Assembly (NCBI RefSeq): GCF_000227115.2
Contig: NC_016480.1
Coordinates: 1,485,476 to 1,549,475, forward strand
Direction: 5' to 3'
Origin: Naumovozyma dairenensis CBS 421
Taxonomy: Eukaryota; Ascomycota; Saccharomycetes; Saccharomycetales; Saccharomycetaceae
DNA length: 64,000 nucleotides
Below are positions 1 to 64,000 of the stretch, piece by piece. The notes beneath the pieces were generated by a model, which had not been told where the DNA came from, searched no databases, and was given only the letters and a program-made list of their open reading frames with translations. A program made the position numbers and the translations under genes. Every line of letters starts with the position of its first letter. Position 1 is the stretch's first letter.

Positions 1-334
1 GACAACAACTATCACCGATGAATTGGATTGGTTAAAATTTGGAATGTAAAGACAGCCTCATTCCCCATTCTCTGTTGTACGTATAACTCTAAGCTTTAAT
101 TCCTGAACAAACAAAAAAATTATATATAAATGTATTAATATAAACTTTTACTTTTATAGATAATATTTTTATTCATATGTAATCATTCATTGCTTCGCTT
201 ATTTTCATTTAAAAATGAATTAATATTCATCTCTGTCCTTTTATATAATCGCATGAGTTCAATATAGCCTATCAATCACTCAAACAGTTTATAATTTTAT
301 CATCACTGACATACTCATTGAGGAATGATCTTCC
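1..334. other. Intergenic, left edge
   Basis: AT-rich sequence downstream of the orphan gene. I see no RNA gene, repeat or convincing ORF here. Confidence 0.5.
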
Positions 335-1102
335 TTATACTTTTTTGTACAAAAAAAGTTCTTCATCAATTTGACCAATATTAATTAATCGATGGTTACT
401 CTTTGATAATGCTTCAATAATTCTTTTTGGAACTTCACAAAAAGAATTAAACAATTCGTACAATGTCCCATCATTAACACAAATAGGTGGAGCAAATCCA
501 AGTCCTGAATTATCATGCATAGAATTAAACAATTGATGTAGTGTTCCATCACGAAGTGCGATACCAGGATCAAGAAATGGTAAATAATTATTCCGACAAT
601 TTAAATGTGCCATCTTTGCGAAAATATGAATCAATTCATGAGGCACAAATATTTTAGTATAATTATTGTTCAAATCTCTTCTTAATATACTATCACTATA
701 ATTAAAATATCTATCTTGCTTTGAATAAAGGACGTAAGCTTTAAATGCATAAATGAAATATTGTTGGAAATATTTAAGTTGAATATCATTTGCCTCACTA
801 ACATTTGAAAAAGTCATAACTTGATACAACGTTTCAATTTTTTCATTTAATTCTTGATAATTCACTTTAAAATATCCTTGTTGCTTGATAGGTCCGACGA
901 CGCAGCATTTACGCAAAGGTTTATCATCAACATTATCATCATCTCTTGCTTTCAATTCGTTACGGAAAACATTAATTTCTAGTTGTTTCCTAACAAGTTT
1001 TGTAGAATCGATGATATCCCTGTAGACTTTCATTAATGTATAACTCCCTTTTTCTTTTCCAAATCGTAGGTTATACAGAAATAGTTTATTGGTCAAATCC
1101 AT
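335..1102 (-). CDS. Orphan protein, 255 aa, function unknown
   Basis: An open frame from ATG at 1102 to the stop at 335; I do not recognise the family. The protein is hydrophilic, with no signal peptide or membrane segment. The last third carries an internal imperfect repeat: DGTLHQLFNSM and, about 28 residues later, DGTLYELFNSF. The middle is rich in Tyr, Phe and Lys and contains HELIHIFAKMAHLN, which superficially resembles an HExxH metallopeptidase motif but reads HELIH (HExxH) with no second-site context I can confirm. It lies divergently from YEN1, where S. cerevisiae has GLN3, so it is a lineage-specific gene or an arrival. The length and lack of internal stops favour a real gene. Confidence 0.6.
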   Translation of the reverse strand: MDLTNKLFLYNLRFGKEKGSYTLMKVYRDIIDSTKLVRKQLEINVFRNELKARDDDNVDDKPLRKCCVVGPIKQQGYFKVNYQELNEKIETLYQVMTFSNVSEANDIQLKYFQQYFIYAFKAYVLYSKQDRYFNYSDSILRRDLNNNYTKIFVPHELIHIFAKMAHLNCRNNYLPFLDPGIALRDGTLHQLFNSMHDNSGLGFAPPICVNDGTLYELFNSFCEVPKRIIEALSKSNHRLINIGQIDEELFLYKKV

Positions 1103-1668
1103 ATGGATAAATTCTGTTTTGTATTAAAGCTAATTTGTGTCATTTCTTGCATTTTCTTCTGTCGTCGGCAATTCGAAGGGCATTGATTTTGCCCAAACCA
1201 GTATACCATATAGGTAATTCTATTGTTGTAACATAAAATCATTGTTCCTATTGATTATCAAGCAGTAAGGTGTCAGTGATATCATGGTTTTCTTCGTAGG
1301 AAAGAAGCCTTAAATTTCTATTGCTCGAAACACACTGAGACCGTATCGTATACGGAGTTGAATAGAATATGAGAATTTCAAAAGGAAAGATAGAAAATGA
1401 TATATAGTGATAGCTAGATATAATCCTATTCATCAATTACACATTTTATGTCCTGTCCCTTACATACTCTTTATAGCTATTGTTATATACATTTTTCTTG
1501 TTCATCTTGAATCTTTGATGTTCGTTATATGATAATGTATTTCATGCTCTTAAAAGCTCTGTCTCGTGAAATATTACGTATATAATACTACTTCAAAGGA
1601 ACAATAAGAATAAAACAATAAAACAACATGGCAACTAGATAACTCGATAATATCAATAAAAGTTCGAA
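1103..1668. promoter_or_regulatory. Divergent promoter region, orphan gene/YEN1
   Basis: 566 bp between two divergently transcribed genes, so it should hold both promoters. It is AT-rich. I could not assign a specific factor site with confidence. Confidence 0.4.
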
Positions 1669-3993
1669 ATGGGAGTCCCCCAATTATGGGAAATATTGAA
1701 ACCATACACAGAGGCCAATCGAATATCTCTTCGACAATTTATCTCAAATTTTGAAAAGGAAAATGGAAGATCACCTAAAGTTGCCATTGATGGCTATAAT
1801 TGGCTTTTTGAATGTGGTTTCATTGTGTCACCAACCAATTCTATTAAGTATTCTACTCAGGGGACTACCCCTAAGGCAATGTTGAATCTTTTAGTTAGAT
1901 TAAAGGAGTTATTATCGTTAAACGTGGGATTTATCTTAGTGTTTGATGGTGCAATGAAACCAAGTTTTAAGAACAAATTCAATACAAGTAGTAGTGGCAA
2001 TGATATGAGTTCACATAACAACATAGATATGGAAATGGATATGGATATGGATCAAATCAGTATGGAAGGTTATTTAAAGAAATGGCAAGATCATATCGAA
2101 TATCATAAAATAAACAATGGATGCCCTCTTTCAAATAATAATGATGAATTTATGAAAAATGTCAAACAATTGTTGAAATTTATGAACATTTCGTACATAG
2201 ATGCCTGTGGTGAGGGTGAAGCTCAATGTGCATGGTTACAAGTCCATGGGTACGTAGATTTCGTTTGGACTAACGATTCAGATATATTCATATTCGGTGG
2301 TACTAAAGTAATCAAAAATTACTCTAAATTTGTCAATGATATTGGTATGACAGCCAGTCCTAAAAAGGTCTCTAGCCCGCTACGAAAAGCAAAAGAATAT
2401 TTTATAACAGTTATTGATTTAAATGAAGTCATAAGGAAAACTAATGGGAAAATTAATCAATGGTCACTTTTATTTTTCAGTGTTTTACTTGGTGCTGATT
2501 ATAATAAAGGTGTAAAGGGTTTAGGTAAGACAAAGGCTCTCCAGTTATCGCAACTAGAGTATCCAAATTTCTCTAACCAGTTTCATGAAATATTTCAAAA
2601 CTTAGATGATAATACTGAAGAAAGAATATTGGCCTACACTGTATTTCGTGATAACGTTTTCCAATATTGTAAGGCACATTCAGTTGAATTATTTGGAAGG
2701 AATTATAGTGTCTTATTAAGTGAAGATTCATTTCAAGGATGGCCAACAGAGGTTGTTATTATGAATTACTTCCATCCAATTTTGATTCCAGATTTCAATG
2801 ATTCCATCTTTGATAAAAAGTATATAAACAATAGTCAGGATCTGAACTATGATTTGATTAATTTTGTAGGACTAATGGATTTTTTGAAAAAACTCAACTT
2901 ACCCAATATTACAAATTTTGATCGATGGTACCACGATCTTATACATGAATGTTTTCTTTTACGTTATATTTTAAGTATTGATCCTGGAAATTCACCCTCC
3001 AATATGGTAAAGATTCCAGAAGAACGAGAGATGACTACGGGAAATGATGAGAATGAATATGAAAATAGTAAGATCAAATGCTATAAAGTTCGTTATAAAT
3101 CTTTTTTAAAAGGTATTCCGGATATGGTTCAAACAGATGGATATTCTTCTCCAGGTAAATCACCTATACGGCAACCGAGAAGTCCAAGTAAACGACAATT
3201 AGATGTTAAAGAATTTCCAAATTGTATGTGGATTCCCATTGAGTTAATACCAAAAAAGAATCCGATAGTAGTAGAATTTATTCATAAGGAACAAGAAGAA
3301 GAAAAAAGGAAGGTACAAGCACCAACCTCCCGTAGAAGGAGGAAAATCAAGACTAGTTACTCTCAAAAGAATACATTAGATGGATTCCTAAACTTACATG
3401 CTTCACCAGTTAAAAAAAATGCGAATACTCTTGATGATATTCATAAAATGGAAGCTACCCATACATTGGAACCAGTTAAAAGAAGATTATTTGTTGAAGA
3501 GGAGGATAATGATGTTAATGAGAATACACCAAGGCCAACAGACGAAAGTCAACACGAAGGTGATTCGTTAGTTATCTTAGAGGAAAACATTCTACCTAGC
3601 AGTTCAACGGGAACAGAAGTTCTTGACAGGTCGCCTTATAAAAGGATATGGGACTATAACAATATTGTCAACATATGCGACGATGATGATTATAAGGAAG
3701 GAAAAGAGGGCGATTCGAGCTATAAATATGACATTGATAATTCACCTATAAAGAAGCAACGTCTACCTAGCGAGAAGAGTAAAGAAACGAGCAGTACTTC
3801 ACAACTTGATATGAATAAATCAACACCTGATTCATTATTTAATAATAGACCAGTGTTAGAAAATACACCAGACACGCTGAAAAGGACGCCGTCTATACTA
3901 GATCAATTAGTGTTGGATGCGGAGACTGCATTTGATCATCTTCAGACAGAAGAGAGTGATTTGTCATACAGTAGTGGTAGTCTTGACTCATGA
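1669..3993 (+). CDS. YEN1: Holliday junction resolvase Yen1 (XPG/Rad2 family)
   Basis: A structure-selective nuclease that cuts Holliday junctions and branched DNA late in the cell cycle. The N-terminal XPG block starts MGVPQLWEILKPY and has the catalytic Asp near residue 41 (AIDGYNWLFECG). The XPG-I block has CGEGEAQC with acidic residues near 182 and 184, then NDSDIFIFGG. The helix-hairpin-helix block reads GADYNKGVKGLGKTKAL. The C-terminal ~300 residues are low-complexity and basic/acidic, with many SP/TP dipeptides (SPGKSP, SPIRQP, SPSKRQ), as expected for CDK control of nuclear entry and DNA binding. At 774 aa it is close to the 759 aa of S. cerevisiae Yen1. It is followed by MXR1 and SAH1 as in YER041W-YER043C, which supports orthology. 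Confidence 0.95.
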   Translation: MGVPQLWEILKPYTEANRISLRQFISNFEKENGRSPKVAIDGYNWLFECGFIVSPTNSIKYSTQGTTPKAMLNLLVRLKELLSLNVGFILVFDGAMKPSFKNKFNTSSSGNDMSSHNNIDMEMDMDMDQISMEGYLKKWQDHIEYHKINNGCPLSNNNDEFMKNVKQLLKFMNISYIDACGEGEAQCAWLQVHGYVDFVWTNDSDIFIFGGTKVIKNYSKFVNDIGMTASPKKVSSPLRKAKEYFITVIDLNEVIRKTNGKINQWSLLFFSVLLGADYNKGVKGLGKTKALQLSQLEYPNFSNQFHEIFQNLDDNTEERILAYTVFRDNVFQYCKAHSVELFGRNYSVLLSEDSFQGWPTEVVIMNYFHPILIPDFNDSIFDKKYINNSQDLNYDLINFVGLMDFLKKLNLPNITNFDRWYHDLIHECFLLRYILSIDPGNSPSNMVKIPEEREMTTGNDENEYENSKIKCYKVRYKSFLKGIPDMVQTDGYSSPGKSPIRQPRSPSKRQLDVKEFPNCMWIPIELIPKKNPIVVEFIHKEQEEEKRKVQAPTSRRRRKIKTSYSQKNTLDGFLNLHASPVKKNANTLDDIHKMEATHTLEPVKRRLFVEEEDNDVNENTPRPTDESQHEGDSLVILEENILPSSSTGTEVLDRSPYKRIWDYNNIVNICDDDDYKEGKEGDSSYKYDIDNSPIKKQRLPSEKSKETSSTSQLDMNKSTPDSLFNNRPVLENTPDTLKRTPSILDQLVLDAETAFDHLQTEESDLSYSSGSLDS

Positions 3994-4325
3994 ACAAGAA
4001 CAATACATAATGTATATAATAATGCATAACAACTCATATTCAACTATATTTTGTCTTCAAGACATTCATGTTTATGGAAAATACACCTTTAATTTGGACA
4101 CTATGAATTGTGGTGGTGGGAATCTCACACAGTTTTTTTTACAGTTCTTTTTTTTTTTTTTGTTAGGCGAGAAAATTTAGAACACCATCGAATTTAGCAA
4201 TATATATATATAAAGAGGGTGGATGATGTGATGAACAAGAGGTGTTAGATATTGTTGCAAACTGGTGCATTCAAGCAATAAATCTATATATCTATATCAA
4301 GTATAAACCAATACTACACCTAATA
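3994..4325. other. Intergenic YEN1-MXR1
   Basis: Holds the YEN1 3' end and the MXR1 promoter. It includes poly-T runs near 4133-4162 and an AT dinucleotide run near 4200-4212. An open frame extends 28 codons upstream of the MXR1 start, but family length argues against using it. Confidence 0.5.
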
Positions 4326-4880
4326 ATGTCTGCTACAATTTCTAAAACTATTAAATATAACCCAAAAACTGATAAACTAATAACAGTTGCATGTGGCTGT
4401 TTCTGGGGGACAGATCATATCTATAAGAAGCATTTAGGTGATAAAATAATTGATGCTAAAGTCGGTTATGCAAATGGTGACGAGTCTAAAAATGATCAAG
4501 TGGATTCTGTTTCATATAAAAGGGTGAAGCAAGGTGATACTAATTTTGCAGAAGCTTTACAGATAGCATATAATCCAAATACAATCAAATTAAAGGAATT
4601 AGTAGATTTCTTTTTCAGAATCCATGATCCAACGACAGTGAACTTTCAAGGTCCAGATCAAGGTACTCAATATCGTAGTGGATTGTTTGCTCATTCTGAT
4701 GAAGATTTAAAGGAGTTAGAACTTTTGAAAAAGGAATGGCAACCAAAATGGGGAAATAAAATCGTTACACAAGTGGAACCAATTCATAACTTTTATGATG
4801 CTGAAGAATATCATCAGCTTTATTTGACTAAGAATCCAGAAGGATATGCATGTCCAACTCATTATGTTAGAGATATTTAA
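4326..4880 (+). CDS. MXR1: Peptide methionine-S-sulfoxide reductase (MsrA)
   Basis: Reduces methionine-S-sulfoxide in proteins and free methionine, using thioredoxin. The start is the ATG at 4326 (MSATISKTIKYN), giving 184 aa, the length I recall for S. cerevisiae Mxr1; the open frame continues upstream to 4242 but that part is not family-like. The catalytic motif GCFWG is at residues 24-28 with the nucleophile Cys25. The resolving-Cys region is near the C-terminus (GYACPTHYVRDI). The conserved block DPTTVNFQGPDQGTQYRSG, which binds substrate, is present. It is convergent with SAH1, in the same order and orientation as YER042W/YER043C. Confidence 0.96.
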   Translation: MSATISKTIKYNPKTDKLITVACGCFWGTDHIYKKHLGDKIIDAKVGYANGDESKNDQVDSVSYKRVKQGDTNFAEALQIAYNPNTIKLKELVDFFFRIHDPTTVNFQGPDQGTQYRSGLFAHSDEDLKELELLKKEWQPKWGNKIVTQVEPIHNFYDAEEYHQLYLTKNPEGYACPTHYVRDI

Positions 4881-5404
4881 CTTCGATTTTTTCTTACATT
4901 AGTTTTATAAAATTAAATAATAGTCTATAAGTTACATTTATCTAATTGCATTCATTAAAAGTCTATTAGCTCTATTGTCTATTGGTTGTACAGATTTATA
5001 GCTATTATCTATATAATTCATATTATGATAGTTAGGCAATAAATACGACTGAAGAAACATAATAAATGATATTGTTACTGTTGAAGATATTTTTAATTAT
5101 TAAATCTATATATATATAAGTTATGTAATGGGGAATGAAAAAAATGAAACTAAAAATGCAATGGATTCCATTTTTTTTAACCTCGTTGGTTATGGATAAT
5201 TTTTAAAAGAATATATCGGTAGGAATTTATTGCATTTAATAAATAAAATTACAATAGATCATGAGCCTTTTTTTATGTGAATGTATGATTAATAATAAAA
5301 GGAAAAAATAATAATTTGTTAGGACTGTTGAATTTCTTAGCAAACTTTTTTTAAATTTTTAACTGAAATGGAAATGAAAAATGGGTAAAACACAATTAAA
5401 CTAA
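4881..5404. other. Intergenic between convergent MXR1 and SAH1
   Basis: AT-rich 3' region of two convergent genes. It contains a TA dinucleotide run near 5108-5120 of the kind found in yeast 3'-end efficiency elements. No gene seen. Confidence 0.45.
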
Positions 5405-6754
5405 TTAATATCTGTAGTGATCAGCCTTGTATGGACCTTCTGGAGCAACACTTAAGTATTCAGATTGAGCTTCAGTTAAGGTAGTTAAATGAACACCTAA
5501 TTTTTCCAAATGGAATTTAGCGACAGCTTCATCTAGAATCTTTGGTAAGACATGAACACCGACGGTGAATGGACCAGTCTTTTGGAATTCAACATGTTTT
5601 TCTCTGAATGCCTTATCACCAGCTCTGAATAAAGCAATTTGAGCCAAGACTTGGTTAGAGAATGAACAAGACATAACGAAAGAAGAATGACCAGTGGCAC
5701 AACCCAAATTAACTAATCTACCGTTAGCCAACAAGATAATATGTCTACCATTATCTAATAAGTAACGATCAACTTGTGGTTTAATGTTAATACATTCCTT
5801 TGCGTTAGCCTTTAACCAAGCGACATCGATTTCAATATCAAAATGACCGATGTTACAAACAATCGCATCTTCTGGCATGTTAGCGAAATGGTTACCATTA
5901 ATAATATCTCTACAACCAGTGGTGGTAACAAAAACCTGACCTATGGAGGAAGCTTCATCCATGGTAGCGACTTGATAACCTTCCATAGCAGCTTGTAAGG
6001 CATTAATTGGATCAATTTCAGTGACAATGACACGAGCACCCATACCTCTCAAGGCAGCGGCACAACCTTTACCAACATCACCGTAACCAGCAACGACAGC
6101 AACTTTACCAGCCAACATAACGTCAGTGGCTCTCTTGATACCATCAATTAAAGATTCTCTACAACCGTACAAGTTATCGAATTTAGATTTAGTAACAGAA
6201 TCGTTAACGTTAATAGCTGGAACCTTTAATCTATTTTCCTTAACCATCTTGTACAAATAGTGAACACCAGTAGTAGTTTCTTCAGACAAACCGAAACAAT
6301 CATTCAACATTTCTGGATGTTTGTCATGAACCAAAGAGGTCAAATCACCACCATCATCCAAGATCAAATTCAATTTCTTACCATCTTTGAAAGCGAACAA
6401 TTGTTGTTCAATACACCATAAATATTCTTCTTCAGTTTCACCCTTCCAAGCGAAAACAGGGACACCAGAGGCAGCGATGGCGGCAGCAGCATGATCTTGA
6501 GTGGAATAAATGTTACAGGAGGACCAAGTAACTTCAGCACCTAAAGCGACTAAAGTTTCAATCAAGACAGCAGTTTGAATGGTCATGTGTAAACAACCTG
6601 CAATACGAGCACCCTTTAATGGTTGAACTGATGCATAGGCCTTTCTGATGGCCATTAAACCAGGCATTTCATGTTCAGCTAATTCAATTTCCTTTCTACC
6701 GAAAGCAGCTAAAGAGATATCTGCGACTTTATAATTTTGTGCTGGAGCTGACAT
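5405..6754 (-). CDS. SAH1: S-adenosyl-L-homocysteine hydrolase
   Basis: Splits S-adenosylhomocysteine into adenosine and homocysteine, removing the product inhibitor of methyltransferases. The 449 residues match the family length. Visible features are the substrate-domain block [17 protein letters not shown], the NAD-binding Rossmann block [20 protein letters not shown] with the acidic end of strand 2 at TEIDP, the block [12 protein letters not shown], and the invariant C-terminus KADHYRY that closes over NAD of the partner subunit. Codon use is strongly biased (AGA, GGT, GCT, CCA), as expected for a highly expressed gene. The promoter has a TATA box and possible methionine-regulon sites. ERG28, the next gene in S. 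cerevisiae, is absent here; the synteny block ends. Confidence 0.97.
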
Positions 6755-6816
6755 TATGAATGGAATAGTATTTTGTGTTGTTTGTTTTGGTGAGTTGATG
6801 AATGAATCTCAAGAGC

Positions 6817-6824
6817 TATATATA
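6817..6824 (-). promoter_or_regulatory. TATA box of SAH1
   Basis: TATATATA about 65 bp upstream of the SAH1 ATG on the coding strand. The position and sequence suit a yeast TATA element of a strongly expressed gene. Confidence 0.5.
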
Positions 6825-7009
6825 AGAAAAAAACGGAAATAAAGTGAAATCTATATATGCCTAAGATGGGTAAGATATTCTTTTATATAAATTTTTCACT
6901 TTTACAATTTTCACTTTTTTTTCTTCTTCGTATTTTTCTCGAGCATATACGTACATAGCTAGATCGATGCCGCACATCGCCTCGGCTCCCCTCGCTTCTT
7001 TTCTTTTGT

Positions 7010-7017
7010 AACTGTGG
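7010..7017 (+). promoter_or_regulatory. Possible Met31/Met32 site upstream of SAH1
   Basis: AACTGTGG preceded by T, one base from the AAACTGTGG consensus, about 255 bp upstream of SAH1. SAH1 belongs to the sulfur/methyl cycle, so the site is plausible, but an 8-mer match is weak evidence. Confidence 0.3.
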
Positions 7018-7130
7018 AACTCTCAATTAAGCAATGTACTGTTCGTATACAGCGAGATAATTGACGCCCTTATCGTTTCTAAATATACCCGTCGCTTTCT
7101 CGGGGGTAGTGCGTTGTGGCTTACAGATCG

Positions 7131-7136
7131 TGACTC
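7131..7136 (-). promoter_or_regulatory. Possible Gcn4 core site
   Basis: GAGTCA on the minus strand (TGACTC on plus), the Gcn4 half-site core, about 380 bp upstream of SAH1 and 250 bp from the tRNA-Lys 3' end. It could serve SAH1; a hexamer alone is weak. Confidence 0.25.
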
Positions 7137-7381
7137 TGATCGTCGTTGTCGCCGACACAACTTGTCGCCGGGCGTCCCTTTTGCGGAGTTACTGCTGAAG
7201 TAGAATAAACGACATATTGTTAAGTTTCAAAATGTACTCCTATGATCCTGATTATTTTTGTTAATGTACATGGTGAGATTCCATGCCTTGACATTCTGTC
7301 AATGACAGTTAAGGAAAAAGAGCAATTGCAGCACTTTTGGTCCTTTGAGATGTATGTCAGAGAAAAAAAGAAATTATTGAA

Positions 7382-7482
7382 CTCCTCATAGGGGGCTCGA
7401 ACCCCTGACATTTCGGTATCCTTGGTTTAAACGAATGTTATTGTTTAAAAGCCGAACGCTCTACCAACTGAGCTAACAAGGA
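7382..7482 (-). tRNA. tRNA-Lys(UUU) with intron
   Basis: Read on the minus strand, the gene starts TCCTTGTTAGCTCAGTTGG and ends in the T-arm GGGGTTCGAGCCCC and acceptor TATGAGGA plus discriminator G. The anticodon loop is CTTTTAA, giving anticodon UUU. A 28-nt intron (plus-strand 7418-7445) lies one base 3' of the anticodon, the canonical position; removing it leaves 73 nt, identical as far as I recall to the S. cerevisiae tRNA-Lys(UUU). The A box (TAGCTCAGTTGG) and B box (GGTTCGAGCCC) for RNA polymerase III are intact. The Ty element at 7602 lies 120 bp upstream of its 5' end. Confidence 0.97.
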
Positions 7483-7596
7483 TGAGTTCAACGGTTATGT
7501 TGTATTGAGGGCTCGGATCAGTGCGGTTTCAGTGGCGAGATACTAAAGTTAAATACTTAATATAAAGACTTGCAGTGGAAGCGACTTCTTAAGTAT

Positions 7597-7601
7597 GCGA
7601 G
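7597..7601. repeat. Target-site duplication, left copy
   Basis: GCGAG directly before the 5' LTR, repeated at 13756-13760 after the 3' LTR. The empty-site copy at 14051-14055 carries GCGAG only once, which confirms a 5-bp duplication. Confidence 0.95.
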
Positions 7602-7863
7602 TGCTGGAACGATATTCGTAGTAAGTATTACTATTAATATCCTATGGTAAATGTGTAGATATCAAGTTTGGTACAATGTCCTCTAATATGACGCGAAACG
7701 ATTACCGAACCTGGTAAATGCTGGAATGATATTTTTAATAAGGTACTATTAATATCCTATGGTAAGAATACAGATATCAAGCTTGGTACAACGTCTTCTA
7801 CAAAGACACGAACTAATGATTACCAAAAATGGTAGAGACGCGTAAGACTACAGGCATCGACGC

Positions 7864-7888
7864 GACACGATAGTTGAATTATCGTGTC
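7864..7888. repeat. Perfect inverted repeat in LTR
   Basis: GACACGATA and TATCGTGTC, 9-bp arms separated by 7 nt. It is repeated in the 3' LTR near 13455-13480. It is not conserved in the old solo LTR. It could be a dimeric factor site or an RNA hairpin. Confidence 0.7.
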
Positions 7889-7938
7889 TGCCAGCGTTAA
7901 GTCACATTTTCGTGTTTCTGTTTCATCATCAAGAAAGG

Positions 7939-7946
7939 TATAAATA
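7939..7946 (+). promoter_or_regulatory. LTR TATA box
   Basis: TATAAATA followed by GACC. The block TATAAATAGACC-ATAACTCGAAG is also conserved in the old solo LTR on the other strand, which supports function as the element promoter. Confidence 0.7.
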
Positions 7947-8108
7947 GACCAATAACTCGAAGTTTCAATTCCTATTTTTTCTGATATTATTTTTTATACT
8001 TATATATTTTTTTATTATTTATTTTTAAGAAAGACGAACCTTTTTACACACATTATAAGGAAAATTAGCTCTTACTATAATTCATAACAAACATAATCAA
8101 TTTTTAGG

Positions 8109-8996
8109 ATGGAAAATTACAACTACAAGATCAGAGAAAATATGAGAAAGGATGCTTCCGAGCGTCCGTAGCGCCGCTGTCAAAAATGATTTCTCGAGAT
8201 CCAAGAGTTTACCAACTAGTTTGCCAAACTCACCATTGCGTTTTAAGGCCCCAGTCAATGAGACTAAGCCTGCGTTTGAGAAACCATTTGTTACACCTCC
8301 ACCTGGATTGAATTCTGCTACTTATGATAATTTCAATAAGGGTTTTGATCCCAATAATGCTCATTCGGGTTTCAATTACTACGGAGCAACTAACCAAGTT
8401 CCTCCCTTCTTCTTCCCTCCTCCGGTTTATCAAGTAGTTGGTAATCAAAGAATTCCTTTCCTAACCACCTTTTGCCAATTTCTCACCTTATACTGCGTCG
8501 AACTTTTCATCGTTCGCCCCTAATTTCACCACAACATTACCTGAAATCAATAATCCTCGTGGATTAGACGGTAATACTCTGCAAGGATCACATTCAAATA
8601 TGCCAATTCATGCCTACATTACTCCAAATACCAAATTAATTCCTATCTCAAATGAAAGCGAATTTAACAGTTGGATAAAGACGTTTATCAAGTACCTTAA
8701 AGAACAAAATTTAAGGTCATGTCATCCCTGATCGCTTAGGTAACTCAGGTATAATCAAGGAGAATGAAAAGGATTTTATTATTGATGCATTCAATTATTG
8801 TGTGCCATCGACTGCATACCCAGGGTGGGTTAAAGCAGCCCTATCAAATGACTACATTGAATTAATCGATGTCATATGTAGAGCAATTTCAATGATTTCA
8901 AATAAAACTGGTGTTGACGAAATTTATGAACAGTTGTTAGCAGTTAAATATGACGGGAAATCTGACGCCTATTTTGTTCAGAAAATTACTCAATAG
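8109..8996 (+). pseudogene. Ty gag, N-terminal and capsid part, frameshifted
   Basis: Gag should begin at the ATG at 8109 inside the LTR, because the solo LTR keeps the same frame through its end. The frame then changes four times: at 8165-8171 (a TAG follows at the primer-binding site), near 8450-8465, near 8718, and near 8990. The pieces are 8109-8171, 8152-8523, about 8465-8731, about 8718-8996, and then the frame that continues into pol. Every change is net +1, as if one base had been inserted each time. Each piece has credible Gag-like sequence: Pro/Phe-rich early, then a helical capsid-like stretch. As read here no full Gag can be made, so the element would depend on Gag from another copy, or the reads or assembly contain errors. 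Confidence 0.85.
8165..8176 (+). other. Primer-binding site (initiator tRNA-Met), imperfect
   Basis: Directly after the 5' LTR. The sequence TCCGTAGCGCCG contains GTAGCGCCG, complementary to the 3' part of the yeast initiator tRNA-Met; the Ty1 site is TGGTAGCGCC. Here TGG is replaced by TCCG, one base longer. The extra base also shifts the gag frame. Confidence 0.75.
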
Positions 8997-11900
8997 TCTG
9001 ATCTCCAAGGGTAACAGCCTAGGTATCCATATTCCAAATGAAGTACTATGCCAACGCATAGCTGGAAATCTCACAGGACCCTACAAGCCCATTTCAGATT
9101 TTTATCGCATGAACTATGGCATGGTTTCGTTGGAAGACATCTTAGATCAAATTCAACGAACCTATATCTCGCTGAAGGGAGTTCCACATTCTCATAAAGA
9201 TTCTACTCCATCTGCTCAAATATCTACTCCTAAACCACAGCCTAAGACATGTGAATTTTGCGATAAACGTGGTCATACAGCCAAGAAATGTCCGCAAATC
9301 ATAGAGTTGAAAGCTGCCTCAGAAAGAAACTCTACAGCTCGTTCAAAGCCCACAAAAAAGGGTGGTAATAAGCGTAGTCATGTTCATCATCTCAATTCCA
9401 CGGTACCTCCCGAGGACCTGCAGTGTCTTCGGCGAGCTTCACAACCAACAGAATTAAACATTAACGAATTCTTCGTTCTGGACTCTGCTGCTGAAATATC
9501 GGTTGTTAGTTCTAAACTCCTACATAACCGAAACGACGATCCACCTGATCAATTGTTCGGTGCTGGTAACGAAGAAATTCCTGTCGCTGCTTCAGGGAAC
9601 TTGACATTCAAGTGGCTCAACAGTGTGTCTCATTGTATATACGCTATTGCATCGCCGTATGTTGACTTAAATTTGGTTAGTACTAATGATCTCGAAGCTA
9701 TCGGTGTCATTGTCGACAATCGTCGAAAAGCATTGGTGAAAGTTGACACAGACGAGGTACTTGCCCCTATCATCAAGATTGGTAAGTATCAATGTGTTCC
9801 TTTATCTTTTGGTAAATTACCCAAACACAAGTCTCAAGTCCATGCGCTTTCCAAAAAATTTCCATTAACATTAGTTCATAGACTATTCGGTCATATTAAT
9901 GTTAAAGACATTAGGAAGTCTATTGAAAGCAAATTGATAACCAATATTCGCATAAATGACGTTGACTGGTCTGGTATTGACAAATTTCAGTGCAAAGATT
10001 GTCTAGCAGGTAAAATAACCAAACATAAGCACATTGTAGGTTCTAGATTGAAATATCAAAAGTCCTATGAGCCATTTGAATACATTCATACTGATTTGTT
10101 TGGTCCGGTGTCTGGTGTTGATATTACTTCACCAAAATATTTTATCTCATTCACAGATGAGAATACTCGATTTCGTTGGGTATTCCCACTAAAGAAGAAA
10201 GATGCGGATCATATCCTACCCATTTTTCAACAATTGGTAAACTATATTAAGAATCAATTTAAAGTCCGGGTTCTTACATTTCATATGGATCGTGGCTCTG
10301 AATACACTAACAAGTTAGTCCGCGATTACTTCAAAGACAAAGGTATTTTACCTATTTATACTACTGTCGGTGACTCTTCTTCGAATGGAATTGCTGAACG
10401 CGCCAACCTTACTTTCCTAAATGACTGTAGGACTCTACTTTCTTCAAGTAAACTGCCTGCCAATCTGTGGTTCTACGCTGTTGATTTTGCAACGTTAATG
10501 AGAAACGCATTCATCAATTCGTCAACGAACTCCTCCGCTCGCGCTAAGGCAGGTCTAGCTGGTTTAGATGCAAGAACAATTCTTCCATTTGGCCAAGAGG
10601 TTATGGTACATGATTACAATCAGGTTTCCAAATTAAAACCCCGTGGTATAACTGGATTTGCTTTAACTCCATCGAAGGAATCACACGGATATTTAATATT
10701 TATTCCTTCTATTCACAAGGTCATTGACACATCTAACTACGCTCTAGTCATTAATGATTCGAAATCTCTAGACTCAATTTCGACCGGTACATCGGTATTT
10801 GACACATTATTGGAAGATTTTCATTCCAATGAAGATGAACTCGCCTCGATCGGGGCAGTTGTTGACAACGTTTCTGATGATGTCTCCGGCGATGGCTCTG
10901 ACGATGATTCTGGTAATGGTTCCGATGATACTGATATGGTAAATGCTGATGTTACCGAGATTCCTGTTAATAACGTCGAGCTTCCGGCTGAAACTGACAA
11001 GGTAACTACTACTGTTGACGTTACACCTAATAAAGCCACGGTATCTACTGATGCTGTTGCAAATGATATTGAAGACACTAATGATCCTATCAATGTTGAC
11101 GAAATTATAAATGACGGAGACAATAATACCGCAAGTTCTGTATCTAGCAATATAGAAAAGACTGCAAAGCACAACAATGCTGATTTGTCCACAACTCCTT
11201 CATCTATTGCTTCCATGACTGGTGATGATCTATCAAAATCCCCAACAACTTCTGCCAACACCAGATCTGATTCCATTGCTGTTGATCTCATCGAAAACCA
11301 ATTACTAGATTCTCAATACTTATCCAATTTGGGTGGTACCGAAAAGGGTGGTAAGACGAAAATCCAAGACATGATTGACGGTAAGGAAATGTCCTCACTC
11401 GCCCCATACAACACTAAGAGGCATGTTAAGCCAAAGAAGAAACGGTCATTAGACGAAATTTTGGAAACTGGAGAAGATGTTGAGAATCCACCACGAAGAA
11501 GACATAGGATTAAAAACATTAGAATTAACCGAATCAATGCGGTGAACAAGGCAGTGGGAATCCAACACACCAAGATTAATCCGTCGTTGAACTATTTTGA
11601 AGCAGTCAGTGGAAACGATAACGTCGAAGAACGAAACTTATTCTCACAGGCATATCATAAGGAAATAGAACAACTTGAAAATATGAATACATGGGATGAT
11701 CAAGATATCAAAGATGAAAGCGAGGTCGATTCAAACAAAGTCATAAACACCATGTTTATATTTACAACGAAAAGAAACGGTAAGAAGAAATGTCGCTGTG
11801 TCGCTAGAGGTGATCAACAGAAACCAGGAACTTTCAATGAAGATGCCACATCAAGTACAGTTCATCATTATGCCTTGATGACTTGTTTAGCGATTGCATT

Positions 11901-13161
11901 AGACAAAGGACAATATATCACCCAGCTAGACATCTCATCTGCGTACTTATATGCTGCTCTAGAAGAGGAATTATACATACGGACGCCACCACACATGAAA
12001 ATGAAAGGTAAGGTAATGAGACTAAATAAGTCATTATATGGTCTGAAACAAAGCGGTGCCAATTGGTACAACACCATTAGAGAATTCCTTCTTGATAACT
12101 GTGATTTAACCGAAGTAACTGGATGGCCATGTGTATTTACAAATAACAATGTAACTGTCTGCCTATTCGTTGACGACATGGTAGTTTTTTCTAAGGATTT
12201 AGCTGATGCTGATAAATTGGTCGATACTCTTCAATCAAAATTTGACACTAAAGTGGTACATTCTGGTGAATTAATTAATAACTCTGCTAATTACGACATT
12301 CTAGGATTAGAAGTGGAATACAAATTCAACGAACATATGAAATTTGGTATGGAAGAATCGTTGTCTGATAAGCTAACTAAACTGGAAGTGTCCATGGATA
12401 CTACGAAAAGTTCAAAGACTCCATCTCCCCCAAATTATTACATCCAATCAAATACTATGGACAGTACTGATGAAAACTATTATAAGGATGTTAACTGGTT
12501 ACAGAGAATTGTCGGTTTAGCTTCATATGTTGCCCATAAATATCGATTTGATCTACTTTACTATGTCAATGTGTTAGCCCAACATACATTATTTCCTAAT
12601 AAAGAGGTAAAACGACTGGCAAAACAATTGGTAAAATATATGTTTGACACAAGATCAAAGAAACTATTATGGAAGAAACAAGATATTAAAGATAATAATC
12701 TGACTGCTCTGACTGATGCTGCTTTTGCGAACATGGCCAATTTCAAATCTCAAATCGGAAATTTTATTATTTTAAATGGTAAGATTATTGGTGGCAAGTC
12801 GTCGAAGGAAAAGTTGGCTTGCACTTCAAGTACAGAAGCTGAGCTATATTCCGTAAGTGAAGCATATCCAATGTTGCTGAGTTTGCAAGAACTAGTGCAA
12901 TCCATTAAAGCCGAACCAATTCACCTCAAAATAATTACTGATAGTAAGCCAGTTATTGCGTTGATTCAACGTGCAGAAATGGATGACAAAAAATTTCGCA
13001 CACGATACTTTGGGGCCAGAGCGTCTAGACTGAGAGATGAATTAGACCAGTCAAGGGTTTCACTCCATTACATTGACACAGAAACTAATATCGCTGACTG
13101 TTTAACCAAGCCGCTCTCAATCAAGAAATTTAATGAATTTACCAAGACTTGGATTAATTAG
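8950..13161 (+). CDS. Ty1-like Gag C-terminus plus Pol polyprotein
   Basis: One uninterrupted frame of 1403 codons. It begins in late Gag, with a CCHC zinc knuckle at about residues 101-114 (CEFCDKRGHTAKKC). The protease region has LDSAAEISVV at about 177-186, where D-S/T-G is expected. Integrase has a zinc HHCC motif (His310, His315, Cys348, Cys351) and a DD(35)E core at Asp382, Asp447 and Glu483. Reverse transcriptase has QLDISSAYLYA, SLYGLKQSG and the catalytic FVDDM (Asp1075/1076). RNase H has LTDAAF, STEAEL and ITDSKP, and the protein ends NIADCLTKPL...TWIN, like Ty1. The 8950 start is only the first Met in the frame; real expression would be as a fusion from gag. No in-frame stops or shifts in 4.2 kb contrast with the broken gag. 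Confidence 0.93.
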   Translation: MTGNLTPILFRKLLNSLISKGNSLGIHIPNEVLCQRIAGNLTGPYKPISDFYRMNYGMVSLEDILDQIQRTYISLKGVPHSHKDSTPSAQISTPKPQPKTCEFCDKRGHTAKKCPQIIELKAASERNSTARSKPTKKGGNKRSHVHHLNSTVPPEDLQCLRRASQPTELNINEFFVLDSAAEISVVSSKLLHNRNDDPPDQLFGAGNEEIPVAASGNLTFKWLNSVSHCIYAIASPYVDLNLVSTNDLEAIGVIVDNRRKALVKVDTDEVLAPIIKIGKYQCVPLSFGKLPKHKSQVHALSKKFPLTLVHRLFGHINVKDIRKSIESKLITNIRINDVDWSGIDKFQCKDCLAGKITKHKHIVGSRLKYQKSYEPFEYIHTDLFGPVSGVDITSPKYFISFTDENTRFRWVFPLKKKDADHILPIFQQLVNYIKNQFKVRVLTFHMDRGSEYTNKLVRDYFKDKGILPIYTTVGDSSSNGIAERANLTFLNDCRTLLSSSKLPANLWFYAVDFATLMRNAFINSSTNSSARAKAGLAGLDARTILPFGQEVMVHDYNQVSKLKPRGITGFALTPSKESHGYLIFIPSIHKVIDTSNYALVINDSKSLDSISTGTSVFDTLLEDFHSNEDELASIGAVVDNVSDDVSGDGSDDDSGNGSDDTDMVNADVTEIPVNNVELPAETDKVTTTVDVTPNKATVSTDAVANDIEDTNDPINVDEIINDGDNNTASSVSSNIEKTAKHNNADLSTTPSSIASMTGDDLSKSPTTSANTRSDSIAVDLIENQLLDSQYLSNLGGTEKGGKTKIQDMIDGKEMSSLAPYNTKRHVKPKKKRSLDEILETGEDVENPPRRRHRIKNIRINRINAVNKAVGIQHTKINPSLNYFEAVSGNDNVEERNLFSQAYHKEIEQLENMNTWDDQDIKDESEVDSNKVINTMFIFTTKRNGKKKCRCVARGDQQKPGTFNEDATSSTVHHYALMTCLAIALDKGQYITQLDISSAYLYAALEEELYIRTPPHMKMKGKVMRLNKSLYGLKQSGANWYNTIREFLLDNCDLTEVTGWPCVFTNNNVTVCLFVDDMVVFSKDLADADKLVDTLQSKFDTKVVHSGELINNSANYDILGLEVEYKFNEHMKFGMEESLSDKLTKLEVSMDTTKSSKTPSPPNYYIQSNTMDSTDENYYKDVNWLQRIVGLASYVAHKYRFDLLYYVNVLAQHTLFPNKEVKRLAKQLVKYMFDTRSKKLLWKKQDIKDNNLTALTDAAFANMANFKSQIGNFIILNGKIIGGKSSKEKLACTSSTEAELYSVSEAYPMLLSLQELVQSIKAEPIHLKIITDSKPVIALIQRAEMDDKKFRTRYFGARASRLRDELDQSRVSLHYIDTETNIADCLTKPLSIKKFNEFTKTWIN

Positions 13162-13185
13162 CAAACGATTGACCAATCTCAATAT

Positions 13186-13193
13186 GGGTGGTA
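13186..13193 (+). other. Polypurine tract
   Basis: GGGTGGTA immediately before the 3' LTR, identical to the Ty1 plus-strand primer tract as I recall it. It fixes the LTR start at 13194. Confidence 0.85.
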
Positions 13194-13755
13194 TGCTGGA
13201 ACGATATTCGTAGTAAGTATTACTATTAATATCCTATGGTAAATGTGTAGATATCAAGTTTGGACAATGTCCTCTAATATGACGCGAAACGATTACCGAA
13301 CCTGGTAAATGCTGGAATGATATTTTAATAAGGTACTATTAATATCCTATGGTAAGAATACAGATATCAAGCTTGGTACAACGTCTTCTACAAAGACACG
13401 AACTAATGATTACCAAAAATGGTAGAGACGCGTAAGACTACAGGCATCGACGCGACACGATAGTTGAATTATCGTGTCTGCCAGCGTTAAGTCACATTTT
13501 CGTGTTTCTGTTTCATCATCAAGAAAGGTATAAATAGACCAATAACTCGAAGTTTCAATTCCTATTTTTTCTTGATATTATTTTTTATACTTATATATTT
13601 TTTTATTATTTATTTTTAAGAAAGACGAACCTTTTTACACACATTATAAGGAAAATTAGCTCTTACTATAATTCATAACAAACATAATCAATTTTTAGGA
13701 TGGAAAATTACAACTACAAGATCAGAGAAAATATGAGAAAGGATGCTTCCGAGCG
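13194..13755 (+). repeat. 3' LTR of the Ty1-like element
   Basis: 562 bp. By eye it equals the 5' LTR except for three 1-nt indels: GGACA versus GGTACA near 13263, one T fewer near 13322, and one extra T near 13572. I found no substitutions. Confidence 0.95.
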
Positions 13756-13760
13756 GCGAG
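13756..13760. repeat. Target-site duplication, right copy
   Basis: GCGAG after the 3' LTR, matching 7597-7601. Confidence 0.95.
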
Positions 13761-13933
13761 TATCTGCTTAATTCAATTATCGTTATTCTTCTTGTCCTAT
13801 TTAGTATATAATTATAAACATATATAATTATTAAGGACATAGTATTGGGATCTTATTAAGATCATCTTACTCGATATTTATACGTTTCTAAAACGTGTTT
13901 ATTATCGAGGATTCTAGTATACAATTCTGTCGA
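13756..13933. repeat. Right flank of Ty insertion, duplicated at 14051-14228
   Basis: 178 bp of unique-looking AT-rich sequence, repeated without any difference I can see at 14051-14228. The left contig ends here, at the N run. Confidence 0.97.
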
Positions 13934-13953
13934 NNNNNNNNNNNNNNNNNNNN
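13934..13953. other. Assembly gap (20 N)
   Basis: Twenty N characters, a scaffold join of unknown true length. Both sides are repeated sequence, so the join is probably an artefact of two haplotypes. Confidence 0.98.
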
Positions 13954-14228
13954 TTGTATTGAGGGCTCGGATCAGTGCGGTTTCAGTGGCGAGATACTAA
14001 AGTTAAATACTTAATATAAAGACTTGCAGTGGAAGCGACTTCTTAAGTATGCGAGTATCTGCTTAATTCAATTATCGTTATTCTTCTTGTCCTATTTAGT
14101 ATATAATTATAAACATATATAATTATTAAGGACATAGTATTGGGATCTTATTAAGATCATCTTACTCGATATTTATACGTTTCTAAAACGTGTTTATTAT
14201 CGAGGATTCTAGTATACAATTCTGTCGA
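13954..14228. other. Empty (pre-insertion) allele of the Ty locus
   Basis: 13954-14055 equals 7500-7601, the left flank of the Ty up to and including GCGAG. 14051-14228 equals 13756-13933, the right flank starting with GCGAG. The two flanks are joined here with a single GCGAG and no LTR. This is the sequence before integration, so it comes from the other haplotype or another cell in the culture. The tRNA-Lys itself is not repeated, because the right contig starts 17 bp short of it. Confidence 0.93.
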
Positions 14229-14656
14229 TCAGTTTGGCTTATTCAACTTCATTAGTTATTTACCTCAATGGGTAATTTCATGTATTGTGATTGGGTGTGC
14301 ATCATGTTTCAAGTTAGTTCATGTTTCAAGTTAGTTCAAGTTAGTTCATGTTTCAAGTTAGTTATTCTATATCGGATGCGGCACTCGTATACCGAGATGC
14401 AATGGTAGGGGAAATCCGGTTATTGATATCGGATAGCGGGTTAATCGAGTTTGACCTAAAGTAGTGATTTCACAATACCAAAGGTTAAAAAGACACTTGT
14501 ACCAAACGGCTGTGCAGAGACTTCCACATAAAAGTTTAAACTATAATCGGCGCACGCCAAGGTATACTACGTTACTTCTGCGTACAATTCGAGACAGATA
14601 AGATTAGTTTATGCGATGGTTTAGAAATAACCTCCAAATAGTCTACTTCACGACCT
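14229..14656. other. Intergenic, empty-site copy to solo LTR
   Basis: No gene found. It contains a 17-bp minisatellite at 14302-14362. Confidence 0.5.
14302..14362. repeat. 17-bp minisatellite
   Basis: Three exact copies of TCATGTTTCAAGTTAGT at 14302, 14319 and 14346, with one partial copy of 10 bp between the second and third. Confidence 0.9.
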
Positions 14657-15138
14657 CGCTCGGAAGCAGCGTTTCCAGTTAATCCTGTATTATTATAATT
14701 GTAAGATTCCATTGTAGATTAAGATTAGTGCTAAATATAAGGTATAATAAGAGTAATTTAATATCCTCGTTTTAATGTATCTAAAAGAGTTCGGTTTATT
14801 AAAAATAAATAGTAAATAAAATGTATATATAAAATAATAATGTATAAATGATAACAAGAAAAAGAGAAATCGATACTTCGAGTTATGGGTCTATTTATAT
14901 TCTTGTCAATAGTGGAATAGATAATACGAGATCACAATTTTATCGTTGGCATATGAATTGATTGACTAATTTGGTATTCATCAATCGCATAGCGTAGTGC
15001 CGGTACTCACTCACTCGCGTTCCTTCCATATTTAGCAATTAGTTCGTGTCTGTGATAGAAGACGCTGTAATAAACTGGATTTCTAGACCTTTACCATAGA
15101 ATACTAATAGTACCTTTATCTTGAATATTGTTCGAGCA
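14657..15138 (-). repeat. Old solo LTR of the same Ty1-like family
   Basis: Read on the minus strand it starts TGCTCGAACAATATTC and ends GCTTCCGAGCG, with the conserved core TATAAATAGACCCATAACTCG and a gag-start ATG followed by codons like those of the full element. At 482 bp it has one U3 unit, not two. It is flanked by GACCT (14652-14656) and GAACT (15139-15143), a 4-of-5 target duplication. The divergence and lack of internal sequence mean an old insertion reduced by LTR-LTR recombination. Confidence 0.9.
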
Positions 15139-15438
15139 GAACTAAGTACATAAGTTTGATTTAATGGTTCTAATCAATACTAGATACGCCGAGGATCCTA
15201 TTTCCCTTGTGCTTTTTCTGATGGCGTAATTAGTCTCTATATGTCATGAGGTTTAGAATTACTACTGTGGTTTACATAACGTTTTACTTCTGTATACATT
15301 TAGAAGTACTTTAAGTATTTCTTATATCCTAGAGTATGTTTCAACGTTGTTTCGTTGTGATTTTAAGCGAAGTATCGAGTAGACTACATATATAGACTAG
15401 CGCAAAAAAAAAAAAAATTAAAGGTAAAACTTAAATGT
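15139..15438. other. Intergenic, solo LTR to SHE10/OSW7-like gene
   Basis: About 300 bp, AT-rich, with a poly-A run near 15404-15417 just downstream of the SHE10/OSW7-like stop. No gene seen. Confidence 0.45.
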
Positions 15439-17220
15439 TTATAGTAAATTTTTACCGATTTGGTCAATGTAATCATCATCCAGCGCGTCATCTTCCAAGT
15501 CAAGTATCGTAGCTCCATTCATGTCACCTGCAAGTTTCTCTTTACCATTAATTGTTTCAATATTATCATGATTATCAACGATATTCAAGAGATTTTCATT
15601 TGTCACAACTTTTTCTTTGAATTCTTTAAATGATTCTTCACGTTCTCGATTCTCACGTTCACTAAATTCTACGTCTGCTGAGTATCGCAGTCTTTGTAAC
15701 GTACCATTACACATTTGTTGTGTACCAACTATCAGATGTTTCATATCAGTTATGAAATCATTTATTTGCTCATCCATGTTAAATTTTTCATTAATTAATA
15801 TATCTCTTGTGGCAATCACCAATTTCTTTAATTGTAAGAAAAATTGCCATTTACTAGTGGAGTTTTCATACAATGGATCATCTAATATTTGATCAGCAAT
15901 GATATCTAATTGAGCCATTCTATGAGACCATTCTGTAATCATTACATCTCCCCATTCTTCATAGACTTCAATATGTTCGCAATGAATCTTTTTATATAAT
16001 TCATTTATATTATTTCCAAATGGATTTAAAATATTATCTTCAATGTCTTTAATTGTCATTTCAGTAGTGGAACTGATATTTATAAATTTTTTATCCAATA
16101 AAGGTCGTGTAATATATTCTGCTAATTGGTATTCACCTGATTTATCAAAGTAAATCAATTCTCCAGATGTAGCATCAATCTTAGAAACACAATGAATGTT
16201 TGCAATATATTGTTCAAGATCTTTAGCAGCTACCTCTATTAATTCAGAGATACGTTTCAATTTATCAGAGATTAATGAATGAGTTCTTTCTTGATATGAT
16301 TGAACTGCAAATTTGATATCATTTTGAAACGTACTCACCACATTGGCGGTTTTTGTAGTGATCGTTTTACTCCAAGCATTAAATTCATTTTCTAATGCTA
16401 TTTGTCTTTCCTTAATATCGTCCAGATCAAGTGTATTTTTCTTATTCATTAAATCTTTCTTATAATCGTATAATTGACGTGGACTTAATCTATTTGAGGG
16501 GATAATAACTTCATTATCATTAATAATAATAGAATCTTTAACAGGTAAGAGATGATCGATATCTTCGTCATCAACATCTTCATCCTCCTCTTCATTATAT
16601 TCAAAATTAGTCTTCGTTGTTAAATCAATGAAAGTACCATTATTAGTCATCCATTCGTTTGGATCAGTGACAATGAATTTTGATTTCAAATCTTCGAAAC
16701 TTTGATTGATATTATCCTTAGCTATCTTCGAATAATATTTAGAATAATATAATATTATTCTTAAATGTTGTAAAATGGGACCTAATTTACGATGACATTT
16801 ACAGCATAATTTATTTGTCTTCATGAAATGTAAAATACTTTTCATGATTGGTAAAACAATCTTATCCATGAGCATATGATAATATTCCATTATTTGATCC
16901 CATGTAGAATTACAATATGATTCAATTTTTGAATTAGCATATAAATCCTTGGTACAGGATAAAGCAGTCGAATATTTTTCTATACAATATGGTTTCAAAA
17001 CATTGGTGTATTCATTATGTATATCATATAAGGATGTGGATATTTTTTCGTTGTATGCATATATGTATGGATGTGTTGCTTGCAGGTCAGTAGATATTCG
17101 ATTTTTAGGCATATAAGAGAAACATATTATTGTTATGAGGACAACAGATGCTATCGAGGTCTGGGTGACTAATAATTTCATCTTCTTCGTTCCTAATTTA
17201 TCTTGTGAGAGGCACTTCAT
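15439..17220 (-). CDS. She10/Osw7-family protein (spore wall assembly)
   Basis: SHE10 and OSW7 are S. cerevisiae whole-genome-duplicate partners needed for the outer spore wall. I start at the ATG at 17220 (593 aa); the frame is open further upstream but without ATG. A second ATG at 17181 would give 580 aa, nearer She10 (577 aa), and puts the hydrophobic signal anchor (VVLITIICFSY) near the N-terminus. An acidic stretch (EEEDEDVDDEDID) comes mid-protein, followed by the conserved C-terminal half with NEFNAWSKTI, GELIYFDKSGEYQLAEYITR and EVYEEWGDVMITEWS. Heptad-like charged stretches suggest coiled coil. It is divergent from the SAP gene, as OSW7 is from SAP155 (YFR039C/YFR040W). Which ohnolog it is cannot be decided by eye. 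Confidence 0.85.
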   Translation of the reverse strand: MKCLSQDKLGTKKMKLLVTQTSIASVVLITIICFSYMPKNRISTDLQATHPYIYAYNEKISTSLYDIHNEYTNVLKPYCIEKYSTALSCTKDLYANSKIESYCNSTWDQIMEYYHMLMDKIVLPIMKSILHFMKTNKLCCKCHRKLGPILQHLRIILYYSKYYSKIAKDNINQSFEDLKSKFIVTDPNEWMTNNGTFIDLTTKTNFEYNEEEDEDVDDEDIDHLLPVKDSIIINDNEVIIPSNRLSPRQLYDYKKDLMNKKNTLDLDDIKERQIALENEFNAWSKTITTKTANVVSTFQNDIKFAVQSYQERTHSLISDKLKRISELIEVAAKDLEQYIANIHCVSKIDATSGELIYFDKSGEYQLAEYITRPLLDKKFINISSTTEMTIKDIEDNILNPFGNNINELYKKIHCEHIEVYEEWGDVMITEWSHRMAQLDIIADQILDDPLYENSTSKWQFFLQLKKLVIATRDILINEKFNMDEQINDFITDMKHLIVGTQQMCNGTLQRLRYSADVEFSERENREREESFKEFKEKVVTNENLLNIVDNHDNIETINGKEKLAGDMNGATILDLEDDALDDDYIDQIGKNLL

Positions 17221-18053
17221 TACGCTCACAAAAATAATATATATATATATATAGATAGGTTGCTTTTTTAAAGTTAGTATGCAATGAGGCAATAATGAGA
17301 TTTTTTCCTAGCTATATGTTTCAGATAATTTGCAGCTTCTCTTTGTACTTTTTATTTTATTTTATTTTATTTTATTTTATTTTATTATAGGTACTCTTCG
17401 AGAAATGAAATCATTCAGTCAATTAATCAATTAATCATCTCACACCACCAATTTTTCCATCGAGTTTTTTGTTTACATATTTCAGTTTTGGGGTGTTTAG
17501 GGTAAATAACCGGAACCCTAGAACAGGAAGGCAAACCCTAGAAAATGAAGGAAACTTCACCAACTCAAAATAATTGAAGTTGAAATAGCAAATGGCAAAT
17601 GGCAAATGTAAAGAAAGAAAGACTGGCGGTGCAGGAAGGTGTGTATCTGAAGTGGCAAATAACAGTCAAACAATCCATTAGCTGCAGAAATATATATATA
17701 TATATATATATACAGGAGATATTACAAGAAAACATTGCTTTCATAGAAATTGCAACGCAACTCTACGCATCTCATTTTAATTGAACAGAACTCTATTTGC
17801 TCAGTATAACGTTAATTGCCAATCTGCTCTCATTACTTGCTGCTGAAGAATTACTCAACAACAACGTGAGAGTATTACCTTTCAAGCACTCCAAGAATAT
17901 TTTGAAAAAAAAGTAGTTATTCAGCTACTATATCGCAATCAAGCGAAAAGTATTATAACGAATTTTACAATACCGTTAAGAAGGTAGAAACAAAAGAGTG
18001 AAAACCAACAAATTGTTTCTAGCAAGAATATACCATAAAAAGTGAAAGAAAAA
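17221..18053. promoter_or_regulatory. Divergent promoter region, SHE10/OSW7-like and SAP-like
   Basis: 833 bp with an AT run at about 17237-17252, a (TTTTA)7 microsatellite at 17350-17384, a threefold GCAAATG repeat near 17588-17608 and a TA run at about 17691-17712. No conserved gene. Short ORFs here are repeat-derived. Confidence 0.5.
17350..17384. repeat. (TTTTA)7 microsatellite
   Basis: Seven exact tandem TTTTA units. Confidence 0.95.
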
Positions 18054-20897
18054 ATGTCATTCTGGCCATTTGGACAAAATATATCTGACTCACATATAAG
18101 TGCAATACTGGATGATTATTTCCACACTTTACGTATCTTGGAAAAGGAAAATCCGACGATTAAAAAATATGTTCGTGAATTTTTTGATAATTCGAATGGA
18201 CGCTCAAATGAACTTGATACCAATGACCAAATACTGGGATCCAACGATGCCCAGAACAATATCGTTCTAAACCAAAATAGTTTTAAAACAAATAATGGAA
18301 GTGCCAATAATAGTGGTACAGTATCGGGAGTTAGTTCCTCTAGCGGTTCACCTTTATCATCAGAAAACTCATCAACAACCGATTTATATTCAGAAGATGA
18401 TGAAGTGGGAAACTCAATGACCATCACAGTTCAAAGTTTAAACAGTTCCTTCATAGATAGAATACTTGATGATCCACAATTAATGAGTGAATTGACAAGA
18501 CAAAATACAAATTTAATTGATTTCATTTGTTATGGGTTCTTTTTAGATCACAAAAATCAAGTGAAAAAAATAATGAATCTTGATTATATGGTGAACACCT
18601 TATTACAATGTATTGATGACATTTCCATCGAATATTTAAAAGAGGAAAAAATTCAAGATACACCGGCAAATAATTCTTCAACAAAATCTGAAACAATTGA
18701 TGCTGAAACTGCAGTAGATTCTAATCCTCCTGATGAAGAAAGATATAAAGAACAAGAAGAAGAATTTATGCAAGAAAAAGAATCAACATATCTAACAAAG
18801 GCAAATATAATATCTGAATTATTATCCTTAGACATCTGGTTGATATCAGAATCATTATCGAAAAATTCAATGTACCTAAATAAACTGTGGTCAATCATAA
18901 ATCATAAAGGATTTGACTCAGAAAGATCACCCCTGGTTACAATGTTTATGAAAATCCATCAAAATCTTTTATTTACCAAGACTGAACAATATATCGAATT
19001 TATCAAAAATAATCCAAAGTTAGTAGATGAAATGGTAGCTCATGTGGATATCCCCATATTGATGGATTTTTTCCTGAAGATCATTGCAGTAGATAGAATT
19101 GATTCACCAACAGGTATAATCCAATTAGTATCAAACCAAGGCTTAATAATGAAATGTCTTCAATACTTAAACAATGAGAAATATTCATCAGATACCCAAG
19201 CTTGTGTAGGTGATTTCCTAAAGGCATTAATTGGAATTTCAGCAAATGCTCCCATAGATGATATATCTATTGGTCCCAATTCATTAACAAGGGAATTAGC
19301 AGCCCCCTGTTCAATCGATAAATTGATTAATGTTATCATTAATGAAAAGGGGTACGCATTGGATACAGCTGTATCCATTGTCATTGAATTAATCCGTAAA
19401 AATAATTCAGATTATGATCAAGTTAATTTATTAGAGACTACCATTGAAGATAATATACCGACAGATAGAGATCCCATATACTTGGGATATCTTTTGAAAA
19501 AATTCTCTGAACATCTACCAAATTTTCTCCAAATTATAGAAAATGACAATGATTTACCGATGTACACAAATCAATTAAATGAATCATACAAACCTTTAGG
19601 ATTTGAAAGATTTAAAATAGTGGAATTGATTGCAGAACTATTACATTGTTCCAATATGGGGTTAATGAACTCTAAAAGGGCAGAAATAATAACGTATAAA
19701 CGTAACTTATATTTGCAAAGTACTAATGATAAAAAACATGAATTAAATGGCGCATTTAACGAATTAACTCTTAATGATAATAATAATAATGAACCTGCAA
19801 AGAAAATTATGAAAAATGATACGAAGTTTAATGCTAATGACAGTATTAACAATCATAATAATAATGAGAAGGAGGAAACCTCGACAAATGAACATATAAA
19901 TACAAACCAGAATATTTTTGCTATAGATGACGTAGAAGAAGTTGATGAATCATTCGAAATACCGTATGTTGGAATAAACCAAAATGAAAAATTGAGGAAA
20001 AATCCAACAATAGGTGATTTATTCAAAATTAATCTTTACGATAACCAGATTCTAACCAAAATAATGAAACTTTTCTTAGATCATCCATGGAATAATTTTT
20101 GGCATAATGTCATCTTTGATATCCTTCAACAACTTTTCAATGGTAGAATGGATTTCTCATATAATTCATTTTTGATTTATTCCTTATTTAGCTCCAAGGG
20201 ATCAATAGAATATATGCCAATGGAATATCAAGAATTTAAAGTTAAGGAAATTAAAGACGATTTTAAAATAACTAGGGACTTTATTCTCAAAGGTTATCAT
20301 GAATCCTTTACTTTTTTCGAAAAGATGAAAACAAACCTTGGTTATATGGGTCACTTAGTTCTCGTCGCTGAAGAAATTGTTAAATTTTCAAGACTTTATA
20401 AAGTGGAATTAATCTCACCAGATATCCAGGAGACATTAATTGATGAAGATTGGCAGTATTATTCCAACGAGGTATTAAATGATACAAGAATAATGTATTC
20501 AAAGATCCTTGGTGGTGGTTCATATGTGGATGATGGTAATGGGAATATTATACCGCAATTGACTACTCCATCAAACGAATGGGAATCTCGTGATAGTGAA
20601 AGATCTGGTAATCCGAGTACTGGTGGTGAGTTAATTAATGTAGAAGCATTAGAAGAACAATTGATTCAGTCAACGGAATCTGATTTGCATAATAAGTTAA
20701 GGGAAATGTTAGTTTCACAAGCACAAGAAGATGTTGATACCAAAAATGCCAAAAACGGTGTAATCATTCTGGGTCCACCACCTTCAGATAAGGAAGGCGA
20801 AAAGGAGGAAGAATCCAATAGTGAAGATATTGGATCGAACTCCTTTAATGATAATGATAATGATTTAGTGGGTGAAGAAGAGGATGAGATTATATGA
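18054..20897 (+). CDS. Sit4-associated protein, Sap155/Sap4 type
   Basis: SAPS-domain proteins bind the PP2A-like phosphatase Sit4 and direct it in G1 progression, TOR signalling and elongator control. The start is ATG 18054 (MSFWPFGQN), the typical N-terminus of the family; the frame before it opens only with GTG. The protein has 947 residues. After a Ser/Asn-rich insert (about residues 50-120) comes the SAPS core with FIDRILDDPQLMSELTRQN, FICYGFFLDHKNQVKKIMNLDYM and LLSLDIWLISESLSKN. The C-terminus has LDHPWNNFWHNVIFDILQQL and GYMGHLVLVAEEIVKF, then an acidic tail. Synteny with YFR040W (SAP155) is direct, but SAP4 is its duplicate and cannot be excluded; the length (Sap155 about 1002, Sap4 about 818) is intermediate. 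Confidence 0.92.
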   Translation: MSFWPFGQNISDSHISAILDDYFHTLRILEKENPTIKKYVREFFDNSNGRSNELDTNDQILGSNDAQNNIVLNQNSFKTNNGSANNSGTVSGVSSSSGSPLSSENSSTTDLYSEDDEVGNSMTITVQSLNSSFIDRILDDPQLMSELTRQNTNLIDFICYGFFLDHKNQVKKIMNLDYMVNTLLQCIDDISIEYLKEEKIQDTPANNSSTKSETIDAETAVDSNPPDEERYKEQEEEFMQEKESTYLTKANIISELLSLDIWLISESLSKNSMYLNKLWSIINHKGFDSERSPLVTMFMKIHQNLLFTKTEQYIEFIKNNPKLVDEMVAHVDIPILMDFFLKIIAVDRIDSPTGIIQLVSNQGLIMKCLQYLNNEKYSSDTQACVGDFLKALIGISANAPIDDISIGPNSLTRELAAPCSIDKLINVIINEKGYALDTAVSIVIELIRKNNSDYDQVNLLETTIEDNIPTDRDPIYLGYLLKKFSEHLPNFLQIIENDNDLPMYTNQLNESYKPLGFERFKIVELIAELLHCSNMGLMNSKRAEIITYKRNLYLQSTNDKKHELNGAFNELTLNDNNNNEPAKKIMKNDTKFNANDSINNHNNNEKEETSTNEHINTNQNIFAIDDVEEVDESFEIPYVGINQNEKLRKNPTIGDLFKINLYDNQILTKIMKLFLDHPWNNFWHNVIFDILQQLFNGRMDFSYNSFLIYSLFSSKGSIEYMPMEYQEFKVKEIKDDFKITRDFILKGYHESFTFFEKMKTNLGYMGHLVLVAEEIVKFSRLYKVELISPDIQETLIDEDWQYYSNEVLNDTRIMYSKILGGGSYVDDGNGNIIPQLTTPSNEWESRDSERSGNPSTGGELINVEALEEQLIQSTESDLHNKLREMLVSQAQEDVDTKNAKNGVIILGPPPSDKEGEKEEESNSEDIGSNSFNDNDNDLVGEEEDEII

Positions 20898-21323
20898 ACA
20901 GGTCTATTTCATACACCACCTTTGTTTATATTCTTCTATTCTAATCTTTTTCAACATCAATCTCGAATTTCAATTCTTCAATAATCCACTAATTTTACGA
21001 TAACTATGATAATGCCCTCTGTAATTATTCAAAATCTTCAATCTATACCATATACACATATATACTTTTATAGACCATTGCATTTTAGTATGATCAAATT
21101 GAGGATTCTAAAAAAGATCGTTCTTTGTGTTAGTCGATGTTTCAATGAATGACCTTTGGTAAAATAGGTTACATTTGGATCAGTTGCGAAAACACGAATA
21201 ATTATTTGACGATATTCCAGTGAATTCATGATAATAATATATAGATAACAACAAAAGCAAAACTTTGTTTATTACATTAGATATTTATGATATCCACGGA
21301 TCATATTCTAAGTTAATCAGGCT
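20898..21323. other. Intergenic between convergent SAP-like and ERJ5
   Basis: AT-rich 3' region of two convergent genes. No gene or repeat of note. Confidence 0.45.
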
Positions 21324-22274
21324 TTAATCTTTCTTTCTTGAATAAATGACCTTCCCATTCGGTAAAATTTTCTTTTCTTGGCCGCTCTTCGAAGATACAG
21401 TCTTTGTTGTTGTTATCGATCTTGGCACAGCTTCAGCTTTCTCTTCTTTAGCAAGTGATCCCAATCTTTTATCATTTGATGAATCAGATGCATTGTTATT
21501 AATTGTCCTTGAAGGGAATTTTACGAATCTACCAAGAGATTTATTCCAGAACCACAATGGCAATCTAAATAACAAAGAATCGAAAATAGTGGGATCTTTT
21601 ATCGTGTCAGTGGAGATCAAAGTTTGGGAACCGTCAGACTCAACTATATAAACATCACCGAATTTTACCAGCAGTTCTTTACCTTCATCTTCCTCATGTT
21701 GTTTAAAAAATAATCTTTTTTCACCAAGACTATTAGTATCATCTTGAGCTTTACATTGTTTAATGAAATCTTCAGTTCTTCTCTTATTTGATTTAGATTG
21801 TAATGTCAATAAAACATAATGAATAAAACCGGCAATTAAATATATGAATGACATGATAAACCATGTTTTAGGTTGAACTCTTGTAAAGAAGAACCCACCT
21901 TTAGAGAAATCATAATCTGGGAACCCATTTTTCAAATAATAATCGTAGTTTTTCCTTAATTCATCATTGGCTAAAAACTGAGTAGCCAAATTTAAACGTT
22001 GATATAATTTTTTATACTTTTTATTCTTATCAGGATGATATTTTTTAGATAATTTTCTTAAGTTTTTAGTTATTTCACGAGAACTGGAATGTGCCAATTT
22101 TGGTAACTTCAAAAACTTGTAGAAATCAATATCAGCACCATATTTCTTTTCTAATTCCTTTTGTAACTGGAATATTTCGATTTCTGAAGCTGTGAAACAA
22201 TATACCGCTGGGACGCAAATACCGATGATGAAGGTGGCAATTAAAAAACTCTGTTTCATTGGATATCCAAACAT
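21324..22274 (-). CDS. ERJ5: ER-membrane J-domain protein Erj5
   Basis: An ER DnaJ-type co-chaperone that helps folding capacity in the ER. The first ATG in frame is at 22274 (MFGYPMKQSF), giving 316 aa; a start 15 bp further in would also place the hydrophobic signal sequence (FLIATFIIGICVPAVYC) at the N-terminus. The J domain is at about residues 48-110 with YKFLKLPKL and the HPD triad at about 80-82 in KKYHPDKNKKYKKLY. A membrane segment follows (WFIMSFIYLIAGFIHYVLL). The C-terminus LPNGKVIYSRK matches S. cerevisiae Erj5. Divergent from KEG1, as YFR041C/YFR042W. Confidence 0.95.
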   Translation of the reverse strand: MFGYPMKQSFLIATFIIGICVPAVYCFTASEIEIFQLQKELEKKYGADIDFYKFLKLPKLAHSSSREITKNLRKLSKKYHPDKNKKYKKLYQRLNLATQFLANDELRKNYDYYLKNGFPDYDFSKGGFFFTRVQPKTWFIMSFIYLIAGFIHYVLLTLQSKSNKRRTEDFIKQCKAQDDTNSLGEKRLFFKQHEEDEGKELLVKFGDVYIVESDGSQTLISTDTIKDPTIFDSLLFRLPLWFWNKSLGRFVKFPSRTINNNASDSSNDKRLGSLAKEEKAEAVPRSITTTKTVSSKSGQEKKILPNGKVIYSRKKD

Positions 22275-22603
22275 TTTTCCGGGCAATGGGACTTAGTATT
22301 AGCTGCCGCAAAAATATTCTCAATTTTAGGGTCTTGTATGTCCTATTTTTCAGTCTTTTTGAGCTAGAATGTGACTTGTTGTTCATTTCTAAAACTTCTC
22401 TTTTTGTCTTCTTCACATTTAAAATTTCAGTTTAACTTTGCATTATGCTATGTTATAGAAAAAGTTGTATTAAGTCTAGAATCTGAAACTCGCTATGATA
22501 GAAATGAACATCAAGATTTGTATATTCGGTTTATCTCAAAGAATTAACCTAGTAAGGTCATACTCAGAAAAACTATCTGGTTTAAACGAAAACAGACTCG
22601 GTT
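22275..22603. promoter_or_regulatory. Divergent promoter region ERJ5/KEG1
   Basis: 329 bp shared upstream region of two ER genes. No UPRE or other site that I can call with confidence. Confidence 0.4.
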
Positions 22604-23269
22604 ATGCCATCTTCAAAGTCTAGTCTTGACACAAATGCCCAAGGTTCTGCTCCCCAACCTGTCGTTCCACAAAGGGTCCCCTTCGTTCATAGACTATATC
22701 AATATTACCAATTATGCACTAGTCTCCTTTTCACAGCTTTACTAGGTAGATGGTTGATTATTTATCCATTAGCAGGATCCAAATTTTTACCTGGTGGTAT
22801 CCATGAATTTTTATGTTACTTAATGGTAAGTAGTGCATTAGGTGAGATTGTATGGTTATTTAAATTTCACAAATGGAACAAAGCCATATTTTCAAGAGTT
22901 ATGTTAAAGGATTTGAATTTCCTTTATTTTGTTGGAGTATTACATTTTTATGATGATTATGAACATGCTTTGGTATTAAAAAACATAAGTTACTCATGTT
23001 TCATTGTAGGTTTGTCTTTGAATCAATCATATTGTCATTGGTGTAAACTATTTAAAAGGACTGGTAGGAAAAGGCACACACTATATTGGAAAGTAATTTC
23101 ACTAATAACTCTTCCCTTTTTATATTTGAGTGAATTTTATCTTTTACTTTTGAATGTTAATAATGTTAATTTTCATTCAACTCCATGGTTGGATCTCATA
23201 AACAAAATGGTTCTAATCGGTTATTTTCCAATTGCATTATTAGCATTCAAAAGACAGTTATCATCTTAA
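22604..23269 (+). CDS. KEG1: ER membrane protein Keg1 (beta-1,6-glucan synthesis)
   Basis: Keg1 binds Kre6 in the ER and is essential for beta-1,6-glucan synthesis. The protein has 221 residues; S. cerevisiae Keg1 has 200, and the excess is a Ser/Pro/Gln-rich N-terminus. Conserved features are FVHRLYQYYQL, LLGRWLIIYPLAGSKFLPGG and LNQSYCHWCKLFK. About four hydrophobic segments are visible: LLFTALLGRWLIIYPL, FLCYLMVSSALGEIVWLF, the stretch around YSCFIVGLSL, and LITLPFLYLSEFYLLLL. The stop lies only 72 bp from the IRC6 stop on the other strand. Order as in YFR042W. Confidence 0.94.
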   Translation: MPSSKSSLDTNAQGSAPQPVVPQRVPFVHRLYQYYQLCTSLLFTALLGRWLIIYPLAGSKFLPGGIHEFLCYLMVSSALGEIVWLFKFHKWNKAIFSRVMLKDLNFLYFVGVLHFYDDYEHALVLKNISYSCFIVGLSLNQSYCHWCKLFKRTGRKRHTLYWKVISLITLPFLYLSEFYLLLLNVNNVNFHSTPWLDLINKMVLIGYFPIALLAFKRQLSS

Positions 23270-23341
23270 ATAGTTTTCGTCTATATAGGCTTATGTAGAA
23301 TTCTATACATATATGGTCTAACTCCCAATGAAATGTGGATT

Positions 23342-24139
23342 TTATAGATATCGAGCCAACTCTTGTGAAAGCTCTTCTGCATATGCATCAGCATCCGATT
23401 TATCACTTATTGTTTGGTAATGAAGTTTTGCTTGTTTTAGCTTTTGGATGATATTTTCCAAATCAACATCTTTTCCAGGGTCTTCTGGTAGTGGAGCAGC
23501 CAACAAACCATCGAATGACGTTCCAGTTTCTGGACGCTGAATGTTACAGCTGGAATCCCAATTGTGCACATCAATAAGTTCTCGTATTCTCTTTATTCCA
23601 ACAGTTTCTCCAAATTCATTAGTCTCTTCTCCTCTCTGGTCACTCAATACTAAACATGAGTTTAAACTCACCACTTCAACACTTGTTAATTCATACTCCA
23701 TAAGCGTTTGGTAGAGTTCATCAATGCTGTCATTAACAACATAGTCACTTGTATTGGCAAATATGAGAAAACTATTTGTTGTCGAGACACAATCATTTAA
23801 TCGTTTATATATCATTAGGTCTTGTTGAGGCATTGGTCGATCATCAATGACAATGATTCCTGCTACGACATTCCGTAAATCAATCATACTATCACTTGTA
23901 TATTCATCTATCCATTCCAATAGATCATCATACTGATCAATGAATAAATCTATTGTTACTTCATAGTATTTAGTTTTCCATTTAACATTTTTAATAATAT
24001 TATCTATCGTATCTTCATGATATTTATTTAACATTAAGTTGCTTGAACCAAATATTTCAGAGATTAATTGACTTTTTGATGAGTGAAGTTTGGAATTCTT
24101 CCCAAATGTTATAATTATTTTATTTCGTGGTAAACTCAT
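23342..24139 (-). CDS. IRC6: Irc6, clathrin-adaptor accessory factor
   Basis: Irc6 resembles mammalian AAGAB/p34 with a Ras-like fold, and works with the AP-1 adaptor; it was first found through increased recombination centres. The 265-aa protein (S. cerevisiae 237) has N-terminal KIIITFGKNSKLHSSKSQLI in place of a P-loop, IDRPM-like sequence IVIDDRPMPQQDL at the guanine-domain middle, and the C-terminal family block GFDGLLAAPLPEDP (here SFDGLLAAPLPEDPG) followed by a helical tail. It lies between KEG1 and DUG1 as in YFR043C. Confidence 0.9.
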   Translation of the reverse strand: MSLPRNKIIITFGKNSKLHSSKSQLISEIFGSSNLMLNKYHEDTIDNIIKNVKWKTKYYEVTIDLFIDQYDDLLEWIDEYTSDSMIDLRNVVAGIIVIDDRPMPQQDLMIYKRLNDCVSTTNSFLIFANTSDYVVNDSIDELYQTLMEYELTSVEVVSLNSCLVLSDQRGEETNEFGETVGIKRIRELIDVHNWDSSCNIQRPETGTSFDGLLAAPLPEDPGKDVDLENIIQKLKQAKLHYQTISDKSDADAYAEELSQELARYL

Positions 24140-24533
24140 AGTTTCAAACAGCAGTTGTTACTACAGATAGTTGGAGGCTACCAGAACTATATTTTTAATT
24201 GCTCAGATAATTCTAGTCTACTGTTCCTTTGCAAGATGGTTTCGAGGGGAAAAGTTCTTCTTCTTCTAGCTCTGATAGTGGAATTTTTCAAACATTGAAT
24301 GCTTTAATAAGATATCGACAATATTTGCGACAGGGAAAGAGGTATTCGAAGAGATAAACAACAGAAACGTCTCAAATAGAAGGAAGCCGTGTTAAATGCA
24401 TAGCCTTCACACATGTCATGACAGTAACAATTTTAAGTTTCAGCATTTATTTCCGAAGTAATTAACATTAGGTAAATATTAGATATATACAATAGATTTA
24501 ATGTTGGAAAATGAGGATCATACATACATTTAT
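24140..24533. other. Intergenic IRC6-DUG1
   Basis: 394 bp holding the IRC6 promoter and DUG1 3' end. No gene seen. Confidence 0.4.
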
Positions 24534-26093
24534 TTAATTTTCAGGTGATTCAGCGTAGTTATGTAAATAAGCTGCCATCAGTTTGATACCATTAATATAA
24601 TTACTGATGTCTAATTTTTCATTCACGGAATGAGCTCCATCATCACCTCTACCCATTGGCAATAAGAGGACGCTTGTCTTTAACACTTTTTCGAAAGTTA
24701 AAGTAATTGGGATAGAGCCACCTTCTCTTGTGTAATCTGGTTCTACACCATAAACCTCTTTGGTAGCTTTAGCTGCAGCAGAAAAAGATGCGTTGAATGG
24801 ATCAGATACCCAGTAATCACCATCATGAATCAATTCAGTTTTACATCTATTTGGTGAATTCAATGATTTGAACACTGAATTACAATGATCAACAACCAAT
24901 TGGGTTAATTTTTCAGATTTCATATCTGGTACAGTCCTAATGGAGAATTTACCATTAACTTTAGCTGGGATAACAGTTTTTGCACCCGCAGAAGAAAATG
25001 CACCTTCGATACCATGAAGAGACAATGAAGGGTATCTCCATCTATGCATTAGAATATCTTCCTTCTTTTTATACAATTCAGTTTTAGATCCACTAGCGGC
25101 TTGTAACTCTTCAAGAGAAAATTCGATTTTTTCGTATAATTCCATTTCCTTTTCAGTTACAGGAGCAACCATTTCATCGATACCTTTGATCAGGATTTTA
25201 CCCTTAGAATCCACCAAGGAATTCATAATTTGTATTAAATCGGTCATTGGTTCAGCAATGATACCACCGAACATACCTGAATGTAAATCAGCAGCAGGGC
25301 CCTCGACAATAATTTGATAATAGTTACAACCTCTTAAACCGTAAGTTAAAACAGGTTTCTTAGTACCCAACCAATAATTATCTGAAATACAAACGGTATC
25401 GACACCTTTAAAATATTTTTCAGCTTCATGAGCAATCAAATTATCTAAACCTAGGGATCCAGACTCTTCCATACCTTCGAAGCAAGTGATTAAATTAACA
25501 GGGAATTCGATACCTGCATCTCTATGAGCTCTAACCACATGTAACCATCCCAACAGAGGACCAGTATCATCAGAAGAGCCCCTTGCCTTCAATACTTGTT
25601 TTGATTCATCAACGGTCAATTTGAATGGTTCGCTATCCCAACCATCTTCAAGGGAAGCAGGTTGCACGTCATAATGACCATATACAAGGACGGTTTTCTT
25701 CTTTGGATCAGATCCATAACGAGCCAAGACAATTGGTGGTAATTTCAGATTTGAATTAGTAACAGGCGGTGGTTGAATACCCAACTCTTTCAATTGAACG
25801 TCATGGAAACCTAATTCATTCAATTGTTCGACTAAGAAATGGGCCTTTTTAACAACCATTGGTCTTAGAGATTCATCAGAAGAGACAGCAGGGATTTCAA
25901 CAGCTTTAGCTAGGATATCGATGAAAGTGGGTTTCAATTCATCAATCTTGTTGAAGATTTTATTGGAGGGGCCGTTGTTTGACATAGACATACTTCTTAC
26001 CAAGTTCTTTGTGATTTTCGATCTAAAAAGAGATAAAAAACAGCGATTGGCTTGTACTTTCAAAGTAGAATTTAGCAAGCTATAAATAACCAT
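24534..26093 (-). CDS. DUG1: Cys-Gly metallodipeptidase Dug1, with N-terminal extension
   Basis: An M20-family peptidase that cleaves Cys-Gly in glutathione breakdown. Metal-site motifs are VYGHYDVQPASLEDGWD, GSSDDTGPLLGW, CFEGMEESGS and GRGDDGAHSVNEKLDI. Substrate and dimerisation blocks include YGLRGCNYYQ and HRWRYPSLSLHGIEGAFS. The frame opens at ATG 26093 (519 aa). The S. cerevisiae protein (481 aa) lines up from the internal ATGs at 25991 or 25985 (MSMSNNGPSN). The extra 34-36 residues have several Arg/Lys, Ser and hydrophobics with no Asp or Glu, like a mitochondrial presequence. Both cytosolic and mitochondrial forms are possible by alternative starts. Confidence 0.96.
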   Translation of the reverse strand: MVIYSLLNSTLKVQANRCFLSLFRSKITKNLVRSMSMSNNGPSNKIFNKIDELKPTFIDILAKAVEIPAVSSDESLRPMVVKKAHFLVEQLNELGFHDVQLKELGIQPPPVTNSNLKLPPIVLARYGSDPKKKTVLVYGHYDVQPASLEDGWDSEPFKLTVDESKQVLKARGSSDDTGPLLGWLHVVRAHRDAGIEFPVNLITCFEGMEESGSLGLDNLIAHEAEKYFKGVDTVCISDNYWLGTKKPVLTYGLRGCNYYQIIVEGPAADLHSGMFGGIIAEPMTDLIQIMNSLVDSKGKILIKGIDEMVAPVTEKEMELYEKIEFSLEELQAASGSKTELYKKKEDILMHRWRYPSLSLHGIEGAFSSAGAKTVIPAKVNGKFSIRTVPDMKSEKLTQLVVDHCNSVFKSLNSPNRCKTELIHDGDYWVSDPFNASFSAAAKATKEVYGVEPDYTREGGSIPITLTFEKVLKTSVLLLPMGRGDDGAHSVNEKLDISNYINGIKLMAAYLHNYAESPEN

Positions 26094-26540
26094 TAGAAAA
26101 AGAAGGACTAAACTTCTTTATACATTACCAAACCTATGAGGGAAACAACTAAGTTGTAAATTGAAAAGTTGTCATATTCACAAAGTTGGAGGATCTGCTG
26201 CGTATTAATTAATGTTTGAATTTTGAAATTGAGATTAACCAGGAAAAGCCACACTTACTGTGGGTCAGGTGTGAATGGATCCTACTCAGATAGGTCTGTA
26301 GAGCAAGAGGGAGAAAATGTGCCAAATTCGTGGCATTTTATTGAAGTTCAAATTTCCCAATTGGGAAACTAATAGGGCTTTATCTTCAATCTTAAATTCT
26401 TAAGTAGGGATTTTTGTGTAAACCCTAAATGATTTGATATGGATATGCTTCTTAGGGTTCCCTACTGTAACGAATGGGAATAATAATATATGGGAAAGGT
26501 ACAAAAACCAGGAATCATTATCGTGAACTATCATCCTAGC
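26094..26540. promoter_or_regulatory. Divergent promoter region DUG1/carrier
   Basis: 447 bp. No site assigned. Confidence 0.35.
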
Positions 26541-27661
26541 ATGGCCCAAGAAGAGGGGGAAAGAATCCAACGAATAATGCCTTCTAATGATGTATGTCAG
26601 TAACTTTCCTGAGTGGTTCCTGAAATGAAGAACCGTTTCTTTACTAACATAATTCTGTCCCCAGCTGACACCTTTATTCCAAAAAATAGAATACTTTTTT
26701 AATCAATCAGCTTGTTGCTGGCTGTACTGCAGCCATCTTTCAAACAACAATATCATATCCCTTCGAATACATTAAGACTGGGATTCAATTACAAAGGAAT
26801 GGTTCTTTCAACGTTACACCAGAATTGAAAACATATTTCTCCGGATGCTCAGCTTTAAATGTTGGTGCCGTCCTTAAGACAACACTACGATTTGGAACAT
26901 TCGATAAAGCTTGTGATCTCTTAAGAGACCCTAATATGCCTAAGGATGTTTTCCTTTCTGGGCCAAGACTACTAGTAGCAGGTATGCTAACAGGGATAAT
27001 GGAGAGTGTTAGCATCATTCCATTTGAAAATCTAAAGACTACAATGATTGAAAATGGCATTCGAAAAAGCGTATTAGCTGATATTAAAGATGTATCTGAT
27101 GCAGTAAACATAAAAGGGAAATTAAACATTGCGAAAACTTTTCATAAACCAAATGCGCAATTGACGAATAAACAATTAATGTTTCAACATTATGAAAAAT
27201 ATCCATCTACAAACATTTTTTCCACAGTTAAGGAAATTTATTTAACAAGAGGTTTCAGAGGGTTCCTTCAAGGCTCGATGCCAACAATGCTTAGACAAGT
27301 TTCTAATTCAGCAGTTCGATTCACTACATACACTACTTTGAAACAAATATATTCTTCCCATAGAACCTTTGATGAAAAGGCTGCATTTGCCATCGGTGCA
27401 GTATCATCATGTGCCGTTGTTGCGATGACACAACCAATTGATGTAGTGAAAACAAGAATGCAAAGTAAATTTGCACCGAACTACTATAAAAATAGCATTA
27501 ATTGTGTGTATAGAATCTTCGTCGAAGAGGGAATATCTACGTTGTGGAAAGGTTGGATGCCTAGATTGTTTAAAGTCGGATTATCTGGTGGTATTTCCTT
27601 TGGAGTTTATGAATATGTAAATAATCTAATGAATACCGTTCAAAAAAGGGAACTATTTTAA
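26541..27661 (+). CDS. Mitochondrial carrier, YFR045W type, spliced
   Basis: A member of the mitochondrial carrier family with three repeats: PFEYIKT, PFENLKT and PIDVVKTRMQ, plus GFRGFLQGSMPTMLRQ and GISTLWKGWMPRLFKVG. YFR045W is placed near the citrate/tricarboxylate carriers; the substrate is unknown. The conserved frame has no ATG near its N-terminus. A short first exon 26541-26591 (ATG, 17 codons, phase 0) ends at GTATGT. A TACTAAC branch point at 26642-26648 and a 3' AG at 26710 (or 26689) restore the frame just before the first carrier helix (LVAGCTAAIFQ). The coding join is 26541-26591 with 26711-27661, about 333 aa. S. cerevisiae YFR045W also has an intron. Divergent from DUG1, as in that genome. 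Confidence 0.85.
26592..26710 (+). other. Spliceosomal intron in carrier gene
   Basis: The 5' site GTATGT at 26592 and branch point TACTAAC at 26642-26648 are perfect yeast consensus. Possible 3' sites are CAG at 26664 (16 nt after the branch point, but it puts the carrier out of frame), TAG at 26689 and CAG at 26710, both in frame. The last gives a 119-nt intron. Confidence 0.8.
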
Positions 27662-27850
27662 CTGATGAAAAATACATAGAAGTAATATTCTTAAATTGCA
27701 CAATCCTGTACGCTAAAACATCCTGTAATTAGTTCTAAAAAAAAGTTTAATATATTCCATTCTATGATTTGAAAAGTATGTAAACTATTTGAAACACTTT
27801 TTATAATGATTTCATTCATTGCGCATACATATGCTTTCATTTACATGAAA

Positions 27851-29323
27851 TTATTGGAAAAGCATCATTTCAATTTCATTAAGACCTTCTAATGGTAAAT
27901 AATCACACAAAATGTCGAATATATCGTCATTGGTAGCGTTCGGAGAGATAATGCCATATTTATAAAGTATTTCCTTCATGGATTCGAAATTAACTACAAG
28001 TGAATTACGATCATCTCTAAAAATTTTTATTAGTCTTCTTAAAACTTGTTGTGATATTCCTTGAAGAGCAGTCCAAGTGTATGGCTTCAATTTAATATTT
28101 TCCTTTTCCAAAAAATTACTAAATGTTTCTTGTAATTCATTGATAGATAGAGCCCCCATAGGAATTTGATTTTCTATCAATTTTTTCTCTATTGACATAT
28201 TTGTATCTTCAAAAATATCAGATTTAGAATCGTTCTTGTTACTCCATGGAATTGCAGAATATTTATCATACGTTAATTTGGGAATATTATTGGAAAGTTT
28301 CCTTGAAAGAGAAGGATTAGGTACAGAATTATTGAGAAAATTATTTTTTGGGATTTTAAATTCAGATTGAGGAAATACGGGTTGTTTTATTGCATATGAA
28401 TCGACAAACGGTGACGGCTCAATACCAATAGGCTCTGGACTCGACAGTCGATTGTCATTGTAATTCATGTTGTCATCATTGTCCATAATCTGATCATTTT
28501 GTACAATAGATTCATTATGATGTTCAACAAGAAAATCGTTGCTTGGCCGATCCTCCTCATTCGACAATATTTTATCTACTTTACTTGCATCTTTTTTGTT
28601 ATCATTATCTGCATGAATAGTAGCAGAATTCTTTGCCTCTTCAATTTCTGTTTGTTTCTCGATGTCGGAGTTAGCTTCCTGAATAGAGGAAACTTCTAAT
28701 CCCTCGATAAAAACCGGTTTGATTTTTCGTATTTTGGGCCTTGAAGGGACCTCCCGAAGTTGTGAAAATACTGCCTCTGATAATGTGCTCGTCTTTTTTT
28801 CCTCTAAACTTCTTTTTAGAGGAGTAATTTGGTTCCCTTCTAAACTCTGCTTCTTCTCCATTTCAAAAAGCTTGTTATCGACAGGCTCTTGGTGACCTAG
28901 TTCAGATGTTGAATCAGACCGTAGTATTTGACCAGCTTGGATATTATGCAATTCCTTTGCTTCGGAATCAGTGACATTGGAGGGAAGTCTAGAGAGTACA
29001 CGTTCCTGCTCAATTCCAAGTTCTCCCCCAGACGATTTGTCATCAATTGAAACCACTTCTTCATTCAAAAGTTTTGTCAAGTTTTTCCCTTGTGACAGTA
29101 ATGCAGAACTTAAATCTCTTAAATAACTTTTTATCTCATTTGGGTCTGTTGCCAACGGTTCGAAGGTAGACTGGATTTCTAATCGTCGCCTTAGTCCCGG
29201 TGTTGCACTTAATAACAATTGCTCTTTAATTCGTTGTTCTTCTAAGGCACGTTCTTTGAATGGTGTAATTATCTCCGAATTATTATCACTTAATGCATCG
29301 TTATATTTCCGTGGTGTACTCAT
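27851..29323 (-). CDS. CNN1: Kinetochore protein Cnn1 (CENP-T)
   Basis: Cnn1 is the yeast CENP-T: its N-terminus recruits the Ndc80 complex and its C-terminal histone fold pairs with Wip1. The N-terminus MSTPRKYNDA...ITPFKERALEEQRIKEQ is the best-conserved motif of the family, followed by ATPGLRRRL. The middle 250 residues are acidic and Asn/Ser-rich. The C-terminal ~75 residues have the histone-fold helices (IKLKPYTWTALQGISQQVLR, FESMKEILYKYGII, ILCDYLPLEGLNEIE). At 490 aa it is much longer than S. cerevisiae Cnn1 (361), all in the unstructured middle. In order after YFR045W as YFR046C. Confidence 0.93.
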   Translation of the reverse strand: MSTPRKYNDALSDNNSEIITPFKERALEEQRIKEQLLLSATPGLRRRLEIQSTFEPLATDPNEIKSYLRDLSSALLSQGKNLTKLLNEEVVSIDDKSSGGELGIEQERVLSRLPSNVTDSEAKELHNIQAGQILRSDSTSELGHQEPVDNKLFEMEKKQSLEGNQITPLKRSLEEKKTSTLSEAVFSQLREVPSRPKIRKIKPVFIEGLEVSSIQEANSDIEKQTEIEEAKNSATIHADNDNKKDASKVDKILSNEEDRPSNDFLVEHHNESIVQNDQIMDNDDNMNYNDNRLSSPEPIGIEPSPFVDSYAIKQPVFPQSEFKIPKNNFLNNSVPNPSLSRKLSNNIPKLTYDKYSAIPWSNKNDSKSDIFEDTNMSIEKKLIENQIPMGALSINELQETFSNFLEKENIKLKPYTWTALQGISQQVLRRLIKIFRDDRNSLVVNFESMKEILYKYGIISPNATNDDIFDILCDYLPLEGLNEIEMMLFQ

Positions 29324-29731
29324 ATCTCATGCTTTTCACGAAGGACTCTCTTTAGAGTATAAAATAATTTGAGTGGATGTTAACTTTTTAATCACACAAT
29401 GAGGAAACGCCTTGTATGTATGGAGACCAAGTTTCAAGCTCAAAATCAAAAAAAAGAAATTGTTACTCATTCTTGATCTTTGGTAGTTGAAAATGTGATG
29501 TTTGTTTTTCGTTTTATGTAGCTTTCGATTGAGACGTGCGCGACCGCCTTCGAAAGGCTTCGAATTTGACATTAAAAAGATCTTCCACCACATAAGTTCA
29601 TTCATCAAGATTCTTACTATCTCACCTAAAGTATATTATATAATGAAGTAATTTTCCAAATGAGTTTATAAAATGAATCTTCTGAAGTATAAGCTGAGAC
29701 TTTTGTAATGTATTTATTTAGATATCTAATT
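29324..29731. other. Intergenic CNN1-KAP114
   Basis: 408 bp. It holds the CNN1 promoter and KAP114 3' end. BNA6 (YFR047C), next in S. cerevisiae, is absent here. Confidence 0.45.
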
Positions 29732-32700
29732 CTATAATAGATTTTCTGAAAGTATTTTCTTCCCATTATCTGATAAGGTATTATATATGGCATGGAAGTT
29801 GTTTGTATCCTTACTAGTGACTTCTTTAAAGAATTCAAGTAATAATTCTGTAACTGTTTCTTTGACATCCGCAAGGCCCGTAATTTCATCCTTGTCATCT
29901 TCACCAAATTCAGCAGGATCTTCATCATCTACATATTCCTTTAACTTGTCATAATCTAAAACATCATCTACATCTTCCCATTCATCATCGTCACCAACTT
30001 CTTCTTCTTCTTTTTCGATACCCTTCAAATCAGCATTTAACACGGTAGGTTCTCCTGTTTGTTGAGTTTGGAATGATAATTCGGAGACGAAAAGTTTGAT
30101 GATTTTAGTATATGCAGGTATCTGGGTATATTTATCTGGCATTGTCTTCGCCATTGAACGAGTAATGATTAAATCACCTTCGTATGGAATCAAGTCACCG
30201 TTAACTAACAAAGACCCTAATCTAGGATCACACGTGAAATATAATTTACTTAATGCCAATATATTTTCCTTGATTTTCTTTTCACCACGGATAACTTCAA
30301 AAGCTTCAAACCATTTATTCATTACGGCTGCAAAGGTGCTATGAGTTTCATCTAACCCATATAGAAATTCGATTGTTTGTAACGGATCAGTACACGTTAA
30401 GAAACATAGTAGCGATATTAAGTTTTGTTGAGTGGAGATGTTTTTGGCTTGGACCAGCTTTGTCACGGCGGCTCGTAAAATAGTGGGGATCAAACTTTGC
30501 AGTTCATTAGAAAACTTACTGAAAATGGTCACAATTAACGTCCCAACGTTCATGGCAGCGGTATCAGAAACATTTATCGATAGCAATCTGTCTAAGACAG
30601 CAACTATTTCTTCCAAATGTGGAATCATTAATGTTGAATCTGTATTATACAACAAATAGCTGAATGCATCAGTTGCCAGTTGTAAAGTTTCATCTTCTGT
30701 TGAATGATTTAATACGTTCAGTAATGGTTGGAAAATATGCTCAAATATTATTGCTGGTAATGGACCATCTGTTGGTTTCTTCTTCATAAAAACGGTGACA
30801 AATTCTAGAATTAGCGACAATAAAGGGGAATACTTATATTCTGTAACGCTATGACCCTTAATAACGTTAATGAAAGATGGTAAGCACATGTCAATGTAAT
30901 GTGTATAAGTTCGGGTATTAACACCTTCTAAAAGTTTCTCCAAGCATTCTTCTGATCCGATAGCAACCTGAATGTTTGCAGGATCTTTTGATGAAATCGA
31001 AAGTACCATATAGAATTCAGTCTCCAAAATTCCTTGAACCGCTATATCTTCAGGATTACAATCAATGACATGATTCAAAACCTCAACTAACAAGCCATGT
31101 GTATCTTCTTCCGATTCATGGACAACTTGCGTAATTAAGAGTAAAATATTTTCTTGGACTTGCGTACAAACATCCCTACCAAGAACAGATGGTAGTTCAG
31201 CAAAATAAGCATAATAAGTATATCCTATCAGAGCGGAGATTTTATTTAGTCCATCATTCATTTGTAATGAATATTTTAGACTTTTAGTCAAAAAATCCTT
31301 GGTGACCACTTTTACATTAGGTATTTCATCCATAAATTTTTCAAGAATTTTCGGGATCAAAAGGATTAATCGAGAGTGAAGGAAAGGGTTTTCTGTTTCA
31401 TAATCAAATAAACTTGAGAGTGGTTCCAATAATATATTCGGATTAATATTCGTAACATCATCTTCATTGGTCATTAGCGATTGTAGTAGATACAAGATAG
31501 ATTCTAATATTCTATCATTTCTAGATGGTTGGTTCATAGTACTAATAAACGTATTGATTATGGCTTGTAATATCGTTGCATAGTTTGGATCACTTAATGA
31601 ATTTAGGAATTCAGACGCTTGATCTCTTATTGTATATGAAGGTAAAAGACCAGTCTCCTTAGAAACAAATGCATTGAAGTCAGCAGCTAATTCCTCTTGT
31701 GAATCATTATCTAGACAGCATAAAACCGTCAGATCTTGTACGATTGTACTTACTTCACTATTATCGAATTTTAGGGAGCATGTGGCCGTTAGGAAGTCCA
31801 ACATATGGATGGAACATTCAGAGAGTGCATCATGTAAATTATCAGAGTTTACTACTTCGATATTATTCAAGCAATAGGTTTCGTATAACGTGCAGGATGA
31901 ACTTAGATCTTTTAAAGTTTGAAACTTGAAAGAGGCCATAAGATTTCGTTGGAACAATCTTTTTGGAAGTTCATTTTTTATTAGTACAACATTTTCATAT
32001 ATTTTGGACCTTAATTCCAAAATAGATGTAAGCATTTTACTATCGACTGTAGTATCTATAGTATAATATTCTAATAATTGGCCTAATACTTGTATTGATT
32101 TGGGAATGCATTCTTCAGCTAACTTCTTCCTTTTTAAAGAAGACGATGGATCTAAAACAGACATTTGTAAAATGCAAGCATTGAATAACTTGGTTGCAGC
32201 AATTTTAGCTTCAATTTTACCTTCATTGTTAGATAATACTTGAAATATAATTTGTAAAGTTTCCATACCAATTTGACCTTCAAAAAACATTTCTTCAGAA
32301 ACAACATCATCATAAATTTCATTCAGCAATGACATCGCATTCAAAGAATGAGATTGTGAAATTGTATCATAGAGAATAACTAACAATTGAGGCCATTGAT
32401 CTGGGAAATCTACAGCGGATATTTGGACAACACAGTAGGCTGCACTTTTTGTGATTTTCGAATCTTGTAAATCGTCAAGACATATATTCAATAATGACTC
32501 TCGAATGTATTCTTTAGTTTGATCGTTAATAGTAGAAGTATTTCTATAAGATTCAAAACCGGGACTCCAATACATTGTAATCAATTTTCTTAATGAAAGT
32601 AATGCAAATTGTCTCGAAGCAATATCTGTATTACCATCACAGGCACCTTTCATCAAAGACGTGAATATTTGTGCAGCATTTGTATCACATGCTTGAAGTA

Positions 32701-32773
32701 ACTGTGACTCAGCAGCATCTCTAACAGCATTATCAGAAGATTGTGCTTGTACTATGAGTTGATTGATATCCAT
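29732..32773 (-). CDS. KAP114: Karyopherin/importin Kap114
   Basis: A beta-karyopherin that imports TBP, histones and Nap1 into the nucleus. The start is ATG 32773 (MDINQLIVQAQS), giving 1013 aa (S. cerevisiae 1004); the frame continues 18 bp upstream only with GTG. The importin-N region has RQFALLSLRKLITMYWSPGF and VQISAVDFPDQWPQLL, then SLNAMSLLNEIYDDVVSEEM. HEAT-repeat helices fill the rest. Near the C-terminus is the acidic insert EEEEVGDDDEWEDVDDVLDY that regulates cargo release. YGL241W and YGL242C are adjacent and divergent, as here. Confidence 0.97.
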   Translation of the reverse strand: MDINQLIVQAQSSDNAVRDAAESQLLQACDTNAAQIFTSLMKGACDGNTDIASRQFALLSLRKLITMYWSPGFESYRNTSTINDQTKEYIRESLLNICLDDLQDSKITKSAAYCVVQISAVDFPDQWPQLLVILYDTISQSHSLNAMSLLNEIYDDVVSEEMFFEGQIGMETLQIIFQVLSNNEGKIEAKIAATKLFNACILQMSVLDPSSSLKRKKLAEECIPKSIQVLGQLLEYYTIDTTVDSKMLTSILELRSKIYENVVLIKNELPKRLFQRNLMASFKFQTLKDLSSSCTLYETYCLNNIEVVNSDNLHDALSECSIHMLDFLTATCSLKFDNSEVSTIVQDLTVLCCLDNDSQEELAADFNAFVSKETGLLPSYTIRDQASEFLNSLSDPNYATILQAIINTFISTMNQPSRNDRILESILYLLQSLMTNEDDVTNINPNILLEPLSSLFDYETENPFLHSRLILLIPKILEKFMDEIPNVKVVTKDFLTKSLKYSLQMNDGLNKISALIGYTYYAYFAELPSVLGRDVCTQVQENILLLITQVVHESEEDTHGLLVEVLNHVIDCNPEDIAVQGILETEFYMVLSISSKDPANIQVAIGSEECLEKLLEGVNTRTYTHYIDMCLPSFINVIKGHSVTEYKYSPLLSLILEFVTVFMKKKPTDGPLPAIIFEHIFQPLLNVLNHSTEDETLQLATDAFSYLLYNTDSTLMIPHLEEIVAVLDRLLSINVSDTAAMNVGTLIVTIFSKFSNELQSLIPTILRAAVTKLVQAKNISTQQNLISLLCFLTCTDPLQTIEFLYGLDETHSTFAAVMNKWFEAFEVIRGEKKIKENILALSKLYFTCDPRLGSLLVNGDLIPYEGDLIITRSMAKTMPDKYTQIPAYTKIIKLFVSELSFQTQQTGEPTVLNADLKGIEKEEEEVGDDDEWEDVDDVLDYDKLKEYVDDEDPAEFGEDDKDEITGLADVKETVTELLLEFFKEVTSKDTNNFHAIYNTLSDNGKKILSENLL

Positions 32774-33042
32774 TGTTGACAATGGTAACACTGCGGGAGT
32801 GATAATTCCAAAATGATATTTTCTGGGTGAAGGGTTAGGTAATGTTTAGTTCTTCCAGACTTTTTCGTTTTTTCGATACATTTTTCATAGTTTTTCTCTA
32901 TTTTGGATATTCGTTATAAGAAAATCTCAAAATAAAGTGAAGTTATATACTATAGGAGTTTTACCTATTGATGTTCGTAAGTAAAACATGTACAAGTTAT
33001 GAGTAAATAGATTACATATAGACTATATTACGTGTTGGAATT

Positions 33043-33591
33043 ATGAGTGTTGAAGGTGCCTCTTTGAAAGAACAATTATTGGATGCTTCCAGAAGAAATA
33101 ATGTTGATCTGTTAGAACAAATATTTACAACTTTAGACAATGATGAAGAAAAAATAGCTGATCTAATAAATACCGCGAAGGACCCCTTAGGAAACACTGC
33201 ATTGCATTTAAGTTGCAAATATGGATCATGGGAAGTCTTAGATAAAATACTAGATCAAGAAGGTGACATTGAGATCGATCCTAAAAATGATATGGATGGT
33301 GATACGCCATTACATAGTGCTGTAAGATACGCACAAGATGAACCAGAACATGGTGAATTCATTGCGCAAAACCTGATTGAAGTTGGTGCCGATCCAAGAA
33401 TAAGAAACAATCATAATCAAAAACCAATTGACTTGATCCATGGTGATGATTTTGACAGTTTAATTGATCTGTTACAAGGTGCGGAATTGGCAGCTGACAA
33501 TAGAGGAAATATAGAAAATGAAGAAGGAGAAGAGGAAGAGCTAATTGATGATGGTCCAGATGATGAAGATGTCCCTATCAAGGCAAACTAG
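33043..33591 (+). CDS. Ankyrin-repeat protein, YGL242C ortholog
   Basis: A small cytosolic ankyrin protein of unknown role, 182 aa (YGL242C 181). It begins MSVEGASLKEQLLDASRRNN. Two or three ankyrin repeats are visible: DPLGNTALHLSCKYGSWEVL, DGDTPLHSAVRYAQDE and GADPRIRNNHNQKPIDL. It ends in an acidic tail (NEEGEEEELIDDGPDDEDV). Divergent from KAP114 with a 269-bp shared promoter. Confidence 0.93.
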   Translation: MSVEGASLKEQLLDASRRNNVDLLEQIFTTLDNDEEKIADLINTAKDPLGNTALHLSCKYGSWEVLDKILDQEGDIEIDPKNDMDGDTPLHSAVRYAQDEPEHGEFIAQNLIEVGADPRIRNNHNQKPIDLIHGDDFDSLIDLLQGAELAADNRGNIENEEGEEEELIDDGPDDEDVPIKAN

Positions 33592-34395
33592 AAATATATT
33601 ATGTCTCTGAACCTTGAAAAGCTTATATGATGTGTAATGATACATATGTCTGAATATAAAAATATAGACTTATTGACATTGTATGTAGAGGTCAATATTA
33701 ATGTTATACTCAAAGAAGCATACAATAAAATGACAACATTTATGATGTTACTTATAAAATTAACTTTGTGCTTATTATACTCTGTTACATTTACCGTTTG
33801 TGAAGTTAAAGGAGCAACGACCGTAGAACTTACATATTAAATTAGTTTGTAAGGTAAATCCAACAATGGTTGCTGTATACAATAAATATTTACTAAATAT
33901 AAGGGCAAAATTCATCTAAACTTCTTTGTAGTTTTTTCAATCATTTTTTATTTATTTTTCAAACTCAATTTATTAAAAATCAAATCAAAATATGAAGGTA
34001 CTTAGTTAGCAAAGTAAATGAGAAATTTAGAGTGCTTCAAAAGAAAATAAGACAATAAAGGGACTTAAACAATTAAATATTTTATTCTAAATTATTGGGG
34101 TTATTTTAGAACAACATTGTTGGCAATAAGCACAGTTTCTTTGTCACAGATCGTTGTTCATTATTATATTTCGCATAGCTCTATAAGGTACGTTCTTGAT
34201 TCTGTAAGCGTCCCTTTTAAGTAAAGATACACAGTCTTAAGCTTATTAATATCTAAAGTACAGTTAGATAAAACAAGAGGGAGGAAAAAAGCACATAAAC
34301 GTGCGATTGAATCGTGAAGAAGGAGTTTATAGTTAAGAACCAACATATACTAAATATACACCGTTTTTTGGCAGGCTACGCAGGCAGACTTAGAT
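33592..34395. other. Intergenic YGL242C-RMD8
   Basis: 804 bp, AT-rich. A 67-codon frame at 33637-33840 has no recognisable features and I do not call it a gene. TAD1, RTF1 and GUS1, which follow YGL242C in S. cerevisiae, are absent. Confidence 0.45.
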
Positions 34396-36213
34396 ATGTC
34401 AACTACAAATACTGAAGGGAATGGTCGCGTCAGACCAATGGCTAAGAGATCTCCCTCTATTTTAGTTACCGATTCTCGTACTTCTAAAAACAGACTCAGT
34501 GCACCATTTGCTGGTCATGCTGCTGGTGTTCTTAACAGAGACGAACATCGTCTACCTCGAAATAAATCATATCGTTATAACGCAACTAATTCTAATGCTG
34601 AACTCAGAGGAAGACATCCCAGCGGCGGTGGGGGTAGATTCAGTGATGTCTCCATTGATAACATCCTATCGGATAGTTCAGATGTTCCCTCTGGTCGTAG
34701 AGAAGAACGTTTGTCCAACTCGTCTTTGGAGAGATCACCATTAGTAACTGATCGTGCTCATTCTCGTTCTCAATACCAAAGAAAAACAATTAACCCATTA
34801 CCTTCAAGAACCTCCAAGACTTCTCAAAGATTGGTATTGATTCCAGAAGAAGGTGACAATGTTAGTAAAGATGATATACGAGGGAATATAAGTAGTGGTC
34901 TTGACAGGAAACGTCATACACCTATACCCAAATATAATGATGAATATTACCAACCCGAACCAAGAACGCATAAATTAGCAAGGATCACAGCATACAATGT
35001 CGCAGAAGGTTTCAACTTAAGTCTTCTTTCGAAGTTTCTTCAAGATACACACGAAGTATCCCCTAGAATGTATGACGAATGTTTATATGTTGCCTATACC
35101 TTGCCCTTGTTACCTGGCAAAGATGGATTTAGAATCAAATCAAATGTTTCCAAGAAATTCGTTGGTGGTATGACATTGATTGATAAGTTAATAGATACAA
35201 GTGAACAAAGAGATCATCATTATGAATATTTTTCAGGTGTTGAAACGTTAGAAGATGCAAATAATAATTATGAATTAAATCCAACGTCACCTCCAATGGA
35301 AAATGTTGAAAACCAACCTATACCGACACATTTACCTGTACCTCCTACAAATCCAGATGCATTCAATCCAAGTGAGCCTCAGTTTTTTGCAGAAGAGACA
35401 CCCATTGAACAGAAATTACGTGAACAAAATGAAAGATTGAATATCGTTCCAACTAACATAGCAATGAATTCTTCTCAAGTGGCTGCTAACGGAGATCAAC
35501 ATGCTGAAATCTTTGTGTTCCATTATGGTGTCATTGTATTTTGGAATTTTACTGAAGTGCAAGAGAAAAACTTACTTGGTGATATTACTTTCTCATATTA
35601 TAGAAGGAATCTTGTCATTAGACCATTAGATGAACAAGATATTGAAACAGAACAATTCCACTTTGGTTATGATAAAAACACTGAACGACCTCGGATATTT
35701 AATGATATTGTCACGCTACGATCTGGAGATCATATGATTGAATTAACTTTATCACATGCCATTGCGCAATCCTCCAAATTATCAAGATTTGAATCAAGAA
35801 TATCCCCACTGTTAACATCAATCACAAAATTACCGAAAAGATTAGCTTTGTATGGAACATTGGGACTTAAAAGAAGTCAATTATTGAAGAAATCTGGTAA
35901 ATTATTTAAACTACGGGTTGATGTTAATCTTTCGTCCAGTATATTAGATTCACCGGAATTTTTTTGGTCCACTGAACCTAGTCTTTCGCCATTATATATT
36001 GCCATGAGAGAATATTTAGAAATTGATCAACGTGTTCAAGTACTAAATGATAGATGTATTGTCTTTTTGGAATTTTTCGATATATGTGTGGATTCTGTGG
36101 CAGAGAAAAACATTGCGAGGTTTACATGGTGGTTTGTCATTGCCATTATTGTCGGTCTATTCTTTTCTTTAAGTGAAATATTTGTTCGTTATATAATTAT
36201 ACATAATCGCTGA
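34396..36213 (+). CDS. RMD8: Rmd8-like DUF155/RMND1-family membrane protein
   Basis: RMD8 (YFR048W) is needed for meiotic nuclear division; the biochemical role is unknown. The 605-aa protein (S. cerevisiae 662) starts with ~190 disordered, Ser/Arg-rich residues. The DUF155 domain begins about residue 195 (RITAYNVAEGFNLSLLSKFL) and includes ECLYVAYTLPLLPG, IFVFHYGVIVFWNFTEVQE, LSHAIAQSSKLSRFE and LDSPEFFWSTEPSLSPLY. A single C-terminal membrane segment (WWFVIAIIVGLFFSLSEIF) ends the protein. The relative Rmd1 is shorter and lacks the long N-terminus. Confidence 0.9.
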   Translation: MSTTNTEGNGRVRPMAKRSPSILVTDSRTSKNRLSAPFAGHAAGVLNRDEHRLPRNKSYRYNATNSNAELRGRHPSGGGGRFSDVSIDNILSDSSDVPSGRREERLSNSSLERSPLVTDRAHSRSQYQRKTINPLPSRTSKTSQRLVLIPEEGDNVSKDDIRGNISSGLDRKRHTPIPKYNDEYYQPEPRTHKLARITAYNVAEGFNLSLLSKFLQDTHEVSPRMYDECLYVAYTLPLLPGKDGFRIKSNVSKKFVGGMTLIDKLIDTSEQRDHHYEYFSGVETLEDANNNYELNPTSPPMENVENQPIPTHLPVPPTNPDAFNPSEPQFFAEETPIEQKLREQNERLNIVPTNIAMNSSQVAANGDQHAEIFVFHYGVIVFWNFTEVQEKNLLGDITFSYYRRNLVIRPLDEQDIETEQFHFGYDKNTERPRIFNDIVTLRSGDHMIELTLSHAIAQSSKLSRFESRISPLLTSITKLPKRLALYGTLGLKRSQLLKKSGKLFKLRVDVNLSSSILDSPEFFWSTEPSLSPLYIAMREYLEIDQRVQVLNDRCIVFLEFFDICVDSVAEKNIARFTWWFVIAIIVGLFFSLSEIFVRYIIIHNR

Positions 36214-36514
36214 ATAAATAGTTGTTAGAAATATCAATATACTAAGGCAAAATTAGTATACTTCATCGATTTCAGTACCATGTTGTTCCTTTCTGGTGGC
36301 ACAGAGTTATAGTTTTGATCATCATCACACAGCGTAGATCTACTCTTTTATACTACGATAGCCTAATACTGGTGACGCAGTGATACATGGGATCAGTTGT
36401 GAAAAAACAGTACGTTTTTTATTTGATTTGATCATCGAAGGCGACAGTCCATGGATCTGATTCTAATACAAACTTTCTAGTTTTCCATAAGTAAAACTGC
36501 GTAATGGAAAGATA
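36214..36514. other. Intergenic between convergent RMD8 and BRR6
   Basis: 301 bp, 3' ends only. No gene seen. Confidence 0.4.
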
Positions 36515-37075
36515 TTATGTTCTAGGGTTATTTTCATTATTATACCTATACGATACTCTATAAGAGCCGAATGCTACATTCGTCACTATAATAATGGAAC
36601 ATGTTGAAAGCAACAAGACTAATAGAGTCCTTATAGATATAGGTTCCACGAAGGCATTAACAACTTCAGCTAAAGTTTGGGCCCATAATATGCTTGAACT
36701 TCCTGTCACGTTAACTGTAGAATTTGGTTGGAAACAATGAAACCACTCATTACACTGGTCTTCCAATGCCGGTACTCTTGTCTTGAGATCACATTGATTC
36801 ATTTCATAATCATGTTTACATTTTTCAATTTTATAGATATCTGATAATATCAGCATTTGGACCTTAGAATCGACATCTCTGTTAACCATATATAGGAATT
36901 TTATGAATAGAAATAGGGTTATTGATGCTACTAAAACATTGAATGCAAGTTGAAAATATTCAGCCCATACTGTTGGGTCATTATCGTTTCTTGGTATTTG
37001 TAATTTATCGTTACCGGAGTCAGTTTTCAATGGGTTTAAAATAGGTGACAGCTGATTACTTGAATCTGAATCCAT
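36515..37075 (-). CDS. BRR6: Nuclear-envelope protein Brr6
   Basis: Brr6 and its relative Brl1 act at the nuclear envelope in nuclear pore assembly and lipid homeostasis. The first ATG is at 37075 (MDSDSSNQLSP), 186 aa (S. cerevisiae 197); further upstream the frame opens only at GTG. Two membrane segments (FNVLVASITLFLFIKFL and LLVLLLSTCSIIIVTNVAF) flank a lumenal domain with four conserved cysteines: CKHDYEMNQC and CNEWFHC (the spacing is family-typical). The block RVPALEDQCNEW matches Brr6 (RVPALEVRCNEW in S. cerevisiae). A YGL-track gene (YGL247W) set among YFR-track genes. Confidence 0.94.
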   Translation of the reverse strand: MDSDSSNQLSPILNPLKTDSGNDKLQIPRNDNDPTVWAEYFQLAFNVLVASITLFLFIKFLYMVNRDVDSKVQMLILSDIYKIEKCKHDYEMNQCDLKTRVPALEDQCNEWFHCFQPNSTVNVTGSSSILWAQTLAEVVNAFVEPISIRTLLVLLLSTCSIIIVTNVAFGSYRVSYRYNNENNPRT

Positions 37076-37534
37076 GCTGTCTCTGATAAGGACATCTCTT
37101 CCACAGACGAAACCCACTTACGGCCATTGAGTAAGTCTATAAAATAGGCTTTTTATCATGATTATAATCAGCAAAAAAAATCGTCAAATCGGAAACGCGC
37201 TTTCAATGGAAACAGGAAAAAAGTTACGATGTATACTACGTAAGTAGAGTTGAATTTAAACAGTTGGAGTTGTTTGATGATGATGGATTTTGAAATAATA
37301 ATACAAAAGGGTTCTATTATACCAGTTTTCCAAGTAATTTTAAGTAAACAGAAATTTTAATAGCTATTAGAAGTGTCGTTTTTAAATAACGTTTCCAAAT
37401 ATTTCTCGAGAATCTTAACCAAATCAAAAGGAACACCAAGATCTCCCTTAAATTCAACAGCTTCATCAACATCCAATCCAGTGTCACCGGGAAACCAAGA
37501 CCCACTACCATCATCATCAGTACCTTTCGAAACC
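37076..37534. promoter_or_regulatory. Divergent promoter region BRR6/KGD4
   Basis: 459 bp. The frame of KGD4 is open upstream to a GTG at 37373, but there is no ATG in it, so I treat it as noncoding. Confidence 0.45.
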
Positions 37535-37918
37535 ATGAAATCCAGTGCTGTGAGATTAGCCAAGAGTTACACTCCAATGATCAAGTTTGTTGGAACCAAA
37601 CATCCTATGATAGATCATCCAAATAAAATCATTCCACATCCTTGTACAATCAATAATATGTTACCTGGATCCCAGGATTGCATATCAGTGCAAGAGTATT
37701 TGAAGAATATAAAACCATTTGTTGTCGTGCCATTTAAACAGACACCAAAGCAAACCACCAAAGGGTCAGGGAGAGACGATGCTTCCAGATATGTTTATTT
37801 TGATAGACCCTTAAAGGATAATGAAGTGAGTGCCATTTCTGATTTACCAGAAAGATTTAGACCTAGAACCATTGATGAAATAGAAGTGGAATTTATTAAT
37901 AATGGAGGTGTCATGTAA
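37535..37918 (+). CDS. KGD4: Kgd4/Ymr31, alpha-ketoglutarate dehydrogenase adaptor
   Basis: A small mitochondrial protein (also annotated YMR31, mitoribosomal MRPS36) that anchors the E3 subunit to the alpha-ketoglutarate dehydrogenase complex. The start is ATG 37535 (MKSSAVRLAKSYTPMIKFVG), giving 127 aa (S. cerevisiae 123). Conserved residues include GTKHP, HPCTINNMLPGSQDCI, KPFVVVPFK and the C-terminal RPLKDNEVSAISDLPERFR. The basic N-terminus fits mitochondrial import. In order as YFR049W, convergent with PRE4. Confidence 0.94.
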   Translation: MKSSAVRLAKSYTPMIKFVGTKHPMIDHPNKIIPHPCTINNMLPGSQDCISVQEYLKNIKPFVVVPFKQTPKQTTKGSGRDDASRYVYFDRPLKDNEVSAISDLPERFRPRTIDEIEVEFINNGGVM

Positions 37919-38155
37919 ACATTTTTAGGGATACTATGGTTCTTTTCTACACTTATATATATATATTCTTATTCTTTCTTTCTCTTCTTATGACATTCAA
38001 TCTCATGGAAACCCACTCTATATTTTCTTTCTATATATTCAAATAAAAAAAAAGATACACCACTATACGTTTATATTTCATTTTATTTAATATATAAATA
38101 GTACACAACTATATATATATATATATCGTTCCAGCTTTGGTAGTTGAAATCGTAT

Positions 38156-38953
38156 TCATTCTTTTTGAGTACCATAACCTCTAATGTTTTTAGCGAAATC
38201 CCATTTCATATTTTCTACTTGTAAACCCTTTTCAAATATTAGACCTTGATCATTATCAATAATAGCCAAGGAGAATTTCCTGGAAGAACGTGCGTCTCTA
38301 TAATACAGCACTTTCATACACTCTAAGATAGTATTCTTAGCCGTATCTAGGTCTGTCTTAGCAATATCTGATTCATTATCAATGACTCTTCTCAATAATG
38401 GGATTGCTAAATGAGCACCAAACCCTGTGGCTAAAGTTGGGGAAGAATACGTTACACCGAGTAGATTAACGTATCTTAAGAAAGGTTTCCCATCTTCCAC
38501 ACCTGCTACAATCAATGCGTTCCAAAGAGGATTCATTTTGGATCGACGATTGTACATGACTGCAGCAAGATATTCAAAGACATAACTTGGTTTTAAAGCT
38601 TCTTCATCATTTGCGTATAGATTATCATAATTATTTTCAATTTCCATATCATCTAACAATTTTTCAATATGTTGCATATCGGAAATATCCCCAGATATAC
38701 CGACAATTGTGCTTTTTCCGACTTTAATTAATCTTTCAATATCGTTAAATCTTAATAATGAACCGTATGAACCTAAATTATCGGCTGCGATGATGACACC
38801 GTTGTTGTATTTCATTGACAAGACGGAAGTACCTGTTACAATAGGTTGTTGCGTATTCATAGTCGGATATGCAGGTGCTTGTGCAATCTTGGTGTTGTAT
38901 TTACCGTAGACTTCATCAGATGGTCTACCCCAGCTAAATGGATCGTGATTCAT
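38156..38953 (-). CDS. PRE4: 20S proteasome subunit beta-7 (Pre4)
   Basis: The beta-7 subunit of the 20S core, needed for the post-acidic activity of the neighbouring beta-1 site but itself without a catalytic Thr. At 265 aa it matches S. cerevisiae Pre4 (266). Sequence blocks are MNHDPFSWGRP, PIVTGTSVLSMKYNNGVIIA, GSYGSLLRFNDIERL, GISGDISDMQHIE, RRSKMNPLWNALIVAG and the C-terminal tail NMKWDFAKNIRGYGTQK. A PACE box lies 153 bp upstream. Confidence 0.97.
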   Translation of the reverse strand: MNHDPFSWGRPSDEVYGKYNTKIAQAPAYPTMNTQQPIVTGTSVLSMKYNNGVIIAADNLGSYGSLLRFNDIERLIKVGKSTIVGISGDISDMQHIEKLLDDMEIENNYDNLYANDEEALKPSYVFEYLAAVMYNRRSKMNPLWNALIVAGVEDGKPFLRYVNLLGVTYSSPTLATGFGAHLAIPLLRRVIDNESDIAKTDLDTAKNTILECMKVLYYRDARSSRKFSLAIIDNDQGLIFEKGLQVENMKWDFAKNIRGYGTQKE

Positions 38954-39423
38954 TGTTGTATACTATAATTGATTAGGTTTGTTATAAAATTGGATAGTTT
39001 GGAAAGTTGGTTATCAATTGGAGCGTAAAACCAGAAGCAGTTGGTTTTATTGTCCTTTAACGACTACTGTTCAATGCCAGTCCATTACATGTTAAATTCA
39101 CTAAGGGTGGCAAATTATTATTAAAACAAGTTCCCGGATTTCAACTCACTATGTATAGTTAAACGTTACATAAATAAAATTTCCTAACCAAGAGCCGGGT
39201 AAACAAAAATGGAATCTGTAAAAGCAAGATGACAAGAGAACATACAAATGAACAAAAAGAAATGCATAAAGTACATCCTTGTACATTTATATTTATTCTG
39301 ATATGTCTTTTATACGGTCATTTTATTTTCATGTGAATTATACACTAATATACGTATATATATATATCATGGTATGTTATTCGATAAGTCAAATAGTTTC
39401 TTTAAATGTTCCTAAATTTTGGT
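38954..39423. other. Intergenic PRE4-RET2
   Basis: 470 bp containing the PRE4 promoter with its PACE box and the RET2 3' end. There is a TA run near 39353-39366. Confidence 0.5.
39106..39114 (+). promoter_or_regulatory. PACE box (Rpn4 site) of PRE4
   Basis: GGTGGCAAA, an exact match to the proteasome-associated control element bound by Rpn4, 153 bp upstream of the PRE4 ATG, in reverse orientation to the gene. Confidence 0.9.
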
Positions 39424-41046
39424 TTATACCACAGTGTATTGTTCAGGGCTCAATGAGAAAACAACGTCATACGGTAATTCTTGGCCTTCTTCTTGATCTT
39501 CACTACTCGTGGTGATTACCGTGGCAACACCAACGCCTGCCAAACTCTTTGTTTCGTTATCTTTTACAACATGTTTGAATTCAATGTCAATAGGGAACAA
39601 TCGTTCCTCATCATCATAATCATCTGTTATAGTGAATGTAACAACACCTGGATTACCCACTGTTAGGGATGGGATTTGAATCGTAGGACGTTTACCATAT
39701 TTATACGTCACTTTTGCATTATGATCATTGGAGTCTCCCATTATAGTAACGTCAGCGAATTCTTTAGCGAAATTGAAGCATAAATCTTTAAATTCAACGT
39801 TACTATCAGCATCAAACAATTCCTCATTGATTTCAAATTCCATGGTGACGTCGATTGAACCTGGATCAGAACTAACCCATGTAGAAACCAATAATGGGAC
39901 CAAACTATTATCATCTTGGGGACAAATCTTCCTCCATCTTAAAACACCAAGGCTTTGATCGTTTGATGGGAATGCCTTCTTTGAGTCTCTTAATGAAATC
40001 AATTTAGATGACAAAAATTGATTCTTATCAATGTTTGGATGCGTTTTAAATTGGAATGATTTATCCTTAACATCCATGGATTCAACCAATGCAATCTTAG
40101 AATGTGATAAAGCTGGATCATTCACACGTAATTCTAAGACACCTTTCAATTCCGATGATGTTATGGAACCGTCACGTTGTAATTCAGCATTGATTGTTTC
40201 ATTAATTAAAATCAATATACCATTATTTGTACGTTTAATTTCTTCACGTTGACGATGAGGTTTTGGTACATGAGATGCTCCAGTATTCGAAGCACTACGT
40301 CCTATTCCTGTAGTAGGTTGATATGGGTATTCTTGAGACGATTGTTGTTGTTGTTGTTGTTGCTGTTGTTTCTTTGAATTCAAATAAGATTCCTGAGCAG
40401 CAGCTGATGCATTCCTGTAATAACTATCATAAGCATTTTTAACGTTTGGATCACTGCTTGGACCAAATCTTTCTAATCTACTTGATTCTCCGAAAGTGGA
40501 AGAAGGATAAACACCGCTTTTCCTTTCCAATTCCTTTCTGGCGATTTCTTTGGCACGACGTTTTCTTTCTTCAGTAGCTTCACTTTCTTTATTTTGTTCA
40601 ATGATGTTTTGGATTCTTTCCTCATGAGATTCCATGGCCAAATAAGTTTCAACTTGATTCCAATTTAAATTCTCCTTATACCCACCCATAACGACAATTT
40701 CATCGAATGAACTCAAGATTTCAAAAGCATTATCATAAATTTCATTTTCATCAAAATTTGATAAAGATGAGTTAACAGTTTGAGAAAATAGATTCAATGT
40801 AGATAAATCTTGAACAATGTTAGATTGACGATTGGTAATTAAAATAATATAATAGTCATCAAATGGTTTATAGACATATCTTACATGTTCATCTTCAACA
40901 AAAGTATGATCTGATGAAATGTTGGCTACCAAACCTTGGAAATTTGATAATAATTCCATGACACGATCTTTAGTCAGGTCTCTGAATTGTCTTGATAGTA
41001 ATGGTTTACCATGACGTGTAGTAATTGAAGCAGCCAAGACGACCAT
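39424..41046 (-). CDS. RET2: Delta-COP subunit of coatomer (Ret2)
   Basis: Part of the COPI coat in Golgi-to-ER transport. The 540 residues compare with 546 in S. cerevisiae. The N-terminal longin-like domain starts MVVLAASITTRHGKPLLSRQ and includes FDDYYIILITNRQSNIVQDL. A linker contains a run of nine Gln (KKQQQ...) before SSQEYPYQP, encoded by CAA/CAG. The C-terminal mu-homology domain has EIKRTNNGILILINETINAE, LKGVLELRVNDPAL and LRWRKICPQDDNSLVPLLVS. Divergent from RTG2. Confidence 0.96.
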   Translation of the reverse strand: MVVLAASITTRHGKPLLSRQFRDLTKDRVMELLSNFQGLVANISSDHTFVEDEHVRYVYKPFDDYYIILITNRQSNIVQDLSTLNLFSQTVNSSLSNFDENEIYDNAFEILSSFDEIVVMGGYKENLNWNQVETYLAMESHEERIQNIIEQNKESEATEERKRRAKEIARKELERKSGVYPSSTFGESSRLERFGPSSDPNVKNAYDSYYRNASAAAQESYLNSKKQQQQQQQQQSSQEYPYQPTTGIGRSASNTGASHVPKPHRQREEIKRTNNGILILINETINAELQRDGSITSSELKGVLELRVNDPALSHSKIALVESMDVKDKSFQFKTHPNIDKNQFLSSKLISLRDSKKAFPSNDQSLGVLRWRKICPQDDNSLVPLLVSTWVSSDPGSIDVTMEFEINEELFDADSNVEFKDLCFNFAKEFADVTIMGDSNDHNAKVTYKYGKRPTIQIPSLTVGNPGVVTFTITDDYDDEERLFPIDIEFKHVVKDNETKSLAGVGVATVITTSSEDQEEGQELPYDVVFSLSPEQYTVV

Positions 41047-41755
41047 ATTATTTGTGTTTTCAGTTGCTTATGCTGTTGTATCTTTCTGTCCTTGCTACTT
41101 CTTTGAAAAGGAAGAAAATGTAATTGGACTATCAATTCAAGTGCAAAGGGTTACTCTAAATGATATCGAGATTGAATCTGAATAACTGATTTGATTAGCC
41201 TACTTTTTTCAGGAATTACATTCATAGATTTGTTGTCCTTTCCAGCTTCGTTTTTTCCACCAAAAATGGACCGACAGAATCTGGAACCAAAGGGAGCCAG
41301 TCACGTGGAGTATATATCACGTGCAACATTTTACTTGTTCACATGGGCCGGAAAGACGGAAGAAAAAATGGAAGCTCCGAATAACGCTGGATTTTATTTT
41401 ATTCTTTCCCACGGGAACTTTTTCAACACGGAAAGTGCTAAGTTTGTAACCATGATGAAATTTCACTACCTTCAGTAAGAGATAAGATAATATTACATAT
41501 TTTGAAAAAGCGTCGTAGATGAGTCAGTCAACCTTTATGGGTCACTAGAGTTCATTATAATGTTTTTTGTTTATCTTGAAGAAAATAACCACTTCATTTA
41601 CTAAAACTTCTCAGTAGCCGATAGAAGTGTTTAACGTAGTCTTCGGTTACCATTGCATATATTTTTATTTTATTTTTTTTCCATTTAGTTAAACGGATCA
41701 AGTTCAGAAAACTCCCAATTTTCAAGCAATTATTTAAAGAACTTCTAGTCAAGGG
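41047..41755. promoter_or_regulatory. Divergent promoter region RET2/RTG2
   Basis: 709 bp. It contains two CACGTG boxes 10 bp apart. An ORF over them (41191-41478) has no family features. Confidence 0.5.
41301..41323. promoter_or_regulatory. Paired Cbf1-type E-boxes
   Basis: GTCACGTG with core at 41302-41307 and ATCACGTG with core at 41318-41323; both match the Cbf1 consensus RTCACRTG. They lie about 430 bp upstream of RTG2 and 260 bp upstream of RET2. Pho4 also reads CACGTG, but the flanking T favours Cbf1. Confidence 0.6.
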
Positions 41756-43588
41756 ATGTCTGTATTTTCTGACAGTGATTCAGAAACTGAAGTAGTTTCA
41801 AGAAATTTATGTGCTATCGTGGATATTGGATCAAATGGTATCAGATTCAGTATATCATCTAAGGCAGCTCATCATGCTAGAATCATGCCATGTGTGTTCA
41901 AAGATCGAGTAGGAATATCGCTTTACGAGATTCAATACTCTGAAGATTCCTCTTTGGAGAAAAGACCAATTCCTCACGATATTATAGTAGAGATTTGTGC
42001 TGCAATGAAAAGATTCAAATTAATTTGTGAAGATTTTGGTGTCAGCGAATCAAGTGTCAGGGTTCTCGCAACAGAATCAACTAGAGAAGCAATTAATTGC
42101 CAAGAATTTATAGATGCCATACATGAGGCAACAAATTGGGGTGTTGAATTATTATCTTCAGAAGAAGAGGGACGAATTACTGCATATGGGGTAATGTCAT
42201 CTTATAATACTGTAAATGGCCTTTATATGGATTTGGGAGGTTCCACCACACAGTTGTCATGGATCAAATGTAAAGGTGGTGAAATAGCACACTCGGCAAC
42301 ACCTGTAGCTTTACCTTATGGTGCATGGACTTTAACGAAAAGATTAAAATTGGAAAATATCAATGATCTCTTCCTTGAAATAAAAAATGCCTATACAAAT
42401 GCCATTCAAAAGATTGGAGTTCCCGACCAGATGTTTGAAGACGCTGAAAAGAAGGGTGGCTTTTATCTAATAGTACGTGGTGGTGGTTTTCGAGGTTTAG
42501 GTCATTTAATTCTTTCGCAAACTATAGAGTATCCAATTCAAACTATCATCAATGGATTTTCATCTCCAAATGAAGAATTTACTTCAATGTCAGATTTCCT
42601 GTTTTTAAAAGGTAAGGTTCCCCCACGATCGGCTCTCACAATAGATAACAACTCCAGCAGCAATAGCAGTAGTACCATTTTTAAAGTGTCTGAAAGAAGA
42701 GCCAAACAACTACCTGCAGTTGGACTCTTTTTGAGTGCAGCATTTGATTCATTACCCCATGTTAAATCTATTTATTTCAGTGAAGGTGGTGTAAGAGAAG
42801 GTACTATATATTCTATCCTACCGAGGGAAATCAGGGGACAGGACCCATTAATAATAGCCACTAGACCTTACGCACCATTACTAGCTGAGAAATATCTCCA
42901 ACTATTAAGAACAGCATTACCGGACAGCCAGATTCCTAAAATAATTTCAGAAAGAATTGCTCCTGCTTTATGTAATTTGGCGTTTGTACATGCGTCATAT
43001 CCTAAAGAATTACAACCAACTGCTGCATTGCATATTGCAACAAGGGGCATAATAGCAGGCTGTCATGGTTTGTCCCATCTGGTTAGAGCATTGGTAGGCA
43101 TTGCGCTATGTAATAGATGGGGTGGTAATATTCCATATCAAGAAGAGAAATATGTACGTGCATTGGAAGACTTAGTATTACGTGAAGGTAACAAAATTGA
43201 AGCACAAAGAATAATATGGTGGACAAAATATATAGGAACCATAATGTATGTTATCTGTGGTGTCCATCCAGGCGGGAACATCAGAGATGATGTTTTTGAT
43301 TTCTACATTATGCATACGAAAAAATTGAAGCATGATTTCAGAGACTTGACTATTGATGAAGCATTACTATCATCCTCCCCCAAAGCATTATCGCAATCCA
43401 ATTTAAATGGAACGTTTATAAATAATCGAAATGTCAGAGAATTTGAAGTTGTTGTAAGGATCAGTAAAGATGATTTAAAGACAAGTGCATCTGTCCGTTC
43501 TAGAATTATAACCTTACAGAAAAAGGTAAGGAAACTATCTAGGGGAAGTTCAGAAAAGGTTAAAATCGGGGTTCAGTTCAAAGATTAA
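41756..43588 (+). CDS. RTG2: Retrograde signalling sensor Rtg2
   Basis: Rtg2 has an ASKHA (Ppx/GppA-like) ATP-binding fold, senses mitochondrial dysfunction and releases Rtg1/Rtg3 by binding Mks1. The 610-aa protein (S. cerevisiae 588) starts MSVFSDSDSETEVVSRNLC. ATP-site motifs are IVDIGSNGIRFSISS, YMDLGGSTTQLSW and VRGGGFRGLGHLIL. Conserved later blocks are FSEGGVREGTIYS, NLAFVHASYPKELQPTAAL and the C-terminus KTSASVRSRIITLQKKVRKL. A YGL-track gene (YGL252C) placed between RET2 and RPN12 of the YFR track. Confidence 0.97.
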   Translation: MSVFSDSDSETEVVSRNLCAIVDIGSNGIRFSISSKAAHHARIMPCVFKDRVGISLYEIQYSEDSSLEKRPIPHDIIVEICAAMKRFKLICEDFGVSESSVRVLATESTREAINCQEFIDAIHEATNWGVELLSSEEEGRITAYGVMSSYNTVNGLYMDLGGSTTQLSWIKCKGGEIAHSATPVALPYGAWTLTKRLKLENINDLFLEIKNAYTNAIQKIGVPDQMFEDAEKKGGFYLIVRGGGFRGLGHLILSQTIEYPIQTIINGFSSPNEEFTSMSDFLFLKGKVPPRSALTIDNNSSSNSSSTIFKVSERRAKQLPAVGLFLSAAFDSLPHVKSIYFSEGGVREGTIYSILPREIRGQDPLIIATRPYAPLLAEKYLQLLRTALPDSQIPKIISERIAPALCNLAFVHASYPKELQPTAALHIATRGIIAGCHGLSHLVRALVGIALCNRWGGNIPYQEEKYVRALEDLVLREGNKIEAQRIIWWTKYIGTIMYVICGVHPGGNIRDDVFDFYIMHTKKLKHDFRDLTIDEALLSSSPKALSQSNLNGTFINNRNVREFEVVVRISKDDLKTSASVRSRIITLQKKVRKLSRGSSEKVKIGVQFKD

Positions 43589-43806
43589 TACACTCACATA
43601 TACTATATAGCTTAGAATAGTTGATATAACATTTGCATCTTCCATCCATTGATCTGTTTTGTATCGTTACCGATTGTTTTACTGCTCGAGGTCAGAACAA
43701 CTATTCTATCACTTAGCTTCTCTGGGAGCCGTATAAAACGATGTTCGGTGCGGTTAAAATAAAAGGTCGATTCTATATATATATATATACATGAACAACT
43801 TATTGT

Positions 43807-43815
43807 TTTGCCACC
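43807..43815 (-). promoter_or_regulatory. PACE box (Rpn4 site) of RPN12
   Basis: TTTGCCACC on plus, GGTGGCAAA on minus, an exact PACE match 54-62 bp upstream of the RPN12 ATG. Confidence 0.85.
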
Positions 43816-43868
43816 CTATTTAAAAACCAACTAATACAAGCAAATCTGTATCGAATACATCAAGAACT

Positions 43869-44663
43869 ATGCCATCATTACCAGATTTAGTGAAAAGTTT
43901 AAGTGTTGCCTTTGATGCTAAAGACTACGAAAGTTGTAAGAAATTGCTTACTCCCATTAAGATCGAACTTTTGAAAAACAATGTTTTCCTTCCTGACCCA
44001 AATAATCAAAATGAAGTGTATATCAATGATTTGAATATAAGTAAGAAAATACTAGAGATCGGTGCTTTGGTAAGCATCAACAGTCTAGAGTTGGAATCTT
44101 TTCAGAATTATTTTGACCAATTGAGACTATATTATTTTTCTAATAATAACGTTTTATCAACTTCAGAGAATAAATCTAAACTGGTAAGCTTGTATATGCT
44201 AATATTATTATCTCAAGGTGATGTCAGTAAATTCCATTCTGAATTAGAATTTGTCGATAAACATATTCCAGATTTAAAAGAAAACGATCTTTTATCATAT
44301 CCAATTGAATTAGATAGATGGCTAATGGAAGGTTCTTATCAAAAAGCTTGGGATTTGTTGAAAGCAGGATCTAAAGTGGCGGAGTTTGATGTATTTACTA
44401 AGACTTTAATGGACGCAATAAGAGAAGAGATTGCTTGTAATACAGAACTTTCATATTCAGAATTGCCGCTAACAAATGTTAAGACTTTACTGTTTTTTAA
44501 TAGCGAAAAGGAAGCTGAAGTATTTGGAATGGAAAGAGGTTGGAAAGTCCGAAATGGGAACATTTATTTCAAAGACGAAGCTAGTCCTCAAGTAACGGAA
44601 CATAAATCTACTTTCGTTTTGAAAACTTTGGATTATGCAATTAATTTAGAATCAATTGTGTAG
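43869..44663 (+). CDS. RPN12: 26S proteasome lid subunit Rpn12
   Basis: A PCI-domain subunit of the 19S lid whose joining completes lid assembly. The 264 residues compare with 274 in S. cerevisiae. Conserved blocks are MPSLPDLVKSLSVAF, CKKLLTPIKIELLKNN, YFDQLRLYYFSNNN, LSYPIELDRWLMEGSYQKAW and REEIACNTELSYSELPL. The end LDYAINLESIV matches the C-terminal AMDYAISIENIV of the yeast protein. A PACE box lies just upstream. Confidence 0.96.
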   Translation: MPSLPDLVKSLSVAFDAKDYESCKKLLTPIKIELLKNNVFLPDPNNQNEVYINDLNISKKILEIGALVSINSLELESFQNYFDQLRLYYFSNNNVLSTSENKSKLVSLYMLILLSQGDVSKFHSELEFVDKHIPDLKENDLLSYPIELDRWLMEGSYQKAWDLLKAGSKVAEFDVFTKTLMDAIREEIACNTELSYSELPLTNVKTLLFFNSEKEAEVFGMERGWKVRNGNIYFKDEASPQVTEHKSTFVLKTLDYAINLESIV

Positions 44664-45036
44664 ATAGCAGGAGCACTACAAGTGCACATAAATACAAATT
44701 TTAATTCAAATACCAATTAAGTTAGGTAATCGAACGCGTTTATAGACTGAAAAGTACTAATTTTTCTTGCAAAAATGAGCGTGAGACAGTCGTCAAGATA
44801 ATGTGTTTTAGTTCTCCAAGCCGGCATTGATGTAGTACATGAAGATGTGCTGGAAAAAGGAAACTATTTTAACTAATTCTACTATTTCTTTTACAAAAAA
44901 TCATCATTTGTATTAAAAGTTCTATATATAATTATATCAATGAAATAGCACATACAGCTGTATAGAAAAATAAATGAATTCGTTTCACTCATAAAGGTTG
45001 TTCATTAAACAGTACACTAGGATTTATTAAGTTAGA
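44664..45036. other. Intergenic between convergent RPN12 and hexokinase
   Basis: 373 bp, 3' ends only. No gene seen. Confidence 0.4.
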
Positions 45037-46497
45037 TTAAGCACCAAGGATACCAACAGATTTACCAGCAGCAATTCTTTTTTGAGCAAGAGCAGCAATG
45101 ATAGCACCACCAGCTCCTGATCCATCTTCACTAGGACAGATTTTGATTGGATATTCGTCAATTGGTCCTGGGGTCCAACCGTAAATCTTTCTGAGACCTT
45201 CAGCAGCTCTTTCAACGAAACCTGGATACATTTTATAAACAGAACCATCGGCAGCAACATGACCAGTCTTGTAACCTCTCTTTTGGAAGATAGCAGCAAT
45301 ACCACAAACAGACAAATGTGCAGATCTTGTAGCAATCAATTCAGATAAACGTCTAATCAATTTACGCTCTTGGACAGTAGTATTGATACCTAAGTCCTTT
45401 TTCAATAAGGCGTCAGTATCTTCTAAGTTTTCAAATGGATCTTCTTCAATCTTGGCTGGATAAGATGTATCCATGATATACTCTTGGTTTAATTTAGTCA
45501 TATCTTGGTTCTTTAAGATTAAACCCTTAGAATGTAAATCAACTAAGACTAGACGTAATAATTCACCTAAGTAATAACCGGAAGTCATTTTTTCAAAAGT
45601 TTGTTGGCCTGGTCTTGGAGATTGTTCATCAACTAAAATATCATATTTAGTTCTTGGCAAGACTAGATGTTCGTTATCGAAAGAACCGTACTCACAATTG
45701 ATAGCCATTGGACCATCCTTTGGAATATCATCAGCCAACTTTCCTTCCAATTTTGGAATATCAGCGACATCTTCATAATAAGCACCGTTAACACCAGTAC
45801 CGAAAATAACACCCATCTTTGTTTCAGAATCAGTGTATAAAGAAGCAACTAAAGTACCAGTAGTATCATTAATCAAAGCAGTAATTTCAATTGGAATTTT
45901 TTGTTCCTTCAAATGTTTTTCCAATAGCTTAACAACATCATGACCTTCAACATTTGGAATATCGAAACCCTTAGTCCATCTTTGCAAAATACCTTCGTTA
46001 ATCTTATCTTGAGAAGCTGGATAAGAAAAAGTGAAACCTAATGGTAAAGTACCGGTGACACCATCTGGGAAAACTTCCTCAATGAAAGCCTTTAATGAGT
46101 CAGCAATAAAAGCAAATAATTCTTCTCTATCTTTAGTTACTCTCATACCATCTGGAATCTTATATTTAGATTGAGTTGTGTCGAAAGTACGGTCACCACC
46201 TAATTTGACCAAAACAACTCTTAAGTTGGTTCCACCCAAATCGATAGCCAAGAAATCACCAGATTCTTTACCAGATGGATATTCCATGACCCAACCTGGA
46301 ATCATTGGAATGTTACCACCTTCTTTGGATAAACCTTTATTTAATTCACTGATGAAATGTTTGACAACAGCACGAGAAGTTTCATCAGAAACAGTGAAAA
46401 TATCTTCACAAGTCTTTAATTCATTCAATAACTCTTGAGGGACATCTGCCATGGATCCCTTTCTAGTAGGTGGTTTCTTTGGACCTAAATGAACCAT
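45037..46497 (-). CDS. HXK2: Hexokinase, Hxk2/Hxk1 type
   Basis: Phosphorylates glucose and fructose at the start of glycolysis; Hxk2 also acts with Mig1 in glucose repression. The 486 residues equal S. cerevisiae Hxk1/Hxk2. Motifs are LAIDLGGTNLRVVLVKLGGD (phosphate 1), LGFTFSYPASQDKINEG, ALINDTTGTLVASLYTD, GVIFGTGVNGAYYE and EDGSGAGGAIIAAL. The N-terminus has KKPPTRKGSMADVP with the Ser at residue 15, the phosphorylation site of Hxk2 that controls nuclear localisation. The HXK1/HXK2 pair is a duplication product and both sit at this syntenic position (YFR053C/YGL253W), so the symbol is a best guess. Strong codon bias. Confidence 0.95.
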   Translation of the reverse strand: MVHLGPKKPPTRKGSMADVPQELLNELKTCEDIFTVSDETSRAVVKHFISELNKGLSKEGGNIPMIPGWVMEYPSGKESGDFLAIDLGGTNLRVVLVKLGGDRTFDTTQSKYKIPDGMRVTKDREELFAFIADSLKAFIEEVFPDGVTGTLPLGFTFSYPASQDKINEGILQRWTKGFDIPNVEGHDVVKLLEKHLKEQKIPIEITALINDTTGTLVASLYTDSETKMGVIFGTGVNGAYYEDVADIPKLEGKLADDIPKDGPMAINCEYGSFDNEHLVLPRTKYDILVDEQSPRPGQQTFEKMTSGYYLGELLRLVLVDLHSKGLILKNQDMTKLNQEYIMDTSYPAKIEEDPFENLEDTDALLKKDLGINTTVQERKLIRRLSELIATRSAHLSVCGIAAIFQKRGYKTGHVAADGSVYKMYPGFVERAAEGLRKIYGWTPGPIDEYPIKICPSEDGSGAGGAIIAALAQKRIAAGKSVGILGA

Positions 46498-46670
46498 TTT
46501 GTTGTATTAATTGAGAAGTTTGTTGAAAAGGTTGTGTGAATAATAAGGCAATAAAAGTATCGTTGGATTTACAGTACTAGTTGCTTGGTTCTGTAAATCC
46601 GGAAGAAAAATAGTTTTGGAAAGGAAAAAAGGAGACTTAAGAAATTGATTCAATGTAGAAATCTACTCCT

Positions 46671-46678
46671 TTTATATA
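46671..46678 (-). promoter_or_regulatory. TATA box of the hexokinase gene
   Basis: TATATAAA on the coding strand, 174 bp upstream of the ATG, matching TATAWAWR. Confidence 0.55.
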
Positions 46679-46971
46679 TTTTTTTCAAATACAGAGTTAC
46701 TCTTTTTGACAGGTTATTGACATATGAAAAAAGACCACGAGGTCAACTATACAGAAATTTCAAGCCATAAAAAGGTTGCAGGTACGGATATGTCTCAAAG
46801 GAAACAAGGACAAATGGATAAACTTTGTCACGCATAGCTTCCAACGTTGTATGATCCACCGAGAGCAATTCGTAGAAAGACCCATATTTAAGGGGAGACT
46901 ATTGTTATGCGAGAAGGGACTGAAACGTTCTCTACGCCCAGAAACGTTTGCATGGACTTTTTGACAGCTGC

Positions 46972-46993
46972 GGGGGAAGGGGGGACGGGGGGG
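46972..46993 (+). other. G-run cluster, potential G-quadruplex
   Basis: Three G runs of 5, 6 and 7 bases separated by AA and AC, about 475-495 bp upstream of the hexokinase. With 18 G in 22 nt it could form a quadruplex, and contains GGGG cores used by C2H2 factors such as Mig1 and Msn2. Confidence 0.6.
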
Positions 46994-47235
46994 ATTTCTC
47001 GAGCGCTTAATTTTTTCTGGGGAGGAACCGAAGTTAGTATACAAAAACCCTATTTCCGCTCCGGAGTAACAGAACCCAACAGTGCACCACCATTGAAGAA
47101 CGGAAATATGCACCAAGTCTCAGATTTGGAAAATTAAGATACGTAAGGTCAGTCGGTGGCGGAAAGGTCAACTTCGTCAAGAAAACTGGAATTACTGGAT
47201 TAAAAACTCCAAAACACATAAGGGTAGCTACCTCC

Positions 47236-47247
47236 CCCCACCTTAAT
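47236..47247 (-). promoter_or_regulatory. Mig1-type site
   Basis: ATTAAGGTGGGG on the minus strand fits WWWWWNSYGGGG completely. It is 740 bp upstream of the hexokinase; HXK genes are known Mig1/Hxk2 targets. Confidence 0.45.
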
Positions 47248-48640
47248 TAATTCGTCACTAAACTTTCCTGCAATGTTTTTGAGAAACATTCCAGGAGTAT
47301 TGCCTATGGAATGTCACTTGTTCAGTTTAATTATTGTGGAGGAGAACCTGTTTTGTGCTGCTCGAATATTTCGGAACTTCCACATTGGCTCAGTGAACCT
47401 AAAAAATTACTATTTATGTTACTAAGTTACCTTCAAGAATGTATCTTAAAAAAAGCCGCCACATAATAATCTGATATTCTGAGAAATACACAACTTTTTG
47501 CGAAGGAACACCCAAAGTAACACGTCAACCTTGTTATTGTTTTTGATTAATTGTTTACATACGCATCATAAGATATAAATTCAAGAAGTTTGTGTAAGGT
47601 GTCCTATGCTGCGCAGTAAACAAAATTCAATCTTTCCACACCTTCAACTGTTAGCGCTCTGCACCAACAAGGATAAATGTAAACAACGCGCGATAATTAT
47701 GTAAATATAGGAAACGTACTATATTTACTCTAATGCCAATTAAATAATTAATTAATTAACCAATCTTAAACCACTTTCTATCAAAGTAGTTAGTTATATT
47801 GTAAGCACTTAAGTTCAAGGTAGTTAATTTCTCTAAAAGCAAATATAAGACCTGCGTGAGTGAAGGTGTAACTATCAGAGTGGGACAGAACAACAGCTAT
47901 TTAACACTTTGGACAGCGGCGCGAAGTTCGAACAAAATATGTAGGTCGAAGAACATACTAAATAGAAAGAATATTTGTTGGAATAAGAAATAATTAAGAC
48001 TTAGTAGCAGTACATACTAAGTAGTCTTAAAAATAGTATATCGAATATTCACATTTACTATTATGGGATTATCCGAAGAAAATAAAATGAAATAGAAGCT
48101 TAGTGAGACCTGTCAAACAAGAAAAATAAGAATGATAAATTTCTTCAAGCTGCTTTTCATAATATCGTACTATATTTATGAATGTTTTATAGAACCATAT
48201 AAAAAAGAAGTAAACAGTAATAACTTTAACTTATTGTACTAAATCTATTACAAACTTAACTAATAAGCTATCTAAATTATGTCTCTATTAATAACTTGCA
48301 CCGGTAATATTTTCTATATAACTCCTAAGCAGATGGAAATAGATAGAAGACAAGCATATATCATTGATAAATCAATCAAAAACTGCCCCATAGCTCAAAC
48401 AAATTTGACAACGAAGGAACAATATCTAGTTAATATAAGAACAAACCGGCCTTTATAGCCCTAATGCTTCATGAAAATAAAGTATTGAAAGAATTATTCT
48501 AAAATTTGTTTACTTTCAGAAAGCTTAGTGCTCCCTTTGAAGCCTCACCCTATCATTTTAAAATTTTGATATTTAAAAAAGTGGTAAGTTTTCGTCGCGG
48601 CTGAGTTAACTTTACCTTGCACCCCAATGGAAATTTCTTC

Positions 48641-48651
48641 TATAAAAGGGG
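48641..48651 (+). promoter_or_regulatory. TATA box and STRE of GTT1-like gene
   Basis: TATAAAAG at 48641-48648 overlaps AGGGG at 48647-48651 (Msn2/4 stress element), about 100 bp upstream of the ATG. Stress control fits a glutathione transferase. Confidence 0.5.
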
Positions 48652-48741
48652 GGAAGGGAAATATCAATTCTGAAAAATATATACCTTTGACTACTATTGA
48701 TCCCATACGAGACAAAACGAAAACACCAATATAAAAACAAT

Positions 48742-49440
48742 ATGTCTAATTCTATTATCAGAGTCCATTGGTTAAACCAATCTAGAGCATTCAGAGTATT
48801 ATGGTTGTTGGATGCTTTGAAACTAGACTTTGAAATCATCCCTTACAAAAGAGTCGATGGCCGTGCTCCAGATTCATTGAAGAAAATCCACCCATTAGGG
48901 AGATCTCCAATCGTAGAAATCGAAGATAAAAGTACTGGTAAGAAGAAAATGTTAATTGAATCTGGTTACATCTTCCAATACATGTTACAAAATTTCGATC
49001 ACGATAACGTTTTAAATAATACCGACCCTGATATGGCAGAAAAGATTCAATTTTACCTCCATTTTGCAGAAGGTTCTATCCAGCCTCCATTATTGATGGA
49101 ATATATTTATCAGCTTGCCGAAAAGTCATCATCTTTCCCTATTTCTTATTTTGTGCAAAGTGTTGTGAATAAACTTAGTGAGGCATATTCAAGGGGTGAA
49201 GTAAAAAATCAATTTGACTTTCTGGAATCTGAAATTGTGAAAAATAAAGGTTATTTAGTTGATGGGAAGCTAAGTGCTGCCGATATCCTAGTATCTTTCC
49301 CTGTTGAAATGGCGTTCCTTCGTGGCTTTGTTACATCTGAAATCTATCCAAATACTAAGAAATGGTTAGATACTATTAAAACCACAGATTCATATGCTAT
49401 TACTAAGGAAAAGGTCAAGGCTTTTGGTGAAGAAATGTAG
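48742..49440 (+). CDS. GTT1: Glutathione S-transferase, Gtt1 type
   Basis: A glutathione transferase related to ER-associated Gtt1 (YIR038C). The start is ATG 48742 (MSNSIIRVHWLNQSRAFRVL), 232 aa (Gtt1 234); an upstream in-frame ATG at 48697 falls in the leader. The thioredoxin-like N-domain has HWLNQSRAFRVLWLLDALKL, IHPLGRSPIVE and the glutathione-site LIESGYIFQYML. The C-domain has AEGSIQPPLLMEYIY, RGEVKNQFDFLESEI and GYLVDGKLSAADILVSFPVE. It is not syntenic with its S. cerevisiae relative; it lies in the gene-poor arm end. Confidence 0.93.
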   Translation: MSNSIIRVHWLNQSRAFRVLWLLDALKLDFEIIPYKRVDGRAPDSLKKIHPLGRSPIVEIEDKSTGKKKMLIESGYIFQYMLQNFDHDNVLNNTDPDMAEKIQFYLHFAEGSIQPPLLMEYIYQLAEKSSSFPISYFVQSVVNKLSEAYSRGEVKNQFDFLESEIVKNKGYLVDGKLSAADILVSFPVEMAFLRGFVTSEIYPNTKKWLDTIKTTDSYAITKEKVKAFGEEM

Positions 49441-51154
49441 ATAGTTTTATTTAAGAATTAGTAAATCCAACTCCCGTAAAATATTAAAGCAAAAATATCT
49501 CATTATTTTTGTATATAAACATACGTAGTCTATTAGCTCATCTCTAAAAAGCTATGAATATAAGTTTTGATAATACCTCTTGCGACGGAATTGAGCTGAA
49601 TTTAGGAATATTTTTCCATTGTGTTGACCCAGTGTGTGATTTGAAATATCGATCACGGCGGTAGATAATATTATTGTTGCTTTTGAAAAAAATATAGGCA
49701 TTCAACTTTTTTTCAGTTCCGATTTCTAAACAAGATGAAGTTGATATGTAACACACAAACATGGTAATAGCCTCCAAAAATGCTTTTAGTAATGCGATAT
49801 TCGTTGAGTAACTTGGTTAAATTTCTTTGATCCAATTCCAAAATAATGCTATAAGCTGTGATAAAATGTCTGTCCATTCAGCTATAGTCATCTTTAGCAT
49901 AAAATTGGCTTTTGAAGGCAAAGATATATGAAAATTACTTTAACTGAATCTGATTTGCTTTGAAACTTGGACAATGTTTTCACTTCCAGTTTTGTTTTTG
50001 TTAAATCTCTCCAAGTGTATAACCTCTATTCTTCGGAAATGTTTCCTAATTAGTTCTCGCTTGCAAAGATTTTAAAAATGGCTCCTTTCCTTAACATTAT
50101 TGTAAACATCTGTATCAATTTCCGCTGATAATTTTAAATATATTGATTTCACAGACGCATATTCTAACAGGATTTTGGTGTCAGGTATCTTCAATTGCAA
50201 AGTATTTAAGCAAAGTATCTTGAAGAAAAACGAGCTACTGTGTGAAGCAACTTACTTAAATGCGAATATTGGATCTATTGGCTTAAGACCAATTAGTATA
50301 CTGATACTAAGTCTTAATCGTTTCTTCTTTCAACAGCCGTTTCTGTATATTCTTTTTTAGATGGTCTAGCGCCCACAGAGGTAATTTTTCTTCTCTGCTT
50401 TAAAAAAAACTCACTGTTCTTCACCAATACTGTTGATCTTGTTCTAATTTTTAAAAAAGAAGCCAAATAAACCTGTTGTTAATTTATTCCATTCAAAGTT
50501 AGAGTCTTCCTTCTTCAATTAAAAAGTGCGGATGCACTAGTATTCAAAGGCAGTAACAAAGTTTTGTTTATGCAGCCGATTAGAAGTGGATCTGAACAAT
50601 ATGTAAGAAAAATCCTCACTTATATACTTGTGAAATTTAACAGCACATTACCTCACATCGGGTTATACGACATGATTTAATAGGGGTATTAAATTCCAAC
50701 AAGGATCTCCAATATAGCTTCGTTAATCTACCAAACGAGTCTAAACAATAACTATTATACGTTATATTTTTCTACATCAACAAGTTAAAAAATTACAAGT
50801 TTGTTGAACTTTCAATTTCATATTCACTAAGAAATACTGAAGGTTATTTTTTTCGATTAATAAGAACTACTACTAATTTTCTTTTTTGAATATGACATGG
50901 CGCCGCTGAGTAAGGTCCGCTTAGTCAAGGGATACGCTTAGGTAACGCGGAGATACAAATAGCTTATGTAAATGATTTCTCAGCATTAATACACATTATT
51001 GAGTTAAACATCGAGGTTTGGTGCTGTATAAAAGCCACATTGGTTTCTATATTTATTCTATTTCTCTTGGTTTTCGTAGTTTATTATTTACGTTCTATAA
51101 AAATAACAAATATATCAATAATAAACACCACACCACTCTATCAAACTAAAAAAT
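49441..51154. other. Intergenic GTT1-like to GTO-like
   Basis: 1714 bp, AT-rich. I found no conserved ORF, RNA gene or repeat. The last 250 bp hold the promoter of the next gene. Confidence 0.45.
51027..51034 (+). promoter_or_regulatory. TATA box of GTO/ECM4-like gene
   Basis: TATAAAAG 121 bp upstream of the ATG. Confidence 0.5.
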
Positions 51155-52216
51155 ATGTCCACTACTGAAACTACCTTCTTCGAAGAAACTATTTCTAAAA
51201 CCCACCCAATATATAAGCCAGAGAAGGGCAGATATTGGTTATATTTATCTGCAGGCTGCCCATATGCTCAACGTATCTGGATCACAAGAGCATTGAAAAA
51301 TTTAACTGACGTTATTGGTGTCAGTGTTGTTCACTGGAAATTGGATGAGAAAACAGGTTGGAAGCTTTTGAATGCAGGAGAAACTAAATTAGGAGAAAAC
51401 GCCTTCAAGATTGATGGTGGTATCTTGAGCTCTCAGGATGACACCTCATCTCCCTTAGGTGATTTAGATGAGTCTAGTAGCAGATTATTCAAGGATGGCA
51501 CGTTTGACCCCCATTACGGCATCACACAAATTAAGGAATTATATGATATGACAGATAAACAGTATAAAGGTGAATTTTTGTGGCCTATTTTATGGGACTT
51601 GAAAACAAAAACCATTGTTAACAACAATTGGGACCAAATTCCTGCTATCTTAAACAGTGCTTTTAATGATTTTGATGAAACAAAGGGGACTGTTGACATT
51701 CTTCCAGAGCACTTATCATCCGATATTAAAAAGTATAATGAGTGGTTGTTTCCTCATATCAATGATGCTGTTTATAATGTCGGGTTGGCAGAAAAACAGT
51801 CAGTTTATGAAACGAATTTGCTTAACTTTTTTGAAGATATGGACAAAATTGAAAATAAATTGAGGGAAGTGCATGATACATTGGCCAAGGAATATGGTGC
51901 TTCAAATGGGGAAGAGATTCTGAAGAGATTCTTCCTGTTCGGTAACCAAATCACTGAAAGTGATATCAGACTATTCGTTACCATGATTCGATACGATTCG
52001 ATTTATGCAGTTCACTTCAAATTAAACTATAGACTGGTTAGAAGTGACTACTATTATATCCATTTATGGATGAGGAATTTATATTGGAATTATCCAGCAT
52101 TTGGCCAAACCACAAACTTTAACCACATTAAGCTCTTGTATACGCATGCAATGAGAAACATTAATCCAAACGGTATTGTCCCGTTAGGTCCTGAATATGA
52201 TATTTTGAAGTTATGA
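51155..52216 (+). CDS. Omega-class glutathione transferase (Gto/Ecm4 type)
   Basis: A glutathionyl-hydroquinone-reductase/omega glutathione transferase with a single active-site cysteine, Cys35 in LSAGCPYAQR. The 353 residues compare with about 356-370 for Gto1, Ecm4/Gto2 and Gto3. Conserved blocks are FEETISKTHPIYKPEKGRYW, VIGVSVVHWKLDEKTGW, PILWDLKTKTIVNNN, ITESDIRLFVTMIRYD, LHLWMRNLYWNY-like HLWMRNLYWNYPAFG and the end INPNGIVPLGP. The expected Pro-Trp/Phe after the Cys is Pro-Tyr. Which of the three paralogs it corresponds to I cannot tell. Isolated from its S. cerevisiae neighbours. Confidence 0.92.
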   Translation: MSTTETTFFEETISKTHPIYKPEKGRYWLYLSAGCPYAQRIWITRALKNLTDVIGVSVVHWKLDEKTGWKLLNAGETKLGENAFKIDGGILSSQDDTSSPLGDLDESSSRLFKDGTFDPHYGITQIKELYDMTDKQYKGEFLWPILWDLKTKTIVNNNWDQIPAILNSAFNDFDETKGTVDILPEHLSSDIKKYNEWLFPHINDAVYNVGLAEKQSVYETNLLNFFEDMDKIENKLREVHDTLAKEYGASNGEEILKRFFLFGNQITESDIRLFVTMIRYDSIYAVHFKLNYRLVRSDYYYIHLWMRNLYWNYPAFGQTTNFNHIKLLYTHAMRNINPNGIVPLGPEYDILKL

Positions 52217-53168
52217 AGTAGTGCCATAAATATGTAAAAAAGTTTATATCATCTAAGAAAAATACTCTTTCCTCTAGTAATAATGCCGAGGGAAGCTTTG
52301 CAAGTCAATTAATATCGTGTTTTTATAATGGGAAAATCGTTTAATGAGTTGAGTGGAAGTAACACTATCTCAAACTAAAGAAGGATTAAATCCAACTTGT
52401 GTCATGTCACCAGCACTTTGAAATAAATTACCATGAAACCAAAATGGTAACGTTAAATAGGGAATCGGTGAGATTATAATGTGAATATTGAAGCTTCACC
52501 TGTATTACATATGGCTTACAACGAGTAACAGTCAGAGGTAATAAATAGTCTAATCAACTCCCCAAATATATGTCATCTTATCTATAATGTCCCGTATATA
52601 GTAGTATAGAAGTACGTAATAAATGACCACTGGTCCCGCAGTGACAGTTTCGTGAAAGAATCAAGAAATTCGAAGAAACCATTTTTTTGGTAGGCACTAG
52701 ACGAGAATAGAAATTGTGACAGAAACAACGCAATGCTCAATCCGACATATTTTAATATAATTGAGGAATAACAAAGAATTCAATATATCTAGTCCTGTGC
52801 TACAGTTGAAAAGCTGTGTATGTTTTATGTTCCCAATAAAAGTTAGCTCCCCGGAAAGATTCGAACTTCTTAGTAAAAACCTTGTCAAGTGAATTTCAAT
52901 TTTACACAAGCACTAGAACACGTTATCCGCAAGCTCTGTAAAAAAAATCTATGAAACACCCAAATGGAAAATTAAAGTATATCGAGAGTGTCCTGAGATT
53001 CCACACTGGAAAAAAAATGAATAATCACTTTCTTGTAAACGATAAATTCGTAGATAATTATTCCTCTCCAGAACTGGTAGATTCATCAATAGGAATGATA
53101 CAATAATGTAACTATTGTAGGATTTTTAGTTCCATCACGTGAAGATGAAATCTGGGGCTTGAAAATAA
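52217..53168. other. Intergenic, GTO-like to pseudogene
   Basis: About 950 bp, AT-rich, no gene. A stretch at 52850-52875 resembles a tRNA T-arm but has no rest of a tRNA. Confidence 0.45.
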
Positions 53169-54234
53169 CTAGACTTCCTCTAGATATACACTTTCAGAGT
53201 AAGCAAAATTTGTATTCTCAAGTAGTTCAGAAAACGTTGAATATTTCAATTTATCACCCAACATGTATTTCATTTTCAACATAAAGTAAGCTTGGTAAGT
53301 TTGACGCTCCTCCTCTGTGACGTCTTCACAATGATCCACCTCCATATATTCTTGCTTAACATCGTTCCCATGCGGGGAAGGGATGACATATATATCATAT
53401 GGTGGGTCAAAAAGACACTCAAGACTTTATCCATCGTTGGTTTATAGCCGCGTCGGATTGCTCGAATTCTGCAAACAATTAACAAATCCCTGTATATTAT
53501 TGCATCCTCTGGAGAAAACCCATAAAAAACAAGACTTGAAGTGGAATGTTGGAATATCGAGAGGGCGGTAAAAATAAATCTTATCTGGTTTCATGGAGTT
53601 TTCAGATGCCTTATAGGATGCTTCATAGGAGTAGCCCTCATATTGAACATCTGTGTAAATATGTATGCGGCAGAGCAAGCTGTCCAGTTCTGGCTATTCA
53701 AAATCGAACTTTGTTTTCAATAATTCTTTACCTGGTTCTTCGATATTACAGGAATAAAAACCTTCTTCCTCAAAAAGGTATGGCCCCAAGACAAGCAGAG
53801 TGGGATTACCACCTTTTAACATCAACTTATGAAACGCAGCCTCTACGACAGTGCCAGGGAAGCTACGCCCTGTATCAGTTAAGAAATACTTCATGATACA
53901 CTCTTTGAAAATCCAATGTGACGAAGGCTCGTTATCCAGAGCAAAAGTGGTAGGTTCATCTAAAATCCAATTGTCTCCTTTCAGGGAATAAGAGTTTGGA
54001 GCCGGTGTATTGTTATTAGAGAAATAGTTTGAAAGGAATCACCAAATATTAGTTTTTCTTCTTGAGTCCTGAAATGGTCTTCTTAACTTCAATCCATTGA
54101 CAGTGACAAATTCCATGGTAAAGCGTTTTTGCTTGCATTTGTTCCTGTGTCAGCTTCTGATTGGGACATATATCAGCTTGAAAGAATCTTAATAATGGCT
54201 CTAGTTATGGATGCCAACCTTGGTTCTGTTCCAT
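53169..54234 (-). pseudogene. Broken protein-coding gene, family not recognised
   Basis: Minus-strand coding-like sequence in several frames from an ATG at 54234 to a TAG at 53169-53171. Readable pieces are: LEPLLRFFQADICPNQ near 54190-54150; GRSFPGTVVEAAFHKLML near 53860-53800, ending in a TAG after KTKFDFE; YTDVQYEGYSYEASYKASE near 53670-53610; and the C-terminal DVTEEERQTYQAYFMLKMKY near 53320-53260, ending SVYLEEV. At least two in-frame stops and several frame changes separate them. Composition and a common strand suggest one former gene of about 350 codons. I do not know the family. Alternatively these are two adjacent remnants. Confidence 0.6.
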
Positions 54235-56717
54235 TGTTGATGATTGACGACGTTCATGTGATGAAAGTTTTATCTGTCTATGTTAAATTTTGGAACATGA
54301 TCCATCGATCGGCTGTGGGAATGGTAAAACGCGGAAGACTTGTGAATATCCGCGTAAGGCACTGTGCTTCAACGACAAAAGGAAAAAGGAATCGCTGTAT
54401 ACAGTACTATACTATACAATGCAGTCTATAGTATTCCTGAGAGAATATAGGTCAAATACCTTTATCTGATATGCCATATCTATCACCTTGATCAGATTGC
54501 CCTATTGGATTTTTTAACTCACCTTCAATTCTTAACTGCCTGTATCGCCAACAATTAGCCATTTGTGTATCACATTCCACTTTAAGGATCCACAAGTTAA
54601 ACAACCGTGCTACCTTCTATTCCAATATAATTGTGTTCATGTTTGTTCCTCTATTTCTAAATTCAATTTGATTATTGATATCGGCTTATTTCTTGCCCAT
54701 TTCACTTCCTATTGTTAGGCTTAAGTTTTGACGAAGTTAGTCAAATAATTACAATGATAAATGCAACAGATATTAATTCCTGGCAATTACAGAAGGTACT
54801 GCTGGTCCTAACCCCTCTCCTTTCCGCTTTCTTGATAAAGAAGTAATATTTACCAAAGCCAAAAAGAAACCTTCATCTTTCGTTGATTGTTCGGAAAATT
54901 ATAAGTAGAAGCATCAGGGAAGCACAACAGATCCACTTCATTAGTGGTACCGCATTACCTCACTACTACGATGAGTGCTCAATTCACCATATATTGTCCA
55001 TTACAACTCAGAAGGCGTTTCAGCAGAAAAATCCTTTCTTACGAGACGTAGAGACCCATATATACCTGCATTACTGGCCAATGCCAGGAATATAAAATAT
55101 AGAAGCAGTTACCTTACAAACTATAATGATTAGAAACCAAAGTACACGCTTCCTGTATCCTTCAAACGGCTCCCAAAACCAAAGTGACCTAAATACCACT
55201 TCTGGAATTAATGTAAACAGCATACAGATTTTGTTTCTTTTCCTGAATCCAACACACACATTACTCGAATATGGAAACTGTTGAACACCTTTATTCATTT
55301 GGAACAACAGTCCTGGCTAAATCCTTAATACTACTATTTTTAGTTGAGAAACTATCAGTTGAAAATTAAATAAGCTCTTGTGATACTTTCTTCCAAGGTA
55401 AGGTAAGCCCCAGTGCACCTAATGTAATAGCGTCTGAGCAAAAACCGAGCATATCGTTAATGGGTGTGACAATTGGTACAGAAAACATTTGGGAAATTAT
55501 TAAAATTCCATGAAAAAAAGCCCTACGTGACTTTTCTTGAATACCACATTTCGCTACTTGTTGGTTTTACTATAGTACGTAAGTAAATATCAGGAGCAAG
55601 TTCCATATATGAAGACCTGTTAAATGATCGGGAGATTTTATTCAAGGACGACTAATAGACATTCAAAAGTAAAGAAGTATTTCTTTAATCAATGTTTCCT
55701 TTCGTGAATCGTAAAATTATCCAATATTTGCTATTACTCCACTTAAATTTATATTTACACTTCCAGAAATAATAGATGATAATTTATAATATTTTGATAG
55801 CCAGTTTTTATATTTACGTATTATAATAAACAAAGTTAAGGCGTCAGTTTTTGGATAAGAAATAAATACTATTTTCACCCCATATGTAGTCTAGCTAGTG
55901 AGCAATGATGTTAGTTGCTCGCTGTTGATGACCCTACACGATCTTATCCGTCCTTTGTAAATATAACTGAAACTAGGGATAGTGACAGACGCTGAAACAT
56001 TTAAGATTAGATTTTTAAAGTTACTGATGATATTAAATATATTGTTAAATTAAAGTCATTGCCATTGATGTAGAATATTGATGTTTTAGTCGTTGTTAGG
56101 TTGTGCTCAGCTATTCATATCGCCAGTCAGGAGCAAAGTGTAGACCAATTATCGGGACATAACTTATGCTAGATTTTTTCAAAAGTAAACAAAAATTCCC
56201 AAAATATACGTTAAAAGCGATAATATTTGAGGACCTACAGACCTCCTTTATTTTAATTTTCTTTTTTTTACCGCGAGTTTCGGCAGCAGAAGTCCAAAGA
56301 AACACAGGGAGCTGAGTCGCGAAGCGGCTCAGCGACCCCATACTAATTCTCGATTTTTCTGAAATCCTACTTTTTCAACATTGTCATCCCTCAGGCGAAA
56401 ATTTGAAGATCGTCGGGGGGCGTCAAACTCCGCCCTACGCGGTTTCCTCGACGAAATGTTTTTATTTTTTAATATTTATTTTATTTTTTTCGCGTCTGAT
56501 CGATTGAGGGACGCTACTTAAGTTTAGCCGCCGAACTCCAAAAAACAACAACAGAAAAATGTAAGATCCGAAAATCTACATATAAACAACATCTAAACAA
56601 AACACATTTCCACCTACATACTTTCTTACTCTCTTTTAGGAACAAAATATATGATCCAAAAGTGAACGTTAAGGAATAATAACTTAGATAAAGATTATAT
56701 AAGAAAGAAAAAAAAAA
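54235..56717. other. Gene-poor subtelomere-like region
   Basis: About 2.5 kb with no conserved ORF. A minus-strand frame at 55071-55307 contains one hydrophobic stretch (VLWFLIIIVCKVTASIFYI) and might be a transporter remnant. The last 450 bp change to GC-rich sequence with hairpins before the large gene at 56718. Confidence 0.45.
56311..56333. repeat. GC-rich inverted repeat upstream of the recombinase-like gene
   Basis: GCTGAGTCGC-GAA-GCGGCTCAGC: 10-bp arms with one G:T type mismatch and a 3-nt loop. It is followed at 56408-56460 by a second GC-rich patch with GGGCG and CGCCC as short inverted arms. Both stand out in AT-rich surroundings. Confidence 0.75.
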
Positions 56718-59700
56718 ATGGAAGTAATTGAAATCGACAAAAACCATTGGGTTATTGATAATTTTCTGGTGGAAGAAAATGATGGTGTAAAGCGTATAAG
56801 ACATTTTACAGGAACGAATAAGACCATGCCGCAATATACTATAGATAAGTTAAAACTAATGAATACAATCAACCTCAAAGAATTAAAAGATGCATATCCA
56901 TATACTTCCCTCATTCCATGTCAGTCAAAACTACTTTTTGCTCATGTGCAAACATTTACCTATGAATTCTACCGTAAAGGAGAGGGATTTCATAAAGTTA
57001 ATGCTAGAACGGCTAAAATTTTTAGAAATATTAGCTCTCCTTTCACTGTTATTCCTCTCATATTGAAAGGATGTCCCGTTAAATATTTATATTACCAAAA
57101 TAACTTACTACAAACAAATGTTATCCCTCCTGCTTTTAATAGGATTATTCATTCACACAATAGCTCTTTTTTTGTAAGGACACTTTGTTTAGAAAACATT
57201 AAATTAAAGACTTCTGACATAAAAATATTGTTAGATTATCAAGCTGTTAAATTAATCTATCAAAATCGATCAGTAGGGATGGCTACTCGTATATACAAAG
57301 ATGTCAGAGAAGAATACAAAGAAAGGCCATTTATACAATCAATGATTTCACTAGTTACCAAAATAGCATTCCCACCACAATATAGATCAACAACTCTTTC
57401 CCAATATGCTAGAACTTTTGCCTTCACCCTTTACCTTATCGATAATTTCAGAAAATTTAGTTTTGCAACCCCACGAATTTGTAACAATCTTCCAATACCT
57501 TTATTTAATATTGAATCTACAATTGAAGAAAGAACGGAAAAATATAGCGATTTTTTTTGTTATCTCTATGATTCAAAAGATAAAGCATTAGCCTGTATCA
57601 ATATCTTATTTAGAGTGATGGCATTTGATTGGAATCGCTCCATGGAAACTAAGTTTGAAGTGAAAACATTGAACCACTTTAAATCCACAATGGATGCTTT
57701 TAAAGCTATTTCCATTTACCTTTGTCTTCATAGACATATTCACCCCACATACAAATATAGTAACACAGACAAATATTTTATCACTGATTGCAGCACTGTA
57801 TGGGATTGGATTAAAAGGACTTATTCAATGTTAATGAATGATTATCACACTACAAAAGTTATTTCAAAACCTTGTGCTCCGGATGGTTACCTTATTGGTG
57901 GTTTAAGATTCTCAAGACAGTATATTCAGATATTTTATCAAGACATAATTAATAGGTATGATTCAAATTTAGAAGTCATTAAAAAATCTTACTTAAATGT
58001 ACAAGCACCTTCAGTAATGGGAAGAAAGTTGTTGGGTACACAGGGGTTATGTTTGGAGGAAGATAGAGCTAATCATAAAGGTTCTTTAGTCAATTTGTTT
58101 CCCATGGAGTTGATTTCCAAATTTCTTCCTTACCTTTCAACTGCTCAAATAGTAGAAGAAGAAGCTAAACAAGAAATTAAATCTGCAATCGATGATATGG
58201 GTGTTTCCTTGATGTGGTTAATATACTTCTCAACTGGTGGTCCGTACAGGTTTCCAGATTTACAAATTTTAAAGTATGCAGGCAATGAAAGAAATATCTT
58301 TTTTGATGCAACTGTGAAGTGTATTGAGTTGGACACAACATATTCCAAATCCAGGTTTTCTAAACGTCTGTGCAAGGTCGTGGATCAACACACCACATTC
58401 TATTTGGTTCATTATATTTTAGTTTGTAGGTCTCTCCTCAATAATATACTCGGAGATTTCTATGCTGAGATTAACAGAGATTTATTTGCTAGTGGAAGGA
58501 AACCGAATTCAGTCGCCGATGATGAACGTAACAACGTAGAGAGCAAAAATTCAATGGGGAATGTCGATGAAGACGAAGACGAAGAAGAAAGCAATCAACT
58601 TTTTGATGAGGAAGAAGACGCTGAAGAAGACGCTGATGAAAATAAAGATGATATTATTGTTCCACCTATTAATATCTTCAATGAAGGGAAGAATCTTACT
58701 GATCTGGATTACTCTCGTCAGATTTTACATTCCACTTTGTTTATTGATATTAATACGAATAAAATAGTTCATTACGAGAGATTCAAGAAATTTATATCTC
58801 AATATCCTTCATCATGGGAGGGCAAAAGATTGACATTTAGGGATATGCGTCATGGTATGATAGGTTTACTCAGGGAGTATGTAGCTAGTGGCTATAATGA
58901 ACGGTTTGAATTATCTAAGGAAGAATATGCAGGCCATGATGCAAATACAGGATATACTGATTATGCTGTCAACCCATATAAAGCAAGACATACTCCAATT
59001 AGCAAAAGATCTGAAGTATTGAGTAAATTATGGCAAGAATGGTTAGGTTTAAGAACGTATCATGAGAAAAAGACATTCACACCATTGCATAGAACCAAAG
59101 AACCAAAATTATCATCCCTCACTCAATCTCTTTACGATATTTCATACGTGAAAACTTCATTCTTCTATGACTCTCGATGCTTACCAGAACAGGAGAATAT
59201 GATGTTATTAGATATATACATGGGACAGGCGAAATTACATCCAATTCAGATTTCTCCCAATGATGATGCTTTTAACTTGTATAAGTTGCCAATTTATGCC
59301 CTTTCCGAAGTTGCTTCAAACAAGAACCAAATCTCTTTCATATTTGAACCAACCCTGAGTGCAAAAATTTTGACATTGCAGAGACTCTCCGAAATAAAAT
59401 CGTCGTTAAAAGTTGGTGATTTTGATTCTATTGTAAATATAAAGACTGGCCCTGAAGAGCATGACTTTACATGTTCCATCTATGTTGGTACTTTCGAAAA
59501 TTTAATGGAGTGTAGTTTTTGTGATTTGATACACAAATGGGATGAAACAATGGTGAACCTGTCTTTGTGTTATGTGGTCATTAATTGCTTTGAAAAAGTA
59601 AATCAGAATCTTTTCAAAGATTTAAATATCGGTTCCTTAAAGTGGTTCTTTAAAATATTGCTATTCACAAAGATTGATGCGCGTCAGCAAACTAAAACGT

Positions 59701-60368
59701 TGATGAAAAATATAGGGATATTCAAACCCTTAATATCGGTAAAGCGCATTGACATATCGGAGTGTATATATTACCACAATTTGTTGAAAGAGCTGCCATT
59801 GAAAGACGTTTATAAAGAATTGTGGAAAGAGGAATCTGGCTATGGTACGTTACAGAAATGTTGCTCTTATTCTAAACGATACTTGCAATTATTTAATTCT
59901 AGGACAAATAAGAAAATTGTGATTATTTCAAAGCAAGCTGATGCAGCTGATGCTTTGCATGCCATGTTAGGAGATATATCGATTAAAATTACTGAAAAAA
60001 TTGACATAAGAGAGAGGTTTAGGTTAATGGATAATTTCAGAGAGCAATCGAATTCCAAAATTTTGATTGGAACAAAAGTGTTGCTTGATTTTCCGAATGT
60101 TGAAAATGTTGCCCTAGTCTTATTAATGGATTATATGCGAACTATTTCAGATTACATTACCTTCTCCTCTATGATAACAAAAGAAAACGGCATAATCAGT
60201 TCCATTTTTTGCGAAGGATCATTTGAAAAAGATTCCATGACATTGGATTGTCCAACAAACCAGATAAGAAAATTTTATGGAATTTCTGAAACCCAGCCCT
60301 GCAATTGTTGTAACAACTCCAATGAACGGGTGAGGGAATTGCTAATTGAAGTCCATGGCGATGATTGA
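56718..60368 (+). CDS. Tyrosine-recombinase-like domain fused to degenerate RecQ-like helicase
   Basis: A 1216-aa protein without an S. cerevisiae relative that I know. Residues 480-600 and 690-760 resemble the tyrosine-recombinase part of fungal telomere-linked helicases: FSTGGPYRFPDLQIL (Arg511), TYSKSRF (Lys544), then after a long acidic insert (about 615-650) TFRDMRHGM (Arg708, Arg711, His712) and AGHDANTGYTDYAV (His740, Tyr749 as candidate nucleophile). The C-terminal third follows the order of SF2 helicase motifs but without their key residues: FIFEPT with no Walker A, VVINCFEKV where DExH is expected, then KIVIISKQADAADAL, ILIGTKVLLDFPNVENV and SDYITFSSM without motif VI arginines. A CNCC cluster is near the end. 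It lies near a probable chromosome end. The assignment is by eye. Confidence 0.6.
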   Translation: MEVIEIDKNHWVIDNFLVEENDGVKRIRHFTGTNKTMPQYTIDKLKLMNTINLKELKDAYPYTSLIPCQSKLLFAHVQTFTYEFYRKGEGFHKVNARTAKIFRNISSPFTVIPLILKGCPVKYLYYQNNLLQTNVIPPAFNRIIHSHNSSFFVRTLCLENIKLKTSDIKILLDYQAVKLIYQNRSVGMATRIYKDVREEYKERPFIQSMISLVTKIAFPPQYRSTTLSQYARTFAFTLYLIDNFRKFSFATPRICNNLPIPLFNIESTIEERTEKYSDFFCYLYDSKDKALACINILFRVMAFDWNRSMETKFEVKTLNHFKSTMDAFKAISIYLCLHRHIHPTYKYSNTDKYFITDCSTVWDWIKRTYSMLMNDYHTTKVISKPCAPDGYLIGGLRFSRQYIQIFYQDIINRYDSNLEVIKKSYLNVQAPSVMGRKLLGTQGLCLEEDRANHKGSLVNLFPMELISKFLPYLSTAQIVEEEAKQEIKSAIDDMGVSLMWLIYFSTGGPYRFPDLQILKYAGNERNIFFDATVKCIELDTTYSKSRFSKRLCKVVDQHTTFYLVHYILVCRSLLNNILGDFYAEINRDLFASGRKPNSVADDERNNVESKNSMGNVDEDEDEEESNQLFDEEEDAEEDADENKDDIIVPPINIFNEGKNLTDLDYSRQILHSTLFIDINTNKIVHYERFKKFISQYPSSWEGKRLTFRDMRHGMIGLLREYVASGYNERFELSKEEYAGHDANTGYTDYAVNPYKARHTPISKRSEVLSKLWQEWLGLRTYHEKKTFTPLHRTKEPKLSSLTQSLYDISYVKTSFFYDSRCLPEQENMMLLDIYMGQAKLHPIQISPNDDAFNLYKLPIYALSEVASNKNQISFIFEPTLSAKILTLQRLSEIKSSLKVGDFDSIVNIKTGPEEHDFTCSIYVGTFENLMECSFCDLIHKWDETMVNLSLCYVVINCFEKVNQNLFKDLNIGSLKWFFKILLFTKIDARQQTKTLMKNIGIFKPLISVKRIDISECIYYHNLLKELPLKDVYKELWKEESGYGTLQKCCSYSKRYLQLFNSRTNKKIVIISKQADAADALHAMLGDISIKITEKIDIRERFRLMDNFREQSNSKILIGTKVLLDFPNVENVALVLLMDYMRTISDYITFSSMITKENGIISSIFCEGSFEKDSMTLDCPTNQIRKFYGISETQPCNCCNNSNERVRELLIEVHGDD

Positions 60369-61140
60369 ATTGAGATGATGAATTATTCTGGTAGCATGTT
60401 CTATTATTTTTTCTAAGTTTTTATTACACATTTGATATTTTAACTATTATTTGACGATCATAAAATTATATTATACAGGATATTTAATTTACTATAAAGG
60501 CTATTTAAATCGTACACATATACTATAAAGGTTAACTAATTATATTTTTAATAGCGTACACCGAAAATCAAAAGTTTATAAACGTTCGGAAGACGGCTCT
60601 AATTTTGTAATTAATTCATAAATTTTTCCTTCCGTATGAAAAAGTAGTTGTGAAGACTTTGTTGGTTCAGTAACAGTTTCCAAACGATCAAGGAAGGAGG
60701 CTGGATTTAGTGGTGCTATGTATTATTTATATTTAAAAGGATGTTAAGAGTGTTTAGTTTTATTATGTGTTTTATTTGATACATTCATAGTAAGTGTAGA
60801 TTTATATTGGTATTATCTTTGGACTTAGCCGCCCAGCTCTCACTGATTAAATCTTGGAATTGTCAATAAGTGATGTATATATGTATAGTAATGGGAGTTG
60901 TTTCTACACTATCATGATCAGAATTTAATGTAGATTAACATACTTGAGTACCAAATATATATAGTTGAGATTGAAGAGCTGAGAGACGATTTCTGGAATT
61001 ACCGTTTTTTGTTTAATTTACGTTGTCAATATATAGTATTTTTGTTAAGTTGTAACATTTATAAAATAAAATATATTTAATATTAAAAATAAACTAATTT
61101 CTGCCATTTTTCATATATCTTTTCACAAATAGTTAGTTAT
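60369..61140. other. Intergenic downstream of the recombinase-like gene
   Basis: AT-rich, no ORF. It leads into the tandem duplication; I could not align it convincingly with the repeat units. Confidence 0.4.
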
Positions 61141-62376
61141 GATATTGTGGATATATTTATTATCAAAGGTATAGATTAATATACAACTATAAAAAATATA
61201 CGTCCTTCTCTTAGGAATAGAGTTGGCATGAGTACTACAGAACTATGTATAGTCTGGCTATCTCATTGAATAATATTGTTTTTCCTGAGTATTGTCCATT
61301 TAAGTTACTAATTTAATTTTGTATTATCACATAGTATAGTATCCTTTAATGTAAAGGAATGGTTCACCAAATATCAATTTTTCGAATTTTGTCAGAATTA
61401 ATACCACCAATAACTCGATGAAAATACTTGGTAGTTTGATAGTAATTATTTTAATATGTTCGATTGTATTGGTATTTCGTCATTATTGGTCATAACATGG
61501 TCAATGTGGATGGTAGTTCAGAAGTTAAGGTCTCATTATGTTGTCTATAATTATGCTCATCTTTTGTTATAATATGGTTAATCCACCATGCTTGGTTTGT
61601 CATATACCGTTGTTGAAGTTGTCAATTTTTGTTATATATTAAAAACAGCCAAAACCATGTCAATATTGTTACTAGTTTAGAAGTTAAGGTCTGATTATCT
61701 TGTATCAATTGGTTATTGTCTTATGTTTTAGTGTAGTTTGTTCCTGGTCACTATTCTTGAAATATCAAAATTTGTTATTTTATGTCCCAGCCGAATAGAC
61801 AGATGACTGTGGAAGTTGCAAACAAAGAGCTTGGTTTGTAATCACTACTTCAATTTGTAGGGGGATATTGCGTAGTATCACGATATAGAGTATCAGTTTC
61901 TGGATGTTTGAATTGGTTGAGGAGTTCATGGTGGAGAGTAATAGGGGCTAGAAAAAGTGTCGATTACTCCGATTTACCACACACGCAGTTTCCAACTTGG
62001 AAATACCGCAACTATATTTCCTGAATGCCCGTGGTTTACTCTCTCTGATTAGCCCTTAATTAATATAGTTGGAATGTTTATTGAGCATTCTCACTTTTTA
62101 TAGTGCATTACCATCATTGGATGTAAGTCCGTCAGGTTTTCATATGTGGAAAAGTTATCAGTATATATGGATAGCCCGGTTCGAGTAGACCAGATTTCCT
62201 TGTATTAATCTTTCATTTGCTTTTATTCTGTTTGTTTTGTCTCTGTCTGTAGTTGTTAATAGCTGTACTATATGTTTGTATGTGTTCACGTTAAAATTGT
62301 TATCAAATGTATATGTTGTATAGAAGTAATAACAGAAGATATAAAATGACTTCCTTTGAGAGACATGCGAGTATAA
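61141..62376. repeat. Diverged ~1.25-kb tandem repeat, unit A
   Basis: Shares ordered blocks with unit B: AACTATAAAAAATATAC at 61185, TTTTAATATGTTC near 61451, a block around GCGTAGTATCACGATATAGAG near 61870, TTGAGCATTCTCACT at 62081, and TCTGTTTGTTTTGTCT near 62228. No long ORF; a stop-rich noncoding repeat. Confidence 0.8.
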
Positions 62377-63540
62377 TACTCTGGATATATATATATTATC
62401 AGATCTGTAGTATATTACAAAACTATAAAAAATATACCTCCTCCTTTATATTTATAGTGGTGTTAATACTTGTAGTAGGTATATCTGCAGATGATTATAT
62501 TATTCAATGTTAAGATGTCTTAAATTACTGTTCTTTTTTATTGTCATAGGGTAGAGCATCATATAATATAGAAAGTTTGATCACCAAATGTCTATATTTC
62601 ATTATTTGTTGTCAATAGCAATACCAAAAACTCGACCAATTTGGTAATAGTATCAAAGTAGCTGTTTTAATATGTTCATTTATATTGGCATTCCATTATA
62701 GCATTCTATGGTTCATCAATCATGTATAGTCGTTCACTTCTAAGTGTGTCAGAGTACGCCAATTTTTAATCATTTATGAGTGTAGCATGTCCAGTATGCA
62801 TGTTAGTCGATATGTTAAGATTTCAATGTGTTGTTAATGAATATGTTTATATGTTGGTATATTATAGAGAACCCATTATCTTAGTCTGTCATGTATTATC
62901 GTTGATATTTTTATTCTTTGCCACCTGTGAAATATGGTAATAGGCTTGTCACTATTGATGCTAGTGTAGCAGTTAAAGCTTGGTTATGCTGTATTATGTA
63001 GCTATTATCTGCTGTTCTTATACGCTTAGTTAATGGGCCATGGGTATTTGCATATTATATTTCGAAATTATTATGTCTCACCAATAATGATGCATGGCTG
63101 AGGTGCCAATATAGAGTTTTATTTTGAGGGACTACTTCATTCGCTAGAGAATACTGCGTAGTATAACGATGCACAGTATCAGCTCCTGAATGTTTGAATT
63201 TAGTCGAAGATTGATTCGTGGCTTATCACGGGCCTAATGAAAACTAGTAAATGTTCCTACTTACCACAAACGCAGCTTTAATATTGGGGATTCCATAGTT
63301 ATATTTTCTGGGTGTCTGTAAATTACTCTCTATAATGAGCCTTTGATGTCTTTGGAGTTTGTCTTATTGAGCATTCTCACTGTTCATAGTGCATTGATAT
63401 GGCAGTTTCAAAATCTGTCATTTTTCAATATTTCCAAAAGTTATTAGTATTGGTGGATAACCCAGTTCATGTAGAGCAGCTCTCCATGTCTTAAAGTTTC
63501 ACTTGTGTCTGTTTTGTTTGTTTGTCTTAGTCTGTGTATC
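62377..63540. repeat. Diverged ~1.25-kb tandem repeat, unit B
   Basis: The matching blocks are at 62421, near 62672, near 63150, at 63367 and near 63508. The offset to unit A grows from 1236 to 1286 bp, so indels have accumulated. Identity is patchy, perhaps 60-75% by eye. Confidence 0.8.
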
Positions 63541-63579
63541 TTAAGTATCTTATGTTGAATACGTGTTGTTTCTTATGCA

Positions 63580-63661
63580 GAATGTATTGCCTATTTCTGG
63601 TAAAGGTGTTACCCTGTGAAGAATGTGTTGTCTGTTTCTGGCAAAAGTGTTACCCTGTGAA
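63580..63661. repeat. 41-bp direct repeat, two copies
   Basis: Two adjacent copies starting GAATGTATTGCC and GAATGTGTTGTC, each ending GTGTTACCCTGTGAA, at 63580 and 63621. A small ORF over them is repeat-derived. Confidence 0.9.
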
Positions 63662-63726
63662 GACCTTCTTAAGGGCTGAAGTATATCAGGGTATTTGGTT
63701 TAAACCCTACTTTATGCTTTTATGAC

Positions 63727-63950
63727 CCAGGGTACTGTGTATTAGGGGTAGGTAGCATAACCCTCTCTAGTTGGTTTTAACCTAGGGTATTATGTAGTAG
63801 GGTTATCCTCTTTAGCCCTATCTAATTGTATCATACCTAGGGCAGGGGGATTAGGGATATCCTACTTAGCCCTATTTAATAGTTCTTTAACCTAGGGTTT
63901 TATGTAGTAGGGCTATAACGTCCAACCCTAAGAATCCATCAGAATTTATA
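63727..63950. repeat. ~55-bp GGG/CCC-rich degenerate tandem repeat
   Basis: Four units starting at about 63727, 63781, 63836 and 63891, spaced 54-55 bp. The common pattern is CCTAGGGT, then TAGTAGGG or TTAGGG about 14 bp on, then AGCCCTA about 15 bp later. A weaker unit may precede at about 63686. It looks like a subtelomeric satellite with telomere-like TAGGG/CCCTA words, but it is not a canonical telomere repeat. Confidence 0.75.
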
Positions 63951-64000
63951 GGGTTAGTTTCATAAAACCGATTATACCGAGCGGCTATTTTCATATCCTA

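Follow-up and report, generated by a model that had tools for sequence, protein, structure and literature searches.

The intact open reading frame near the right end of contig C2 of Naumovozyma dairenensis CBS 421 probably belongs to a mobile element of the Y'/telomere-linked-helicase kind, in which an ORC-docking Sir1 domain, a tyrosine recombinase and a RecQ-type helicase are joined in one protein; the link to Y' of S. cerevisiae rests partly on background knowledge. Because these parts are fused, the catalytic set is conserved and the element has fixed ends at ACA, a tyrosine-recombinase element homing to chromosome ends is the simplest account. A preliminary description had proposed a domesticated or mobile subtelomeric recombinase with a helicase that no longer hydrolyses ATP, and this interpretation is supported. 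The window, i.e. the whole stretch of 64,000 nucleotides that was analysed, is the right end of C2 (1485476-1549475 of 1549475) in a genome of 13.5 Mb in 11 contigs. The encoded protein has 1216 amino acids, and its frame runs from ATG to stop without an internal stop. Its parts are as follows.

56718..60368, plus strand: intact open reading frame of 1216 codons, in the order Sir1 domain, helical region, tyrosine-recombinase-like domain, inactive SF2/RecQ-type helicase
56733..57092, plus strand: Sir1 ORC-binding (OIR) domain, residues 6-125 (Pfam)
57858..58976, plus strand: region resembling a tyrosine-recombinase catalytic domain, residues about 381-753
58248..58250, plus strand: R511, Arg I of the recombinase set, kept in 15 of 16 aligned members, codon checked
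58347..58349, plus strand: K544, beta Lys, kept in 15 of 16 and lying between two strands in the model
58839..58853, plus strand: RDMRH, with R708 (at the His II position, Arg in 14 of 16 aligned members), R711 (Arg II, all 16) and H712 (His in 8)
58935..58937, plus strand: H740, His III, kept in 15 of 16
58962..58964, plus strand: Y749, candidate nucleophile nine residues past H740, kept in 15 of 16, the remaining row being a gap
59028..60365, plus strand: helicase-like part, residues 771-1216, aligned to active-looking paralogs; Pfam Helicase_C
59259..59273, plus strand: NDDAF in place of the Walker A sequence GYGKT, residues 848-852 (alignment)
59583..59594, plus strand: NCFE in place of DEFH, residues 956-959 (alignment)

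The recombinase-like part and the dead helicase of the preliminary description were both borne out, while the N-terminal Sir1 ORC-binding domain (E 2.9e-32, 112.1 bits, cut-off 24) had been overlooked. Judged by sequence, this domain appears to be common to the window protein and the Sir1/KOS silencing proteins, which stand alone, whereas here it is fused to recombinase-like and helicase-like parts. N. dairenensis also has Sir1/KOS-type copies without a helicase on C10, C4 and C8. The stand-alone gene on C10 carries three Sir1 stretches and, as the one such copy scanned, showed no helicase domain. A sequence search of the PDB with the Sir1 domain returned nothing relevant. In a tree of Sir1 domains with long branches, 3 of 17 inner branches were well supported, and an origin of Sir1 from the element is not separable there from an origin of the element from Sir1.

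A homolog search with residues 470-1130 of the lineage A paralog on C11 returned 14 proteins from N. dairenensis, Saccharomyces cerevisiae AKH_1a, Huiozyma naganishii, Lachancea thermotolerans, Torulaspora globosa and others. According to precomputed Pfam annotation, a Sir1 and a helicase domain occur together in eight of the 14. We rescanned six of them and found both domains in five (P0011-P0015). The sixth, P0016, is a distant homolog without a Sir1 domain; it combines helicase domains with a recombinase region that ends in GHSTTTADMQYG. The helicase part of P0014 matches RecQ. The S. cerevisiae AKH_1a protein (P0006) is a relative and need not be Y'.

A recombinase-like region had been proposed in the preliminary description, and two predicted structures do model a tyrosine-recombinase catalytic-domain fold. 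The nominated residues R511, K544, R708, R711, H712, H740 and Y749 have their codons at the places given there. Arg I, the beta Lys, Arg II, His III and the Tyr of the tyrosine recombinase superfamily are all present (R511, K544, R711, H740, Y749), and R711 as Arg II is kept in all 16 aligned members. At position II, where the superfamily has His or Lys, the protein has Arg708, and Arg is found there in 14 of 16 members; H712 is His in 8 of 16. The alignment comprises 12 of the 14 homologs (P0005 and P0007 were left out), the window protein and three more N. dairenensis sequences. All five catalytic residues fall within the best 24 of 954 scored columns (p about 6.5e-9), a value to be read with the relatedness of the 16 rows, which inflates conservation in general. 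Catalytic losses were seen in two members, namely the Lachancea protein P0013 (R to A, K to Q) and P0006 (H to N, Tyr in a gap).

Database searches did not recognise this region. Across ten family members no integrase profile was found in Pfam, and hmmsearch gave no recombinase family match among PDB sequences, although methods based on sequence may lack the power needed here. For the window model, Foldseek by itself gave 44 matches (best E 2.7), none of them a recombinase, and there was none among the best 50 matches listed for P0014. Viral contigs gave no match and viral structures a best E of 0.6. An alignment-based search of the protein database retrieved nothing, the family itself included, whereas a query with a single protein did find the family.

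The SF2/RecQ-type helicase part lacks Walker A, DExH and the motif VI arginines. These losses had been claimed before, and full-length alignment to active-looking paralogs shows all three: relative to the C11 paralog, PGYGKT (Walker A) is replaced by PNDDAF, VIDEFHN by VINCFEK and QTAGRLRQGG by TFSSMITKENG. Instead of an unrelated family, Pfam gives Helicase_C for the C-terminus, a borderline match at residues 1056-1147 (23.5 bits, E 7.1e-5, exactly on the curated cut-off). The same losses occur in a second intact copy at the left end of C3 (89% identical) and in two decayed internal copies. Therefore, the dead helicase is common to the lineage and not the fault of a single copy, and the decayed copies indicate that it is old.

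This helicase-dead lineage is still under purifying selection between its two intact copies, as the preliminary description had suggested for the open frame. Their dN/dS was 0.35 overall (Fisher p 7e-16, dS 0.16), 0.25 in residues 136-450 and 0.30 in the helicase part (p 2e-7), values from one pair of copies that include converted-looking stretches. For the Sir1 domain the ratio was 0.67 and not significant (p 0.11). Residues about 406-760 and 1014-1216 are almost identical in DNA between the two copies, which suggests gene conversion. The recombinase value says little, since it comes from such a stretch with 12 differences in residues 451-770.

Within its own genome the window protein has at least 49 matching stretches and its Sir1 domain at least 24. 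A paralog on C3 is named NDAI_0C00100. The elements form three lineages: W (the window copy, the copy at the left end of C3 and fragments), A (left end of C11, 1571 amino acids) and B, with copies on C11, C9 and elsewhere. Walker A (GYGKT or GFGKT), DEFH and AGRLR are kept in those A and B frames that were read, unless the contig ends before motif VI; the B copy on C9 has the Walker A variant GFGET. W keeps none of the three. A search for paralogs agreed with the subtelomeric setting described before: an element copy or left end lies at no fewer than 11 of the 22 contig ends, and the main copy faces outwards at all 11. Small decayed fragments at the right end of C2 and the left end of C3 point inwards. 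Further loci are internal, on C1, C2 and C7. The surroundings of the window element contain the following features.

50087..50278, minus strand: inward-pointing decayed piece of a related element, covering residues 136-198
52563..56302, no strand assigned: X-like subtelomeric block, pieces of which recur at other chromosome ends and internal sites (main pieces 77-97% identical)
56303..56717, plus strand: element left end (CACAGGGAGCTGAG...) and 5' leader; the preceding base, 56302, is A
56311..56333, plus strand: near-palindrome GCTGAGTCGCGAAGCGGCTCAGC, eight bases inside the left end, from its sequence a candidate protein-binding site
60369..60652, plus strand: 3' part of the window element, homologous to two internal copies as far as 60652
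60674..60764, plus strand: C-terminal coding tail left over from a second element, of the B lineage (matched by blastn to C2:348537-348631 and C9)
60674..63200, plus strand: 3' flank of a B-lineage element, about 2.5 kb, 92% identical to C9:1-2588

The left ends are fixed and recur in different surroundings. That of the B2 type (CACCTTTCTGCCTCC...) has six matches in the genome at six different sites, of which two lie inside B1 elements (C2:105.5 kb, C9R), three inside W or W' elements (C2:112.8 kb, C3R, C5R) and one in an X-like block (C4L). The W left end (CACCGGGAGCC...) was found at four sites, namely C3 (with the same flank at both ends), C6 inside W', C5R and C6R. The W' left end, which is the window type, occurs at three sites; besides the window it is found on C6 and at C2:113.3 kb, and the empty site reads AAA^CAAAAC. 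The B1 left end was left out of these counts, its two copies sharing one upstream block. An A precedes the left end at all 13 counted sites. For ten of them the uninterrupted target was recovered by alignment and reads A^CA in nine and A^CG in one (Wc). With an ACA frequency of 0.018 in the window the binomial p is 2e-15, which is optimistic since the motif had been noticed first. Not counted as empty sites were W'c (filler bases), We (no empty copy found) and Wd (only 15 matching bases, reading A^CA). For B2c the empty site was taken from W copies 98-99% identical; the more distant window copy reads otherwise.

The junctions share C to CACC with the target, i.e. at most four bases. We searched both strands for the telomere repeats TCTGGGTG and TGTGGGTG and found neither within 500 bases of 14 left junctions, as far as the contig ends permitted; joining mediated by telomere repeats is thus unsupported. 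In the accessible part of PMC12408736, TCTGGGTG is given as the telomere repeat of N. castellii, and the repeat of N. dairenensis itself may differ. The contig ends that were read show no telomere repeats. A 97-bp repeat that flanks an internal B element (C2:343.8 and 349.7 kb) was rejected as a target duplication, having 15 matches in the genome and a tRNA-gene-like sequence. No right end of the element, no target duplication and no distal target half was found, so that the element may have arrived by insertion or by end-capture.

A different reading takes the recombinase fold as a DNA-binding relic in a structural, ORC-linked factor of subtelomeric chromatin, with the elements spreading only by homologous or break-induced recombination between ends. 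Such a role would suit the Sir1 domain, which suggests chromatin work, and the two members without catalytic residues. Moreover, recombination has plainly distributed subtelomeric blocks, since window 50599-55124 and 52563-56302 are found again at other chromosome ends, and according to the available portion of PMC3212892 genes domesticated from Cryptons work as chromatin factors and transcriptional regulators. However, few columns of the whole protein are as conserved as those of the catalytic set, and DNA binding alone would need neither the Lys nor the Tyr. Fixed left ends at six, four and three sites with at most four bases common to their targets are also unlike homologous recombination, and we consider this reading unlikely, though deserving of weight.

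The same junctions could have arisen without the recombinase domain, if chromosome ends that had broken at ACA were repaired through microhomology, by copying or capturing free element DNA that had a defined end. The bases shared at the joints fit this, as does the observation that all six B2 copies run the same way as the element or block hosting them. No B2 site showed the distal target half, but nothing follows from this at C2:105-113 kb, as two copies adjoin a gap there, or at C3R, C4L, C5R and C9R, whose contigs stop within the element. Random repair is unlikely to reuse one element end six times or to give A^CA in nine of ten targets, and repair of this kind appears to us rather improbable. 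That the frame is merely a former helicase gene in decay, kept open through chance and gene conversion, is very improbable. The lost helicase motifs, the two decayed copies and the converted-looking stretches would agree with decay, but it is opposed by two full-length intact frames that stand at dS 0.16 with the low dN/dS given above, in the helicase part as well.

If the window element is indeed a tyrosine-recombinase element of chromosome ends, its Sir1 module may hold the protein on ORC where this complex sits at subtelomeric origins or silencers. Tyr749 would then attack DNA at the element end and at ACA, and strand exchange could insert the element from a circle or another excised form, or cap a chromosome end with it. 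In lineages A and B the helicase might open DNA for strand exchange or for copying, while in W its activity may be borrowed in trans or its helicase part retained as a scaffold. As W and W' spread while both full-length copies are helicase-dead, helicase activity is supplied in trans or dispensable; the helicase state is known for the full-length and decayed copies only, the remaining W and W' copies at the counted sites being cut before or inside the coding part.

The helicase Yrf1 of the S. cerevisiae Y' element has an N-terminal Sir1 domain (InterPro), and Y' amplification in this yeast is attributed to homologous recombination. The N. dairenensis element resembles Y' in its subtelomeric position, its copy number, its telomere-ward coding strand and the union of Sir1 and helicase in one protein. 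The active helicase of Y' is missing in the window copy but kept in lineages A and B, and the telomere repeats flanking Y' were not found within 500 bases of the element junctions read. As no more than a lead, an approximate Yrf1 segment was 52% identical to P0012 over 274 residues, with R, K, R, R, H and Y at the same places. S. cerevisiae is known to form Y' circles (PMC7430651, citing Horowitz and Haber 1985), and the accessible text of that article leans to homologous recombination as their origin.

Telomere-linked helicases of filamentous fungi and fission yeast are likewise helicase genes at chromosome ends. P0016 may be one of them, which is a guess, and it lacks a Sir1 domain, unlike the window protein. 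Telomere-linked helicases are treated as host helicases in PMC12857005 (2025), in whose main text, as far as available, the word "recombinase" does not occur, and as a RecQ helicase gene family in the part of PMC4522978 consulted. As in Cryptons, a tyrosine recombinase occurs here without transposase or reverse transcriptase, and the element resembles them also in having a short repeat in common with its target, which measures 4 bp in Cryptons (PMC7175516, in excerpt). The Crypton domains DUF3504 and GCR1_C had no match in the window protein in a Pfam scan to E 10. In its accessible main text the Crypton survey PMC3212892 does not use the word "helicase". It states there that all eukaryotic tyrosine recombinases then known sit in mobile elements, among which it names 2-micron plasmids, Tec, DIRS/Ngaro/VIPER and Cryptons but not Y'. 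FLP of the 2-micron plasmid has no sequence match to the window protein and differs in partners and setting. Among the matches listed in the openly licensed PubMed Central literature, partly seen, none tied a tyrosine recombinase to Y' or telomere-linked helicases, which is weak evidence of novelty.

A wider proposal, which we put forward tentatively and at somewhat less than even confidence, is that Y' elements and fungal telomere-linked helicases are all tyrosine-recombinase DNA transposons that home to chromosome ends, insert at ACA, move as circles and, in the yeast branch, dock on ORC via a Sir1-type domain, with their own helicase dispensable for spread and an ORC-docking part in common with Sir1-type silencers. 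If this were true, the window copy would show that the element can spread without a helicase of its own, and Sir1-type silencing proteins would share their ORC-docking part with the element. The conserved recombinase domain would give Y' and telomere-linked-helicase elements a testable enzyme for circles and for jumps between ends, so that telomere repeats of the Y' type may bring along the enzyme for their transposition. It would also point to a possible selfish element tied to the ORC/Sir silencing machinery. In the available part of PMC5499181, siRNAs of N. castellii map mostly to transposable elements and Y' elements, which fits this view.

Directly inside the left end of the window element, at 56311-56333, lies the near-palindrome GCTGAGTCGC-GAA-GCGGCTCAGC. 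The W subfamily also carries a near-palindrome at the equivalent place, but of different sequence.

On contig C2, two B2 elements (L014 and L015, 105.4-113.4 kb) are arranged face to face with 20 N between them (about 109150-109169), and the X-like block, a subtelomeric sequence found in pieces at other ends and internal sites, is present on each outer side of the pair. Chromosomes may have fused end to end here, or scaffolding may have gone wrong at a repeat. A further internal B element (L016) is flanked by near-identical sequences at C2:343799-343895 and 349658-349753, which read like tRNA genes and have 15 matches across the genome. Its position could reflect integration near tRNA genes or could be due to chance.

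A recurring subtelomeric block in the window contains an unbroken, ECM4-like ORF of the glutathione-transferase type (51155-52216). Whole or partial copies of this block adjoin elements on C6 and at two places on C2 (445 kb and 1006 kb). In the non-coding 3' flank, positions 61138-63535 contain two tandem repeat units at a spacing of ~1.2-1.3 kb, whose pieces are ~66% identical, and related sequence was found on C9 and C11. Close to the contig end (63700-64000) there are numerous short TAGGG / CCCTA motifs, which resemble subtelomeric Tbf1-type sites.

Stand-alone Sir1/KOS-type genes, each with two or three Sir1-like stretches, were located as follows:

L028, 5076-6926
L027, 3947-5800
L022, 1626-3215

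Within the region searched, the homologous protein P0006, labelled S. cerevisiae strain AKH_1a and possibly introgressed there, is 45% identical to the A paralog of N. dairenensis; the recombinase site of P0006 is decayed.
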